A DNA stretch of 49,773 bases from a virus: positions 1 through 49,773 of the IMG/VR virus record IMGVR_UViG_3300022540_000248. One strand, written 5' to 3'. The position numbers and the translations under genes were made by a program. Shown here piece by piece: positions 1-49,773 of the stretch (position 1 is the stretch's first letter; the number at the start of each line of letters is the position of its first letter). Below the pieces are notes generated by a model. It worked only from the letters and a program-made list of their open reading frames with translations. It did no database searches and was not told where the DNA came from.

Positions 1-105
1 AGATTTCCATTGGAAGGTATAACTCCTTATGATTTAGCAAAGCAAGAAACTGAAGTTAATTTCGAGAATCTAAACGAAACAGTTTTCTTATGGATATTTG
101 AATGA
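1..105 (+). CDS. C-terminal end of an unidentified tail/baseplate protein (partial)
   Basis: The frame is open from base 1 to the TGA at 103-105 and gives 34 residues ending in FLWIFE. The start lies outside the window. It sits just before the baseplate hub-like gene, so a tail-tube initiator, LysM or plug-type baseplate protein would fit by position, but no domain is recognisable in this fragment. If the window were circular, the well-spaced ATG at 49754 would run into a stop after about 13 codons. A weaker ATG at 49747 would join in frame and give about 43 residues. The true upstream part is therefore undecided. Confidence 0.6.
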   Translation, partial: RFPLEGITPYDLAKQETEVNFENLNETVFLWIFE

Positions 106-125
106 TATAATCACCTTGAGGTGAT
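103..125 (+). promoter_or_regulatory. Extended -10 promoter overlapping an SD-masking hairpin
   Basis: TGATATAAT (103-111) is an extended -10 element; the -35 region is weak. Bases 110-115 (ATCACC) pair perfectly with 120-125 (GGTGAT) around a TTGA loop. The 3' arm contains the ribosome site GAGGTGAT of the gene at 130. A transcript starting about 7 bases after the -10 (near 118) would lack the 5' arm and expose the ribosome site. A read-through tail transcript would carry both arms and mask it. Confidence 0.6.
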
Positions 126-129
126 CTAT

Positions 130-441
130 ATGAAAACTAGTGAGATTATAGCTTATATAATAGCTACATTGATTGTTGTACCAATAACATTATCGTTTTT
201 TCCTACATTTCATAATTACAAAGAACCAATTATCATATCTGAAAAATCAATTGAAATTGAAATAGGTATGTACGAATCAGAAGTAAAAAAAATATTAGGT
301 AATAATGTTAGAGAAATCGACTTAGGAAATGTGCAAAATAATCATATTAAAAAGATTTACTATTCTGATGAAATGTATAATTTCGAGATAATAATTAAGA
401 ATGGTAAAGTTCATAGCAAGGAATTAACGAAGAAGGGGTGA
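130..441 (+). CDS. Small exported or membrane-anchored protein, moron-like
   Basis: This 103-residue protein has a short N-terminal stretch, then one hydrophobic segment (about residues 6-25) that looks like a signal anchor, then a polar domain. The pattern IEIGMYESEVKKILG followed by alternating hydrophobic strands resembles SmpA/OmlA (BamE-like) small domains; that similarity is by eye only. The ATG at 130 is chosen over the GTG at 121 because GAGGTGAT precedes it. The gene has its own promoter and a terminator directly after it, within an operon that otherwise reads through. This suggests an independently expressed insert that acts on the host envelope, for example in superinfection exclusion; the role is inference. 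Confidence 0.7.
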   Translation: MKTSEIIAYIIATLIVVPITLSFFPTFHNYKEPIIISEKSIEIEIGMYESEVKKILGNNVREIDLGNVQNNHIKKIYYSDEMYNFEIIIKNGKVHSKELTKKG

Positions 442-462
442 TTAACTCCTTCTTTTGTTTTG
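430..462 (+). terminator. Rho-independent terminator
   Basis: A 10-bp stem (430-439 with 445-454, one G-U pair) and a GATTA loop are followed by TTTTGTTTT. It overlaps the stop codon of the 130-441 gene and separates that unit from the baseplate genes. Downstream tail genes would need antitermination or a new promoter in the AT-rich stretch at 463-480. Confidence 0.75.
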
Positions 463-490
463 TGTTAATATATATATAGGAGGTGATGGC

Positions 491-1297
491 GTGTCAGAGC
501 TTTTTCTTAAGAAAGTTGAGGTAATTGTTGAGGGGTTAGATAAAAAGCTGTTATACCCCGATTTAGACATATTTTTCGAAGGTGATTTTGCAGATGATGG
601 TGATCCTAATTTCTATTCATGCACTATATACAATTTATCAAACGATACTATTTCTAAGATAAATAAAAATGATGCAATACTAATCAACGCTGGATATGGA
701 AATAATTTAGGACTTGCTACAGCAGGAGTAATCACCAAGGTAGAAACTACTGATGAAGGTGTAGACAAAGCAACTATAATAAATATTCAAGATGGTTCAA
801 AAGAATGGCTTGAAGCTAACATAAGTGAAACTTTTACAGGACCAGTGGATGCATTAACTATTTTAAATAACATTGTAAGCGGAATAGGCTTGAATTTAGG
901 ATCTATAAACTTAGTTAATAACATTGTTTATCAAACTGGTAAAACGGTATATGGTAAATTATCCAATGTAATCAGGCAGATAGCAGAAAAAGAATGTGGT
1001 TCGAATGTAATAATCAGCAATGGAAATATTGACATAAATACAGCAACACAAGGATTTGAAACAGGATTCTTACTGAATGAAAGTTCAGGACTACTTAATA
1101 AACCTACTAAAATTGATGATAAAGATTCACAGGCTGAGTATAGAATACAAATGTTATTCAATGCAAATATAAAGCCTAGATCAATTATTCAGTTAGAAAG
1201 TAATGTTGTAAGTGGTTTTTTTATGGTATTAAGAGGTAATCATTCAAAAGATTTTGTAACAGAAGTAGAGCTTGTAAGTGTGGAGGTGAATTTATAG
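491..1297 (+). CDS. Baseplate hub protein (gpD/gp27-like)
   Basis: This 268-residue protein lies directly before the spike gene, where contractile phages keep the baseplate hub (gpD of P2, XkdQ-like, Mu gp44-like). The N-terminal part contains FLKKVEVIVEGLDKK and SCTIYNLSNDTISKI, and the two-tudor-barrel layout of hub proteins is plausible by length and strand pattern. GTG 491 is preferred over the ATG at 455 because GGAGGTGAT stands just upstream, while 455 falls in the terminator. The stop overlaps the next start by one base, implying coupled translation with the spike. Hub identity rests on position plus weak sequence resemblance. Confidence 0.7.
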   Translation: MSELFLKKVEVIVEGLDKKLLYPDLDIFFEGDFADDGDPNFYSCTIYNLSNDTISKINKNDAILINAGYGNNLGLATAGVITKVETTDEGVDKATIINIQDGSKEWLEANISETFTGPVDALTILNNIVSGIGLNLGSINLVNNIVYQTGKTVYGKLSNVIRQIAEKECGSNVIISNGNIDINTATQGFETGFLLNESSGLLNKPTKIDDKDSQAEYRIQMLFNANIKPRSIIQLESNVVSGFFMVLRGNHSKDFVTEVELVSVEVNL

Positions 1298-1875
1298 TGA
1301 AAGAATCAAAGGTGATGAAGAAATTATTATTCAATATGAGTGATGCTATATTCACATCGTTAGTAGGAAAAGTGGAATCAATAGATAAAACACTTAATAA
1401 GATTACAGTACAACCGCAGCACAAAGTATTGTTAGATGGAGTATTAACGCTTTTACCTAAGTTAGTTGATGTTCCATTATGGGATTTCGGAAATGGATCA
1501 TATTTCATCAGACCACCTATAGCTAAAGGTGATTTTGTTCCTTTAATAATAATTGATTATGATATTCAAAACTTGGTGTTGTCAGGTGAATTGAAAGAAG
1601 TTAATGCTGAAGATATCCATTCGATGACAGATGCAATTGCTTTACCTTTTAATCTTAATCCATTTAACAACACTCTTGATACTTCACACGAAAATGATTT
1701 ATTGATACAAACACCTAATGCTAAAATATTCATTGATCCAAGTGGAAAAATAACATTAAACGGTACAGGTGGAATTGATATATTATCTGCAGGAGACATT
1801 AATCTTACAACTACCGGAACAGCTGATATTAATCTAAATGGTGATAAAGTTAATATCACTCAGAGAAATCCATAG
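1297..1875 (+). CDS. Baseplate spike / puncturing protein (Gp138 N-terminal OB-fold type)
   Basis: The 192-residue protein has an N-terminal OB-like domain in the style of phage Gp138_N (residues about 15-100). A C-terminal strand repeat follows (about 135-190) with regular spacing: KIFIDPSG, KITLNGTGG, DINLTTTG, DINLNGDK. This is the usual form of a trimeric beta-helix spike tip that pierces the host envelope. The GTG start lies eight bases after GGAGGTG and overlaps the preceding stop by one base. Length and order (hub, spike, gp25, J) match simple myovirus baseplates. No metal-binding HxH tip is visible. Confidence 0.8.
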   Translation: MKESKVMKKLLFNMSDAIFTSLVGKVESIDKTLNKITVQPQHKVLLDGVLTLLPKLVDVPLWDFGNGSYFIRPPIAKGDFVPLIIIDYDIQNLVLSGELKEVNAEDIHSMTDAIALPFNLNPFNNTLDTSHENDLLIQTPNAKIFIDPSGKITLNGTGGIDILSAGDINLTTTGTADINLNGDKVNITQRNP

Positions 1876-1888
1876 GAGGCGAATATTC

Positions 1889-2242
1889 TTGGCTAAAACA
1901 TTAAAGGTAACAGAAACCGGAGATATGGATTTTACAGGCAATTCATTTTCAATCATAACTGATTCAGAAGAATTGAATCAATCTATAAAATCTATACTTT
2001 CTATAAGAAAAGGTGAGTGGTTTTTAGATACTGAATTCGGATTATCTCATGAAAACTTGATAGGTGCTGAATTCGATGAAGATAAAATAGAACTAGATGT
2101 TAGAGAAGCATTATCAAATGAAGAAAGAATCGAAACCATAGAATCAATTTCAGCTTCGTTTGATACTGAAACAAGAAAAGTAACCATAAGCTTCAGAGTA
2201 ACAGCAGGAACAGAATTAATAGAAGATGAGGTGATTATCTAA
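1889..2242 (+). CDS. Baseplate wedge protein, gp25/DUF2634-like
   Basis: This 117-residue protein contains the lysozyme-like gp25/W fold signature: IRKGEWFLDTEFGL in the first half and a predicted strand pair at the end. gp25 homologues initiate sheath assembly and link the wedge to the sheath; they are not enzymes despite the older lysozyme-like name. A TTG start at 1889 is chosen because GGAGGCG lies seven bases upstream; the longer open frame from 1838 overlaps the spike gene without a ribosome site. It ends with a TAATG overlap into the J gene. Confidence 0.85.
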   Translation: MAKTLKVTETGDMDFTGNSFSIITDSEELNQSIKSILSIRKGEWFLDTEFGLSHENLIGAEFDEDKIELDVREALSNEERIETIESISASFDTETRKVTISFRVTAGTELIEDEVII

Positions 2243-3408
2243 TGGAGTTCGGCATAACAACAACAGGATTCAACGTAAAAACATTTCAAGAGATATTAGA
2301 CAGCATGGAAACAACTGGTAAGCAAGCTGAAAACTTTGGTGAAGATTTCGATTTAAGAGATGGAACACCACAGAAACAATTCTTCAGTGTAACCGCTGAA
2401 GAATTAGCTAGTTTATGGGAACAGTTAGGAAATGTATATGCACAAGGTCAATTTGATCAGGCTGAAGGTGTAGGTTTAGATTACTTAACCAAGAGAATCG
2501 GTGTCAGACGTAACCAAGCATTAAAGGCAGGACAATTAACTGATGAACCTGTATCATTCTTAGGAACTAACGGAACGATCATACCTATTGATTTCTTAGG
2601 AGAAACAGAAAGCGGAATTCAGTTTAAAACTAAAGCAGCAGGAACTATCACTGGTGGAACGGTTGATATTAATGTTGAAGCATTATTGACAGGAACGGAT
2701 GGAAATGTATCATCAGGAACAATAATCGTCATAACGAACCCATTAGCAGGATTAGACAGCATAACAAATGCTAGTGCGTTCACATCGGGTACAAATCAAG
2801 AAACTGATGAAGAGTTAAGAGCAAGAGCGCAGGAATCAATCGCATTATTAGGACGTTCTACATCGAATTCTATCAGAACTACATTGCTTGCAACAGCTGG
2901 TGTAACCGATGCACTTGTTCAGGAGAATGATACTTTTGCAACAGTTGGTGGAATACCACCAAAAGCCATTAGTCCAGTTGTGTTGGGAGGTTCTGATAAC
3001 GATGTTGCAACTAGTATATTCAATACTAAGGCTGGTGGAATTCAATCATTCGGAGCTGAAACGGTAGGTTTTGTTGATGATTCAGGAAACAGCATAACAA
3101 TCGGATTCGAAAGACCAACTACTATTGATGTGTGGATTGATGCTGTAGTAACCAAGACCTCTGATTATCCTGTAAATGGTGACGATCAAGTTAAGGCTAT
3201 CATAGTTGATTACATTAATGGATTACAGATAAGTGATGATGTAATATTGTTTACAATGTCAAGTTTGATAGGTGCAGGAGTTCCAGGTATAACTAATTTG
3301 GTACTTGAATCATCAACAGATGATATTACTTATTTACCAGCTGATGTTACTATTGGAGCAACGGAAAAAGCTCAAACAGATAATACCAAGGTTGTGGTTA
3401 CATCATGA
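2242..3408 (+). CDS. Baseplate J-like protein
   Basis: The 388-residue protein matches the Mu gp47/P2 gpJ/XkdT family in length, order and motifs. The N-terminal region describes a fibre/wedge domain (DGTPQKQFFSVTAEELASLWEQ). The middle has the repeated hydrophobic strands and ETDEELRARAQESI typical of baseplate J, and a C-terminal domain follows from about 300. It assembles the wedge and anchors tail fibres. ATG 2242 overlaps the gp25 stop. The following gene begins inside its last codons (ATGA), so wedge proteins are translationally coupled. Confidence 0.92.
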   Translation: MEFGITTTGFNVKTFQEILDSMETTGKQAENFGEDFDLRDGTPQKQFFSVTAEELASLWEQLGNVYAQGQFDQAEGVGLDYLTKRIGVRRNQALKAGQLTDEPVSFLGTNGTIIPIDFLGETESGIQFKTKAAGTITGGTVDINVEALLTGTDGNVSSGTIIVITNPLAGLDSITNASAFTSGTNQETDEELRARAQESIALLGRSTSNSIRTTLLATAGVTDALVQENDTFATVGGIPPKAISPVVLGGSDNDVATSIFNTKAGGIQSFGAETVGFVDDSGNSITIGFERPTTIDVWIDAVVTKTSDYPVNGDDQVKAIIVDYINGLQISDDVILFTMSSLIGAGVPGITNLVLESSTDDITYLPADVTIGATEKAQTDNTKVVVTS

Positions 3409-3974
3409 CAGTAGATATTAGTAGAATGAAATCTTTGTTAGCTCATTTTTACGGAAATAACGAGAATTCAAACAATCAATCTATACTAAGAATTTTTAAA
3501 ACTGAGTTTGATGAAATTTCGTTGGTTATGCAAGATGTAATAGATAATTACGACATTGATCAAGCACATGATTTCGGTCTTGATGTACTAGGTGCAAATG
3601 TTAATCTACCTAGACTTGGAAGAACTGATGAAGAATATCGAACAGCGATAAAGATTGAAGATGTTAAGAATGTTTCAACTGGAACAATACCTGATATCAG
3701 AGAAATACTTCAACTTACATTTGATACTGATGAAATAGGTATAAATGAAAATGATATTGCTAACATTGAGATTCAAGTTCCCGTTGATGGACCGATAACA
3801 GATTTTGATGATTTGGAAGAATTAGCAGACAATGTTGCTGCAGCTGGTGTTGGTGTTGATGTATTTTTATTAGGTTCTTTAATATTGGGCGGTGTTGATG
3901 GAGAAACAAGTGAAACAGAAGGTTTATCAAATCCAGCAGAAACAATAGGTGGACAATTAGGAGGTGCTATTTAA
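3405..3974 (+). CDS. Tail protein, DUF2313/YmfQ-like (gpI role)
   Basis: This 189-residue protein follows gpJ as gpI-type proteins do. It contains a helical N-terminus (RMKSLLAHFYGNNENS) and QAHDFGLDVLGANVNLPR, which is like the AxGxxLDxxGxxxxxxR pattern of YmfQ/DUF2313 proteins. These connect the wedge to the tail fibre. A Gly-rich tail (SNPAETIGGQLGGAI) may interact with the fibre. Start and stop overlap both neighbours by a few bases (ATGA before, TAATG after). Confidence 0.75.
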   Translation: MTVDISRMKSLLAHFYGNNENSNNQSILRIFKTEFDEISLVMQDVIDNYDIDQAHDFGLDVLGANVNLPRLGRTDEEYRTAIKIEDVKNVSTGTIPDIREILQLTFDTDEIGINENDIANIEIQVPVDGPITDFDDLEELADNVAAAGVGVDVFLLGSLILGGVDGETSETEGLSNPAETIGGQLGGAI

Positions 3975-5599
3975 TGTCGAGTGTAAAAAAATTAGATTTA
4001 AATGAAATACGATGGGATAATATAGGATCAGAACCAAGCACAGAAAGAAAAGATGATGGTAGAGATCAGTTTGATAGAGTTCCTGCAGAAGAATACAATT
4101 GGTATAGAAACAAAATGGATACTTTTGTAACTGCAGTTGTTAATGCTATAAGAAATTCATTCTCAGCAAATCTAGCAGCTTATTATGGAAATACTAAGCT
4201 TGGTGATGATGGACAAGATGAAACGTTGTGGACTGGCGGTACGCCTGTAGCTGACACTATTAACAAAGTTTTAGGATCGCAGTCAATACAATTCACTACT
4301 GTTATAGGAGCTATGACACCTGATAAAAATAACATTTCTCCAGCTATCGACTTTGAAAAACTTAACAGTGGTGAAATTTCTACCAGCGATGATTTTATCG
4401 TAGTAGATATGAACTTTACAACATCGGCGAATATAACAAGTGTACATTTTAGACTTTCTAGCGATGCTGTATTAGCCGGGAATTACGTTGAAGGCACTCT
4501 TGTATCTTTAGAAGATAGATTTAAGCAGTATGCAATTAAAAAATCTACTCTTGTAACTGCAGGAAGCGGTGCAACACTTAATAATATACAATCTATTGGC
4601 TTAAAAATAATATCAACAGATGTTCAAGATATAAATTTTCAATACGCCCAGCTAGTCAAAAAGGACTCAGTGCTTGATATTCCCAACCCGTTCCAAAGAT
4701 TTGGGATTAATGACTACGAGATTAATAGTGGCGAATGGCTTATGATTAAAGAATTTGGTATAATCACACGTAAAGAATTAGGTGTAGCTACCGATAGTAT
4801 AGCTGCATTAGTAGGAAACACGTTGTTTGATGATTTTATTATCGATGCGAAAATATCGAGTGGTGGTTCAAGCGATATTTATGGTGTTGCTGCATACAAT
4901 AGCGCAACAAACTATATTCTAGCCAGGATACAAAATGACATTTTGCAATTAAGAAGCGTAGAAAGCGGAATTACTGCCGACGAGGACGTGATATCTTTAT
5001 TAATAGATGATAAAGATGTTGTTGAATTCAACATGGTAAAATGCGGTACAGACGTAATCTTGATTGCATATTTAAATAATGATTATAATAATCCGTATGA
5101 GTTGTCTATTACTTCTAACTTATCAGATATGAAGTTAGCTTTAGGCGCAAGAGGTAGCAATGTAATACAAAGCTATTTTACCGATTCCATCACAGAAATA
5201 TCATATGCAGCAAAAGCAGGTACAGCAGAAGTCGCTAGAGACGTAATTAATACATGGTTAGATTATGTTCCTACATTAATATTTACAGGAACACCACCTG
5301 CAAGCATTACTACTATTGCAAGATATAGACAAATAGGAAATAAAATAGACTTTAATATCAGTCTATCTAGCGCAGACGGTAACGGTGCAATTGATTTAAG
5401 AGTAAGCTTACCAGTAGTACCTAAGGATAACGATTCCGTTATTAGTGCAAGCTCTCAAGAAAAAGTTAATACAACTTGGAGTAATCCTATAGCTTACATT
5501 GATGATGATGCAGGTTTAGGTGTTCAATTTAGAAATTTCAGTACAGCAACAGATGCAGTAGCATGGGAAATGATTATAACAGGAAGCTATGAGGTGTAA
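3974..5599 (+). CDS. Tail fibre / receptor-binding protein
   Basis: The 541-residue protein sits immediately after the gpI-like gene, the standard place for the tail fibre. The N-terminal 60 residues are charged and aromatic (virion-binding). The central part is Ser/Thr/Asn-rich with beta-strand character, including a concanavalin-like stretch around residues 260-400 (FDDFIIDAKISSGGSSDIYG). The C-terminal 110 residues form a compact beta domain (IARYRQIGNKIDFNIS) seen at the end of many phage fibres. Host specificity would reside here. No chaperone-type auto-cleavage signature is recognised. Confidence 0.75.
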   Translation: MSSVKKLDLNEIRWDNIGSEPSTERKDDGRDQFDRVPAEEYNWYRNKMDTFVTAVVNAIRNSFSANLAAYYGNTKLGDDGQDETLWTGGTPVADTINKVLGSQSIQFTTVIGAMTPDKNNISPAIDFEKLNSGEISTSDDFIVVDMNFTTSANITSVHFRLSSDAVLAGNYVEGTLVSLEDRFKQYAIKKSTLVTAGSGATLNNIQSIGLKIISTDVQDINFQYAQLVKKDSVLDIPNPFQRFGINDYEINSGEWLMIKEFGIITRKELGVATDSIAALVGNTLFDDFIIDAKISSGGSSDIYGVAAYNSATNYILARIQNDILQLRSVESGITADEDVISLLIDDKDVVEFNMVKCGTDVILIAYLNNDYNNPYELSITSNLSDMKLALGARGSNVIQSYFTDSITEISYAAKAGTAEVARDVINTWLDYVPTLIFTGTPPASITTIARYRQIGNKIDFNISLSSADGNGAIDLRVSLPVVPKDNDSVISASSQEKVNTTWSNPIAYIDDDAGLGVQFRNFSTATDAVAWEMIITGSYEV

Positions 5600-5601
5600 A
5601 T

Positions 5602-5913
5602 ATGGAAAGAATAGTTGAAACACCTATTTATGAAATTCAAGAAGAAATTGAAGTATTGATATATACAATGATCCAAACTTTTGATGATACCGTAGAAATA
5701 ATAGAAGGCGAAGAAGTAACAACTTCGACTTTGATTGAAACTAAAAGATTAATGCCTAATGGTGATTATTATATTATCACTGGGAACATTGAAGAATTTT
5801 GTCCTATTGTACCTATAATAAAACCATCAACTACAGAAGAACGTCTAGCACAAATGGACGAAGATATACAAGTTAATTTTGAAATGAATCTTACAGCTGG
5901 GGGGTTTTGGTAA
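5602..5913 (+). CDS. Small protein after the fibre (possible fibre assembly partner)
   Basis: This 103-residue acidic protein has GAGGTG just upstream, two bases after the fibre stop. It has ERLAQMDEDIQVNFEMNLTA near the end. Short proteins of this size in this position (XkdW-like or fibre chaperone-like) are common in Gram-positive phages, but I do not recognise the family with certainty. Its stop overlaps the start of the next gene by one base. Assignment to fibre assembly is positional inference. Confidence 0.6.
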   Translation: MERIVETPIYEIQEEIEVLIYTMIQTFDDTVEIIEGEEVTTSTLIETKRLMPNGDYYIITGNIEEFCPIVPIIKPSTTEERLAQMDEDIQVNFEMNLTAGGFW

Positions 5914-6089
5914 TGAGTAAAGCTAGAGTGATTAGAGGTATAGCAAGACAGACAGTAGTATCAAAGTTAGAAAAGCTAAAAGCTACAGGTCTACAAGCTT
6001 TAATAAACTCAAATGTGAGCAACATAACCGAAGCAGATATTGCAGAACTTACAGCATTAATTGATCAACGTATTGCTGAATTATCTTAG
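5913..6089 (+). CDS. Small helical protein in the fibre operon
   Basis: The 58-residue protein is predicted to be helical, with basic residues early and an acidic C-terminus (ADIAELTALIDQRIAELS). ATG 5913 overlaps the preceding TAA and has a GGGGGG-type ribosome site; the TTG six bases earlier is less well placed. It resembles in size the XkdX-type short proteins found after phage fibres but lacks their typical aromatic motif, so no function is assigned. Confidence 0.6.
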   Translation: MSKARVIRGIARQTVVSKLEKLKATGLQALINSNVSNITEADIAELTALIDQRIAELS

Positions 6090-6101
6090 GAGGTGGTCCA
6101 T

Positions 6102-6584
6102 ATCTTAACCATATATGTACTTGCAAGTTTATTAATCGCATCAATGATTGCATATGTTACAATATGTATAAGGAATAAAATTCCTATTTTTTCGAAGTAT
6201 AACAATATTTTTTTAAGTGAGGAGGAAACTGATTCGATGGAAGAAAACTCAATCAACAAATGGCTTAGATATGCTATTGTGGTGTTAGTTGTTTTACTTA
6301 TAGTAAGCATCGTTTATGAACAAAGTGATAATAACATAGTTACTCAAACTCAAACGATAGTCATAGGTGAAAAAGAACCTTCAAAGCTTATAGATATTAA
6401 CAACTGTACTAAAGAAGAATTTATGTCTATACCTGGTGTTGGAGAAAGTAAGGCTAATGAATTTATAGCTGCAAGAAGTGAAGTAGGAAGATTCGAAAGC
6501 ATATATGACATTAAAGAATACGACATAGTAGGCGAAAAAGTATTTAATGACATTAAAGATAAATTGACGATTGGGGGTAGCTAA
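6102..6584 (+). CDS. Membrane-anchored helix-hairpin-helix (ComEA-like) protein, apparent AUC start
   Basis: The 160-residue protein has two hydrophobic segments (about residues 2-24 and 50-70). A C-terminal ComEA-type helix-hairpin-helix follows, with DINNCTKEEFMSIPGVG and SKANEFIAARSEVGRF, a double-stranded DNA-binding fold. A strong AGGAGGTGG (6088-6096) has no ATG/GTG/TTG at working distance. GTG 6093 lies inside the ribosome site, while ATC 6102 is eight bases after GGAGG. A shorter protein from ATG 6237, behind GGAGG with an 11-base gap, is the alternative. ComEA pulls transforming DNA across the envelope; here a role in DNA entry or exclusion is possible but unproven. Confidence 0.7.
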   Translation: MLTIYVLASLLIASMIAYVTICIRNKIPIFSKYNNIFLSEEETDSMEENSINKWLRYAIVVLVVLLIVSIVYEQSDNNIVTQTQTIVIGEKEPSKLIDINNCTKEEFMSIPGVGESKANEFIAARSEVGRFESIYDIKEYDIVGEKVFNDIKDKLTIGGS

Positions 6585-6949
6585 TGGAACCTACAGGAAC
6601 TATATTAAAGATTGTAGATAGTTATGGTCTAGTTAATGGAATGGCTATCCTATTATTGATTTTCACAGCTGTAGCGGTTGTTTATCAAACGAAACGTGCT
6701 GATAAAAAAGATTTAGAAGCTATAGAATCAAACGATAAACATGCTGAAGAAATGAAAGAAATACATCAAAAACATACTGATGAAATAAGTGAAATTTTAA
6801 AAGAGAATAGAGAGGACCGTAAAAGTTTCATCTCAGCTCTACATGAAAACAGTGAAGCTATAAACGGTATCAGGATATTCAATGAACAAAAATTCAATGG
6901 TATTGAGAAGGATCTTGGTGAAATAAAGTTAATAGTAAATAAACATTAA
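6584..6949 (+). CDS. Membrane protein with coiled-coil tail (holin/BhlA-like candidate)
   Basis: This 121-residue protein has one N-terminal membrane helix (GMAILLLIFTAVAVVYQ, about residues 19-35), a basic junction, then a long charged coiled coil to the C-terminus. One membrane helix followed by a charged helix is the layout of BhlA/UviB-type holin-like proteins and of some phage envelope spacers. It overlaps the HhH gene by one base (TAATG) and is followed by a strong terminator, ending the tail operon. A lysis role is possible, but a clearer holin lies at 8840. Confidence 0.65.
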   Translation: MEPTGTILKIVDSYGLVNGMAILLLIFTAVAVVYQTKRADKKDLEAIESNDKHAEEMKEIHQKHTDEISEILKENREDRKSFISALHENSEAINGIRIFNEQKFNGIEKDLGEIKLIVNKH

Positions 6950-6956
6950 TATTATT

Positions 6957-6997
6957 AAGCGAGTAAGATAGTAAAATTGTCTTATTCGCTTTTTTAT
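6957..6997 (+). terminator. Rho-independent terminator ending the tail operon
   Basis: A 12-bp stem (AAGCGAGTAAGA with TCTTATTCGCTT) has an 11-base loop and a run of six Ts. An AT-rich TATAAT at 7009-7014 just downstream could be the -10 of a promoter for the lysis genes, though no good -35 box is seen. Confidence 0.85.
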
Positions 6998-7052
6998 TTG
7001 CAGTATTATATAATTTATACATAGGCAGAACAGCTGAGAAAGGTGATGTGAT

Positions 7053-7190
7053 ATGAAATATGATGAAAAACAAGTAACTATGTTAGTTAACAGAATCAAT
7101 GCCGGAACATTAAAGTATAGTGAAATTAAAGATCTGAAGTTAAAAGAGGAAGTTGGTAAGCAAATAGGATTCTTTAAAAAGCTTAAATAA
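7053..7190 (+). CDS. Short basic protein at the head of the lysis unit
   Basis: This 45-residue protein is highly charged and has no membrane segment. It has a ribosome site (AAAGGTGATG) at the right spacing, coding-like codon use, and stands 15 bases before the subtilase-like gene. The family is not recognised. It may be a small regulator or a binding partner of the next protein. Confidence 0.6.
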   Translation: MKYDEKQVTMLVNRINAGTLKYSEIKDLKLKEEVGKQIGFFKKLK

Positions 7191-7205
7191 GGAGCGTGAT
7201 TTTAA

Positions 7206-8159
7206 ATGAATTTAGAGCAGTTTTTAAAGTTAAATCAAAGTAATCCTAATTTAATGAATAGGATTGATGCATCAGGAAGAAAGGCGTATCGTGATAAAGA
7301 CATTAAAGGACAAAATATTGACATTGGATTAATAGGAAATTTCTCAGGATGGCATGAAAAAGTAGTTAATTCTTTTTTAATAAACTTAATTGTTGGGATA
7401 TGCCATGAAGCAAATGTACATTTTTATGATTGCGGTGTAGATATTTACCCTGATGAAATTGCAAAAGCTATAGTGAAAGGTACAAATGATGGTATGCATT
7501 TTATGTCAGTTTCATATTCTCATTATTATAATGACCAAGAATTAGAAGATGCATGTGATTATGCATGGGAAAATAATTGTATTGTATTTGGGACGGTAGG
7601 AAATACAGGAGAAAAAGAAAGGAGATATCCTGCAGCTTATGAACATTGCATAGGTGTAGCATCGTTAGGTAATAATCATATAGTAAGTGATTTTAGTACA
7701 TATGGTTATGCATTCTGTTGTTACTATGGAGAACATATGCCGGGTTGTAAAGATGATGATTACTCTATGTATAGCGGAACTTCCTTTGCACAACCTATTG
7801 CATGTGGCGTTGCTGTATTGATGCTTTGCGAAATATTCTTAGAAGGTAAAGAACATCCAGGTTCAAAAGCTTTTGTTGATATGTATATTGCAAATTGTGT
7901 AGATGTTGGAGAAATTGGTTTTGATGAATACACTGGTTATGGAATACCTACATTAGATAAAAATGCATTATTAGAATGTCATGCTAATATTCATGATACA
8001 GATGGTGACGGAATCACTCAAAGAATTAACGAAATAAATGATTTATTAAAAGCTAATCCAGTAATGCAAACAGAAGAAGCAGAAGCAATTGTTAATCCTA
8101 AATATGAATTAGTTATACATTCTGATGGAATACCATACTATGGGGGCCGTAAATTATGA
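7206..8159 (+). CDS. Subtilisin-like (S8) protein, catalytic Asp not evident
   Basis: The 317-residue protein shows late subtilase signatures: the oxyanion Asn motif GTVGNTG (N133), RYPAAYEHCIGVASLG, and the serine motif SGTSFAQP (S193). His50 in GWHEKVV aligns with the catalytic His helix. The strand that normally carries Asp reads DIGLIGNF, and the roughly 30 residues usually between Asp and His are missing. The triad may therefore be incomplete or rearranged. The last 60 residues follow a DTDGDG segment. There is no signal peptide. The gene overlaps the endolysin start (ATGA), suggesting a lysis or virion-maturation role; a pseudo-protease is also possible. Confidence 0.8.
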   Translation: MNLEQFLKLNQSNPNLMNRIDASGRKAYRDKDIKGQNIDIGLIGNFSGWHEKVVNSFLINLIVGICHEANVHFYDCGVDIYPDEIAKAIVKGTNDGMHFMSVSYSHYYNDQELEDACDYAWENNCIVFGTVGNTGEKERRYPAAYEHCIGVASLGNNHIVSDFSTYGYAFCCYYGEHMPGCKDDDYSMYSGTSFAQPIACGVAVLMLCEIFLEGKEHPGSKAFVDMYIANCVDVGEIGFDEYTGYGIPTLDKNALLECHANIHDTDGDGITQRINEINDLLKANPVMQTEEAEAIVNPKYELVIHSDGIPYYGGRKL

Positions 8160-8800
8160 AAAAACCACAATGGCTTATAAATATTAATGATAAAAGACTT
8201 CTATTGTTAAATACGGAAGTAAGAAAAAGAGCATATTTTGCATTAACTGAGTTAGAAAATGATTATAATATATTTTGCTTGGTACTAGAAACAGATAGAA
8301 GCATATCTAAGCAAGCTTATTACTATTCATTTGGAAGAAGCAGACCAGGACCAATAAGAACTAATGCAAAGCCAGGATGGAGTTTTCACCATTATCTTGT
8401 AGCTCTTGATGTAGCGCCATTAGATATAAACTTTAAATGTGATTGGTCAAAAAACGAAACTTATAAAAAAGTAGGCGAAGTATTTAAGAAGCATGGCTTT
8501 GAATGGGGAAGTCTTAAGAAATACGGTGGAGATTTTAACACTATAGATGATTGGCCACACATGCAAATGAGATTTGGATTAACAATCAGAGACTTTATCG
8601 CAGGAAAAATACCACCGATCCAATTAGATGATCAACAAGAATTTGTATTTGCTTTAGAAAGATTAAAAGTATTAAAAATAATAAGTTCGCCTGATTACTG
8701 GTTGCAAACATTATTACCCGGTAAAAAAATAAATTATAAATATGTTAGAATTATGATTATAAACTTTGTGAAATTTATCAACAAAAACATGAATCATTAA
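8156..8800 (+). CDS. Endolysin, M15 (VanY/L-Ala-D-Glu peptidase-like)
   Basis: This 214-residue protein carries the M15 zinc peptidase motifs: SFHHYLVALD (H78 and D85 as zinc ligands; the usual Gly is Leu) and DDWPHMQ (H135 as third ligand), with FEWGSLKKYGGDF just before it. M15 endolysins cut peptide bonds in the peptidoglycan stem. Residues about 155-214 form a separate C-terminal segment that could bind the wall. There is no signal peptide, so release would depend on the holin. It overlaps the subtilase-like gene by four bases. Confidence 0.88.
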   Translation: MKKPQWLININDKRLLLLNTEVRKRAYFALTELENDYNIFCLVLETDRSISKQAYYYSFGRSRPGPIRTNAKPGWSFHHYLVALDVAPLDINFKCDWSKNETYKKVGEVFKKHGFEWGSLKKYGGDFNTIDDWPHMQMRFGLTIRDFIAGKIPPIQLDDQQEFVFALERLKVLKIISSPDYWLQTLLPGKKINYKYVRIMIINFVKFINKNMNH

Positions 8801-8804
8801 AATA

Positions 8805-8813
8805 TGATATAAT
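8805..8813 (+). promoter_or_regulatory. Extended -10 promoter before the holin gene
   Basis: TGATATAAT is identical to the -10 elements at 103-111 and 30504-30512. No clear -35 box is present. It would let the holin be transcribed separately from the endolysin, with a short leader to the ribosome site at 8824. Confidence 0.55.
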
Positions 8814-8839
8814 CTTGATATCGAAAGGGGTAATTTAAT

Positions 8840-9139
8840 ATGGATGAACAAGTAATGGCATCAATTTTAGATTTTATACCAAAAGAGTTTTTAATATTAA
8901 TTGTTATCTGTTATGCAGCTGGATTGTTCTTGAAAAGTTCTAAATATGTTCCTGATAGAATCATTCCATTAGTACTTTTAGTTATCACAATCACCATTGC
9001 GGTATTCTACATCGCTATAGCATTAGATCAAGGATATACTCAGCTAACTTATTTAAACGCTGTGATATATGGATTGTTAAGTTCAGCGGTAGCGGTATTC
9101 GGAAACAATATAATTAAACAAGCAATAAAACGTGAATAA
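8840..9139 (+). CDS. Holin (Hol44-like, three membrane segments)
   Basis: This 99-residue protein has three hydrophobic stretches (about residues 15-32, 42-62 and 72-92) and a short basic C-terminus. It resembles the Hol44 family of phage holins in Gram-positive hosts by length and layout (VPDRIIPLVLLVITI, LLSSAVAVFGNNIIKQA). It would make membrane lesions that let the M15 endolysin reach the wall. It has its own candidate promoter, an AAAGGGG ribosome site and a terminator behind it. Confidence 0.8.
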   Translation: MDEQVMASILDFIPKEFLILIVICYAAGLFLKSSKYVPDRIIPLVLLVITITIAVFYIAIALDQGYTQLTYLNAVIYGLLSSAVAVFGNNIIKQAIKRE

Positions 9140-9166
9140 ACCCATAATACCTTTTTTATATATGAT

Positions 9167-9198
9167 AAAGCATTCGAATTAATTTTCGGGTGCTTTTT
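9167..9198 (+). terminator. Rho-independent terminator after the holin
   Basis: AAAGCATTCGAA (9167-9178) pairs with 9185-9196 in a 12-bp stem with G-U pairs and a loop of about six bases, followed by Ts. It separates the lysis genes from the recombination operon. Confidence 0.75.
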
Positions 9199-9227
9199 CT
9201 ATTTAGAATATTTTTATTATAAATTAC

Positions 9228-9256
9228 TTTACTTTTTTAACTATTAGTTATATTAT
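9228..9256 (+). promoter_or_regulatory. Promoter TTTACT-17-TATTAT
   Basis: The -35 TTTACT (9228-9233) and -10 TATTAT (9251-9256) are 17 bases apart. They stand just before the ribosome site of the small HTH gene that heads the recombination operon. Confidence 0.55.
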
Positions 9257-9277
9257 ATTTAACAGGAGGTGAACAAA

Positions 9278-9463
9278 TTGAATAAAACTAAATTAAGTGT
9301 TTATCTATTTAGCAAAGGAATTAAACAAACTTGGCTTGCAAATCAATTAGGTTGGACTATACCTAAGACTAGTATGCTTGTGAATTCAAAACGTAGAATT
9401 TATCTTGATGATGCTAAGGCAGTTGCAGAAGTTCTAGGAGTAAAAATTGACGATATATTTTAG
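9278..9463 (+). CDS. Small XRE-type helix-turn-helix protein
   Basis: The 61-residue protein is almost entirely one HTH domain, with the pattern KGIKQTWLANQLGWTIPKTS then LDDAKAVAEVLGVKIDDIF, as in Cro/CI-family DNA-binding proteins. The TTG start lies eight bases after AGGAGG; the GTG at 9269 is inside that site. It is the first gene after a promoter and could control the recombination/replication operon. It is too small to be a full CI repressor, and no oppositely oriented partner exists. Confidence 0.75.
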   Translation: MNKTKLSVYLFSKGIKQTWLANQLGWTIPKTSMLVNSKRRIYLDDAKAVAEVLGVKIDDIF

Positions 9464-9481
9464 AAAAGTAGAGGTGTAATT

Positions 9482-10654
9482 ATGGGAGAACTAACAGTAG
9501 TAAAAAAATCACCATTCGTATTGGCACCTGAAGAGATATTCTTCTTAGGTGAAAAAGGTATTTGCAAGTATAAAGATGGAAACATATTAGAAGCAATCAG
9601 CGTAACAGTGTCATTATCATTAGCTAAATGTCATATGTACGATCAGAAAGGTACATACAAAATGACAGCTGAAGGTTATGAATACCTAAATAAATTCACA
9701 AATTTACAGCAGATTGATGAACCTGAGATTATCTTAGATGGCAAACCATATTCGAATCCGTATATAGCATTTGATTCAAATGGTAAGAAATCTAAGGTTT
9801 ATCAAAAGTGTACATTGATTGGTAGAGATACAAACGGTGATATTAAAACTTCTACAGTTATAGTAATTACTGATGCAGAAGATTTATTGATGGCTGAAAT
9901 ATCTAACAAGCTGAAATATGATAATAAAGAGAATTTAGGTTATTATTCAACTCGTGAAGAATTTGAAGAAGATAAGAAAAAAGAGCGCGGATTGAAGTAT
10001 ATTGCCATAGATGAAGATTATGGAGTTGTTGTTAAACTTAAGAGCGCAGACTTTAGATCAATAAAGGCTAATGTAGACGATAAGAGAGCCACTATTGAAA
10101 GAAAAACTCAAACTGTTGCCAAGCGCAATGCGTTCAGAAAACATCCGTCAACAAGCATATACACGCTAAATCCGAAACCTGTAAAAGATGAACATGGTGG
10201 AACTATAGATTGGGTTCATACAACTCAGGTTATTAAATGGTTAAATGGTAATGATAAAGATATGGTGGATGCAATTGAAGCATACAGACAGAATGCATCA
10301 TCAGGAACAAACATCAATGATGCAGATAAGTATTCCGACTTAGAAGATAATGATTTCGATGATGAAGAAGCTACAATTATTGAAAGTGACATAGTTGTAG
10401 TAGAAGATGATAACGTAGATGATGTTAGTGAATCCGCTGTAGAATCAAAACTCGCTGCAGAAGATGATGCTGAAAGAGACGAGCTAGTAAATCAAATAAG
10501 TGAAGCTGAAGATTTCATAGGTGTAGAAATTGTAATGGCTATATTCGAAGAAACTAAACTCGATATTGATACAGCAAGCATTACAGAATTAACAGCTGTG
10601 CTACACAAAATAAATGAAAAGGTAGATGGAGGAAATCAAAATGAGAATAACTAA
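9482..10654 (+). CDS. Putative DNA-annealing/recombination protein with acidic tail
   Basis: This 390-residue protein has a globular part to about residue 265 and a very acidic C-terminus rich in Asp/Glu. KTQTVAKRNAFRKHP in the middle recalls the conserved Arg/Lys segment of RecT-like annealing proteins, and acidic tails are common in ssDNA-binding proteins. It is immediately followed, with overlap, by an SMC-like ATPase, an arrangement that suggests a recombination pair. The RecT-like reading is tentative; a general ssDNA-binding protein is an alternative. Confidence 0.55.
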   Translation: MGELTVVKKSPFVLAPEEIFFLGEKGICKYKDGNILEAISVTVSLSLAKCHMYDQKGTYKMTAEGYEYLNKFTNLQQIDEPEIILDGKPYSNPYIAFDSNGKKSKVYQKCTLIGRDTNGDIKTSTVIVITDAEDLLMAEISNKLKYDNKENLGYYSTREEFEEDKKKERGLKYIAIDEDYGVVVKLKSADFRSIKANVDDKRATIERKTQTVAKRNAFRKHPSTSIYTLNPKPVKDEHGGTIDWVHTTQVIKWLNGNDKDMVDAIEAYRQNASSGTNINDADKYSDLEDNDFDDEEATIIESDIVVVEDDNVDDVSESAVESKLAAEDDAERDELVNQISEAEDFIGVEIVMAIFEETKLDIDTASITELTAVLHKINEKVDGGNQNENN

Positions 10655-12770
10655 AATTGAAGGTGTTAACTTTAAGGGGTTTACTGGTGAATATGAAATA
10701 GAACAAAAGAATTTAATACTCGGAACCAATGGAGCTGGTAAGACAACAATTAGACAGATGATCGAGTATGCATTAACTGGAAAGATTGAAGACATTAAGA
10801 ACAACGAACCTCTGCACGCTAAATTTGCATCAGGTATCACTATGGAAGTGAAGTGTACAGTAGGACCATATACAATCATCAGAAAGCTTACAGAAGATAA
10901 CAGTAAAATGACTAATGGTGTCAGAGAGTATAAGTATAAAGAAGATGTAAAAGTTGTTATGTCTGAAGGTGTAGGAATTAAAGGATCTAAAAAAGTTAAA
11001 GAATGGATTTCAGAAAACATCAATATTCCTTCAGTAGTCTTTAATTTCTCTGAATTTGCAGGAATGAACTCGACTGAAAGACGTAATGTTATCAAAAGCA
11101 TGGTTCAGTTCTATGAGATTGAGGTTGAAGAGATTCTTTTGTATATCTCAGACAAACTTATCTCAGAAGGAACAGACGATGAATACACCGCTGTTTTGAA
11201 CGAAATAATAGCACAGTATGAAATGACTGAAAATGAAGTAACTGGTGAAGAATTAATTAACCTAATGCTGGAAACTGCTAATGCTAAATTTTCAGCATAC
11301 AATTCAAAACAAAAGACTGATGTAGCTGCAATATCGAAGTTTACTGAATACAAGAATGATATGGATGGTAATGTAAGAAAGATTAGTAGACTAGAAAAGA
11401 ATATCGTAGACGGAAAGACTCAGGCTGATACTTACAAAGAGCAGATACTTACTGCTAACAATGTTGCGAAGCGTAGAATAGAGAATGTTGAGAAGATTAC
11501 TGAGCTCAATGGTAAGGTTGAACAAATTAAAGGATATGATTTTGAGCATAGAATAGAAATAACAACCGAAGATATTGCTGCTAAGGAATCGATGATTAAA
11601 GAACTTGATGTGATTCCGGATCATAAGGCTGAAATTAATGACATAGAGAAAAAGAGAACTGCAGAACATGATAAATTAAAGATTGCAGATCCTAAATATG
11701 TTGAACTAAGTGTAGATATTAAGAATGTAAGAATAAAGCTATCGTCAAACAAGGACCTGTTAACAAAGATAGATGGCGAATTCTTATGTCCAATCACTCA
11801 GGAAGTATGTAATGCAGATATCGGTATTATAAAAGGCAATACTAAGCTAATGATCGATAATCTGATTGAAGAAGAAAAGAAACTGGTAAGTGAATTTGAA
11901 TCAGCTAAAGAAGATGTTGATACAATAGAAAAGGCTATGGATGATTATTATTTGAAAATAGTAGAACTTAGAGAAGGAACAAACGATGTAATCGAATCAA
12001 ACAATAAAATCCAAAGAGAGAACGATGATGTCAACGCTGCAATTTCATTACTAAAAGAACGCCTTGCAAAATTAACAACTGGCAGAGATAACAAAGATGT
12101 AAAACTGAAAGAGATATACGCTGACATACAAACTCTAGAAGATTACAAGTATGATGAAACAGAAGATATAGAAGAAGTGGAAGCTATGGCCGAAGGTAAC
12201 AAAGAACAGTTTGATGCAGATGAAGAAGCATTGAAAGATCTGCAATCAAAACAAGTATTATTAAACTCTCAATTAAGAGCCATAGAAGATGCTGAAAAAA
12301 GTGTTATGCAATTTAAGGTATGGAAAGATGTTAAAAAACAACTTGGACCTGGTGGACTACAAGGGCATCTGATTAAACAGAATCTAGGTGAAATCCAAGA
12401 TGAACTCAATGTAATACTCAAGTCAATTGGTAGAGAAGAAGAGTTTGCATTTAGAACAACTAATAAACAGGGTAAAGAAGAATTCAACTTTGGATGGATC
12501 AAGAATGATGATATGATTTACTTTGACTCACTATCAGGAGCAGAGCAGATGTTTATAGCTGTACCGCTGCTAAAGATATTCTTGAATAGAATGGATTCAA
12601 AAGTAAGCTTAATCATGATAGATGAAATTAACAAAATTCACGGAGAATACAGAAAGATGTTCTTTGAAGGAATGAGTCAACTTGGTAATGAGTTGGATAA
12701 CTTGATATTAATAGGTGCAATAGATTATCAAAGGTACTTTGATGATGAAGTTGAAGTAATAGAATTGTAG
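10641..12770 (+). CDS. SMC/RecN/Rad50-like ATPase
   Basis: The 709-residue protein has Walker A GTNGAGKT (28-35) close to the N-terminus, long coiled coils (about 230-610), the ABC signature LSGAEQ (about 630), and Walker B SLIMIDEI (about 655-662). The middle has CPITQEVC (about 384-391), placed where Rad50-type proteins keep a zinc hook but with six rather than two residues between the Cys. ATG 10641 follows GGAGG; the ATG at 10626 overlaps the ribosome site. It overlaps the annealing-protein gene by 14 bases. The role is probably DNA end handling or recombination-dependent replication. Confidence 0.85.
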   Translation: MRITKIEGVNFKGFTGEYEIEQKNLILGTNGAGKTTIRQMIEYALTGKIEDIKNNEPLHAKFASGITMEVKCTVGPYTIIRKLTEDNSKMTNGVREYKYKEDVKVVMSEGVGIKGSKKVKEWISENINIPSVVFNFSEFAGMNSTERRNVIKSMVQFYEIEVEEILLYISDKLISEGTDDEYTAVLNEIIAQYEMTENEVTGEELINLMLETANAKFSAYNSKQKTDVAAISKFTEYKNDMDGNVRKISRLEKNIVDGKTQADTYKEQILTANNVAKRRIENVEKITELNGKVEQIKGYDFEHRIEITTEDIAAKESMIKELDVIPDHKAEINDIEKKRTAEHDKLKIADPKYVELSVDIKNVRIKLSSNKDLLTKIDGEFLCPITQEVCNADIGIIKGNTKLMIDNLIEEEKKLVSEFESAKEDVDTIEKAMDDYYLKIVELREGTNDVIESNNKIQRENDDVNAAISLLKERLAKLTTGRDNKDVKLKEIYADIQTLEDYKYDETEDIEEVEAMAEGNKEQFDADEEALKDLQSKQVLLNSQLRAIEDAEKSVMQFKVWKDVKKQLGPGGLQGHLIKQNLGEIQDELNVILKSIGREEEFAFRTTNKQGKEEFNFGWIKNDDMIYFDSLSGAEQMFIAVPLLKIFLNRMDSKVSLIMIDEINKIHGEYRKMFFEGMSQLGNELDNLILIGAIDYQRYFDDEVEVIEL

Positions 12771-12778
12771 TAAATATA

Positions 12779-12806
12779 AGGACCTGAGAAATCGGGTTCT
12801 TTTTTA
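12779..12806 (+). terminator. Rho-independent terminator
   Basis: A 9-bp stem (12779-12787 with 12792-12800, two G-U pairs) has a GAAA loop and a run of seven or more Ts. It ends the annealing protein/ATPase unit. Confidence 0.85.
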
Positions 12807-12829
12807 TTTAAAAAATAAACGGAAAATTG

Positions 12830-12858
12830 TTTACAAATGAAACAGAATGCTGTATAGT
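12830..12858 (+). promoter_or_regulatory. Promoter TTTACA-17-TATAGT
   Basis: TTTACA (12830-12835) and TATAGT (12853-12858) are 17 bases apart. The leader to the ATG at 12904 includes GGGAATCGCCC, a possible small hairpin, then the AAAGGAG ribosome site. Confidence 0.65.
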
Positions 12859-12903
12859 ATAATTAAGTTAAGGGAATCGCCCGAAGCCAAAGGAGAAATT
12901 AAA

Positions 12904-13296
12904 ATGACTAAAACAATATGGGAAACTACTTATACACTTGAAGGAAACACAATATCATTCGAAGGAACTAGAGGAAACGGAAGTTTTGAATCGTACGAAG
13001 GTGTAGGAAATAGTGTATGTGATTTTGAAAATGTTTGTCACGCTCACTTTGAAAATGTGTTAGCAAACAAAGAAGAAGATAAAATGACTGATAAAATTAT
13101 TGAAGCTATACAAAACTCAAGCATGTTTATATCACTAAACTCTAACATCAAAGATTTATATGAAAAAGAAGGACGTACAGCAAGTGAAGAAGAATACCAA
13201 GCGGTTAGAAATATGATAATAACTAAGGTAATGGCAGAAGATAAAAATATCATGGAATTAATTGCAAAAGAAACATACAAACAATTCAACTCATAA
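12904..13296 (+). CDS. Hypothetical acidic protein
   Basis: The 130-residue protein has an N-terminal beta-like part rich in Gly/Glu/Thr (about 1-50) and a helical C-terminal part. No membrane segment or known motif is seen. ATG 12904 is used because AAAGGAG precedes it; the open frame extends upstream to 12847, but that part overlaps the promoter. It is the first gene of a unit that continues to the helicase, so it is probably made with early functions. Family unknown. Confidence 0.7.
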   Translation: MTKTIWETTYTLEGNTISFEGTRGNGSFESYEGVGNSVCDFENVCHAHFENVLANKEEDKMTDKIIEAIQNSSMFISLNSNIKDLYEKEGRTASEEEYQAVRNMIITKVMAEDKNIMELIAKETYKQFNS

Positions 13297-13308
13297 AGCA
13301 AAAGGTTT

Positions 13309-13332
13309 GCGGTTAACCTAAAAACCGCTTTT
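13309..13332 (+). terminator. Hairpin with short T run (attenuator-like)
   Basis: GCGGTT (13309-13314) pairs with AACCGC (13323-13328), followed by TTTT. The T run merges into the AGGAGG ribosome site of the next gene. Partial termination would lower expression of genes after 13344. Confidence 0.55.
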
Positions 13333-13343
13333 AGGAGGATATT

Positions 13344-13571
13344 ATGAAAACAAACATGATGCAACGTGTAATTAATAATTTACTATTCACCAAAGAAGAA
13401 AAAAGGTTACGTTGGAATGAAAAAGATATGGGTAAAAATTGGCGAGCTGTTCAGGATATGTGTAATGGAAAATCTAAAGGTGTTAGTATGCAAATATATT
13501 TTGATACTTGCGAACATCTAAAAGTTAAACCAGGAACATTAATGAGTAAAGATTTATGTAAGAAAGGGTGA
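13344..13571 (+). CDS. Small basic protein, possible HTH
   Basis: The 75-residue protein is basic and helical. The segment WRAVQDMCNGKSKGVSMQ followed by CEHLKVKPGTLM has the spacing of a degenerate XRE-type helix-turn-helix. The ribosome site AGGAGG is well placed. It could be a transcription regulator of this unit, but the HTH reading is by eye only. Confidence 0.6.
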   Translation: MKTNMMQRVINNLLFTKEEKRLRWNEKDMGKNWRAVQDMCNGKSKGVSMQIYFDTCEHLKVKPGTLMSKDLCKKG

Positions 13572-13575
13572 TTAG

Positions 13576-14358
13576 GTGGGTTCTTCTAAGAAGTTAGAGA
13601 GGATTGGTCAAATATCGACAAATAACTATGGTGAGTCAATGAAGATAACAGGGTATGAAAATGCAAATTCTATTACTGTGGAATTCGAAAACAATAACGG
13701 TGTTTCAGAAGTAACTACTGCATATAGTAGTTTCAAAACCGGAGATGTTAAAAACCCATTAAGAAGCAAAATATATGGTCGTGGATATATCGGAATAGGA
13801 ATCTATAAGCCAAGCGTGAACGGAGCAATAACTCCACATTACCAAAATTGGCATTCTATGATGACTAGGTGCTATAGTGAGAAATTTAAGAATAGAAATA
13901 CATCTTACGATGGGTGCAATGTAACACAATCATGGTTTGATTTCCAAAAGTTTTCAGAGTGGCATGATGCCAATTATTACATTCTGGATAACGAAGCTGT
14001 TCACTTAGACAAAGATATTTTAGTAAAGAATAACAAATTATATAGTCCTGATACGTGTTTATATGTACCTTCAAAAATAAACCGTATGCTTGTAAGAAGA
14101 ACTATTGAAAGAGGTGATTGCCCTATAGGAGTGCATATTGACAATGGAAGAAGAAAAAAATATTTAGCACAGTGCAGAGACACTATAAAAAACAAATATA
14201 TAAATCTTGGGTATTATTATAATCAAATTGATGCTTTTTATGCTTACAAGGAATACAAAGAAAATACAATAAAAAAAGTGGCTGATTTATATAAGGATAA
14301 AATACCTAAAATTCTATATGATGCACTTTACGCTTATGAAGTAAGTATAAACGATTAA
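13576..14358 (+). CDS. HNH-like phage protein with C-terminal AP2-type segment
   Basis: This 260-residue protein contains YQNWHSMMTRCYSEKF and FQKFSEWHDANYYI, the core of a common phage family related to HNH homing endonucleases. An AP2-like DNA-binding segment (GVHIDNGRRKKYLAQC, about residues 185-230) follows. The usual HNH metal-binding His-Asn-His triplet is not clear, so it may be a DNA-binding derivative instead of an active nuclease. The GTG start has GGGTGAT upstream. Such genes often insert between replication genes; here it lies before the UvrD-like helicase. Confidence 0.65.
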   Translation: MGSSKKLERIGQISTNNYGESMKITGYENANSITVEFENNNGVSEVTTAYSSFKTGDVKNPLRSKIYGRGYIGIGIYKPSVNGAITPHYQNWHSMMTRCYSEKFKNRNTSYDGCNVTQSWFDFQKFSEWHDANYYILDNEAVHLDKDILVKNNKLYSPDTCLYVPSKINRMLVRRTIERGDCPIGVHIDNGRRKKYLAQCRDTIKNKYINLGYYYNQIDAFYAYKEYKENTIKKVADLYKDKIPKILYDALYAYEVSIND

Positions 14359-14373
14359 AATGGAGGTGTAATT

Positions 14374-16176
14374 TTGAGTCTTGATAAATATCAACAAGCA
14401 GCAGTCGATTCAAAAAGTAAAAAGAAAGCTATAATAGCTCCACCTGGTGGAGGTAAGACTACAACACTCACACATATTATAAAAAAAGACATCGAAAGAG
14501 GTATTGATCCAAGTTCTATGGTTGCTATTACATTTACAAGATTAGCGTCAAAAGAACTTAATGAAAGACTAGATAAATTAATAGGTGAAGATGTTGCAAA
14601 AATTCATACAAGCACTATTCATGCATTTTGCTTAGATATACTAGATGATCACATTGAAGAACTAGGATGGGAAGAAGAGTTTAATTTATATGACAGAGAT
14701 GATAAAAAAGATATTATTGTTTCGATTATTAAGAAGATGCAGAAGAAAATAACTTATACAACATTTGAAAAAACTGTTGCAGAAGATCCGGACGATGAAG
14801 AAATTAAACTCATTTTAGGAGAATACAGAGAAAAGCTTCAGATGTATAATTCGTTTGATTTAGAGATGATATTGACACTGACTATCGAATTACTAACAGA
14901 CAATGAAGAAGTATTAAAAATGGTTAGAGAAAAGTATAATTCATTGTATGTTGACGAGTTCCAAGATACTAGTGAACTCCAACTTAAAATAATAAATTTA
15001 ATAAATCCTGAATATATCGTTGTTATAGGAGACTTAAACCAATCAATTTATGAATGGAACAACGCAAGACCTGATATTCTTCTTAATATAGAAAAAACAT
15101 TTGAAGGAATTGATGTGTATAAACTTGTTAATAATTATAGAAGTACACATGAGATAGTGGATACTGCAAATAAAGTTATAAAGAATAATATTAAACAATT
15201 TGATGTTGAAATGATTGCACACAAAGAGGGTATAGACCCTGATATTAACTACTTTGATGATGAAGCTGCAGAGCTAGAGTATGTATTCAACAATCTACAG
15301 AAACCATATTCCAACAATGCGATAATAGTCAGAACTAATAAAAGGGCAGAAATGGCAACGAAGTTCCTTACTCATAGAGAGGTTCCAGTTAATTTAATTT
15401 CATCAGCTGCAGACATATTCAAGAAGTCAGAAATTAAGAACTTTCTAAAGCTCATGCAGTTGGTCCACAATCCTTATGATGATTATTCATATTTAAGAAG
15501 TATCAACTGGCCTGTACAAAGAATAAAGCCTAAAGAGAAGCAAGAAATAGAGAAGTTAGGTATATCTACTACACAATCATTCTATGATGTATCTAAAAAG
15601 CTAAATAACGCAGATTTAAATCGGTTTAATGCAGACTTGGATAAATTGCATGATGCTATACCAAATACATCAATCTACAGCCTATTAGTCCAAATTAGAG
15701 ATACGTTTAATGTATTAGCCACATACGATGAACAGAATCGCAATACTCGTATAGCAGAATTCGAAATGTTCAGGAAAGAAGTTAAGCGGTGGGGAATCAT
15801 CCAAGGGTACATGAGAAGACCTGTGACACTAACAGCATTCCTTAGATATGTAAAACTAAGAGATGTACAAGAAAACCTAAGGAAAGGCCGTGAAGCTGTG
15901 AATATCATGACGTTGCATGCTTGTAAAGGATTAGAGTTTGAAAATGTGTTCATGCTTGGATTGAATGAGAGCGAATTTCCGAGTGGTAGATCAAAGAACA
16001 TGGAAGAAGAAAGAAGATTGTTCTATGTTGGGATAACTAGAGCGAAGACCGGACTACATTTCTGCAGGTCCAGCGTTAAGCAAGTTAATAAAGCTTACAC
16101 GCAGAGAGTAGAACCAAGCAGATTTTTATTTGAAACTGGACATATCACTGATGAACAAGTGAAGATGGGATGGTAA
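14374..16176 (+). CDS. UvrD/Rep-type superfamily 1 DNA helicase
   Basis: The 600-residue protein has the SF1A motif set in order: Q motif DKYQQAAV, Walker A APPGGGKTT (about 23-31), Ia ITFTRLASKEL, DExx box VDEFQDTS (about 191-198), motif III GDLNQSIYEWN, IV VNNYRSTHEI, V LHACKGLEFENVF (about 513-525) and VI YVGITRAKTGLHF. The length is near the lower end for UvrD/PcrA. It unwinds DNA 3'-5' and would serve replication or repair. The TTG start stands six bases after GGAGGTG. It shares a unit with the HNH-like gene. Confidence 0.93.
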   Translation: MSLDKYQQAAVDSKSKKKAIIAPPGGGKTTTLTHIIKKDIERGIDPSSMVAITFTRLASKELNERLDKLIGEDVAKIHTSTIHAFCLDILDDHIEELGWEEEFNLYDRDDKKDIIVSIIKKMQKKITYTTFEKTVAEDPDDEEIKLILGEYREKLQMYNSFDLEMILTLTIELLTDNEEVLKMVREKYNSLYVDEFQDTSELQLKIINLINPEYIVVIGDLNQSIYEWNNARPDILLNIEKTFEGIDVYKLVNNYRSTHEIVDTANKVIKNNIKQFDVEMIAHKEGIDPDINYFDDEAAELEYVFNNLQKPYSNNAIIVRTNKRAEMATKFLTHREVPVNLISSAADIFKKSEIKNFLKLMQLVHNPYDDYSYLRSINWPVQRIKPKEKQEIEKLGISTTQSFYDVSKKLNNADLNRFNADLDKLHDAIPNTSIYSLLVQIRDTFNVLATYDEQNRNTRIAEFEMFRKEVKRWGIIQGYMRRPVTLTAFLRYVKLRDVQENLRKGREAVNIMTLHACKGLEFENVFMLGLNESEFPSGRSKNMEEERRLFYVGITRAKTGLHFCRSSVKQVNKAYTQRVEPSRFLFETGHITDEQVKMGW

Positions 16177-16178
16177 TT

Positions 16179-16460
16179 ATGTACACAAAACTAATCGTAA
16201 ATAATCAGGAAATCAAATTGCAACCAAACGCTGATAATAAACAAATAGTAGCTGAAGTAGATAAGCTCATATGTAATGACTTTTGCCTAGTGTTCGATAA
16301 TAACATATATAATCGAATGGAAACATTTGCAGAGTCTAATATACGGTTGAATAGCCATGGTTCAATCAAAGGTGATTCAAATTATCTGAGTTTAAAAGCT
16401 ACTGATGGCATCAATGAAAACAAGTATGAGATTTATACTGAGAAATTAATGATCAATTAA
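16179..16460 (+). CDS. Hypothetical small protein
   Basis: The 93-residue protein has alternating strands and helices and no membrane segment or Cys motif. ATG 16179 is preferred to ATG 16170, which overlaps the helicase end; the GATGGGATGG stretch acts as ribosome site. It is probably co-transcribed with the helicase and the following coiled-coil protein. Family not recognised. Confidence 0.65.
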   Translation: MYTKLIVNNQEIKLQPNADNKQIVAEVDKLICNDFCLVFDNNIYNRMETFAESNIRLNSHGSIKGDSNYLSLKATDGINENKYEIYTEKLMIN

Positions 16461-16471
16461 GGAGGGTTATT

Positions 16472-17143
16472 ATGTACGGATATGATTATGAATATGAGGA
16501 ATATTACGAACCTACGATAGCAGATGAAATATTTGAAGAAGCTAAACAAAAGTTAGAATCTGCATTAAAAGAAAGCGCACAGAAATTAGTGGATAAAGTT
16601 TTTCTTGAAAATGAAGAATTGAAGAAAGAAAACGAAGAACTTAAGTGTCAAGTAGATGAAATAGAAAATAGAGAACGTGATCTAGATAGAAAAATTGAAA
16701 GTTACAAAAGAGAAGTTCTTGGCATGAGATTAAAAGAGTTGTTTGCAGATAGACATATTGTGATGTATCAGCCTGATTATATTTATGTTGACGGTAGAAA
16801 ATGTGATGAATGTGATGAAAACAGAAAAATTGTATTCAATTCACCACAAGGAAACATTATTAAAGAAGCGTGTAAATGTTCAAAACAATATAAAATTTAT
16901 TCACCTAAAGAAATGCATTGTACAGAAATGAGATGGAATCGTAATAATGGAAACGATCTGACGATGTGGTATAAACAATATGACGATAGTGGGGATGGAT
17001 ATTCTTCATCTAATGCGTTTTACGGAAAAGATGTGTGGAACGGTCAGCCATATGAAGAAATTGAAAACTATTATAAATACATTTTCAAATCAAGAGAAGA
17101 ATGCGATGCTTATTGCCAGTATCGAAATGAAAAAGAATATTAG
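16472..17143 (+). CDS. Coiled-coil protein with Cys-rich (zinc-type) region
   Basis: The 223-residue protein starts with a Tyr/Glu-rich stretch, then a coiled coil (about 20-90, ENEELKKENEELK). A Cys-containing domain follows with CDECDENR near residue 112 and CKCS near 135, likely a zinc site, and the C-terminal part is aromatic. Similar uncharacterised proteins occur near replication genes in Firmicutes phages. It is the last gene before a terminator. DNA or protein scaffolding is possible, but no function is assigned. Confidence 0.7.
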   Translation: MYGYDYEYEEYYEPTIADEIFEEAKQKLESALKESAQKLVDKVFLENEELKKENEELKCQVDEIENRERDLDRKIESYKREVLGMRLKELFADRHIVMYQPDYIYVDGRKCDECDENRKIVFNSPQGNIIKEACKCSKQYKIYSPKEMHCTEMRWNRNNGNDLTMWYKQYDDSGDGYSSSNAFYGKDVWNGQPYEEIENYYKYIFKSREECDAYCQYRNEKEY

Positions 17144-17171
17144 AACTTTAATCGTATATACTCCCTTTTGG

Positions 17172-17198
17172 ACCTCCGTTAATTCGGGGGTTATTTTT
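17172..17198 (+). terminator. Rho-independent terminator
   Basis: A 7-bp GC-rich stem (ACCTCCG with CGGGGGT) has a TTAATT loop and a TTATTTTTT tail. It separates the helicase unit from the replication unit. Confidence 0.85.
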
Positions 17199-17225
17199 TA
17201 TTTGATGATTATTTCGAATAACATA

Positions 17226-17254
17226 TTGACAATGTTTTAGAATTAATTTAATAT
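17226..17254 (+). promoter_or_regulatory. Consensus-like promoter TTGACA-17-TAATAT
   Basis: A perfect -35 (17226-17231) and -10 TAATAT (17249-17254) are 17 bases apart. They lie directly upstream of the AbrB gene. The same pair occurs at 23315-23343, suggesting an early promoter type used by host sigma-70 RNA polymerase. Confidence 0.8.
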
Positions 17255-17275
17255 AGTTATCAGGAGGTGATTGAT

Positions 17276-17440
17276 TTGAAAGATATATTAACTGACAAGG
17301 TTAAGGTTCAAGGAAACAATACGAGTGTATTTATTGTTATACCTAAAGCATTCGCGGAAATGATGGATATTAAAAAAGGTGATGAAGTCGAACTTGGAAT
17401 AGACAGCAACATGACAACTAAAGTTAAGAAGGTGAAGTAA
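17276..17440 (+). CDS. AbrB/SpoVT-type DNA-binding protein
   Basis: The 54-residue protein has the swapped-hairpin AbrB pattern: VQGNNTSVFIVIPKAFAEMM then DIKKGDEVELGI. It would dimerise and bind DNA, possibly as a regulator of the replication operon it heads. No toxin gene follows, so a MazE-type antitoxin role is unlikely. The TTG start stands behind CAGGAGGTG; the next gene begins one base after the stop. Confidence 0.8.
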   Translation: MKDILTDKVKVQGNNTSVFIVIPKAFAEMMDIKKGDEVELGIDSNMTTKVKKVK

Positions 17441-17441
17441 A

Positions 17442-18407
17442 TTGTCGGATAACAAGAAATATTATTATCTTAAACTTAAAGATAATTTCTTCGATACTGA
17501 TGCAATGGTAATTCTTGAAGGTATGCAAGATGGTCATTTATATTCAAATATACTTTTAAAACTGTATCTTAGGAGTTTAAAGCATAACGGAAAATTGATG
17601 TATAACGAAAGAATTCCGTATAGTCCTAGTATATTAGCAAGTGTAACAAGGCATCATGTAGCTATTGTAGAAAAAGCATTAACTATTTTTAAAGAATTAG
17701 ATTTGATTGAGATTCTTGGAAATGGAGCAATCTACATGTTGGATATTCAGAACTTCATTGGAAAATCTAGTTCTGAAGCTGATAGAAAAAGAATATATAG
17801 GAATCATATTGAAACTGAAAAACAAATAGCGTTACCTGAAAGTGGACAAACGTCCGGACAAACGTCAGACAAATCTCCACCAGAGATAGAGTTAGAGTTA
17901 GAGTTAGAATTAGAATTAGATATAGAGATAGAGAAAGAAAAAGATATTGTCGATCAAATACAAATCGACGATCTACCATCTGAACCTAAGCCTAAAAGTG
18001 AAACTGTTCAATTATTCGAATATTATCTAGAAGTTGGATTAGTAAATCACAAGAAGTTAACAGACTCGATGAAGAAAGCAGCTAAGAAAGCTTTTAAGGA
18101 TTTCAGTTTAGATGAATTAAAAGTAATGCTTGATAGACATAAGCAAGTAGCTGAATATACCGAGTCTCAAGTAAAGTATGTAGTAAAGAAAAGAACATTT
18201 GCTGAATTCTTTGGTCAGAAGGTAAAAGATGCTGTGATTCTGATTTGTGAAGAATACGCTGACAACGGACCTAAATGGAGCCACTACAAAGGGGTGATAG
18301 AAAATGGAACAGGTAGGGAACAAGATAATGCAATCTCTAAAGCGGTGCAGGGAATTACAAGAAAGCAGCACAACGACGAAGGAGAAGATTACGGAGATCT
18401 CTTATAA
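17442..18407 (+). CDS. Replisome organizer / replication initiator (Phage_rep_org_N type)
   Basis: The 321-residue protein opens with KKYYYLKLKDNFFDTDAM and continues with YSNILLKLYLRSLKHNGKLMY, the winged-helix N-terminal domain of Gram-positive phage replisome organizers. The middle (about 145-170) is a Glu/Leu repeat encoded by tandem hexamers. The C-terminal region (about 185-260, DELKVMLDRHKQVAEY) resembles DnaD/DnaB-like loader domains. It would bind the origin, probably the hexamer array within its own gene, and recruit the DnaC-like loader encoded next. TTG 17442 is the likely start. Confidence 0.85.
   Translation: MSDNKKYYYLKLKDNFFDTDAMVILEGMQDGHLYSNILLKLYLRSLKHNGKLMYNERIPYSPSILASVTRHHVAIVEKALTIFKELDLIEILGNGAIYMLDIQNFIGKSSSEADRKRIYRNHIETEKQIALPESGQTSGQTSDKSPPEIELELELELELDIEIEKEKDIVDQIQIDDLPSEPKPKSETVQLFEYYLEVGLVNHKKLTDSMKKAAKKAFKDFSLDELKVMLDRHKQVAEYTESQVKYVVKKRTFAEFFGQKVKDAVILICEEYADNGPKWSHYKGVIENGTGREQDNAISKAVQGITRKQHNDEGEDYGDLL
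17883..17942 (+). repeat. Tandem hexamer array inside the initiator gene (possible origin)
   Basis: About ten consecutive hexamers of the form GAGTTA/GAATTA/GAGATA encode alternating Glu-Leu/Ile. Phage initiators such as lambda O and SPP1 gp38-type systems bind iterons within or near their own gene, so this array is the best origin candidate in the window. It could also be only a low-complexity linker. Confidence 0.5.
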
Positions 18408-19119
18408 CTGCGAACTATGTAGAGATACAGGAATGAAGCCAGTAGATATAAATAATCCCAGTTCATTGTTTACTAGATGTGATTGTGCAAACATGAAAGA
18501 AGTTATGCAAGCTATTAAGAATAGTGAAATCAGTGAAGACGATTTAAAAAAAGGATTTAAGGATTTCAAACGTGATGATGTACATAGTACCGTTGAAGAA
18601 GCTTGGAGAAGCTCTAGGCGATATGTTAAGAACTTCAAAGACATAGAGTGTACAAAGCAGAATAGTATTTTATTTTGCAACACTGGTAGAGATAAATCAT
18701 GTGTTGGATCCGGTAAGACTCATTTGAGTTTAGCAATAGCGAATAATCTTATGAAAGCTCAGAATATTCCGGTGTACTATATGCCATACAGACAGAAGAT
18801 TACTGAAATTAAGCAACTTGTAAATAGCGCAGAAGATTATAAACGTATTATGGAAAGGTTAAAGAAAGTAAAGGTACTGTTGATTGATGATTTATATAAA
18901 GGTGGTTCAGTAACGGATGCAGATTTAAAGGCCGTGTTTGAAATAATCAACTACAGATACTTAAATAAGAAACCTGTAATAATCAGCACAGAAAACAGCA
19001 TGGAAGAATTACTTGAAGTAGATGAGGGAATCGGTTCAAGAATCATAGAAATGAGTAAGGATTATTTGAATCAAATCGGTGATAGTAAAAATGCTAATTT
19101 GAATTACAGATTAAGGTGA
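18304..19119 (+). CDS. DnaC-like helicase loader (AAA+)
   Basis: This 271-residue protein has an N-terminal Cys4-type motif (CELCRDTG then CDC, residues 36-61), Walker A GSGKTH (about 135-140) and Walker B VLLIDDLY (191-198). Sensor-like residues follow (VIISTENSMEEL, GSRIIEMS), as in DnaC/DnaI. It would load the replicative helicase onto the origin with the replisome organizer. No helicase gene is seen, so the host helicase is probably recruited. ATG 18304 lies 104 bases inside the initiator gene, behind GGGGTGA. Confidence 0.92.
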   Translation: MEQVGNKIMQSLKRCRELQESSTTTKEKITEISYNCELCRDTGMKPVDINNPSSLFTRCDCANMKEVMQAIKNSEISEDDLKKGFKDFKRDDVHSTVEEAWRSSRRYVKNFKDIECTKQNSILFCNTGRDKSCVGSGKTHLSLAIANNLMKAQNIPVYYMPYRQKITEIKQLVNSAEDYKRIMERLKKVKVLLIDDLYKGGSVTDADLKAVFEIINYRYLNKKPVIISTENSMEELLEVDEGIGSRIIEMSKDYLNQIGDSKNANLNYRLR

Positions 19120-19171
19120 TAAATAGCAATACATAATATATAAAATGTGAATATGAAAGGAATGATGGGAA

Positions 19172-19900
19172 ATGTTAACTCATATTAGTTTATTCAGCGG
19201 TGCAGTTGATGGTATAGGAATAGCTGCTGAAATGGCTGGATTTAAAAATGTAATATTGTGTGAAAAAGATGAGTTTTGTTTGAAGGTTTTAAAGAAAAAC
19301 AATCCTGATTCAATTATATACGATGATGTTGTAACTATGCCTATACTACCGAGCGCAACATTATTGAGTGCTGGAATACCATGTCAAGAACATGCTTCCG
19401 TAAATAAAAAAGGGAATGGTGATGATTTTGAATGGAACCATACAAGAAAAAGAATCGGTGAATCTAACCCGAAGTGGGTTATTATTGAAAATGTTAACGG
19501 AATCAAAAACACAATCCACGAACAAATATGCTGTGAATTGGAAGAAGACGGTTACGAAGTCGAAACGTATAATATACCGGCTGTCGCTGTCGGTGCGCAC
19601 CATCAAAGGTACAGGATTTTTATTGTTGGGAACTCCAGCAGCGAGCCAATTACACAAGCCGATAAGACCATTGGCACCATCGGAGAAAAGTGGGAAACAT
19701 GGGATAATGACATGCGGTCAGCTTGGGGATCTATTTCCAGCACGTATTGGGGAACACATAAACCCCCAGTATGCGGAGTGGTTAATGGGATTGCAGAAAG
19801 ATTTTACAAAGATAGAATGAAATCTATAGGTAACTGCGTAGTACCTCAACAGGTGTTGCCGATATTAAAAGCAATAGCATTAATAGAAAAGATATATTAA
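19172..19900 (+). CDS. DNA (cytosine-5) methyltransferase, orphan
   Basis: The 242-residue protein has motif I LFSGAVDGIG (7-16), motif IV AGIPCQEH with catalytic Cys71, motif VI ENV (106-108), motif VIII HHQRYRIFIV, and motifs IX/X VVNGIAERF and SIGNCVVPQQ. The target-recognition part is very short, so the whole enzyme is smaller than typical Dcm-type enzymes of 300-400 residues. No restriction enzyme is adjacent. It probably shields phage DNA from host restriction or marks its own DNA. Confidence 0.92.
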   Translation: MLTHISLFSGAVDGIGIAAEMAGFKNVILCEKDEFCLKVLKKNNPDSIIYDDVVTMPILPSATLLSAGIPCQEHASVNKKGNGDDFEWNHTRKRIGESNPKWVIIENVNGIKNTIHEQICCELEEDGYEVETYNIPAVAVGAHHQRYRIFIVGNSSSEPITQADKTIGTIGEKWETWDNDMRSAWGSISSTYWGTHKPPVCGVVNGIAERFYKDRMKSIGNCVVPQQVLPILKAIALIEKIY

Positions 19901-19941
19901 TCTGAACATAATATATGTTATGTAAAAAAGGAGTGATAATT

Positions 19942-20385
19942 ATCAAGAATCAAGAAGTATTAAAAAGAATTCTGATATATTTCGGAGAACAGGCACAGTT
20001 AATTAAATTTTTAGAAGAGATTGGAGAATTAATTTCAGCTTATGCAGAATTAACATTAGGAATTGGAACCAAAGAACATGTAATAGAGGAAACAGCTGAC
20101 TTGATTATTGTAGGAAGCCAATTAACTCTAATAGATGATAGACCGCTTGAATATGGGATTGAAGTAGATATGATTAAAGTTTTAGATTTCCTAGCAATAG
20201 CAATGAGCGCAATATTACATGATAAGAAAGACAAGGTTGATATCATTAAAACAGCGATTTCAATCGCTAGAAAGATGATAGTGCAGATGGGTTATGAACA
20301 AGAATTAGATACTATGATTGATTTAAAGTTAAAGAGAACTGTAAAGTATATTGAAATAGGCAGATATAAAAGCATTTTAGATTAA
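19942..20385 (+). CDS. MazG-like nucleotide pyrophosphohydrolase, apparent AUC start
   Basis: This 147-residue helical protein has the MazG/dUTPase-like metal motifs EEIGELISAYAEL and, about 20 residues later, EETADLIIV, giving the ExxE...ExxD set that binds magnesium and NTPs. Phage MazG proteins act on nucleotide or alarmone pools. The ribosome site AAAGGAG (19927-19933) has no ATG ahead: GTG 19933 is inside it, ATC 19942 is eight bases downstream and ATT 19939 five. ATG 19915 lies upstream without a ribosome site and would add residues not typical of the family. Confidence 0.75.
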   Translation: MKNQEVLKRILIYFGEQAQLIKFLEEIGELISAYAELTLGIGTKEHVIEETADLIIVGSQLTLIDDRPLEYGIEVDMIKVLDFLAIAMSAILHDKKDKVDIIKTAISIARKMIVQMGYEQELDTMIDLKLKRTVKYIEIGRYKSILD

Positions 20386-20402
20386 TGTGGAGGTGATTAA
20401 TA

Positions 20403-20792
20403 ATGTTAAAAATAGATTTTGATAATGGTCTTACTGGTAAAGAATTCAGAATGTATAGATTTAGTTCAGATCCAAGACAATATTATCTATCTGAGTTAAA
20501 AGAAATTTGGGAAATAGAAACAGACAAAAACGGTGAAGAAATATCAAGGATAAGAAAAACGGATAAAGATGGTAAGCCTGAGTTTAGAGAAAGCAACAAA
20601 AGTTCACATAAAAACATTGATCATGTTAAAAATGCTTACACTAAGCGTGAAGAATATAATAACAATGTTGATACTCAGGATTATGACCACTGGCATCAAG
20701 CAATGGAAGCGTTAGGAAATATCATCAAACAGGCGTGTATAACTAGCTTAAGCATTGAAGAAACTATCAATGCAGCTATTAATAAAAAATAA
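20403..20792 (+). CDS. Hypothetical charged protein
   Basis: The 129-residue protein is hydrophilic, Lys/Asp/Glu/Asn-rich, with an aromatic patch QYYLSELKEIWEIE and a helical C-terminus. It has GAGGTGAT upstream. No motif is recognised. It belongs to the replication/nucleotide operon and may be an accessory replication protein. Function unassigned. Confidence 0.65.
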   Translation: MLKIDFDNGLTGKEFRMYRFSSDPRQYYLSELKEIWEIETDKNGEEISRIRKTDKDGKPEFRESNKSSHKNIDHVKNAYTKREEYNNNVDTQDYDHWHQAMEALGNIIKQACITSLSIEETINAAINKK

Positions 20793-20806
20793 ATGGAGGA
20801 ATTAAA

Positions 20807-21508
20807 ATGGCTTATCAAATGGTAATTATCGATGATGAAAATGAAAATGCGGTGATGATTGAACCGGTTCCTGTGCAAGATTTGAACTACATACTAATCA
20901 CTAATGGACCTAACGGAACACCGAAAGTATCAAAGGTATGTGAACACCTGAGATTGGATGAAGCTCACACAATCAAGCAGATTTACAGAGAAACAGCTGA
21001 ACAAGTGAGAGAAAAGTTCAAGGATTACATCGGGCATGTATCGACGAATAAGATTATGTTTGTAATTGATGATGAATGGGAACCAACAGATAAAGCTACT
21101 GGTAATAGCTTATGGAAAATTGATTTAAAGAAAACAACAACAATGGAAAGAACTCTTACTAATTATCAGTATAAGATGATGTTAAGAGCACATTGGTTAG
21201 AACAATGGGATCCAGCACATTTATTCGCTGCTTTATTCTCTCAAATGCTTAGAATTGATTCGATGAAGGGAACTGTATTGAATTATACAGAAGAATTTCA
21301 AAGTGCAATGGCTAAGACATTAGGAGCTCATTACCTAACACCTGAAACACAGATACCAAATATTATGACTGATGAAATTGATTTCAAAGGACTTCCGGTA
21401 ATTGAGATTCAAACAACAATGGAAGATGCACAAAAGCAATCTGAAGAAAAATCTGAAAAGCCTGAAGAATCAGTAGAAGAACAAACTGAATTAAAAGCAG
21501 TTAAATAA
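20807..21508 (+). CDS. Hypothetical protein with acidic C-terminal tail
   Basis: The 233-residue protein has a mixed alpha/beta body (about 1-195) with WLEQWDPAHLFAALFSQML near the middle, followed by a Glu/Lys/Gln-rich tail of about 35 residues. Tails of this kind occur in proteins working with ssDNA-binding or chaperone partners. It precedes a nuclease-like gene, separated by a hairpin. Family not recognised. Confidence 0.65.
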   Translation: MAYQMVIIDDENENAVMIEPVPVQDLNYILITNGPNGTPKVSKVCEHLRLDEAHTIKQIYRETAEQVREKFKDYIGHVSTNKIMFVIDDEWEPTDKATGNSLWKIDLKKTTTMERTLTNYQYKMMLRAHWLEQWDPAHLFAALFSQMLRIDSMKGTVLNYTEEFQSAMAKTLGAHYLTPETQIPNIMTDEIDFKGLPVIEIQTTMEDAQKQSEEKSEKPEESVEEQTELKAVK

Positions 21509-21512
21509 TTGA

Positions 21513-21542
21513 AAATGGCCTGACTGAGAAGTTGGGCCATTT
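21513..21542 (+). terminator. Hairpin, weak terminator or processing site
   Basis: AAATGGCC (21513-21520) pairs perfectly with 21535-21542 over a 14-base loop. Only a short T-rich stretch follows, so it may reduce read-through or protect mRNA ends instead of stopping transcription. Confidence 0.5.
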
Positions 21543-21559
21543 ACTTAAGAGGTGCTTGT

Positions 21560-22144
21560 ATGAAAAAGAAGAAATGGCAACACGCAAAGACAATAGGTAA
21601 TTTAGGTGAAGCTGAAATAAGAACTATGGCTCTTGAATCAGGACTAACAATAATTGAAGAATCCGTTGTAGATAATGCAAAGAGAAGAAAAAAAGGAAAC
21701 GTAGATCATATATATCAATTAAGTATCGAATCAAACTTTAATAATGAAATAAAATGGTCCAATGATGGAAGATACACATTCTCACCAGGCTCAGAGAAGC
21801 ATGATATCAAATGGTCACAAATCATGTTTCTTAGGAATAGATACAAGAATCACGGTGAGGAAAGTGGAATAACATTCATGATGTCATCTAAAAACCCTGT
21901 ATTTGTCCATATAAAAGATTTTATGACGAAACATGCTAATGATTTGATAAAGCACATAAAACACGATGAAGCACGTAAAATCGGCATAGAATACATAGAT
22001 ATGGATTGGGTTAAGAATTACGAGTACAAACCAAGAGTAGTTGTAGAAGAAAATACAACACCATTAGAGCAGATGTTGGAACCTGGAAAAGTGGATAAAG
22101 TTGTGGATAAGATTCAGATTGGGATGAAGTTAGATATTTTTTAG
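21560..22144 (+). CDS. Putative PD-(D/E)XK nuclease
   Basis: The 194-residue protein has KTIGNLGEAEIRTMALESG at the N-terminus, then GNVDHIYQL (candidate Asp) and NNEIKWS (candidate E-x-K). A helix-rich half with KHDIKWSQIMFLRNRY follows. This order fits the PD-(D/E)XK fold used by RecU-type resolvases and VRR-NUC proteins. The match is by eye. It lies between replication genes and the YopX gene; a resolvase or repair role would suit the context. Confidence 0.55.
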   Translation: MKKKKWQHAKTIGNLGEAEIRTMALESGLTIIEESVVDNAKRRKKGNVDHIYQLSIESNFNNEIKWSNDGRYTFSPGSEKHDIKWSQIMFLRNRYKNHGEESGITFMMSSKNPVFVHIKDFMTKHANDLIKHIKHDEARKIGIEYIDMDWVKNYEYKPRVVVEENTTPLEQMLEPGKVDKVVDKIQIGMKLDIF

Positions 22145-22157
22145 TGAGGTGAATAGA

Positions 22158-22544
22158 ATGAGAAAACATAAATATAAAGTATATGATGGGGAGAACATTA
22201 TAACGTTAGGTCAAGCGATTAAAACTGGAATCGTTGGCATTCAAGATCATCAAGAAACATGTGAGTTAGAATGTTTTTATGAACATGTTAAATTATTGGA
22301 ATTCACAGGATTAACCGATAAAAACGATGTAGAAATGTATGAGGGTGATGTTGTACAAACATTTGTGCCTACTTATGAAGATGAAGCTAATATCAATGAA
22401 GTTATATTTAAAAATGGTTCATTTAGACTTCATAGCGTAAAAGAAAGAGTTGAAGATATTGCTTTAGCTTGTTATAAAAACAAAAATATTGAAGTTATCG
22501 GCAATATCTATCAAGAAAAATACAAACATCTGAGAGGTGAGTGA
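22158..22544 (+). CDS. YopX-family protein
   Basis: This 128-residue protein has the YopX pattern: LLEFTGLTDKNDVEMYEGDVV in the middle (typical TGLxDKNGxxIYEGDIV), strands after it, and IEVIGNIYQEKY at the end. YopX proteins are frequent in Gram-positive phages, but their function is not known. ATG 22158 follows GAGGTGAA. A second YopX gene lies at 30059. Confidence 0.88.
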   Translation: MRKHKYKVYDGENIITLGQAIKTGIVGIQDHQETCELECFYEHVKLLEFTGLTDKNDVEMYEGDVVQTFVPTYEDEANINEVIFKNGSFRLHSVKERVEDIALACYKNKNIEVIGNIYQEKYKHLRGE

Positions 22545-22545
22545 T

Positions 22546-23283
22546 TTGGAAACAATTAATCATAATCAACGTAAGCTTATATTCGCTTTAATAAACGATT
22601 TAGCAGAATTCACAGGTTACGTTAAATCAAAAGGTAAAAGTAGTGCTATGCTCCGGCAACAGCTAAATAAAATATACTTTGATACATATGATCAGGAGAT
22701 AAGCCTTAAGGATGGTTGTCCAATAGAAGATTATAATCTCTTCAAAGATATGATTCTAGAATATGCCTTTGAGTTAGGCTGTCAATTCAAACAGAATCCT
22801 ATTGGATACTATGAAGATACAGAACGATATCTGATTATGTGTATTAAGCATAGAGTGTGCTGCTTGACCGGTAAGCCTAACGCAGATATTCATCATACGG
22901 TTGCGCTAGGAAAAGGTGTGAATCGTGACGAAGTGGATCATAGTAAATATCCACGAATGAGTTTATGTAGAGAAAAGCATCAAGAAGCTCACCAACATGG
23001 CCAAGAATATTTTGATAAAAAGTATCATGTGCATGGAGTATTTTGTGATTATCATAATAAAGATTTAGAGAATATCATTGAGGACCAGATGGGTGAAAGC
23101 AATATAAAAAGATGGAAGTACAAACAGACAGCTGAGACGTTAGGTGTAAGATTCAAAGATGGAACATTGAAATATTATAGAATGAATAACGCTGAACATG
23201 ATGCCATGATGATGGCTGAAAACTCAGGTGAATACTTCTACAAAAACGTATATAGAACTTTTGAAGAGATAGAGCTTGATTAA
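22546..23283 (+). CDS. HNHc-type nuclease (NinG/HNHc_6-like)
   Basis: The 245-residue protein contains HRVCCLTGKPNADIHHTVALG, then YPRMSLCREKHQEAHQHG, the Cys/His pattern of phage HNHc nucleases. These proteins are found in replication modules of Firmicutes phages and may process recombination intermediates. TTG 22546 is chosen because the GTG at 22537 lies inside the GAGGTG ribosome site. The gene's last bases form the 5' arm of the terminator that ends the operon. Confidence 0.8.
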   Translation: METINHNQRKLIFALINDLAEFTGYVKSKGKSSAMLRQQLNKIYFDTYDQEISLKDGCPIEDYNLFKDMILEYAFELGCQFKQNPIGYYEDTERYLIMCIKHRVCCLTGKPNADIHHTVALGKGVNRDEVDHSKYPRMSLCREKHQEAHQHGQEYFDKKYHVHGVFCDYHNKDLENIIEDQMGESNIKRWKYKQTAETLGVRFKDGTLKYYRMNNAEHDAMMMAENSGEYFYKNVYRTFEEIELD

Positions 23284-23300
23284 AAGCTCTATTTTTATTT
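23269..23300 (+). terminator. Rho-independent terminator ending the replication operon
   Basis: ATAGAGCTT (23269-23277) pairs with 23284-23292 in a perfect 9-bp stem, followed by TTTTATTTAT. The loop contains the stop codon of the HNHc gene. Confidence 0.88.
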
Positions 23301-23314
23301 ATATGTAAAATGCA

Positions 23315-23343
23315 TTGACAACGTATGAATATTATATTAATAT
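23315..23343 (+). promoter_or_regulatory. Consensus-like promoter TTGACA-17-TAATAT
   Basis: It has the same -35 and -10 sequences and spacing as the promoter at 17226. It drives the ribbon-helix-helix and TerB-like genes. Confidence 0.8.
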
Positions 23344-23385
23344 GATATTACAAAGATATCAAAATGAAGCATTGGAGGTGTGATT

Positions 23386-23517
23386 ATGGCTAAATATTCT
23401 TTGGATATACCTGATGAACTAAAAGAAAAAATGGAAGCAAAAGCTAAAGAAAATAGAAGATCTTTAAATGCTGAAATTTTGGTAGCTTGCGACAATCATG
23501 TAGAAGAAGAAAAATAA
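23386..23517 (+). CDS. Ribbon-helix-helix (Arc/MetJ-type) DNA-binding protein
   Basis: The 43-residue protein has the Arc pattern: strand KYSLDIPDEL, helix EKMEAKAKENRR, and SLNAEILVACDNHV. It would dimerise and bind operators. It follows a strong promoter directly and could repress it, giving self-limited expression of the TerB-like gene behind it. It is too short for most ORF-length cutoffs, but motif, ribosome site (TTGGAGGTG) and spacing support it. Confidence 0.85.
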   Translation: MAKYSLDIPDELKEKMEAKAKENRRSLNAEILVACDNHVEEEK

Positions 23518-23531
23518 GAGGAGAGTGTGTT

Positions 23532-23969
23532 ATGGCGTTTTTATCACTAGGAAAATTAAAAGGATTAATGAAGGGTGCAAAGAAGTTTAACAACAATGAT
23601 TTTTTAAAGGCGGTTTGTGGGTTATGTGTAGCAGTTGCTTATGCAGATGGAAATTGTGACGAAATGGAAATGGCAACAATGGAGACTTTGATTCAGAATG
23701 ATGAATCATTGTCAGCGTTTACACCAGGAGATATTGAAACTGAACTTGAAAGACATAAGAAAAACTTTTCAATGAATGCTCTTGTAGGTAAGACAGTAGC
23801 GAAGAAAGATATTGTTGCACTTGCTGGAGATGATCAAAAGGAAATGGCTATCGTATTAGCAATTGCTGTTGCAGGAGCAGATGGAGAAATTGATGACAAA
23901 CATGAAATCCCATTAATAAAAGAGTTTGCAAAGATACTTGGAGTAAGTACATCACAGTTTGGAATTTAA
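23532..23969 (+). CDS. TerB-like protein
   Basis: The 145-residue protein shows two TerB repeats: VCGLCVAVAYADGNCDEME and AIVLAIAVAGADGEIDDKHE, each with the acidic turn that binds metal in TerB. TerB belongs to the tellurite/stress-resistance protein group linked to membrane-associated anti-phage and stress systems. In a phage it may neutralise or mimic a host Ter-type system; this is inference. ATG 23532 with GAGGAGAG upstream is preferred to the longer frame from 23487 that overlaps the RHH gene. Confidence 0.85.
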   Translation: MAFLSLGKLKGLMKGAKKFNNNDFLKAVCGLCVAVAYADGNCDEMEMATMETLIQNDESLSAFTPGDIETELERHKKNFSMNALVGKTVAKKDIVALAGDDQKEMAIVLAIAVAGADGEIDDKHEIPLIKEFAKILGVSTSQFGI

Positions 23970-23979
23970 TAAAACAAGA

Positions 23980-24008
23980 AGAATCCTTTGATTAGGGTTC
24001 TTTTTTTA
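23980..24008 (+). terminator. Rho-independent terminator
   Basis: AGAATCC pairs with GGGTTCT (one G-T pair) over an 8-base loop, followed by seven Ts. It closes the RHH/TerB unit. Confidence 0.85.
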
Positions 24009-24038
24009 TACAATTTAATAATTAATTTTAAAAAATAC

Positions 24039-24067
24039 TTGCAATATAACAGTAATTATACTATCAT
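24039..24067 (+). promoter_or_regulatory. Promoter TTGCAA-17-TATCAT
   Basis: TTGCAA (24039-24044) and TATCAT (24062-24067) are 17 bases apart. The GGGGGGTGATGGG ribosome site of the small HTH gene follows. This starts the accessory operon that reaches to the SSB gene. Confidence 0.55.
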
Positions 24068-24089
24068 AATGACAGGGGGGTGATGGGAA

Positions 24090-24278
24090 ATGAAGAAAAA
24101 AAGAAAAGTTTCTGAGATAAAAAATATCATTGTTGAAAAAGAAATGACTCATAAGAAAGTGTTTGACGAAATGGAAATGAATGAATCTACGTTTTACAGA
24201 AAATTGAGACGTAACCAGTGGACTAAATCAGAGAAAATTCATCTTGAGAAGATATTGAAAGTTAAATTCGAACACTAG
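24090..24278 (+). CDS. Small HTH-type protein
   Basis: The 62-residue basic protein has a helix-turn-helix pattern: VEKEMTHKKVFDEMEMNEST followed by FYRKLRRNQWTKSEK. It heads the accessory operon directly after a promoter. It may regulate that promoter. Its helix order is closer to small phage Cro-like or resolvase-type HTH proteins than to a CI repressor. Confidence 0.65.
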   Translation: MKKKRKVSEIKNIIVEKEMTHKKVFDEMEMNESTFYRKLRRNQWTKSEKIHLEKILKVKFEH

Positions 24279-24289
24279 GAGGTAATCAT

Positions 24290-24787
24290 ATGAAATGTGC
24301 AAGAACTACTTGCGGTTATAACTTAAATTACAAATGTAAAAGTAGAAAGAAAAGCAAATGTTCTGATTGGATAGCGGTAGGTAGTGATTTGTATACTGAT
24401 AATAGTAAAGATTTTAATTATTACTTAAGAATGTATTCACTAGGTATAACAATATTGTTGATAGCATCGTTGATATTATCGTTTAATTACCGGAGCAAGT
24501 TAGAATCTTTGAAAATTAAAAACAATTTCTTGAAGAATGACATCGAGTGGTACCGGAAAGAAAATAAATCTCTTATATTAGACAAGCAATTATTATCACA
24601 GTCATTATATCTTGAAGAAGCCATTGATGAAGTTGTAGAAAATGGTGAAGTGATGTATCTGTATGGTGAAGAATTATTGAGTGAGATAGAAAAACTTGAA
24701 GGACTGTATAATGCAGTTAATGAAGCAGAAAAAGATATAAGTAAACTATACCAACGTACTGAAATGATTATGGAAAGGGAGGACTAG
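24290..24787 (+). CDS. Membrane protein with N-terminal Cys motif and coiled coil
   Basis: The 165-residue protein has CARTTCGYNLNYKCKSRKK SKC-type cysteines in the first 25 residues, probably a zinc knuckle. One membrane helix (about 46-66, YSLGITILLIASLILSF) and a long coiled coil to the end follow. Anchored coiled-coil proteins of this layout are seen as superinfection-exclusion or host-takeover factors, but no family is recognised. AGGAGG is well spaced before the ATG. Confidence 0.65.
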   Translation: MKCARTTCGYNLNYKCKSRKKSKCSDWIAVGSDLYTDNSKDFNYYLRMYSLGITILLIASLILSFNYRSKLESLKIKNNFLKNDIEWYRKENKSLILDKQLLSQSLYLEEAIDEVVENGEVMYLYGEELLSEIEKLEGLYNAVNEAEKDISKLYQRTEMIMERED

Positions 24788-24791
24788 TATC

Positions 24792-25136
24792 ATGGAGCAT
24801 ATCGAAATTGGTAACACAGGCGATCTAGTTGACGATGTAGATTTGAGATTTGAAAACAAGTGTATTAGATGTGATTATAATAAACAGAAAGGCACTATTT
24901 GTAGCTTAACAACTAAGTGGTGCTATATATCTATTAAAACTTGCATGTTAATCGGTGAAGTGAGATTGAAAGATGAATTCAAAGGTCCTGAGTCTGGATT
25001 ATATAAAGTCTTTAAAAAAAACGATGAAAGATATTTCATGCATAAGAAAAGTGAAGAACTTCTTAATTACAATCAGGAAACGTTAAATTTACTTACTAAA
25101 GTAGTAAAGAAAAAGAAGAAAAGTGAGGTGAAATGA
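24792..25136 (+). CDS. Cys-rich small protein
   Basis: The 114-residue protein has CIRCDYNKQKGTICSLTTKW and CYISIKTC in the first half, a likely zinc site. The second half is basic and helical, ending in a Lys-rich tail (VVKKKKKSEVK). It starts five bases after the previous stop and overlaps the next gene by four bases (ATGA). DNA or RNA binding is plausible from charge; function unassigned. Confidence 0.65.
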   Translation: MEHIEIGNTGDLVDDVDLRFENKCIRCDYNKQKGTICSLTTKWCYISIKTCMLIGEVRLKDEFKGPESGLYKVFKKNDERYFMHKKSEELLNYNQETLNLLTKVVKKKKKSEVK

Positions 25137-25612
25137 TGATTAGACGAGTTAAAGAAACAGGTAAAATTTATGAAGTATACAGAACGTACAATAATGTAGC
25201 AGTTGCACAAAGCGAATTGAATGAACCTTATGTAAGATTCAATAAAGACGTTTTCTTTGATTTTTCTGAAGAAGTTACTAATGAGAATGTTAGAACGGGT
25301 GAATGGTGTGAATTTGTAAAAGGGTATTATGATACAAAAGATTATCATGAAATTGGTGAAAAGATATTCGTACATGAAATAGACAATAAAAGAGGCGCTT
25401 GGGAAGTACCTAATTATTCGATAAATGGTTTTCCGATAGAATATTTAAAGCCATGCTTATCACCAATAACAAATGCAATTGAAAATGATGTATCAGAACT
25501 ACTATTTGAAGAAGAACTGGACAACTGGACTTGCATATTTTCTTTAATAGCAGCTCAGACTAAAGAAATAAAAGAACTAAAAACTATAATTATAAAATTA
25601 GGAGGAAAATAA
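25133..25612 (+). CDS. Accessory protein sharing a GEW...PC domain with 37098-38393
   Basis: This 159-residue protein has VRTGEWCEF in the middle and EYLKPCLSP about 50 residues later. The same pair (GEWYYF ... FGPCLPP, then YFKPCLPP) occurs twice in the long protein at 37098. The module therefore exists in three copies in this genome. The first 50 residues contain an SH3-like strand set (VKETGKIYEVYRTYNNV). No known function. ATG 25133 overlaps the preceding stop. Confidence 0.65.
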   Translation: MMIRRVKETGKIYEVYRTYNNVAVAQSELNEPYVRFNKDVFFDFSEEVTNENVRTGEWCEFVKGYYDTKDYHEIGEKIFVHEIDNKRGAWEVPNYSINGFPIEYLKPCLSPITNAIENDVSELLFEEELDNWTCIFSLIAAQTKEIKELKTIIIKLGGK

Positions 25613-25613
25613 A

Positions 25614-25817
25614 ATGGCTGTAAAATTAGCAAACGAAGTGGTTTTGAAAACTGAGCACGAAGTGATCAGAGAAGGTGACTTAATCAGACTAATACATAAG
25701 GATGGTAGACCAATCAGCGGTAAGCTGAAAGAAATAAAAGGTCAGATGATTTATGTAGGCGACGAAGTTATGTATCTACACCAAGTAGAAGAAATGTATA
25801 TTAGTGAAGTTAATTAG
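25614..25817 (+). CDS. Small SH3-like barrel protein
   Basis: The 67-residue protein is mostly beta: VIREGDLIRLIHKDGRP then GKLKEIKGQMIYVGDEVMYL. This resembles a KOW/SH3-like or Hfq-size barrel that could bind nucleic acid or protein. Codon use and AGGAGGAAA ribosome site are good. No family is assigned. Confidence 0.65.
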   Translation: MAVKLANEVVLKTEHEVIREGDLIRLIHKDGRPISGKLKEIKGQMIYVGDEVMYLHQVEEMYISEVN

Positions 25818-25827
25818 AGGTTAATGA

Positions 25828-25926
25828 ATGAAAGATGAAACTTATGAAGAAGAAAAGGCTAGAGTGTTAAAAGAAACTGCATTGATGTTGTACGGTGATG
25901 ATAAGGAGGAAAATGAAAGTGAATAA
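25828..25926 (+). CDS. Very short acidic protein before SSB
   Basis: The 32-residue acidic peptide has a GAGG ribosome site and overlaps the SSB start by eight bases, so its translation may help open the SSB start. Half of the residues are charged. It could be only a leader peptide for SSB. Confidence 0.5.
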   Translation: MKDETYEEEKARVLKETALMLYGDDKEENESE

Positions 25927-26395
25927 AGTTATATTGACTGGTAGATTGGTAGCAAATCCTGAGTTGAAATTTTTAGCAGGAGCAGGAACTGCAGTATCTA
26001 GTTTTACTATAGCGGTAGAAAAAGGACTATCTAAAGCTAAAAAAGAAGAATTCAAGAAATTAGGAAAAGCAACAGCAGACTTTCCAAGAGTTAAAGTGTT
26101 CGGAAAGACAGCGGAAGCAGTAGCGAATTACACAGAAAAAGGTAAAATGGTTCTTGTAGAAGGATCGATACAAACAGGCAGTTATGAAAAACAAGATGGA
26201 ACAAAAGTTTATACAACTGATGTATTAGCGCAACATGTAGAATTTCTGGAATGGAAAGATAATAATAATTCAGGCGGTAATAGCTTTAATCAGGACCAAG
26301 TACAAACTAATTTCAATCAAACTCAGAATCAAAACGGATATAGTCCTGATGGGTTCCAAGCAATTGAAGATGATGATGATATACCTTTTAATTAA
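25919..26395 (+). CDS. ssb: Single-stranded DNA-binding protein
   Basis: The 158-residue protein matches bacterial-type SSB: NKVILTGRLVANPELKF at the start, FPRVKVFGKTAEAVANY, KGKMVLVEGSIQTGSYE and the acidic tip DDDDIPFN. It coats ssDNA in replication and recombination and recruits partners through its tip. GTG 25919 is the likely start, eight bases after AAGGAGG; the ATG at 25913 is too close. It stands apart from the replication operon, inside accessory genes, as the last gene before a new promoter. Confidence 0.95.
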   Translation: MNKVILTGRLVANPELKFLAGAGTAVSSFTIAVEKGLSKAKKEEFKKLGKATADFPRVKVFGKTAEAVANYTEKGKMVLVEGSIQTGSYEKQDGTKVYTTDVLAQHVEFLEWKDNNNSGGNSFNQDQVQTNFNQTQNQNGYSPDGFQAIEDDDDIPFN

Positions 26396-26400
26396 CCCTA

Positions 26401-26429
26401 TTGACTATGACTGATTAGTGTACTATTAT
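26401..26429 (+). promoter_or_regulatory. Promoter TTGACT-17-TATTAT
   Basis: TTGACT (26401-26406) and TATTAT (26424-26429) are 17 bases apart, starting five bases after the SSB stop. It drives a single-gene unit closed by the terminator at 27063. Confidence 0.7.
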
Positions 26430-26468
26430 GATGATAACGGTATATTAATTGTCGATAGGGAGGTTAAC

Positions 26469-27056
26469 ATGGGACACTCGCATGGAATGAAATGGAACGA
26501 AGAAATGATTAAAGAAATGATTTTAAAAGTTGTAGAAGTTTACGGAAGAATGCCAAGTAATAACGAGTTAAAAAAATATTACAATAGTACAGCATTGGGA
26601 AATAAAATATCTAAAACAGGTGGATTTTACCACTGGGCCGAAAAGCTTGGATTGGTAGTGAAAGAATCTGAAACATCAAAAGGAATTAAATATGAAGGTG
26701 TAGTTGCTGAAATATTAGAAAACTTAGGCTTTGATGTTGAAAAAACTAGCACTAAAGCACCATATGATTTGATAGTTGATGGAATAGTTAGGATAGATGT
26801 AAAAGTTGCAACTAAGTATTTAACAGATGAATATGAAGTGAATTCATTTGGAATAAATAAAAAATATCCTAGCTCAGACATTTATATATGTGTAGCACTT
26901 GATGAAAATAGCGAAATAGAACGAATAATAGTGTTACCATCTGTAAACGTAAAAAGAAGTTCAACTATTTCGATAGGAAAAAAAAGCAAATACAACAGAT
27001 ATATAAATAATTATGGATTGATAAATAAATTCAAGAAATTTTATTTAGAATTCTAA
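26469..27056 (+). CDS. PD-(D/E)XK-type endonuclease-like protein in its own transcription unit
   Basis: The 195-residue protein has an N-terminal helical segment with EMIKEMILKVVEVYGRMPSN and GFYHWAEKLGL, a pattern found in homing-type and Holliday-type DNA-binding proteins. A nuclease core follows: YEGVVAEILENLGFDV, APYDLIVDG (Asp) and RIDVKVA (D-x-K). A group I-type or very-short-patch-like nuclease is possible. ATG 26469 follows GGGAGG. With its own promoter and terminator it behaves as an inserted gene, perhaps a free-standing homing endonuclease or an exclusion nuclease. Confidence 0.7.
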   Translation: MGHSHGMKWNEEMIKEMILKVVEVYGRMPSNNELKKYYNSTALGNKISKTGGFYHWAEKLGLVVKESETSKGIKYEGVVAEILENLGFDVEKTSTKAPYDLIVDGIVRIDVKVATKYLTDEYEVNSFGINKKYPSSDIYICVALDENSEIERIIVLPSVNVKRSSTISIGKKSKYNRYINNYGLINKFKKFYLEF

Positions 27057-27062
27057 CAACAT

Positions 27063-27088
27063 GCCGGACTTAAAACTCCGGCTTTTAA
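27063..27088 (+). terminator. Rho-independent terminator
   Basis: GCCGGA pairs with TCCGGC over an 8-base loop, followed by TTTTAATTT. It closes the nuclease-like unit. Confidence 0.8.
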
Positions 27089-27110
27089 TTTAAACCGAAA
27101 GGATGATTAG

Positions 27111-27203
27111 ATGCATGAACACGACTAGTTAATCTTCTTAATAAATATACCTATAGGATTCGGATTGACGTATTTTATATGTTGGATGGATGAGGTGATA
27201 TGA
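27111..27203 (+). pseudogene. Small membrane-peptide gene with in-frame amber codon
   Basis: ATG 27111 stands six bases after AAAGGATG. The frame reads MHEHD, then TAG (27126-27128), then LIFLINIPIGFGLTYFICW and MDEVI to a TGA at 27201. Without the amber it would be a 30-residue single-span membrane peptide that fits directly against the next gene. TAG is a normal stop elsewhere in this genome. Either a recent nonsense mutation or amber read-through is possible. Confidence 0.5.
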
Positions 27204-27397
27204 TGACATTAGAAAATTTAAGTGATGGAAAAAGTGATGGTTTTGCTCTGTTTTATTTAAAAGATGGTAAATTAAATTCAGTTATGTTGACAGAAGATCA
27301 GGTAACAGCATTGGATTTAATGTTAAAAGTAGTATTCGGTGAAGAGAAAGCAACCATTGTTAATTGTGATGAATCTGTTATTAGAAACATGATATAG
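27203..27397 (+). CDS. Hypothetical small protein
   Basis: The 64-residue protein has a beta-rich first half (GFALFYLKDGKLNSVML) and a helical second half (EDQVTALDLMLKVVFGEE). ATG 27203 is preferred to ATG 27200 because GAGG lies seven bases before it. No family is recognised. Its stop codon overlaps the ribosome site of the following AUC-start gene. Confidence 0.65.
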   Translation: MTLENLSDGKSDGFALFYLKDGKLNSVMLTEDQVTALDLMLKVVFGEEKATIVNCDESVIRNMI

Positions 27398-27408
27398 GAG
27401 TTGATCAT

Positions 27409-27540
27409 ATCAAAAGACTTGCAGCAAAACTAATTGTAATCGTGCTAATAACAACTGGAGTATTCATTCAAGAATGCATTGAAACGCCAATAGGATATGA
27501 AATTGTAGTTAAGTTGAATAAGAAAAGAGGTGTCAGATGA
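27409..27540 (+). CDS. Small membrane protein with apparent AUC start
   Basis: The 43-residue protein has an N-terminal Lys-Arg pair and one hydrophobic helix (LAAKLIVIVLITTGVFI), then a short hydrophilic end; a Cys at about residue 24 could be a lipid site. The open frame contains no ATG, GTG or TTG before or near the helix. The ribosome site GGAG (27397-27400) is eight bases before ATC 27409, and the stop overlaps the next gene as ATGA, so the gene is well placed in the operon. Initiation at AUC is therefore inferred. Confidence 0.6.
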   Translation: MKRLAAKLIVIVLITTGVFIQECIETPIGYEIVVKLNKKRGVR

Positions 27541-27743
27541 ATATACGATTTGCGGAAGAACAAGAGCAATTGAAAGAAGATGGCGATAAATTGAAGATTG
27601 ATAAGAACTGCTACAATTGTAAAGATCAAGCGTTGAATAGAGACGATAGAAAAGTTTGTAAAATACAAGTTGAGATTGCTGTAATTACTAAGTTTAGAAC
27701 TCCGTTATCAGAAATGTGCTGCAGTTTACACGAAAGGAAATAA
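27537..27743 (+). CDS. Small Cys-motif (zinc-type) protein
   Basis: The 68-residue protein carries NCYNCKDQALNRDDRKVCKI and, further on, EMCCSLHERK. The same order of Cys-x-x-Cys, Cys, Cys-Cys-x-Leu-His appears in the protein at 28418-28759. A metal-binding fold is likely. ATG 27537 overlaps the preceding stop. Function unknown. Confidence 0.7.
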   Translation: MNIRFAEEQEQLKEDGDKLKIDKNCYNCKDQALNRDDRKVCKIQVEIAVITKFRTPLSEMCCSLHERK

Positions 27744-27747
27744 TGAT

Positions 27748-28020
27748 ATGAGAATGAACGAATTGAAATTAGTAGAAGTGGAATTCATTCCTGATAAAAT
27801 AGAATTAGGAAATATATATGTATCTGAAGAATACAATGTGAGCAAGCATCTTTGTCCTTGTGGATGTGGTAATGAAGTTGTTCTGACATTAATAAAAAGC
27901 ATAGGATGGACACATAAAATCGAAGAAGGAAGATTTACGTGTTCACCATCGGTAGGAAGCTATAATCTAGCTTGTAAGTCACATTACTATATTAGGAATA
28001 ACAAAGTTCTTTGGCTGTAA
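27748..28020 (+). CDS. DUF6527-like zinc-binding protein
   Basis: The 90-residue protein fits DUF6527: FIPDKIELGNIYVSEEY, then HLCPCGCGNEVVLTL, and SPSVGSYNLACKSHYYIRN. The Cys/His set (CPCGCG, C-x-SHY) probably binds zinc. In bacteria DUF6527 proteins are often next to ubiquitin-like E1/E2-type genes; no such partner is present here, so it may act alone or against a host system. Start and ribosome site are ordinary. Confidence 0.75.
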   Translation: MRMNELKLVEVEFIPDKIELGNIYVSEEYNVSKHLCPCGCGNEVVLTLIKSIGWTHKIEEGRFTCSPSVGSYNLACKSHYYIRNNKVLWL

Positions 28021-28033
28021 AGGAGATGGAATA

Positions 28034-28372
28034 ATGAATACATGGTTAGAAAAGTTAAACAAGTTAGTTGAAGGAAATCCTGGTGCACAAGTAATTCATA
28101 TGGTATCTGAAGAAGCTAATAATGGTGAATATAGTCGTATGTCATGTGATGAAATCAGTGTTAGATTAACGCAATATATCATTTTAAATGAAAATGATAT
28201 GATTGAAGATGAAGAAGATGTCAAAGAAAACTTGGCTAATAAGATATGCTCTGATATTCCTGAAGCTAAAGAATGGTCAGATGAAAATCTAGACATAGAA
28301 GTTGATAGAAGATACGAAGAATTTATAAAAAACAATCCTTGGACAAAGGTTATATACATTAATGTTGGATAA
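28034..28372 (+). CDS. Hypothetical acidic protein
   Basis: The 112-residue protein is acidic and mostly helical with no Cys or membrane segment (LIDEED-type clusters such as MIEDEEDVKENLAN). Strong acidity in small early phage proteins can reflect DNA mimicry or inhibitor roles, but nothing specific is visible. AAGGAGATGG stands before the ATG. Confidence 0.65.
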   Translation: MNTWLEKLNKLVEGNPGAQVIHMVSEEANNGEYSRMSCDEISVRLTQYIILNENDMIEDEEDVKENLANKICSDIPEAKEWSDENLDIEVDRRYEEFIKNNPWTKVIYINVG

Positions 28373-28388
28373 GCAAACTGGTTTTAAT

Positions 28389-28404
28389 ATTGCCGAAAGG
28401 CAAT
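28389..28404 (+). promoter_or_regulatory. Small GAAA-loop hairpin just before a ribosome site
   Basis: ATTGCC and GGCAAT pair around a GAAA tetraloop, two bases before GGGAGG. It may stabilise the mRNA or mark a processing end. Similar small A-loop hairpins occur at 29824 and 30483. Confidence 0.5.
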
Positions 28405-28417
28405 GGGAGGTAAATAG

Positions 28418-28759
28418 ATGAAAACAACTTACCAAGAATCAAGAGAACACATAAGTAAATCACCTGGTAATTATGCAATATATAATCATAATGCATATGG
28501 CCATGATATAAACGGTGAATTGATGGTAAAGACAGAGCAGGGTGAATGGATACTATTCGAACCAACAGAAGCAATGATCAATGGAAATTGGTATTTTAAC
28601 GAAAAAGATTATGAAAGATCTGAAAAGGATTGTAGCAATTGTAAATACGAAAAAGGTAGATTTCATCAATGTGAAATAAAAATAAAAGCCATGGAATATA
28701 TCAGCCTAGAAGAAAAAGTAAAATTCTGTTGTAATTTGCATGGATATAAGGAGGAATAA
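28418..28759 (+). CDS. Cys-motif (zinc-type) protein related to 27537-27743
   Basis: The 113-residue protein has a beta-rich N-terminal domain (GNYAIYNHNAYGHD, EWILFEPTEAMI) and a C-terminal Cys region: DCSNCKYEKGRFHQCEI then KFCCNLHG. The Cys region repeats the layout of the smaller protein at 27537, suggesting duplication of a metal-binding module. Function unknown. GGGAGG precedes the ATG. Confidence 0.7.
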   Translation: MKTTYQESREHISKSPGNYAIYNHNAYGHDINGELMVKTEQGEWILFEPTEAMINGNWYFNEKDYERSEKDCSNCKYEKGRFHQCEIKIKAMEYISLEEKVKFCCNLHGYKEE

Positions 28760-28761
28760 TA

Positions 28762-29421
28762 ATGGTATTTGGAGATATAATAAGGCTTAAAGATCATTTA
28801 AAAAACTACAAAGAAAAAGAAATACTTAGCAAGCTAGGTAGATTTGATTCAAAAACTTCAAAGCTGTTGAAAAATCTAGAGTTCCTTTGTATAGAGATTG
28901 ATGAAGATACCTGTATAGCAAGAAGAATTAATGGACCGCTTCTAAATGATTACGATCAATTTTATTTACCAATAGAGGTTATGGAAGTGGTAGAAGATAA
29001 AAAGCAGTATACCAGGCTAGAACTACAAGCACATAAAGATGATTCGTATGAAAAAGGCATTGAAAGAGGCATCGAGGAAGAAAAGAAATTCAGAGAAGAC
29101 ATAGTTAAAGAATCGAGAGAAGAAGCGTTTGAAAACGGAAAAGTGATTGGCCATGAATCAGGATACAAAGAGGGTGTTGAAGAAACGGAAAAGAAAGTTA
29201 ATGACGAAGAATATCAACGTGGATATGAAGTGTGTTCTAAAATAAACAAATTAGAACCTGAAGAACCAAAGAGCTATCTAGAATCAGGACCTAGATACCA
29301 TGAAAACTACCCACATGAATTCCTCAAGAATATGACGAAAGTCATGGAAGAATATGGACTGATACTATCCTATTACAATGATAAGGATGAAGATGTGATC
29401 AAGATTGAGTGTATAAAATAG
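28762..29421 (+). CDS. Hypothetical coiled-coil protein
   Basis: The 219-residue protein has a globular N-terminal part (about 1-85; YopX/SH3-like strands such as CIARRINGPLLNDYDQFY), a charged coiled coil with repeats YEKGIERGIEEEKKF and GYKEGVEETEK (about 95-155), and a C-terminal domain. Such YxxGxxxG repeats occur in phage proteins of unknown role. It overlaps nothing and has AAGGAGG upstream. Confidence 0.65.
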   Translation: MVFGDIIRLKDHLKNYKEKEILSKLGRFDSKTSKLLKNLEFLCIEIDEDTCIARRINGPLLNDYDQFYLPIEVMEVVEDKKQYTRLELQAHKDDSYEKGIERGIEEEKKFREDIVKESREEAFENGKVIGHESGYKEGVEETEKKVNDEEYQRGYEVCSKINKLEPEEPKSYLESGPRYHENYPHEFLKNMTKVMEEYGLILSYYNDKDEDVIKIECIK

Positions 29422-29437
29422 AAATGGAGTGATAGGT

Positions 29438-29821
29438 ATGTTTGCAGAATTAATAAACAAAACAATATTAGAAGTTAAAATGCCTGATGATGAAACTTTA
29501 ATATTTCAAACAGACGAAGGTAAATTCGTTTATGAGGCATACGGAGATTGATGTTCTGAAAGTTGGATAGAACACATATTCAACTTAGATAGCATCGTGA
29601 ATGCTAAAATTAATAAGATTAATGAAACATCAGAAACTAGAGATGGCACTAGACAAGAAGTAGACGAAGTAGACTTCATAACCTTCGTAACTGATAAAGG
29701 TTATTTCGACATAGAATTCAGGAATAGTAGTAATGGTTATTATGGTGGGAGCATGGACTTGAACAAAGATGCTTCGGATGATTTTGTAATAGTGGAAGAC
29801 TTGATGATAGAAATGCATTAA
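29438..29821 (+). CDS. DUF7448-like protein with in-frame UGA at a conserved Cys position
   Basis: Read through the TGA at 29549-29551, the frame gives 127 residues. It begins FAELINKTILEVKM, continues GKFVYEAYGD-[UGA]-CSESWIEH, and ends with TDKGYFDIEFRNSSNGYYGG. As I recall it, the DUF7448 family has GDCCSESW at this point, so UGA replaces the first Cys of the pair. No other lesion is seen in about 90 codons downstream, and an independent restart at GTG 29597 has no ribosome site. A 6-bp stem-loop lies right after the UGA (29552-29557 with 29569-29574). Options are selenocysteine, read-through, or a fresh nonsense mutation. Confidence 0.7.
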
Positions 29822-29823
29822 AC

Positions 29824-29836
29824 ATCGCAAAGCGAT
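29824..29836 (+). promoter_or_regulatory. Small hairpin between accessory genes
   Basis: ATCGC pairs with GCGAT over AAA, directly after the DUF7448 gene. No T run follows, so it is more likely an mRNA end-protection or processing element than a terminator. Confidence 0.4.
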
Positions 29837-29873
29837 AGAAAGATAATAATGTGATAGGAAGGTGGAATAGAAC

Positions 29874-30062
29874 ATGAATGAAGTAGTTAAACACGTATTA
29901 GAAAAAGCATTGGAACAATTAGAACATGATGAATATGTACTTAGCTTGGATATAGAAGCAGAAAGACAGATGTTATCAGAAAAAGAAGAAATGTTAAAAA
30001 AGCGTAAGCATGAAATAAAAATTATTAAACTAGAATTGATAATGGAGGATGAAAAAGCATGA
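29874..30062 (+). CDS. Small coiled-coil protein
   Basis: The 62-residue protein is a continuous charged helix (EKALEQLEHDEYVLSLDIEA, MLSEKEEMLKKRKHE) likely to form a coiled coil. GAAGGTGG stands before the ATG. Its stop overlaps the YopX start (ATGA). It may pair with YopX or act as a small antagonist; no family assigned. Confidence 0.7.
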   Translation: MNEVVKHVLEKALEQLEHDEYVLSLDIEAERQMLSEKEEMLKKRKHEIKIIKLELIMEDEKA

Positions 30063-30460
30063 AAAATAATTACAGAGCTTGGAATGTAGAAGAATGTATT
30101 ATGCATGATGTAGCATTCCCGGCATGGAATGGAGCAACAGAAGTGTGGCAAGACAATAAACCTCAGACTAAAGTTCAGTATTTGAGTCAGCACGGACCTG
30201 AAGATCAAGGTATATTGATGCAGAAAACAGCAGTAGCAGACATGAAAGGCATTGAGATTACTGAAGGAGATGTAGTTGAAGATTGTGAGGGAAATCAAGG
30301 CTACGTTAAGTACAAAGATGGAAGATTTATATTAGATGGGTGTTTAGAAATGGGTGATAATGAAGATTTGGATATGGCGGTAGAATATCATGAATTATTC
30401 ATAGTTGGTCATATATTTGATGAAACATACAAATCATTCGGATGGGAACTAAACAATTAA
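30059..30460 (+). CDS. YopX-family protein (second copy)
   Basis: The 133-residue protein shows the YopX core: ILMQKTAVADMKGIEITEGDV, then KYKDGRFILDG, and ELFIVGHIFDETYKS at the end. It is diverged from the copy at 22158, so it was probably acquired separately and not by recent duplication. It is the last gene of the accessory block. Function of the family is unknown. Confidence 0.85.
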   Translation: MKNNYRAWNVEECIMHDVAFPAWNGATEVWQDNKPQTKVQYLSQHGPEDQGILMQKTAVADMKGIEITEGDVVEDCEGNQGYVKYKDGRFILDGCLEMGDNEDLDMAVEYHELFIVGHIFDETYKSFGWELNN

Positions 30461-30503
30461 ACTAGAAACAAATTGGTTTACCATGCGAAGCATAGAAAGA
30501 GTA

Positions 30504-30512
30504 TGATATAAT
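30504..30512 (+). promoter_or_regulatory. Extended -10 promoter TGATATAAT
   Basis: It is identical to the elements at 103 and 8805, with no obvious -35. Transcription would begin near 30519 and pass the AAGGAGG at 30537. This marks the start of the late region. Confidence 0.6.
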
Positions 30513-30545
30513 AACCTAACAGCACATAACACTAACAAGGAGGTA

Positions 30546-30767
30546 ACGAAACCATATGAGTATACAAAGGCAGATGTACTTAGGTTTTGTTTATATAATG
30601 ATTTACACAATTACATTGATACGGAGCTCGCAAGAACTATCATGGAATGTTTTCTCGAAGAGCTCAAATACTCTAGAATCTTTAAACCTCTGCAAAGTCA
30701 AGAGAGTATTCGTATCAGGCTACGTGTGATCTTGTATAGACTGCCTATAATTAAACAAGGCATATAG
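30546..30767 (+). CDS. Short helical protein with no standard start codon
   Basis: Between a promoter and a terminator, the frame ending at TAG 30765 reads as a natural polar/helical protein: KPYEYTKADVLRFCLYND, ELARTIMECFLEELKY, RLRVILYRLPIIK. It has no ATG/GTG/TTG at its front. ACG 30546 lies only two bases after GGAGG. The ATG at 30556 is in another frame and yields a 57-residue peptide with poor coding character. Size and place just before the terminase suggest a late-transcription activator (ArpU/RinA-like role), which is speculation. Non-AUG start, frameshift or sequence error are all open. Confidence 0.5.
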   Translation, partial: TKPYEYTKADVLRFCLYNDLHNYIDTELARTIMECFLEELKYSRIFKPLQSQESIRIRLRVILYRLPIIKQGI

Positions 30768-30793
30768 TATCTTAAAACTTAAAACACACACAT

Positions 30794-30826
30794 AAGAATC
30801 CGGTTGTCGAACTGGATTCTTTTTTA
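30794..30826 (+). terminator. Strong Rho-independent terminator
   Basis: AAGAATCCGGTT pairs with AACTGGATTCTT (12 bp, one G-U) around GTCG, followed by a T run. It closes the short unit at 30504-30767 and isolates it from the terminase operon. Confidence 0.9.
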
Positions 30827-31012
30827 TTGCAGAAAATTAATGGATAAGTAAAAATAAGAATATAGCAATCGCAATACTTTAGTTAACTTCACTCACAGGC
30901 CGGAGACAAAGAAATAAACAATAATGAATATACACTAAATACGCATAAGAATAGCCGTATTTCAATTTTAAAGATATAAGATGTATAATATAGTGGAAAG
31001 GAGCTGAGTAAC
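30827..31012 (+). promoter_or_regulatory. Non-coding region before terminase: hairpin, promoter, possible packaging site
   Basis: No open frame of note is seen. A 7-bp stem AAATACG/CGTATTT (30937-30962) is followed by CAATTTT and could be a weak terminator. TGTATAAT at 30982-30989 is the likely promoter of the terminase operon, and AAAGGAG precedes GTG 31013. Packaging sites often lie next to the small terminase gene, so a pac/cos site may be here; no end sequence proves it. Confidence 0.5.
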
Positions 31013-31540
31013 GTGAAAGAGAAAAACGGAGCAGAAACAACAGAGAAAAAAGTAATACACCAATTAAGAGATGATGGTAGTGGTAAATTTGATACAGGAA
31101 GACCACCAAAACCATTCGATCATGTACAGTTCGAAGAACTCTGTAAGCTACAATGTACGAAGTTAGAGATATGTGCAGTTCTAAGGTTGACAGACAAGAC
31201 ATTGGATAACAAATTACGTCAAACCTATGATGCAACTTTTTCCGAAGCTTACGAAGTGTTTGCAGCAGAGTATAAAGTGAGCTTAAGACGGGCGCAAAAG
31301 AAGTCAGCATTAGAAAATGAAAGTGTAACTATGCAGAAATGGTTAGGAATACAATTGCTTGGTCAGAAAGATAAAGTTGAAGAGAAGATTATTGAGAAGG
31401 TAATTTATAAAACAGATGCATCGGACTTAACAGATGAAGAATTAGAAAGACAATTAGCAGAGCTTGAAGCTGAAGAAGCTAGAGAAAATGAAACCGAATC
31501 ATCGAATATGAATGATGATATACCGGGTATAGATGATTAA
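31013..31540 (+). CDS. Terminase small subunit-like protein
   Basis: The 175-residue protein has a Lys/Glu-rich start, the segment FDTGRPPKPFDHVQFEELCK, and an HTH-like helix pair (TKLEICAVLRLTDKTLDNKL) as in many small terminase proteins. A helical region (LRRAQKKSALENESVTMQKW) and an acidic tail follow. It would recognise the packaging site and recruit the large subunit. GTG start after AAAGGAG; it overlaps the large subunit by eight bases. Confidence 0.8.
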   Translation: MKEKNGAETTEKKVIHQLRDDGSGKFDTGRPPKPFDHVQFEELCKLQCTKLEICAVLRLTDKTLDNKLRQTYDATFSEAYEVFAAEYKVSLRRAQKKSALENESVTMQKWLGIQLLGQKDKVEEKIIEKVIYKTDASDLTDEELERQLAELEAEEARENETESSNMNDDIPGIDD

Positions 31541-32990
31541 AGAAGTGTCCAGGAGTGTTAAGGAGAAAAAGTTCTTATTGCTTAAAGACAAAGCGTTGAG
31601 AAGAAAACGTGAAAACTTTTGGGCATACTGCTTGCACATGGATTATGAATTCTTCGTTGAGCGTGAAGAAATATTAAAAACAATAGCAATAGATATGCAG
31701 CGACTAATAGAACCGCTTCCAGGTATGACAGAAGTAGATATTATGAATGTATCACTACCACCGAGAACAGGTAAAAGCTACCTATGTTCTTTGTTCGTTA
31801 CATGGACATTAGGGAAGTTTCCTGAAGATTCTATAATGAGGAATACTGTAACTGGAAAACTATACAAGAAGTTCTCTAGTGATATCAAAGACATAATAAC
31901 TGGTGATACGCATAAGGGAAGACATTTAGAAATATTCCCCGATATGGTACTTGCATCGACATCAGTAGAAGGATGGAAGCTTAAATCAAGTAAGCAAGGT
32001 ATAAGCTACTTTGGTGCAGGTATAGAGGGTAATATCATTGGGCTTGGTGCGACTAAACTTTCTATACTAGATGATAGTATTGCAGATGAATTTGAAGCAT
32101 TGAATGATTATGCATTGGAAAAGAAGTGGGCCTGGTATGGATCAGCAGCAGATTCACGTGAAGAAAAAGGATGCAAGAAACTATTCATCGGTACAAGGTG
32201 GAGCAAGAAGGATATTGTAGGAAAGCTAATTGATGCAGGTTTCTTTGATACTGAACAATCGATTAATGTAGTAGTGCCTGCACTAACGAAAGATGGCAAA
32301 AGCTACTGTGAAGCTATCCATACAACTGAAAAGTTGTTATCTAAGATGAAAATAACATCTGATCTAATATGGGAAGCTGAATGGATGCAGAATCCTAAGA
32401 GTGCAAAAGGGTTATTATATCCATCAGATAAGTTGAATTGGTATAAGCTTGATGAAATTAAAGGGAAGAAACCTGATGGAATCATTGCTTTTGTCGATGT
32501 AGCCAACAGAGGTAAAGACTTCCTTGCAGCACCAATAGCTTTTATATATGGTCAAGATTGTTATATCGTAGATGCTATGTATACGCAGGAAGGTGTGGGA
32601 GTAACTGAACCTGAATTAGCTCAGAAGATTATTGATTGGGGGATAGAAATAACAACTATAGAAACCAATAATGAAGGTTTATCATTCGCAAACAATGTAA
32701 AAGGACACATCAAAGATAAATCTCAATGTACAATAGCTGAAAAATGGAATTCCAAGAATAAAGAAACAAGGATCATTATGAAATCAGGATACGTTAAGGA
32801 ACATTTTTACTTTAGGGATGATATGCCTTATGGTAGCCAGTATAATGAGTTTATGAAAGAAGTAATGTCATATAATAAAGCTGGTAAGAACAGGAATGAT
32901 GATGCAACAGATTCATTATCAGGACTAGCTGAAGCGTTAACTGAAGTTATACCGGAACCGAGAGTAAGAAAACTAGGAAGGGGAAGATAA
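31533..32990 (+). CDS. Terminase large subunit
   Basis: The 485-residue protein has a Walker A-type motif SLPPRTGKS (about 74-82), Walker B LSILDDSI (about 175-182), the coupling-type segment FIGTRWSKKDIVG, and a C-terminal RNase H-like nuclease with AFVDVANRGKD (first Asp, about 320), IETNNEG and NDDATDSLSG. It drives DNA into the prohead and makes the cuts. Length is normal for phage terminases. The nuclease Asp residues look intact. Confidence 0.93.
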   Translation: MIKEVSRSVKEKKFLLLKDKALRRKRENFWAYCLHMDYEFFVEREEILKTIAIDMQRLIEPLPGMTEVDIMNVSLPPRTGKSYLCSLFVTWTLGKFPEDSIMRNTVTGKLYKKFSSDIKDIITGDTHKGRHLEIFPDMVLASTSVEGWKLKSSKQGISYFGAGIEGNIIGLGATKLSILDDSIADEFEALNDYALEKKWAWYGSAADSREEKGCKKLFIGTRWSKKDIVGKLIDAGFFDTEQSINVVVPALTKDGKSYCEAIHTTEKLLSKMKITSDLIWEAEWMQNPKSAKGLLYPSDKLNWYKLDEIKGKKPDGIIAFVDVANRGKDFLAAPIAFIYGQDCYIVDAMYTQEGVGVTEPELAQKIIDWGIEITTIETNNEGLSFANNVKGHIKDKSQCTIAEKWNSKNKETRIIMKSGYVKEHFYFRDDMPYGSQYNEFMKEVMSYNKAGKNRNDDATDSLSGLAEALTEVIPEPRVRKLGRGR

Positions 32991-32994
32991 TATT

Positions 32995-34293
32995 ATGAAA
33001 TGGCCTTGGGAAAAGAAAAGCAATGGACCAACACGATCAGTGGTAATAACTAAGATACTTAAAACATATGGAGGGACCCCGGTATATAGTCCTACAAATT
33101 ATCACACTATGTCAAAAGAAGGATACAACAATTTTGTTATATTTGCTTGTTTAGATCATATTTATAGAGCTTATAACCAATTAGATTGGAAAGTATTCAA
33201 GAAAGATGCTGATGGGAATGATGAAGAAGTAAAGAATCATCCTTTGACAATGCTACTGAAAAAGCCTAACCCATTTCAGGGTAAATCGAGTTACAATGAA
33301 TCTCTTATAAAATATTGGTATATTGGTGGCGATGTATTTATTCAAAAGGTAGTAGCAGGAGGGAATCCGAAAGAGCTTTATGCATTAAGACCTGATAAAT
33401 GTAAGGTTGATTTCGGTACAGATCCAGCAGAACCTATCAAAAGCTTTATTTATTCAGCCGGTAACGAACAACGAATACCACCTGAAGATATTATGCATTT
33501 AAAATTCTTTAATCCTTCAGATGAATTCAATGGATTAGGTAGAGGTCTTTCAAGATTCGTACCTGTTGCTAAATCCGGTGATATGCTGAATGCATCATTA
33601 GGTTGGAACTTAGCATTAATGCAGAATGGCGCAAGGCCATCAGGGGCATTTGTAAGCGAAAAAGAACTAAGTGATCCTCAATTTGATAGACTCAATGAAC
33701 AATTAGACGAAGAAGTATCAGGTCCACAAAATGCAGGTGAAACACTTGTGTTAGATGGTGGAGTAACTTGGGTTGATATGTTTGTTAATCCGAAAGATGC
33801 AGATTTCATTGAATCGACTAAATTATCAATGCGACAAATAGCAGTAGGTATTGGAGTCCCTAGTATCCTTGTAGGTGATACAGAATCAACTACATATGCA
33901 AACTACAAAGAAGCTAGAAAAGCTCTGTATATGGATACTGTAATCCCATTAGGTGAGATGGTTAAGGAAGAATATAATGTTTTCTTTGAAGATGAACTAA
34001 ATGAAGGTGAATTCCTTGGATTCTCAACAGATCATATACTAGCACTTCAGGAAGATGTAAGCGAACTATACAAGAGAGTTAACGAGTCAGTATTCCTTAG
34101 TATCAATCAAAAGTTGCAGCAGATAGGAAAGGATACTATAGGTCCTGTAGGGGATAGTATAGTGAGTGGTAATTATGCAGTAGTGGATGGAAAATTATTA
34201 TTACCAATGAATCTAGTCCTAGCAGATACAAGTCCAGCACCACCACCAGAACCTAAACCGAAGGATGAAGAAGAAAAGGCTTTTATTTATTAG
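32995..34293 (+). CDS. Portal protein (HK97 type)
   Basis: The 432-residue protein shows the HK97 portal pattern: NHPLTMLLKKPNPFQGKSSY, GGDVFIQKV, LYALRPDKCKV, IMHLKFFNPSDEFNGLGRG, and QIAVGIGVPSILVG. It makes the dodecameric ring at one capsid vertex through which DNA passes and to which the tail attaches. The C-terminus is Pro/Lys/Glu-rich. It follows the terminase by four bases. Confidence 0.93.
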   Translation: MKWPWEKKSNGPTRSVVITKILKTYGGTPVYSPTNYHTMSKEGYNNFVIFACLDHIYRAYNQLDWKVFKKDADGNDEEVKNHPLTMLLKKPNPFQGKSSYNESLIKYWYIGGDVFIQKVVAGGNPKELYALRPDKCKVDFGTDPAEPIKSFIYSAGNEQRIPPEDIMHLKFFNPSDEFNGLGRGLSRFVPVAKSGDMLNASLGWNLALMQNGARPSGAFVSEKELSDPQFDRLNEQLDEEVSGPQNAGETLVLDGGVTWVDMFVNPKDADFIESTKLSMRQIAVGIGVPSILVGDTESTTYANYKEARKALYMDTVIPLGEMVKEEYNVFFEDELNEGEFLGFSTDHILALQEDVSELYKRVNESVFLSINQKLQQIGKDTIGPVGDSIVSGNYAVVDGKLLLPMNLVLADTSPAPPPEPKPKDEEEKAFIY

Positions 34294-34307
34294 AGAGAAA
34301 GGGGGCC

Positions 34308-35105
34308 TTGCATAAGAATAAAAGAGAACGTGTATTAAAAGCATTTGATAGACCTATGGAAATCATGGATAAATCAATTGAAAAAACAGTTAGAAAGTAT
34401 TTCATAGGACAAGAAAAAAGAATCCTAAATGGATTTAAGATAATTACTGAAGAAAAAGCAAGCAAGCGTGATTCTGACAAGAAATCAAAACAGATAGTTG
34501 AGGATTTGACTAACTGGGAGCTTGAAGAACAGCTGCTATTCAATGATATGGTGCCTGAATATCTAAAAGGATCAGCATTAGGCGTAGAAGTGTCCAATGA
34601 TTTATTTGGATTCGGCCTAGATGATCAGAAGATAAAAGGAATCATGGATGAACGTATAGTTAAATGGATTAATACTGAAGGTGCTGGACAAGTTAAGCAC
34701 ATAACTGATAGTACTCAAAAGGAATTGCAAAGAGTTATATCATCAGGACTTCAGGAAGGTGAAACAAATGTAATGATTGCTGAACGAATCCAAGGCATTA
34801 TGACTACTAACAAAACATCAAGATCAGTTACTATAGCAAGAACAGAATCGCATAATACAATCATGAATGCTAACTTCACTACAATGGATGCAGCAGGAGT
34901 TAAAAAAACAAAGTGGGTAACTGCACGCGATATTAGCGTTAGAGGGAACAAACCTAAAGACGTTGCTAATCATATTATACTCGATGGACAGATAAGAGAA
35001 ATAGGTAAACCGTTTTCAAATGGTCTTTTATACCCTGGAGATGCAAATGGAAACGTAAGCGAACTTGTGAATTGTCGCTGTATTGCAGTCGTTTCAGACT
35101 TCTAA
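34308..35105 (+). CDS. MuF-like minor head protein
   Basis: The 265-residue protein has a helical N-terminal part and the MuF C-terminal domain: SVTIARTESHNTIMNANF, KKTKWVTARD, and NVSELVNCRCIAVV with the terminal Cys pair. MuF proteins sit with the portal inside the head and may be ejected. The TTG start follows AAAGGGGG. The gene order terminase-portal-MuF is conserved in many phages. The operon is interrupted right after it. Confidence 0.88.
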   Translation: MHKNKRERVLKAFDRPMEIMDKSIEKTVRKYFIGQEKRILNGFKIITEEKASKRDSDKKSKQIVEDLTNWELEEQLLFNDMVPEYLKGSALGVEVSNDLFGFGLDDQKIKGIMDERIVKWINTEGAGQVKHITDSTQKELQRVISSGLQEGETNVMIAERIQGIMTTNKTSRSVTIARTESHNTIMNANFTTMDAAGVKKTKWVTARDISVRGNKPKDVANHIILDGQIREIGKPFSNGLLYPGDANGNVSELVNCRCIAVVSDF

Positions 35106-35112
35106 AGTGTCG

Positions 35113-35156
35113 TTGCATTGTTGTTACACCTCCTGTATAATATATATAGGAGGTGT
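35113..35156 (+). promoter_or_regulatory. Promoter nested in an SD-masking hairpin
   Basis: TTGCAT (35113-35118) and TATAAT (35136-35141) are 17 bases apart. ACACCTCCT (35126-35134) is a perfect inverted repeat of AGGAGGTGT (35148-35156), which contains the ribosome site of the HNH gene; the -10 lies in the 13-base loop. Read-through mRNA from the portal/MuF operon would fold and hide the ribosome site. mRNA started at about 35148 would lack the 5' arm and be translated. Confidence 0.75.
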
Positions 35157-35162
35157 TTCTTT

Positions 35163-35993
35163 ATGGGAAGAAAATTAAATTCTATATGTGGTTATTGTGG
35201 AGAAGGTTTTTATAAAAGACCTAATCAAAAGAAAGGAGCTTGTTGTTCTAAAGAGTGTGGATTGAAAATGAATTGGATTAATTTTATTAAGAAAGTTGAA
35301 AAAGAAAATAACTTAGAATTCTTAGAGGATTGGTTAATAAACGCTTATACAAATGATATGAAAACATACAGAATGATAATGAAAGAATTGAATATTAACA
35401 ATAGGACTGTTAGAAAACTGCTTGAACATTACGATATAGAAATAAGAAAGGGTTCTGAAGCAATATCTGCACAATGGTTTTCTGAAGAAAGAAGAAATAA
35501 AAGAAGAAAGCCTAATGTGTACATAGATAAAGGGTCATACTTTGAAATTAAATGCCATGATAAAAATGGAAATGAAAAAGGAGTAATAATAATAGATTCA
35601 GATGATGTTGATAAATGTAAAAAATATCATTGGGGAATAGATACAAGTGGTTATGCAACTACACACGCACCTAAAACAGATGGACAGGATCATATTAAAA
35701 TGCATAGATATGTTATTGATATACCTGATGATAAGTGTAGTGATCATATAAATAGAAAAACAAATGATAATCGCAAGAACAATTTAAGAATTTGTACTAA
35801 GCTTGAAAACGCATGGAATAGAAAAATATATGATGATAGCAAAACTGGTTACAAAGGTGTAAATGTAACTAGAAGTAATAAATGGTATGCTACAATAGGT
35901 TATAAATGTGAAAGTATACATTTGGGAACATTCGAATGTCTAGAAGGTGCTATAAGTGCAAGAAAAGAAGCAGAGTTAATAATATTATGGTGA
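35163..35993 (+). CDS. HNH homing-type endonuclease with zinc ribbon and AP2 domain
   Basis: The 276-residue protein has an N-terminal zinc ribbon (CGYCGEGF, CCSKECG; Cys 9-32) and an HTH-like segment (about 60-90, RMIMKELNINNRTVRKLLEH). The HNH core follows: MHRYVIDIP, CSDHINRKTNDNRKNNLRIC and NAWNRK, then an AP2-like DNA-binding domain (GYKGVNVTRSNKWYATI). It is a free-standing homing endonuclease type. It has its own promoter and opens a block of seven genes that interrupts the head operon. ATG 35163 is set by the AGGAGGTG. Confidence 0.88.
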   Translation: MGRKLNSICGYCGEGFYKRPNQKKGACCSKECGLKMNWINFIKKVEKENNLEFLEDWLINAYTNDMKTYRMIMKELNINNRTVRKLLEHYDIEIRKGSEAISAQWFSEERRNKRRKPNVYIDKGSYFEIKCHDKNGNEKGVIIIDSDDVDKCKKYHWGIDTSGYATTHAPKTDGQDHIKMHRYVIDIPDDKCSDHINRKTNDNRKNNLRICTKLENAWNRKIYDDSKTGYKGVNVTRSNKWYATIGYKCESIHLGTFECLEGAISARKEAELIILW

Positions 35994-36017
35994 ATATAGT
36001 ATTTTGAAAGAATCATA

Positions 36018-36173
36018 ATGAAGTTGAGTATATCAATTAAAGAAACCAAAGTAATAAAACAAATGGTCATGCTAATGGCAAAAATGTATGAAATGCTAGA
36101 TGATGTGGACAGGCTTGAAGTAAAAGATCAGATGGAAGAAATTAATAATAGATTGAGAAAGGATGAATATTAA
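36018..36173 (+). CDS. Small helical protein
   Basis: The 51-residue helical protein has many Met and charged residues (MVMLMAKMYEMLDDVDRLEV). The ribosome site is weak (GAAAGA). The stop overlaps the next ATG (TAATG). It is likely co-transcribed with the HNH gene. Function unknown. Confidence 0.6.
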   Translation: MKLSISIKETKVIKQMVMLMAKMYEMLDDVDRLEVKDQMEEINNRLRKDEY

Positions 36174-36367
36174 TGAATAAAAACATCAGAGAAAAGTTTG
36201 AAATTGCAAACGAAAGAATTATCAATGGTGAAAAGTTAACACATATGGTTGTTGCTGTAGTATTGCCGACTAGTGGCGTTGAATTAAGAACAATTAACGA
36301 ATTCGTATTATGCAACAGATGTGGTAAAGAACAGAGCTATGATCGCGTGGTGTACGATGGCAACTAA
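36173..36367 (+). CDS. Hypothetical small protein with Cys pair
   Basis: The 64-residue protein starts with a charged helix and ends with VLCNRCGKEQSYDRV, a single C-x-x-C that could form half a zinc site, with strands between. It overlaps both neighbours. No family is recognised. Confidence 0.6.
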   Translation: MNKNIREKFEIANERIINGEKLTHMVVAVVLPTSGVELRTINEFVLCNRCGKEQSYDRVVYDGN

Positions 36368-36584
36368 GAATCCATTCAGGCGAGAAGTTAAGAAAGATGA
36401 AGGTAAGACGTATCATAGAAGCAAGCTTGGACAAAGAAACGTCCTAATCGAAGGAATCGCACTAGGTCTAGACGTATACAAAGGAATAGACAATGATTAT
36501 GCAATGATTGACGGTAGGTTCAAAATGGTACATAAGACTAGACAAAAGATCAATGGTAGCTTGGTATTGTGGGAGGTGCGGTAA
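36357..36584 (+). CDS. Hypothetical small basic protein
   Basis: The 75-residue basic protein begins ATKNPFRREVKKDEGKTYHR and has GKFKMV-type strands later. ATG 36357 overlaps the preceding gene by 11 bases; its ribosome site is weak, so translational coupling is likely. A longer frame exists from 36321 but lacks a better ribosome site. Nucleic-acid binding is plausible from charge alone. Confidence 0.55.
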   Translation: MATKNPFRREVKKDEGKTYHRSKLGQRNVLIEGIALGLDVYKGIDNDYAMIDGRFKMVHKTRQKINGSLVLWEVR

Positions 36585-36947
36585 TTGAATGATATTACAC
36601 CTAATGGATTTGTATTAACTGGTAAGTGTAACATGTGTGGTATGTGCTGTATTGAAGCCTGGAGATTTAACGCAAGAGCGCAATGTACTTACAAGGATGG
36701 TAAAACTATAAGTATGGAAGTTCTGAATTATAAACAAGAACCAGTGGATGCTAAGTTTGAATTAAGCAATGAATTTGAAGATGGTAGAGAACCTATATGC
36801 TCAGGATATTTAGATAATAAATGTATAAACCACGGACCTAATAAACAATTAATGTGTTCTGAGTTTCCACATTTGCCTGAACAAGATATAATATTCGAAT
36901 CATGCGGTTATAGATTAAAACATGTTATGGATAGAAATTGGAGGTAA
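36585..36947 (+). CDS. YkgJ-like Cys-cluster protein
   Basis: The 120-residue protein has GKCNMCGMCCIEAWRF (Cys 15, 18, 21, 22), the C-x-x-C-x-x-C-C pattern of the YkgJ family. Later Cys occur in QCTYKDGK, EPICSGYLDNKC, MCSEFPHLP and ESCGYR. Members bind zinc or an iron-sulfur cluster; cellular function is unclear. The TTG start lies behind GGGAGGTG. It is unusual in a phage and stands between head genes. Confidence 0.8.
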   Translation: MNDITPNGFVLTGKCNMCGMCCIEAWRFNARAQCTYKDGKTISMEVLNYKQEPVDAKFELSNEFEDGREPICSGYLDNKCINHGPNKQLMCSEFPHLPEQDIIFESCGYRLKHVMDRNWR

Positions 36948-36949
36948 TT

Positions 36950-37108
36950 ATGAATAAATCTGAACTTAAACTTTTAAATAAGATTAGAGAAGGGTTGGTT
37001 AAAGCAAATAATAATTGTGTGTTTGCGGTTAGTACTGCACCATTCAAGACTGCAATAGCTCAAATAGATGCACTTAAGATTATGGGAGAGTGTGACGATG
37101 ATGAATAA
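36950..37108 (+). CDS. Hypothetical small protein
   Basis: The 52-residue protein is helical with an acidic end (MGECDDDE). GGAGGTAATT precedes the ATG, and it overlaps the next gene by 11 bases. No family is recognised. Confidence 0.6.
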   Translation: MNKSELKLLNKIREGLVKANNNCVFAVSTAPFKTAIAQIDALKIMGECDDDE

Positions 37109-38393
37109 CTCAATAAAGCAAATAAAACAATTGAAAGAACTGTTTGAAGGTGAATTTAAGCCTGTAGGCGGTATTCAAAAGAATATGTCTTCAAAGGATA
37201 AATTACTTATTGAGATTGCTGATAATATAATAGAGCAAGATATATCAATGAAGTGTGGTGAAGATTTAAAAGAAATTTATACTGTTATTGAAGCTGATCA
37301 AGTATGGAGAAATAAAATAGATGGAGTACAATGCCTAGTTGAAGAATTAGATTCGAATGCTGGGATTAAAATTTATCGTAATGGACTAGGCTCAATTTGG
37401 ATAGATTCTGATACTATGATTAAACAATTCGAATTAGTTACTATGGAAAATATGCAGCCTGGAGAATGGTATTATTTCCACGATAGCGAATGTAGAAAAA
37501 CAAATCAATACAATGGAGAAGAACATTTCATAGATATGCTTAAAGAAGATGGGTGTAAATTCGGACCTTGCTTACCACCTACAAAAGAAAATGATTTTAA
37601 ACATATCATTGAGCCTAAAAAAACATTTCGATATGATCCGAATCAAAATCCTTTTCGATTTCCAAACATAGATGATGGAGGATGGTTTGTCAATCAAGAA
37701 CTATGTTACGATTCTATTGTTAAAGAGAATCAGATATGGATAGGAGAAACTTATTATAAAATATTATCTATAGAATCTGATAGAGCTCGTGTTATTGATA
37801 GTGATAGTGATAAAGAATATTTATTATTAAAGAATATCAAGAAGTTTTCAAAGCTTGTTACCATGAACAATATTGAAAAAGATGGTTATGTTATATGTGT
37901 CAATGATGTTTCTTTAATTGGACTTGTTGAAATTGATGATTTACTAAAAGTTATTGAAAGATATGATGATTATATACATTTATACAATGAAAAATCAGGT
38001 CACATTATATTAAAAGTAGGAGAATTCGATTATTTCAAACCTTGTTTACCACCAACTGAAGAAAAAGAAACAACTGAATTCTCCGAATGCGCTTCTGAAT
38101 GGTTAGATATAAGAAGTGTTACATTTGAACTTCCTGGATTCTATAATCAAGAAGACATGGACACAGCTATACAAAGCACTAAAGATGAAAATGAATATCT
38201 TAGAGAGTGTATAGATAAACTTACATTTTCAATCGATAAGGTTAAAAGAACTGAATATGCTAGAGGTTGTGCAGAAATAAGTAATAAGAGTTACGACTTA
38301 ATAGAAAAAGGTAGAATTGCTGGATATAACGAAGCTGTAGATACAATAGAATCAAGAATGAAAGAACTGAGATTTTTAAAACTTCAAGATTAA
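37098..38393 (+). CDS. Protein with tandem GEW...PC repeat domains
   Basis: The 431-residue protein has a helical N-terminus, then two related modules. One runs from QVWRNKIDG through LVTMENMQPGEWYYF to FGPCLPPTKEN; the second runs from QIWIGETYYKIL through LVTMNNIEKDGYVI to YFKPCLPPTEEK. The end (about 330-431) is charged and coiled-coil-like. The same module occurs once in the protein at 25133. The first half of each module looks like an SH3-like sheet. It closes the cargo block before a terminator. Function unknown; repeated recognition of a host target is possible. Confidence 0.7.
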   Translation: MMNNSIKQIKQLKELFEGEFKPVGGIQKNMSSKDKLLIEIADNIIEQDISMKCGEDLKEIYTVIEADQVWRNKIDGVQCLVEELDSNAGIKIYRNGLGSIWIDSDTMIKQFELVTMENMQPGEWYYFHDSECRKTNQYNGEEHFIDMLKEDGCKFGPCLPPTKENDFKHIIEPKKTFRYDPNQNPFRFPNIDDGGWFVNQELCYDSIVKENQIWIGETYYKILSIESDRARVIDSDSDKEYLLLKNIKKFSKLVTMNNIEKDGYVICVNDVSLIGLVEIDDLLKVIERYDDYIHLYNEKSGHIILKVGEFDYFKPCLPPTEEKETTEFSECASEWLDIRSVTFELPGFYNQEDMDTAIQSTKDENEYLRECIDKLTFSIDKVKRTEYARGCAEISNKSYDLIEKGRIAGYNEAVDTIESRMKELRFLKLQD

Positions 38394-38401
38394 CATACCA
38401 C

Positions 38402-38437
38402 AAAAGCCTGATGATTAACCTCATTTGGCTTTTTTAT
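38402..38437 (+). terminator. Rho-independent terminator ending the inserted block
   Basis: AAAAGCC pairs with GGCTTTT, with a further inner stem (GATGA/TCATT), and ends in a T run. It separates the cargo block from the virion gene at 38567, which has its own promoter. Confidence 0.8.
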
Positions 38438-38446
38438 TTGTTTACA

Positions 38447-38454
38447 TGTATAAT
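38447..38454 (+). promoter_or_regulatory. Promoter TGTATAAT
   Basis: The -10 TATAAT (38449-38454) is preceded by TG; the -35 region is weak. The start point would be near 38461, the first base of the leader's closing stem. Confidence 0.6.
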
Positions 38455-38460
38455 CAACTT

Positions 38461-38548
38461 AGGGTAGGAATAAGGTTTGATATGCTCCTTATCTTAACTG
38501 AATGGCTCCGATTCGGGTTCCTACCCTGAAAGATTACCGGAGTATTCG
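38461..38548 (+). ncRNA. Structured leader RNA with 10-bp closing stem and possible pseudoknot
   Basis: AGGGTAGGAA (38461-38470) pairs perfectly with TTCCTACCCT (38518-38527). Inside is a hairpin TAAGG (38471-38475) with CCTTA (38487-38491) and a small CCG/CGG hairpin (38508-38516). CTCCG (38506-38510) can also pair with CGGAG (38538-38542) outside the closing stem, giving a pseudoknot 20 bases before the ribosome site. The leader is 106 bases long and not coding. It may be a protein- or ligand-controlled element for the virion gene at 38567. It matches no RNA class I can name. Confidence 0.65.
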
Positions 38549-38566
38549 AAAGGATGGGATGATCTA

Positions 38567-39910
38567 ATGGGAATAAAGGAAACAGGTGACTTAGTAGTTA
38601 ACCCTGATAGTTATAGAGTCGGTAGTGGTTGGAGAGCTAAAGAAGATGATACAATTGTTAATATTGCTGATTTATTAGATGCGATAGCTAATTTAGGTGT
38701 AACAAATAAAGATCCTGCAGGTAGACAACAATTTATAGGTACATTCGGTGATGCTGCAATAGCAGTAAGAAAGGATCAGATTGCTGCAATATATTCGTAT
38801 GATGCAAGACTTTCTGAAATAGTAGGGTTGGATACATTACCAGCAGGATTCGAAGTAACAATAATAGATAGTAATTTAGTTTATAGAAATATATTACCAG
38901 GTTCTCATTTTATAGAGTCATTAACATCAGTAAGATACAGAGCTGCACAAATGATATATGCTTATGGAACAGCTGCATTCGTAGCAGGACTACCAGTAGG
39001 TACATATTTTTATGGAATAGGTATATGTGATGCTGAAGATGGATTCCAGATAGGAATAAAGGATGGATTGTTTGGAATAAGACATAGAAGAACTGATAGG
39101 ACTAACAGAGCTTCACCGACATTAGATTTCGATAGATTTGTAGAACGAGAAGATTTTAATTTAGACAAATTAGATGGAGTATTCCCTAGTAAATATAATA
39201 TAACTGATTTGCTCGAAAATGGTAATGTGTTTATGATAACATATGGATATCTAGGGTATGCACCAATAACATTCAGTGTAAAAACACCTGATGATCAATG
39301 GATTGCATTTCACAGAATAGAATATCCAGGAACATCTTTGAAAACTAATGTATCTGTTCCTTATGCTCCGTTATCGTTTGAAATTGATGATCCTAATGGA
39401 TTAGGATTAGATATTCGTATAGGTTCGATAGCTGCAGGAACTCTCGGAGGTAATGGGAATGATCCAACCGTAAGAGAACAAGCATTCGTTCTACCTATGG
39501 CAGTATCAGTAGTAGGACTTACTACTATTGCATTATTTAGACAACCTCAAGAATACAAACAGATAAGAAATAAAATTGGAGCATTATTAAAAACAATGTC
39601 TGCTGAAACCGACGGAGCACAAGGTGCAACTATAAGATTAGAATTTAATCCTGATATAATAACACCTGGTACATGGGCAACTGTTGCGGATGATGGGCCT
39701 GTTGAATATTCACTAGATGAAGTGGTTGATATTGGAACCGGCAAGGAATCAGGCATATTCCTGATAATGGGTAAAACTGATACAAGAACGCTTAATGTGG
39801 CTGAAATAGTGGAGTCAAGATTGCGTAGAGGTCAAGTAGCTCACTTTTATGCGATTAGTACTAACGCAAGTATAGACCAATGGGCGATAACATATAATGA
39901 TGAATTCTAA
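38567..39910 (+). CDS. Large virion protein, probably capsid-associated
   Basis: The 447-residue protein has no membrane or enzyme motif and is rich in beta-like strands. GYLGYAPITFSVKTP, then FHRIEYPG and VSVPYAPLSFEIDD follow the pattern of phage surface proteins with LG...F.V..H.....P..YEI (related to fibre, vertex or head-decoration proteins). It lies between the cargo block and the protease gene, with its own promoter and structured leader, so high or timed output is expected. Head-fibre identity is inference. Confidence 0.65.
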   Translation: MGIKETGDLVVNPDSYRVGSGWRAKEDDTIVNIADLLDAIANLGVTNKDPAGRQQFIGTFGDAAIAVRKDQIAAIYSYDARLSEIVGLDTLPAGFEVTIIDSNLVYRNILPGSHFIESLTSVRYRAAQMIYAYGTAAFVAGLPVGTYFYGIGICDAEDGFQIGIKDGLFGIRHRRTDRTNRASPTLDFDRFVEREDFNLDKLDGVFPSKYNITDLLENGNVFMITYGYLGYAPITFSVKTPDDQWIAFHRIEYPGTSLKTNVSVPYAPLSFEIDDPNGLGLDIRIGSIAAGTLGGNGNDPTVREQAFVLPMAVSVVGLTTIALFRQPQEYKQIRNKIGALLKTMSAETDGAQGATIRLEFNPDIITPGTWATVADDGPVEYSLDEVVDIGTGKESGIFLIMGKTDTRTLNVAEIVESRLRRGQVAHFYAISTNASIDQWAITYNDEF

Positions 39911-39950
39911 TTGCATTTAAAACAGCTTATTTTCATTTTTAAATATGGTA

Positions 39951-39959
39951 TGTTATAAT
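39951..39959 (+). promoter_or_regulatory. Extended -10 promoter TGTTATAAT
   Basis: It has a TGn-TATAAT element and a weak -35. The predicted start near 39966 leads straight into the attenuator-like RNA. Confidence 0.65.
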
Positions 39960-39965
39960 TTAGCT

Positions 39966-40047
39966 ATAAAGGGACCGTCGGGATGATGGACCTAAGCTAT
40001 GGCGATACAAATCGCGCAGAACCTCATGCTTAGGCATGGGGTTTTTA
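39966..40047 (+). ncRNA. Attenuator-like leader RNA before the head protease/capsid operon
   Basis: Stem 1 is CCGTC/GATGG (39975-39989) and stem 2 is GCGAT-ACAA-ATCGC (40002-40015). A terminator stem CCTCATGC/GCATGGGG (40022-40041, loop TTAG) is followed by TTTTTA. CCTAAGC (39991-39997) is fully complementary to GCTTAGG (40028-40034), and ATG 39999-40001 to CAT 40025-40027. This 10-bp antiterminator encloses stem 2 and cannot coexist with the terminator. The pair is a typical switch; the signal is unknown. Confidence 0.75.
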
Positions 40048-40072
40048 CTTTGTAATGAAAGGTGGTGTAAAA

Positions 40073-41026
40073 TTGGATAAGTTTACTCAGGAACAGTTAG
40101 ATATCCTTGAAAAGAAAGAATTTGAATTCGAAATTAAATCAATGGATGAAACCGGAAAATTCAAAGGTATCGCATCACCATTCAACAATATAGATCGTGG
40201 AGATGACAGAGTTCTACCGAGTGCATCTAAACGTAATGAAGGAAAAGTAGTTCCGTTTTTAGTACAGCATACAATGGGTACAGATCACGGAGAAATGAAA
40301 ATGTTCTCAACTAAAGATGGTATTGAAGTTGAAGGGCAATTATACCTTGATACTTTAGAAAACGGAAACCCGATATTCCCTGAAGCATATAAAAGTCAAG
40401 TCTTAGGTAAAAGAAAAAAGCTTAAGTTATCAATAGGATATGTGACACACAAGTATAGTTATGATACGAAGGGTGTTAGAAACCTAGAAGATATTGAAAT
40501 TTTCGAAATAAGTAGAGTAACTATTCCTATGAATTCGAAAGCTAAAGTAACTGAGATGAAGGGGGTGGAAAAAATCGAAAAGGATAATAATATTGAAGAA
40601 AAAGCTATGTCTTTCACAGAAATATTAGCAATGCGTGAAAATGGTAGGAAATCGCACATGGTAATGAATGCATTCCATGAGTCGATAGGAAGATTACTTA
40701 ATGATTCTGAATCTACTAAGGAGCAAAAGCTTCTAATGTTAGACAAGAATCTTTCTGATTTTTCAACAGCTTACAAAGAGACTATAAGTGCTTTGATTAA
40801 TGCTGGTACTAAATCTGATGAATTGGACCTAGAAACAAAAGAATTTGAAGCAAAAGCTGGTGCATCTATCAGCAAAGCGAACAAAGCTAAACTTAATAGC
40901 CTTGTAAAGCAAATTCAAGCTATATTAGGTGAAGAAGAACCTGATAAAAAAGAAAATGAAGAATTAGAAAAGAAAGATGAAGAATTTAAGTTTGAATTTA
41001 AATCAACATTCACAAAGGAGGGTTAA
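40073..41026 (+). CDS. Prohead protease fused to scaffold domain (S78-like)
   Basis: The 317-residue protein has an N-terminal HK97-type protease (about 1-165): GIASPFNNIDRGDDRVLP, PFLVQHT (His), KLKLSIGYVTH (Ser) and EISRVTIPMNSKAKV. A Glu/Lys-rich helical C-terminal part looks like a scaffold. The protease cleaves the scaffold and capsid N-terminus during maturation. TTG 40073 follows GGTGGTG; ATG 40055 is an alternative with no good ribosome site. The structured leader lies directly upstream. Confidence 0.88.
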   Translation: MDKFTQEQLDILEKKEFEFEIKSMDETGKFKGIASPFNNIDRGDDRVLPSASKRNEGKVVPFLVQHTMGTDHGEMKMFSTKDGIEVEGQLYLDTLENGNPIFPEAYKSQVLGKRKKLKLSIGYVTHKYSYDTKGVRNLEDIEIFEISRVTIPMNSKAKVTEMKGVEKIEKDNNIEEKAMSFTEILAMRENGRKSHMVMNAFHESIGRLLNDSESTKEQKLLMLDKNLSDFSTAYKETISALINAGTKSDELDLETKEFEAKAGASISKANKAKLNSLVKQIQAILGEEEPDKKENEELEKKDEEFKFEFKSTFTKEG

Positions 41027-41032
41027 CAACCT

Positions 41033-42181
41033 ATGGAATTTAAAGAAATGGCAGAAAAACTACAAACTAAATTGTCAGAAATTGAAATTGAAATGAAAGC
41101 AGCAATCGAAGCAAAAGATTCTGATCTTGTTACAAAACTTGATGGTTCTATCGCTAACATCGAAAAGAAGATGGAAGAAATGGAATTGAAAATGAATCGT
41201 CCTGGATTCGGTGGAGATAATGGAGGTGATCCAAAATCTGAGCTAGAAGTGAAAGCACATGCTGACTTCCTTCGTAAAGGTATAAACGAATTAACACTTG
41301 AAGAAAAAGCAACTATGACGGTTGCTGATGATACCACTGGTGGATATCTAGCATCTGAAGAAATGACTAACGAAATAATTAAAGCTGACGTTGAAATTTC
41401 TCCTATACGTTCTGTAGCTGGTATTAGAACTACTGCTAGTAAATCAGTATTGATGCCTAGACGTAAAACAACACCTACTGCACTTTGGAAAGGTGAAACT
41501 CAAACAGCAGAAGAAACAAATTCAACTTACGGATTAGAACGTGTAACACCTGAAAAGCTTACAGCAGTTATTGTTATAACTAATGAGGACCTTGAAGATT
41601 CGGATTTCAATCTTGAACAAGAAATCATTTCAGATGCACGTGAACAATTCGAAAAAGCCGAAGGTGCTGCATTTGTTGTTGGTGATGGTGATAATAAGCC
41701 TGATGGATTCCTTCAAGATGCTGATGTATTAACTGTTGAATCGGCAGCGGTTGGTGTTCTTGATGGCGATGATTTACTTAGCTTGTTCTACAAAGTAAAA
41801 ACGTCTTATGCTATGAGTGCTAACGCAGCATTCTTGATGAACAGAACTACTTTAGGCATAGTAAGAAAGCTTAAAGATGAACAAGGTGCTTACTTATTCT
41901 CACCTGCAGGAACTTTTGCTGATAAGCCTTATGGAACAATCAACAATGTTCGTGTAATTGAAGCTCATGATATGCCTGATATCGCTAACGGTTCTACTCC
42001 TGTTGCATTCGGAGATTGGAAACGTGGTTATAAAATCATTGATCGTAAAGAGATTTCTATTCTTAGAGATCAGTACACTCGTGCAAAGCAAGGCGAAATT
42101 GAATTTGTACTTCACAAACGTGTAAGTGGTAAGGTAGTTCTACCTGAAGCACTTGTTAAACTAGTAATCAAGTCATCATAA
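41033..42181 (+). CDS. Major capsid protein (HK97 fold)
   Basis: The 382-residue protein has an N-terminal coiled-coil delta region (about 1-65) followed by a Gly-rich joint, GFGGDNGGDPKSE. The HK97 core includes TGGYLASEEMTNEII, RRKTTPTALWKGETQ, EQFEKAEGAAFVVGDG and FGDWKRGYKIIDRKEISI. The delta region is probably removed by the upstream protease. It is the main head subunit, expected at very high levels. GGAGGG lies before ATG 41033. Confidence 0.95.
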   Translation: MEFKEMAEKLQTKLSEIEIEMKAAIEAKDSDLVTKLDGSIANIEKKMEEMELKMNRPGFGGDNGGDPKSELEVKAHADFLRKGINELTLEEKATMTVADDTTGGYLASEEMTNEIIKADVEISPIRSVAGIRTTASKSVLMPRRKTTPTALWKGETQTAEETNSTYGLERVTPEKLTAVIVITNEDLEDSDFNLEQEIISDAREQFEKAEGAAFVVGDGDNKPDGFLQDADVLTVESAAVGVLDGDDLLSLFYKVKTSYAMSANAAFLMNRTTLGIVRKLKDEQGAYLFSPAGTFADKPYGTINNVRVIEAHDMPDIANGSTPVAFGDWKRGYKIIDRKEISILRDQYTRAKQGEIEFVLHKRVSGKVVLPEALVKLVIKSS

Positions 42182-42197
42182 TAGGGGGGATTAATTA

Positions 42198-42620
42198 ATG
42201 AAACGAGATATGCATCATAATATTAAAGTAGTTCCAGCGTTATCGTCAGTATCGGTAACTGCTACAGGAAACGGATTGACAGTTGATACGAACGGTTTCT
42301 TATCAGCTGAATTAATTGTAAACACAGGAATCTTTGCATTCACTGGAACTGAGAAAGTTTCTATCAAATTGCAACATGGTGATGAAGATGATTTAGCAGA
42401 TGCAGTAGATGTTCCGGCAGCAGATTTGCTAGGTGCTAATATTGTTCTTGATGATGCAGCTGATGATGTAAGTACTTTCAGACAAGGTTACATCGGTAAA
42501 AAGCGTTACATCAGAGAAGTACACACAATTGTCGGAACTGTTGCAGCACCAATCGGAATGGAATTCATCCTTGGACATCCAAAACGAGCAGCAACAGCAG
42601 AGCAAGATGCATCTAACTAA
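42198..42620 (+). CDS. Head-associated protein (decoration or connector type)
   Basis: The 140-residue beta-rich protein follows the capsid gene: VTATGNGLTVDTNGFLSAEL, KVSIKLQHGDEDDLADAV, and KRYIREVHTIVGTVAAP. The pattern is common in capsid decoration or accessory proteins of Gram-positive phages and may form trimers at capsid threefolds. Start and GGGGGG-type ribosome site are clear. Decoration role is inferred from position and size. Confidence 0.7.
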   Translation: MKRDMHHNIKVVPALSSVSVTATGNGLTVDTNGFLSAELIVNTGIFAFTGTEKVSIKLQHGDEDDLADAVDVPAADLLGANIVLDDAADDVSTFRQGYIGKKRYIREVHTIVGTVAAPIGMEFILGHPKRAATAEQDASN

Positions 42621-42641
42621 TAATTAAATCGGAGGTGTCCA

Positions 42642-43028
42642 ATGAAGAACGTCAAAATAACTAAAGACTTCAAAGGGGCCTATGATGGAATTACAGTAAT
42701 CGAATACAAAAAGGGAGAGGTCTTGGGGGTTCCCGAGGCCTTTTTTAATTTATTTGTACCTCATTATGCTGTACCTTGCGAGGAAAATTCTATCGAAAAG
42801 CCTGAAGTTGAAATAGAAAAACCTGAAATAGAAATTGAAACTACCGAAGTTGAAAAATTAGAAACTAAATTTGTTGAACCTGAAGAAAACAAAATGAGTT
42901 ATACAGAAGATGAATTGAATATTATGAAGCCTGATAAATTAAAAGCAATTGCAAAATCATTAGATGTTGAAAGATGGTATAACAAGAAAAAGTCTGTGTT
43001 AATAAAAGAAATACTAAAGAAGGTGTAG
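42642..43028 (+). CDS. Small protein with C-terminal SAP/Rho-N-like segment
   Basis: The 128-residue protein has a short N-terminal domain (VKITKDFKGAYDGITVIEYK, a head-tail joining-type beta stretch), a Glu/Thr/Lys repeat linker (EKPEVEIEKPEIE), and a C-terminal helix pair (DELNIMKPDKLKAIAKSLDV, KKKSVLIKEIL) like SAP/Rho_N. It lies between head and connector genes and may be part of the neck or interact with DNA. Function inferred. Confidence 0.65.
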   Translation: MKNVKITKDFKGAYDGITVIEYKKGEVLGVPEAFFNLFVPHYAVPCEENSIEKPEVEIEKPEIEIETTEVEKLETKFVEPEENKMSYTEDELNIMKPDKLKAIAKSLDVERWYNKKKSVLIKEILKKV

Positions 43029-43031
43029 AAT

Positions 43032-43649
43032 ATGACATTAAGTGATAATGCTCTAACTACTTTAGAAAATGTTAAAAATTATCTTCAGATAGCTGCACTT
43101 GATACATCGAATGATGATTTTCTGATTGAACAAATCAATGCAATATCTGATGGAATACAAAGAGTTAACAGTAGACAGCTTGGATTGCAGACGTACACAA
43201 ACGAAAGATTATCAGGTTCTGGACGATTGAAGCAACGATTAAATCACTATCCGATTGTATCAATAACAGAAATACTTATTGATGATGTTGAATATACTGA
43301 TTACGAGATATTCAAAGCTTCATCAGGTCTGCTTTACTCAGATTGTGTATGGCCTAAGTGTTCAAGAAGTTCAGGAATGTCAAACCATCTGATTGAAAGT
43401 AAGTTAAACATCAAAGCAACTTATGATGCTGGGTATGTATTACCTAAAGATGATACTGTTCCTGAACCTAGGACATTGCCTTGGGATATCGAGATGGTAG
43501 TCAAGCAATTAGTATCATCGGCTTACAATTCAGCAGGTAGTGAAGGCCTAGAATCATTCGGAATATCTGATGTTAAATGGGATTGGTCTGACAATGTAAC
43601 TAATAAACAATCACAAACTATTAGTTTATACAAGAATGTAAGGGTGTAG
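43032..43649 (+). CDS. Head-tail connector (gp6-like adaptor)
   Basis: The 205-residue protein begins ALTTLENVKNYLQI, typical of phage gp6/YqbG adaptor proteins, with NHYPIVSITEILID and WDIEMVVKQLVSSAYN later. These proteins form the ring under the portal. The gene follows the SAP-like gene by three bases and precedes the tail-completion gene by three. Confidence 0.85.
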   Translation: MTLSDNALTTLENVKNYLQIAALDTSNDDFLIEQINAISDGIQRVNSRQLGLQTYTNERLSGSGRLKQRLNHYPIVSITEILIDDVEYTDYEIFKASSGLLYSDCVWPKCSRSSGMSNHLIESKLNIKATYDAGYVLPKDDTVPEPRTLPWDIEMVVKQLVSSAYNSAGSEGLESFGISDVKWDWSDNVTNKQSQTISLYKNVRV

Positions 43650-43652
43650 TTT

Positions 43653-44162
43653 ATGACTGTTAGAGTAGAAGATCAATCGAGAGTACAAGAATTATTAAAA
43701 ATTATTCAGAAAATCAATAGCACTGTAATTGAAGTTGGTATATTTGGTGCGGATGATTCTAAAATTCTTATGATTGCAAATGTTAATGAGTTCGGGTTGA
43801 ATATAAAAGTTACTGAAAAGATGCGTAATTTCTTGAGAGCTACCGGATTATCGCTGAAATCATCTACTACTCATATTAAGATACCTGAAAGATCATTCAT
43901 CAGAGGTTCTTATGATAAGAATAAAAGAAGAATAGAAACTATGGGTGAAGTTTTGATAGAACGAGTGTTGAATTTTGAAATAACACCACAGCAAATGTTT
44001 GATCAAATAGGGAGTAATCTTGTAGGAATGACTCAAGAATACTTAACAGACCTAAGAAGTCCGGCTAATCATCCTTACACACTCGAAAAGAAAAAGCCTA
44101 AGACTAATCCACTAATCAACACAGGAACGCTCAGAGAACGAATAACATTCAAAGTGAGGTGA
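43653..44162 (+). CDS. Tail-completion / virion morphogenesis protein (Mu gpG-like)
   Basis: The 169-residue protein has EVGIFGADDSKILMIANVNE, IPERSFIRGSYDKN and PLINTGTLRERITFKVR. These are the signatures of phage virion morphogenesis/HK97 gp10-like proteins that join the neck or tail terminator. It overlaps the next coding frame only slightly. Confidence 0.85.
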   Translation: MTVRVEDQSRVQELLKIIQKINSTVIEVGIFGADDSKILMIANVNEFGLNIKVTEKMRNFLRATGLSLKSSTTHIKIPERSFIRGSYDKNKRRIETMGEVLIERVLNFEITPQQMFDQIGSNLVGMTQEYLTDLRSPANHPYTLEKKKPKTNPLINTGTLRERITFKVR

Positions 44163-44170
44163 TATTATTC

Positions 44171-44527
44171 ATGAGAGGGTTTGGATTTGCAAAGCTACCT
44201 AGAGGATTATTAAAAACAATGGTCCATATTAAAAGAACTGGTGGCGATTATGGCGAAAATGGTAAGTATGTAAAAGGTACTGAAGTAAGAACTGATTTCA
44301 AAGGCGTTATGCTACCATTAACCGAAAAAGATTTAAAGTATACAGAACCAGGAACATACACAACTTCAGATTATAAATTGTATTGTAAATCTGATTTTAA
44401 GACAAATGAACAGATCGAATATCTATCAAAAGTATGGACGATACAGGAACCAAGAGACTACCTTGAAATGGGTAGTTTTAGGCGTTATATCGTTAGAAGG
44501 GTAGGTGAAACAGGTGAATCCGTATAA
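44171..44527 (+). CDS. Head-closure (stopper)-type protein
   Basis: The 118-residue beta-rich protein is in the usual place of the stopper (between adaptor/tail-completion and terminator): IKRTGGDYGENGKYVKGTEV, DFKGVMLPLTEKDLKYTE, and KSDFKTNEQIEYLSKVW. ATG 44171 follows GAGGTG; GTG 44159 is an alternative. It overlaps the next gene by 14 bases. The assignment rests on order and size. Confidence 0.75.
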   Translation: MRGFGFAKLPRGLLKTMVHIKRTGGDYGENGKYVKGTEVRTDFKGVMLPLTEKDLKYTEPGTYTTSDYKLYCKSDFKTNEQIEYLSKVWTIQEPRDYLEMGSFRRYIVRRVGETGESV

Positions 44528-45008
44528 TGTACAGGATGCAATAATTATAGGGTTAAATAGAGCCTTAACACCTCAGATAGTATCAGCAGACCAAGAAGCT
44601 CCTAAAGATTCTTATCCATTCGGTTCAGTTAAAGTAATTACAGCTTACACTAATGAAATAGGTGAAGATGTAATAGTTGTAACCGAAGCTGATGTAGATA
44701 ATGCCACTGTTTCTAAACTTGAAATGCCTGAAATGACGTTAAGCGTTAATGCCTATTCTTTAAACGATGCAGAGACGTATGGATTGATACAAGATATGAA
44801 AGATTGGTTTGAATTTAATAGCGAATTTTATCTAGATAATTTAGGAATAGCGGTAATAGATACAACCGATATACAGAATAGAGATGTATTGATTCAGGAC
44901 AATTATGAACGACGTTTTGGATTTGATGCAAGAGTACGCTATAATAGAACCATAAGCAAGACAATTGAAAGTATTAACACGGTAGAGATACAACAGATAA
45001 TAATTTAA
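44514..45008 (+). CDS. Neck/tail terminator-like protein (LIC_12616 type)
   Basis: The 164-residue protein has NPYNVQDAIIIGLNRAL at its start and YGLIQDMKDWFEFNSEFYL in the middle, then a strand-rich end. It matches the phage neck terminator/LIC_12616 group found just before sheath genes. It caps the tail and joins the stopper. GTG 44514 lies behind GGGTAGGTG; GTG 44505 is also possible. Confidence 0.8.
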   Translation: MNPYNVQDAIIIGLNRALTPQIVSADQEAPKDSYPFGSVKVITAYTNEIGEDVIVVTEADVDNATVSKLEMPEMTLSVNAYSLNDAETYGLIQDMKDWFEFNSEFYLDNLGIAVIDTTDIQNRDVLIQDNYERRFGFDARVRYNRTISKTIESINTVEIQQIII

Positions 45009-45021
45009 AGGAGGAATAACA

Positions 45022-46260
45022 TTGCCAGCAGATATTATTATTAACATTACGAGACAGGCCGGAGGGATAACTCAAGCAGGATTTGGAAAACCTTTTATAC
45101 TTGCAACTGATAAAGATTTAGCATATGCAGAATATGCAAGTATATCAGAAGTAGCAGTAGATTATGCAGTAAGTACAATAGCTTACAAAATTGCTGCAGC
45201 ATTATTTTCACAAGAGTTCCAACCACCACTAATTGCTATCCAAGGTAAATTATTTACTGAAGATACAGCGGTTGATGATGAAAGTTTATCAGATTCAGGT
45301 GATCAAACGACTTGGGAATTTGCAAACGGAAACATTAAAGTTGATAGTATTATAGATCTTCAAGATAATTCGGTTCCAATTGTAGCAGGAGATATTGCAT
45401 CAATTGATTATGTGGCCGGAACAATAACATTCACAGGAACTAAAGTTGGACCTATCACAGCAGATTATTCATATCACAATGATACAACAGAATTAGTAAC
45501 AGAGCTTAACACAATAGTTAATGCTAATGATGATTGGTATTTCTTACTTTGTGACTTGGCTAATTACGTTGTTCAAGATGCATTCGAAACATGGATTTCA
45601 ACACAAACAAAAGAATATTTCACTAGAACTGACATTTTACCATCAGTTTATCCAGCTTCATTATTATCGGAAAGATTGCCTATGTACTATCATGCAACAG
45701 CTGATGAATTCTTAGATGGCGCAATAGTTGGACAGGGTGGACCGAAAGATCCAGGTTCATTGACTTGGAAGAATCAAAGATTGAACGGGATAACTCCTAA
45801 TGAACTTTCTACTTCAGACTTCAATGCAATCAGAGCTGCAAGATGGAATACATTCATTAACTCTTACGGAGTCGGCGTGACATCAGATGGTTTAATGACA
45901 AATACTTTGTTCATTGACCAAAGACGTTCACAAGACTTCATAAAGATTAGAATGGAAGAAGCCATTGCATCGCTATTGATAAATAATGATAAAGTTGCCT
46001 ATGATGATATTGGAATCGCTCAAATAGTGGGGGCCTTAGAATCTGTTCTTAACTTAGCTGGAGCACAAGGCATAATTGCAAGAAAGCCTGATGGCAAAAC
46101 ATTTGAATTCATTGTAAACTTCTTAACAAGAGCTCAAATATTTGCAACTGATCCTCAAGCTATAGCAGACAGAATATTAAGATCTGTAACATTCCAATAC
46201 GTTGAAGCAGGAGCAATAGAATCAGCGGTAGTAAACGGTGTAGTTGTAGGAGAATTATAA
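45022..46260 (+). CDS. Tail sheath protein (DUF3383-like)
   Basis: The 412-residue protein starts with ADIIINITRQAGGITQAGFG and FILATDKDLAYAEYASIS, as in DUF3383 sheath proteins. TTWEFANGNIKV and a helical domain with WISTQTKEYFTRTD follow, and the C-terminal part (IARKPDGKTFEFIV, RSVTFQYVEAGAIESAVV) fits sheath exchange arms. It makes the contractile outer tube. The TTG start follows AAAGGAGG. This is the strongest evidence for a myovirus. Confidence 0.9.
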   Translation: MPADIIINITRQAGGITQAGFGKPFILATDKDLAYAEYASISEVAVDYAVSTIAYKIAAALFSQEFQPPLIAIQGKLFTEDTAVDDESLSDSGDQTTWEFANGNIKVDSIIDLQDNSVPIVAGDIASIDYVAGTITFTGTKVGPITADYSYHNDTTELVTELNTIVNANDDWYFLLCDLANYVVQDAFETWISTQTKEYFTRTDILPSVYPASLLSERLPMYYHATADEFLDGAIVGQGGPKDPGSLTWKNQRLNGITPNELSTSDFNAIRAARWNTFINSYGVGVTSDGLMTNTLFIDQRRSQDFIKIRMEEAIASLLINNDKVAYDDIGIAQIVGALESVLNLAGAQGIIARKPDGKTFEFIVNFLTRAQIFATDPQAIADRILRSVTFQYVEAGAIESAVVNGVVVGEL

Positions 46261-46281
46261 TAGAAAGAGGTGGAAATATAA

Positions 46282-46674
46282 ATGTATGATCCTAAGAAAA
46301 AAACGGTAGTAATAAACGGTGTATTTTTAACAGGTTTTGGTGATGGTGATTTTCTTCAGTATTCGAAAGAAGAAGATGATTATACACCATATAAAGGTTC
46401 TCAAGGTGAGGTTGATTATTCCGAAAATCCTGATGAATCTTGTATGATGACAGTAACACTTAAGAATACTTCACCTAGTAATTCTTACTTAACTGGTTTA
46501 TCACAAGCTAAAACACCAATTTCATTCAGCAGCACAGACAGTAACGATCATGGTCAAAGCGTATCCGGTGAAGATGGTGTAATACTTAAAATACCTGATA
46601 ATGCAAACGGAAAAGAAATTGGTACTCGTGAATGGGTTTTCCACTTACCTAAACATCAAGTTAAAGAATCATAG
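46282..46674 (+). CDS. Tail tube protein (DUF3277-like)
   Basis: The 130-residue protein matches the DUF3277 tube family: KKKTVVINGVFLTGFGDGDFL, YKGSQGEVDYSENPD, MTVTLKNTSPSNSYLTGLSQ, and IGTREWVFHLPKHQ. It forms the inner rigid tube beneath the sheath. AGAGGTGG lies before the ATG. Order sheath-tube-chaperone-tape measure is standard. Confidence 0.9.
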   Translation: MYDPKKKTVVINGVFLTGFGDGDFLQYSKEEDDYTPYKGSQGEVDYSENPDESCMMTVTLKNTSPSNSYLTGLSQAKTPISFSSTDSNDHGQSVSGEDGVILKIPDNANGKEIGTREWVFHLPKHQVKES

Positions 46675-46697
46675 AATAAATTGGAGGTCCGGAGCAT

Positions 46698-47240
46698 ATG
46701 AGTAAATTTAAACAAAAACAAGTTGAAGTAGGTGGAGTTGAATACACTCTACAACGTCCTGGGTTAGGATGGTATCATGACAATAACGCAGAATGTGCAA
46801 TGAAAAACGGTTATCCACATCAAAGGCAAATTTCAAAATCTTACTTAGAGCATGTTGTGGTTAATCCAAAAGTTGAAATTAAAGAATTTGATAATTTAAA
46901 AGGCACTAAAAAGAATGTGGATATCTTAATTGATACAGTTGATGATGAAGAAGTATTCGAAACATTCATATTGATTCATCCTGGTATTTCATGGGCGATG
47001 AATACAACGTCTAAAAATACTATGAACAACGGTTATCCTCACCCTGGCATGATGCGAAAAGAAATGCTTGAAAAAATGGTTGAAGGTGAAGAGATTGATC
47101 TAGAATATTTCAACAAATATGAACACGCACAACCGGTATCAGAAAGAGTATTTGATGAATGTCAAAACTTTTTAATGGATGGTAAATTTGTAGAACTACA
47201 AGAATTGCTTGGTGAATGCGAACGATTTCTTACAAGTTAG
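46698..47240 (+). CDS. Tail assembly chaperone, upstream product
   Basis: The 180-residue protein has two related segments with W-containing repeats: YHDNNAECAMKNGYPHQRQ and TTSKNTMNNGYPHPGMM, each followed by a helix. It ends at TAG 47238 in GECERFLTS. Its position between tube and tape measure is that of gpG-type chaperones that wrap the tape measure. The downstream frame (47194-47445) overlaps it and has no ribosome site, so a frameshifted longer form is expected. Confidence 0.8.
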   Translation: MSKFKQKQVEVGGVEYTLQRPGLGWYHDNNAECAMKNGYPHQRQISKSYLEHVVVNPKVEIKEFDNLKGTKKNVDILIDTVDDEEVFETFILIHPGISWAMNTTSKNTMNNGYPHPGMMRKEMLEKMVEGEEIDLEYFNKYEHAQPVSERVFDECQNFLMDGKFVELQELLGECERFLTS

Positions 47241-47445
47241 TGAGATAGACGAAGAAACAGAAGAATTAATTTGTAAAAATAATTTAGATTACAAACTAAT
47301 AGCAGAAGAAAAATATCACATGTGGAGATTAGTTTTTGAAGGTGGTATGTCTAAAAAAGAAGTTTGGAATATGGATATTGAAGAAATAGCAGAAGCCAAC
47401 GCAGCATTAAATTATCACAATGAACAATTAAATAAACAGCAATAA
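47194..47445 (+). CDS. Tail assembly chaperone, frameshifted C-terminal extension
   Basis: This frame is open from 47194 to TAA 47443-47445. It has the typical gpT-type sequence: KYHMWRLVFEGGMSKKEVWN, MDIEEIAEANAALNYHNEQ. It has no ribosome site of its own (TTG 47209 and GTG 47212 are inside the upstream gene). Relative to the upstream frame it is +1 (equal to -2), not the common -1. The switch must occur between 47194 and 47240; TTT CTT at 47226-47231 is a candidate. The fused product would have about 240-250 residues. Confidence 0.75.
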   Translation, partial: NYKNCLVNANDFLQVSEIDEETEELICKNNLDYKLIAEEKYHMWRLVFEGGMSKKEVWNMDIEEIAEANAALNYHNEQLNKQQ

Positions 47446-47449
47446 ACTT

Positions 47450-47481
47450 AGAGGGTAGGCGGTTGGCTTACTCTCTTTATT
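47450..47481 (+). terminator. Hairpin between chaperone and tape measure
   Basis: A 10-bp stem (47450-47459 with 47467-47476, two G-U pairs) and a 7-base loop are followed by TTATTTAT. It may lower tape-measure output relative to tube and sheath. Confidence 0.55.
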
Positions 47482-47500
47482 TATATCAGGAGGTGAAGGT

Positions 47501-49195
47501 ATGGCAGACGTAAGGCAATTGACGTTTAGCATAGGCTACAGAATAAATGATACTCCTATACGTAGGGCAGATGATGCAGTTGATGATTATCAACGTAATG
47601 TAGTTCAAACTGATAGGACCATGGTTCGATTTGGTAGAACGGTACAGACTACAGGCCGAAGAATGCAAACTTTAGGTTCTAGAACTGTAGCATCAGCTAG
47701 AAATGGTCAGAACGCATTTGAAAGCTTTAATAGGCGAATGAAAATAATAGGCGGTGCATTACTAGGTTACTTTAGTTTTCAAGCTATAAAGAGGGGATTC
47801 TTAACAATAACTGGCGCTACCGCAGATCTTGAAGAAGAAACAGCTAAGTTTGGAGTAGTATTTGGTGATTTAGCACCTGAAGCTGCAGCATGGGCCGAAG
47901 ATTATTCAGATAAAGTTGGTAGAAGTGCCAATGAAACTAAACGGTTCTTAGCAGATAATCAAAATTTATTAGTTGGATTCGGTGCGACTAGGAAGCAAGG
48001 TAAGGACATGGCTATAGCATTGCAACAAGTAGGCGTTGACCTTGCAAGTTTTAACAATGAAGCCGATCCTGATGTTCTAAATAAATTAACATCAGGACTT
48101 CTTGGAAATCATTTAGCAGTAAAAAGCCTTGGTATTGCGCTTACTGAAGCATCGTTAGCTGAAGAAATGCAAAACTTAGGCCTAGAAGGTAATTTCTCTG
48201 ATTTAGATCAATTAACTAAGATGCAAGTTAGATTCGGTGTAGTAGTTAGTCAATCTCAAGATGCTATGGGTGATGCAGAAGCAACATCTGGAAGTTATAC
48301 AAATCAACTTAAAAGATTAGGCGGTAATTTCGAAGATGCATTCGCTCAAGGTGCTCCACTTAATGATCAGTTAGGTCAATTCTTTGTATTAATTAATGAA
48401 AACTTCGATGTTATTACAAAATTCATTGCAGATGGTATAAATGTAGCAGCTGAAGGATTAAGAATATTTGGCGAAGTTTTAAAATTTACCAATGAAAATT
48501 CAGAGATTTTAATACCTTTATTAGCAGGATTGACAGCTGGATTTGCAGTATTAAAAATTGCTGGTGTAATAGTTCCTATGATTGCAGCTCTAGGTCCTGT
48601 ATTTTTAAATATAGGAATAGCAGTAGCTGCTGTTTCTAGCGGAGCACTTACATTTGGCGCTGCATTTACAGCACTATTAGGTCCTGTAGGATTAGTAGTT
48701 CTAGCCATAGCAGCTATAGTTACGGTCGGTGTTGCGGTTATCAGGAATTGGGATAAAATAAAAGAAGCCGGGAAAAAGTTATTTGATACAGTAGGTAAAT
48801 TTCTTGGAATAGATTCAGAGATAACATTAAATGAAAATAAAAATGTTACTGTGACAAGTGGTCGTAACGCTGGCAAATCATCTTCACCAAGATCACCAAG
48901 AGGATTCGCTATAGGTACAAGAAGCGCACCTAAAGGATTAGGAATAATTAACGAGAGTCCAAGAGGTGAACTCGTATCATTCCAAGGCGGTGAACGAGTA
49001 CGATCAGCTGCAGAAGCCGGAGCTGCAACAAGCAACAATACTAATAATTCAGCAGTTATTAGACCTGAGATAAATATCAATATAAATGGTTCAAATAAAA
49101 GTGAGGTTTCAATAGCTAAAGAAGTAAAAAAAGAAATAGAGCAAGTATTTATTAACATGGGTATTAGTTTAGGTGTTAGCTTGGAGGTGAATTGA
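47501..49195 (+). CDS. Tail tape measure protein
   Basis: The 564-residue protein has a charged helical N-terminal part (RADDAVDDYQRNVVQTDR), the tape-measure core with FGATRKQGKDMAIALQQVG, and several hydrophobic helices (about 340-425, LIPLLAGLTAGFAVLKIAG). A Ser/Arg/Gly-rich end (SSPRSPRGFAIGTRS, SPRGELVSFQGGERV) closes it. It sets tail length and is injected with DNA; at about 0.15 nm per residue the tail would be near 85 nm, short for a myovirus. GGAGGTGAAGGT precedes the ATG. Confidence 0.9.
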   Translation: MADVRQLTFSIGYRINDTPIRRADDAVDDYQRNVVQTDRTMVRFGRTVQTTGRRMQTLGSRTVASARNGQNAFESFNRRMKIIGGALLGYFSFQAIKRGFLTITGATADLEEETAKFGVVFGDLAPEAAAWAEDYSDKVGRSANETKRFLADNQNLLVGFGATRKQGKDMAIALQQVGVDLASFNNEADPDVLNKLTSGLLGNHLAVKSLGIALTEASLAEEMQNLGLEGNFSDLDQLTKMQVRFGVVVSQSQDAMGDAEATSGSYTNQLKRLGGNFEDAFAQGAPLNDQLGQFFVLINENFDVITKFIADGINVAAEGLRIFGEVLKFTNENSEILIPLLAGLTAGFAVLKIAGVIVPMIAALGPVFLNIGIAVAAVSSGALTFGAAFTALLGPVGLVVLAIAAIVTVGVAVIRNWDKIKEAGKKLFDTVGKFLGIDSEITLNENKNVTVTSGRNAGKSSSPRSPRGFAIGTRSAPKGLGIINESPRGELVSFQGGERVRSAAEAGAATSNNTNNSAVIRPEINININGSNKSEVSIAKEVKKEIEQVFINMGISLGVSLEVN

Positions 49196-49198
49196 TAA

Positions 49199-49741
49199 AT
49201 GAGTCTTTCTAAGATTACAGGCGAATTTGGAGATGTAGTATTTTCAGTAAATGAAGGTGAAACGTATTCAAAGACCAATGCAATAACTGATAGGCCTGTT
49301 GAAAAAGGTGTTAATATTGTGGATAACGTGAATGTTCAGCCTGATATAATACCATTTTCAGGTATAATTGTTGGAACTGATGCGTTTCCTAAGTTACAGT
49401 TATTAAGAAGATATATGAACGAAGCTAAATTAATAAGATATATAGGTAGAAACGATGTATCAAATGCAGTAATCCAAAACTTTGATACTATTCATGATAA
49501 CAAAATAAGAAACGGTTTCGTGTTTTCAATGACGATCAAAGTCATAAGAATAGCTGTAGGTGTAACGTTCAACTTTGATACAACTAAAGTAGTTAAGCCT
49601 AAGATACAAGTTAAGACTAATCAAGGTAAAAAGAATAAAGAAACTAAAACAGTTACAGGAGATTTCGATGCAATACAAGCTGAAATTGAAGGGAGAATGG
49701 GTGGCGGTACTATACGTGGTGGATTCTCACCTGAATTCTAG
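49199..49741 (+). CDS. Dit-like / baseplate-tube interface protein
   Basis: The 180-residue protein has GDVVFSVNEGETYSKTNAIT, VDNVNVQPDIIPFSGIIVG, and KLQLLRRYMNEAKLIRYIG. This pattern belongs to Dit-like N-terminal domains that sit between tail tube and baseplate. A charged, Gly-rich end follows (EGRMGGGTIRGGFSP). It starts three bases after the tape-measure stop, with GGAGGTGA. The next genes would be the hub and spike, which appear at the left end of the window. Confidence 0.75.
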   Translation: MSLSKITGEFGDVVFSVNEGETYSKTNAITDRPVEKGVNIVDNVNVQPDIIPFSGIIVGTDAFPKLQLLRRYMNEAKLIRYIGRNDVSNAVIQNFDTIHDNKIRNGFVFSMTIKVIRIAVGVTFNFDTTKVVKPKIQVKTNQGKKNKETKTVTGDFDAIQAEIEGRMGGGTIRGGFSPEF

Positions 49742-49753
49742 AAAGGATGTGTT

Positions 49754-49773
49754 ATGATGGCTTTATTTGTTGG
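49754..49773 (+). CDS. Start of a further tail gene (partial)
   Basis: AAAGGATG precedes ATG ATG at 49754 and 49757, giving MALFVG to the window end. It would be the next baseplate gene. If the sequence were simply circular, this frame would stop after about 13 codons at bases 12-14 or so of the window, so a missing piece between the ends is likely, or the real gene starts elsewhere. Confidence 0.45.

Follow-up and report, generated by a model that had tools for sequence, protein, structure and literature searches.

An in-frame UGA predicted to encode selenocysteine in a DUF7448 gene of an uncultivated tailed phage

The window, a 49,773-nt stretch of viral DNA analysed here as a whole, contains a phage gene of the DUF7448 family with a UGA inside its reading frame. 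The question raised by this locus is how the UGA is read. The preliminary description had named three options, namely selenocysteine (Sec), programmed read-through and a single nonsense mutation. It had also stated that the UGA interrupts an otherwise intact DUF7448 gene, at a position where the family has GDCC, and that the FRNSSNGYYGG ending is intact after the UGA.

The DUF7448 gene and its phage

Translation of the plus strand showed an ATG start at 29438, a single internal TGA and a terminal TAA at 29819-29821; the product reads MFAELINK...EAYGD before the UGA and CSESW...FRNSSNGYYGG...EMH after it. The read-through protein matched Pfam DUF7448 (PF24240) at 5e-22, with 78.6 bits against a curated cut-off of 27, and PHROG 2650 at 2e-29. 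A genome-level family search for DUF7448 recovered the same gene at 3.5e-21 (71.2 bits), flagged as having '1 TGA' inside. The 37 residues before the UGA gave weak matches on their own (0.078 in Pfam and 1.6e-5 in PHROGs), and the part after the UGA still matched DUF7448 on its own at 1e-12, so that constraint is kept there. As for other signs of a pseudogene, neither a second stop nor a frameshift was found in 29438-29821. The family assignment and the interruption of an otherwise intact gene were thus confirmed, and translation and alignment bore out the intact ending. The features of the locus are listed in Table 1.

Table 1. Features of the UGA-containing gene and its surroundings, in window coordinates
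Feature	Position	Strand	Description
Probable ribosome-binding site, GGAG	29427..29430	+	7 nt 5' of the start codon; from the sequence
DUF7448 gene with one UGA read through	29438..29821	+	127 aa including the predicted Sec38; translation, Pfam PF24240, PHROG 2650
UGA, predicted selenocysteine codon	29549..29551	+	First Cys of the D-C-C motif; family alignment
Outer helix, GAUGUU with AGCAUC, lengthening the hairpin	29550..29596	+	-14.2 kcal/mol in all
Cys39 (TGT), predicted partner of Sec38	29552..29554	+	Invariant in 63/63 aligned members
Bacterial-SECIS-like hairpin	29560..29586	+	10-bp stem AAGUUGGAUA/UAUUCAACUU (arms 29560-29569/29577-29586), loop GAACACA 29570-29576, -8.1 kcal/mol
74-aa GTG ORF, without the D-U-C motif	29597..29821	+	Expected call where a gene caller takes the UGA as a stop
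FRNSSNGYY, second conserved family motif, intact 3' of the UGA	29717..29743	+	S98, N99, G100, Y101 and Y102 invariant

The window belongs to a tailed phage with a GC content of 33%, which carries a terminase, a portal, a capsid, a baseplate J protein and a Gram-positive-type replisome organiser. The nearest matches to its terminase, at 41%, were a human faecal phage and one Bacilli genome, followed by phages of Streptococcus, Fusobacterium and Clostridioides difficile. The host is likely to be a member of the Firmicutes, judged from terminase matches of which the best has an identity of only about 41%. Peptide patterns found no close relatives of the window gene in viral contigs, megablast of the middle 20 kb of the window against phages gave no match, and PADLOC returned nothing. 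DUF7448 was not found in 391 genomes of the class Clostridia and 395 genomes of the phylum Desulfobacterota, a search result that does not amount to proof of absence; thus, these genomes provided no prophage copy from which a host could be named. At 19172-19900 of the window, a C-5 cytosine methyltransferase match reached only half-way through its Pfam profile (positions 2-168 of 324), and this gene may be truncated or split.

The UGA column among the homologues

The alignment showed that D37-C38-C39 was invariant in all nine isolate-phage homologues, which come from phages of Sinorhizobium, Bacillus, Mycobacterium, Pseudomonas, Acinetobacter, Providencia and Streptomyces. The GDCC motif given in the preliminary description was correct, and the TGA of the window takes the place of the first Cys. 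All the isolate homologues read carry Cys at this column and none has UGA; the UGA members are all uncultivated contigs. Aligning DUF7448 homologues at the UGA column had been proposed as a check in the preliminary description, and the result was a near-invariant Cys with UGA in seven other lineages. The codon at this column was TGC or TGT in 72 of the 81 distinct family members collected, TGA in eight and an Arg codon in one. The last of these, L090 (3591-3947), has Arg (CGT) in place of the first Cys of D-C-C, and the first Cys is thus not strictly essential in every member. In a 485-kb uncultured phage (L202, LR745208.1:173495-175059), the DUF7448 gene is split over two frames near the CC motif. 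This split is probably a frameshift in the assembly, and L202 gives no evidence on UGA.

The only scan free of UGA-seeking bias looked through a viral collection for a motif far from the column, FRNx[ST]NGYYxG, and no UGA was demanded at the column. Among the 67 loci obtained, the column held Cys nearly everywhere it was covered, with one UGA at the column (L031) and one stop elsewhere (L092). In L092 (903-934 and upstream; record G003:C1:34077-34400) the Cys is intact and an in-frame TAA follows about 25 residues later. In contrast to the UGA cases, this TAA is a plain nonsense mutation or an assembly error. The targeted scans joined TGA-TGY at the column to the downstream NGYY motif; UGA was demanded, and they are hence biased towards UGA cases. 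Beyond L031, they yielded one YYxG member, L126, together with six YYSE contigs (L161, L162, L163, L164, L165 and L166), and all six of the latter were true homologues.

The seven other lineages with UGA at the same column (L031, L126, L161 (= L162), L163, L164, L165 and L166) lie on unrelated viral contigs. Each of L031, L126 and L161-L166 scored above the Pfam DUF7448 cut-off and contained exactly one internal TGA. L161 and L162 are the same phage from two metagenomes. Their independent assemblies were identical around the gene and 99.99% identical over 9.4 kb, and this agreement argues against a sequencing or base-call error. The tree showed the UGA members scattered among the Cys members. 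Parsimony gave approximately seven changes, of which at least three were forced by well-supported branches. Matched pattern scans for UGA at the neighbouring second Cys, performed in the YYxG group only, turned up nine stretches, none of which was a true homologue. The UGA pattern matched 27 stretches in GTDB genomes, and no homologue with an in-frame UGA was among them. When the nine records were searched for further hidden UGA genes, 69 mechanical candidates emerged, none of which was convincing besides DUF7448. The UGA gene of the AT-rich record G009 is closely followed by ten clustered tRNA genes (L187:9543-12710), and the Cys homologues of this gene in E. coli T5-like phages are likewise situated inside a tRNA cluster.

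The downstream hairpin and the reading of the UGA

A stem-loop at 29552-29574, right after the UGA, had been pointed out in the preliminary description. This stem-loop exists, but it is weak (-3.6 kcal/mol). It is mutually exclusive with the hairpin at 29560-29586, which is the more stable of the two. The window structure had a z of -3.5 against dinucleotide shuffles. According to a review of prokaryotic selenoproteins published in 2026 (PMC13188914), the bacterial SECIS (bSECIS) model has a loop of 3-9 nt, a stem of 4-16 bp, a G in loop position 1 or 2, a spacing of 16-37 nt and an energy of at most -7.5 kcal/mol. Checking the region after the UGA against a bacterial SECIS model, as had been suggested earlier, showed that the hairpin at 29560-29586 agrees with all four published criteria: its loop has 7 nt with G as the first base, its stem has 10 bp, its spacing is 18 nt after the UGA, and its energy is -8.1 kcal/mol. 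Among 100 synonymous recodings of the window, none agreed with the same values. The Rfam scan of the window at the gathering threshold returned nothing.

The same comparison was made across the family. Under a strict reading of the published values, four of the eight UGA genes passed, as did 1 of the 71 Cys homologues (Fisher p = 2e-4). The poor fits to these values were L031, which has no loop G, and L165, whose loop is longer than the model allows; borderline cases in energy or spacing were L161 and L166. When the loop-G rule was dropped, a hairpin was in place in 8/8 UGA genes. The mean of the best hairpin energy was then -8.1 kcal/mol in the UGA genes and -2.2 kcal/mol in the 71 Cys homologues (p = 1e-5), and the mean z against synonymous recodings was -2.95 and -0.37, respectively. 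The loop of L126 is AGGU, which is similar to the known loop of E. coli fdhF; the SelB of E. coli is selective as to the SECIS it accepts.

A recent nonsense mutation would make the gene a fresh pseudogene in the window phage and its hairpin a product of chance. The change from Cys to UGA takes one base, and the window record taken alone is compatible with such an event; the TAA at another column of L092 also shows that broken copies occur in the family. However, seven other divergent lineages also have UGA as this codon, with the second half intact in all of them, hairpins that agree with the SECIS values are enriched in the UGA genes only, and the adjacent Cys was never UGA in the scans (YYxG pattern). 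We consider a nonsense mutation very unlikely. Stable structures 3' of a UGA are also found at read-through sites, and in programmed or leaky read-through the UGA would be decoded by an ordinary tRNA (a Trp or Cys-type suppressor) with the hairpin merely stimulating. Read-through would also fit the finding that the phage records contain no tRNA-Sec over the Rfam cut-off. The site itself speaks otherwise: the UGA specifically replaces a near-invariant Cys and not an inter-domain linker, and ordinary read-through would give a residue other than Cys at this column. In addition, the loop G and the spacing match the SelB-recognised bSECIS model, and ARAGORN found no suppressor tRNA with a UCA anticodon. 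Read-through by an ordinary tRNA thus has an even slimmer chance. With neither a tRNA-Sec nor a UCA suppressor in the phage records, decoding would rest on the host.

Phages with a changed genetic code exist, and the 5.7-kb piece containing L163 looked badly covered under code 11, as would fit a code in which UGA is a general sense codon. Yet the full 113-kb record of this phage (G007) reaches a coding coverage of 0.92 under code 11. The coverage was 0.84-0.92 in eight of the nine records with a UGA gene; the exception was G009, an AT-rich fragment that bears tRNA genes, with 0.62. Taking TGA as sense brought little or no gain over the whole records (n = 9). Each of the nine records uses TGA as an ordinary stop, which closes many called genes. 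In the window it terminates 11 of the 64 called ORFs, and the TGA at 3406-3408 is the genuine stop of another gene, in line with the earlier remark that UGA is a normal stop elsewhere here and that the code has not changed generally. A general code change is refuted by these results, and its probability is negligible.

The near-invariant Cys, the recurrence of UGA in its place in seven other lineages and the SECIS-like hairpins that accompany the UGA genes single out selenocysteine from the three options. Based on this sequence evidence, we estimate a probability of roughly 0.9 that UGA 29549-29551 is a selenocysteine codon, and that 29438-29821 encodes a DUF7448 phage selenoprotein of 127 residues decoded by the host. 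During infection, the SelB of the host, with Sec-tRNA, would recognise the hairpin at 29560-29586 just 3' of the UGA. Sec would be inserted at the place that the first D-C-C Cys holds in homologues of the Cys type, which would give D-Sec-Cys. The Sec machinery (SelA/B/C/D) would be supplied by the host. Elsewhere in this phage, UGA ends genes in the normal way.

Possible function and comparison with known systems

AlphaFold2 on 63 family members gave a confident all-beta model (pLDDT 91.8, pTM 0.81), in which Sec38 is located after the strand 28-36 and before the strand 41-48. A fold search against solved structures found none with E < 0.001. The search of a viral library (BFVD) returned DUF7448-type proteins only, some of them from giant viruses. 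DUF7448-like folds were present in Mimivirus (A0A2L2DKK4), Tupanvirus (A0A6N1NSC7), Hokovirus (A0A1V0SFG4) and Pithovirus (A0A481Z4D9), which extends the phage domain to giant viruses of eukaryotes.

The Cys-form gene of Bacillus Herelleviridae lies between the genes of ribonucleotide reductase subunits, and once directly upstream of a thioredoxin gene. In mycobacteriophages the DUF7448 gene comes after DNA polymerase I. The gene that follows in the L031 record is deaminase-like, as judged by its HAELNA and TCNEC motifs only. The DUF7448 protein is presumed to be a thiol/selenol redox protein, and we infer that its neighbouring Sec and Cys residues have a redox role, which may lie in the reduction of nucleotides. 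We speculate, tentatively and at less than even odds, that DUF7448 is the first bacteriophage selenoprotein family, a redox family with several Cys/Sec switches. Sec may make it a faster catalyst in selenium-using hosts, where, for instance, it might serve ribonucleotide reduction as a reductant, and infection would then depend on host selenium.

The selenoproteins catalogued so far come from bacteria, archaea, eukaryotes and a few animal viruses. If the selenocysteine reading is correct, the 21st amino acid is also read by phages with borrowed machinery, and standard phage gene callers split such genes in half. The Cys/Sec exchange would pinpoint which residue is catalytic in this widespread phage domain without a named function, and some phages would be predicted to depend on host selenium. 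In the open-access journal literature, we found neither a phage selenoprotein nor a paper that gives DUF7448 by name; the only link between phages and Sec was a predicted tRNA-Sec in Basilisk-like Bacillus phages (PMC6145125). In the available text of the 2026 review (PMC13188914), DUF7448 and the Sec-Cys order in D-U-C were not met, and the words 'phage' and 'virus' are absent.

The window gene resembles bacterial selenoproteins, with E. coli fdhF as the model, in that an in-frame UGA is aligned with the Cys of homologues. Its hairpin is like the in-gene bSECIS of bacteria: it lies directly 3' of the UGA at a spacing of 18 nt, with an early loop G, a 10-bp stem and an energy below -7.5 kcal/mol. 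Unlike bacterial selenoproteins, the predicted one comes from a phage in whose genome no Sec machinery was found. Compared with PF24240 and PHROG 2650, the gene matches the whole domain and keeps the second Cys and the NGYY motif, whereas its first D-C-C Cys is encoded by UGA. Basilisk-like phages have a predicted tRNA-Sec without a selenoprotein, whereas the records with a UGA gene have no tRNA-Sec over the cut-off. The glutathione peroxidases of molluscum contagiosum virus and fowlpox virus contain viral UGA-encoded Sec and depend on the host machinery (PMC8310308). These are captured cellular genes with a eukaryotic SECIS, whereas DUF7448 is a phage-borne family without a named function, with a bacterial-type SECIS predicted directly after the UGA. 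The mode of decoding is already known; the novelty would lie in its use by a phage gene family, with repeated exchange between Cys and Sec.
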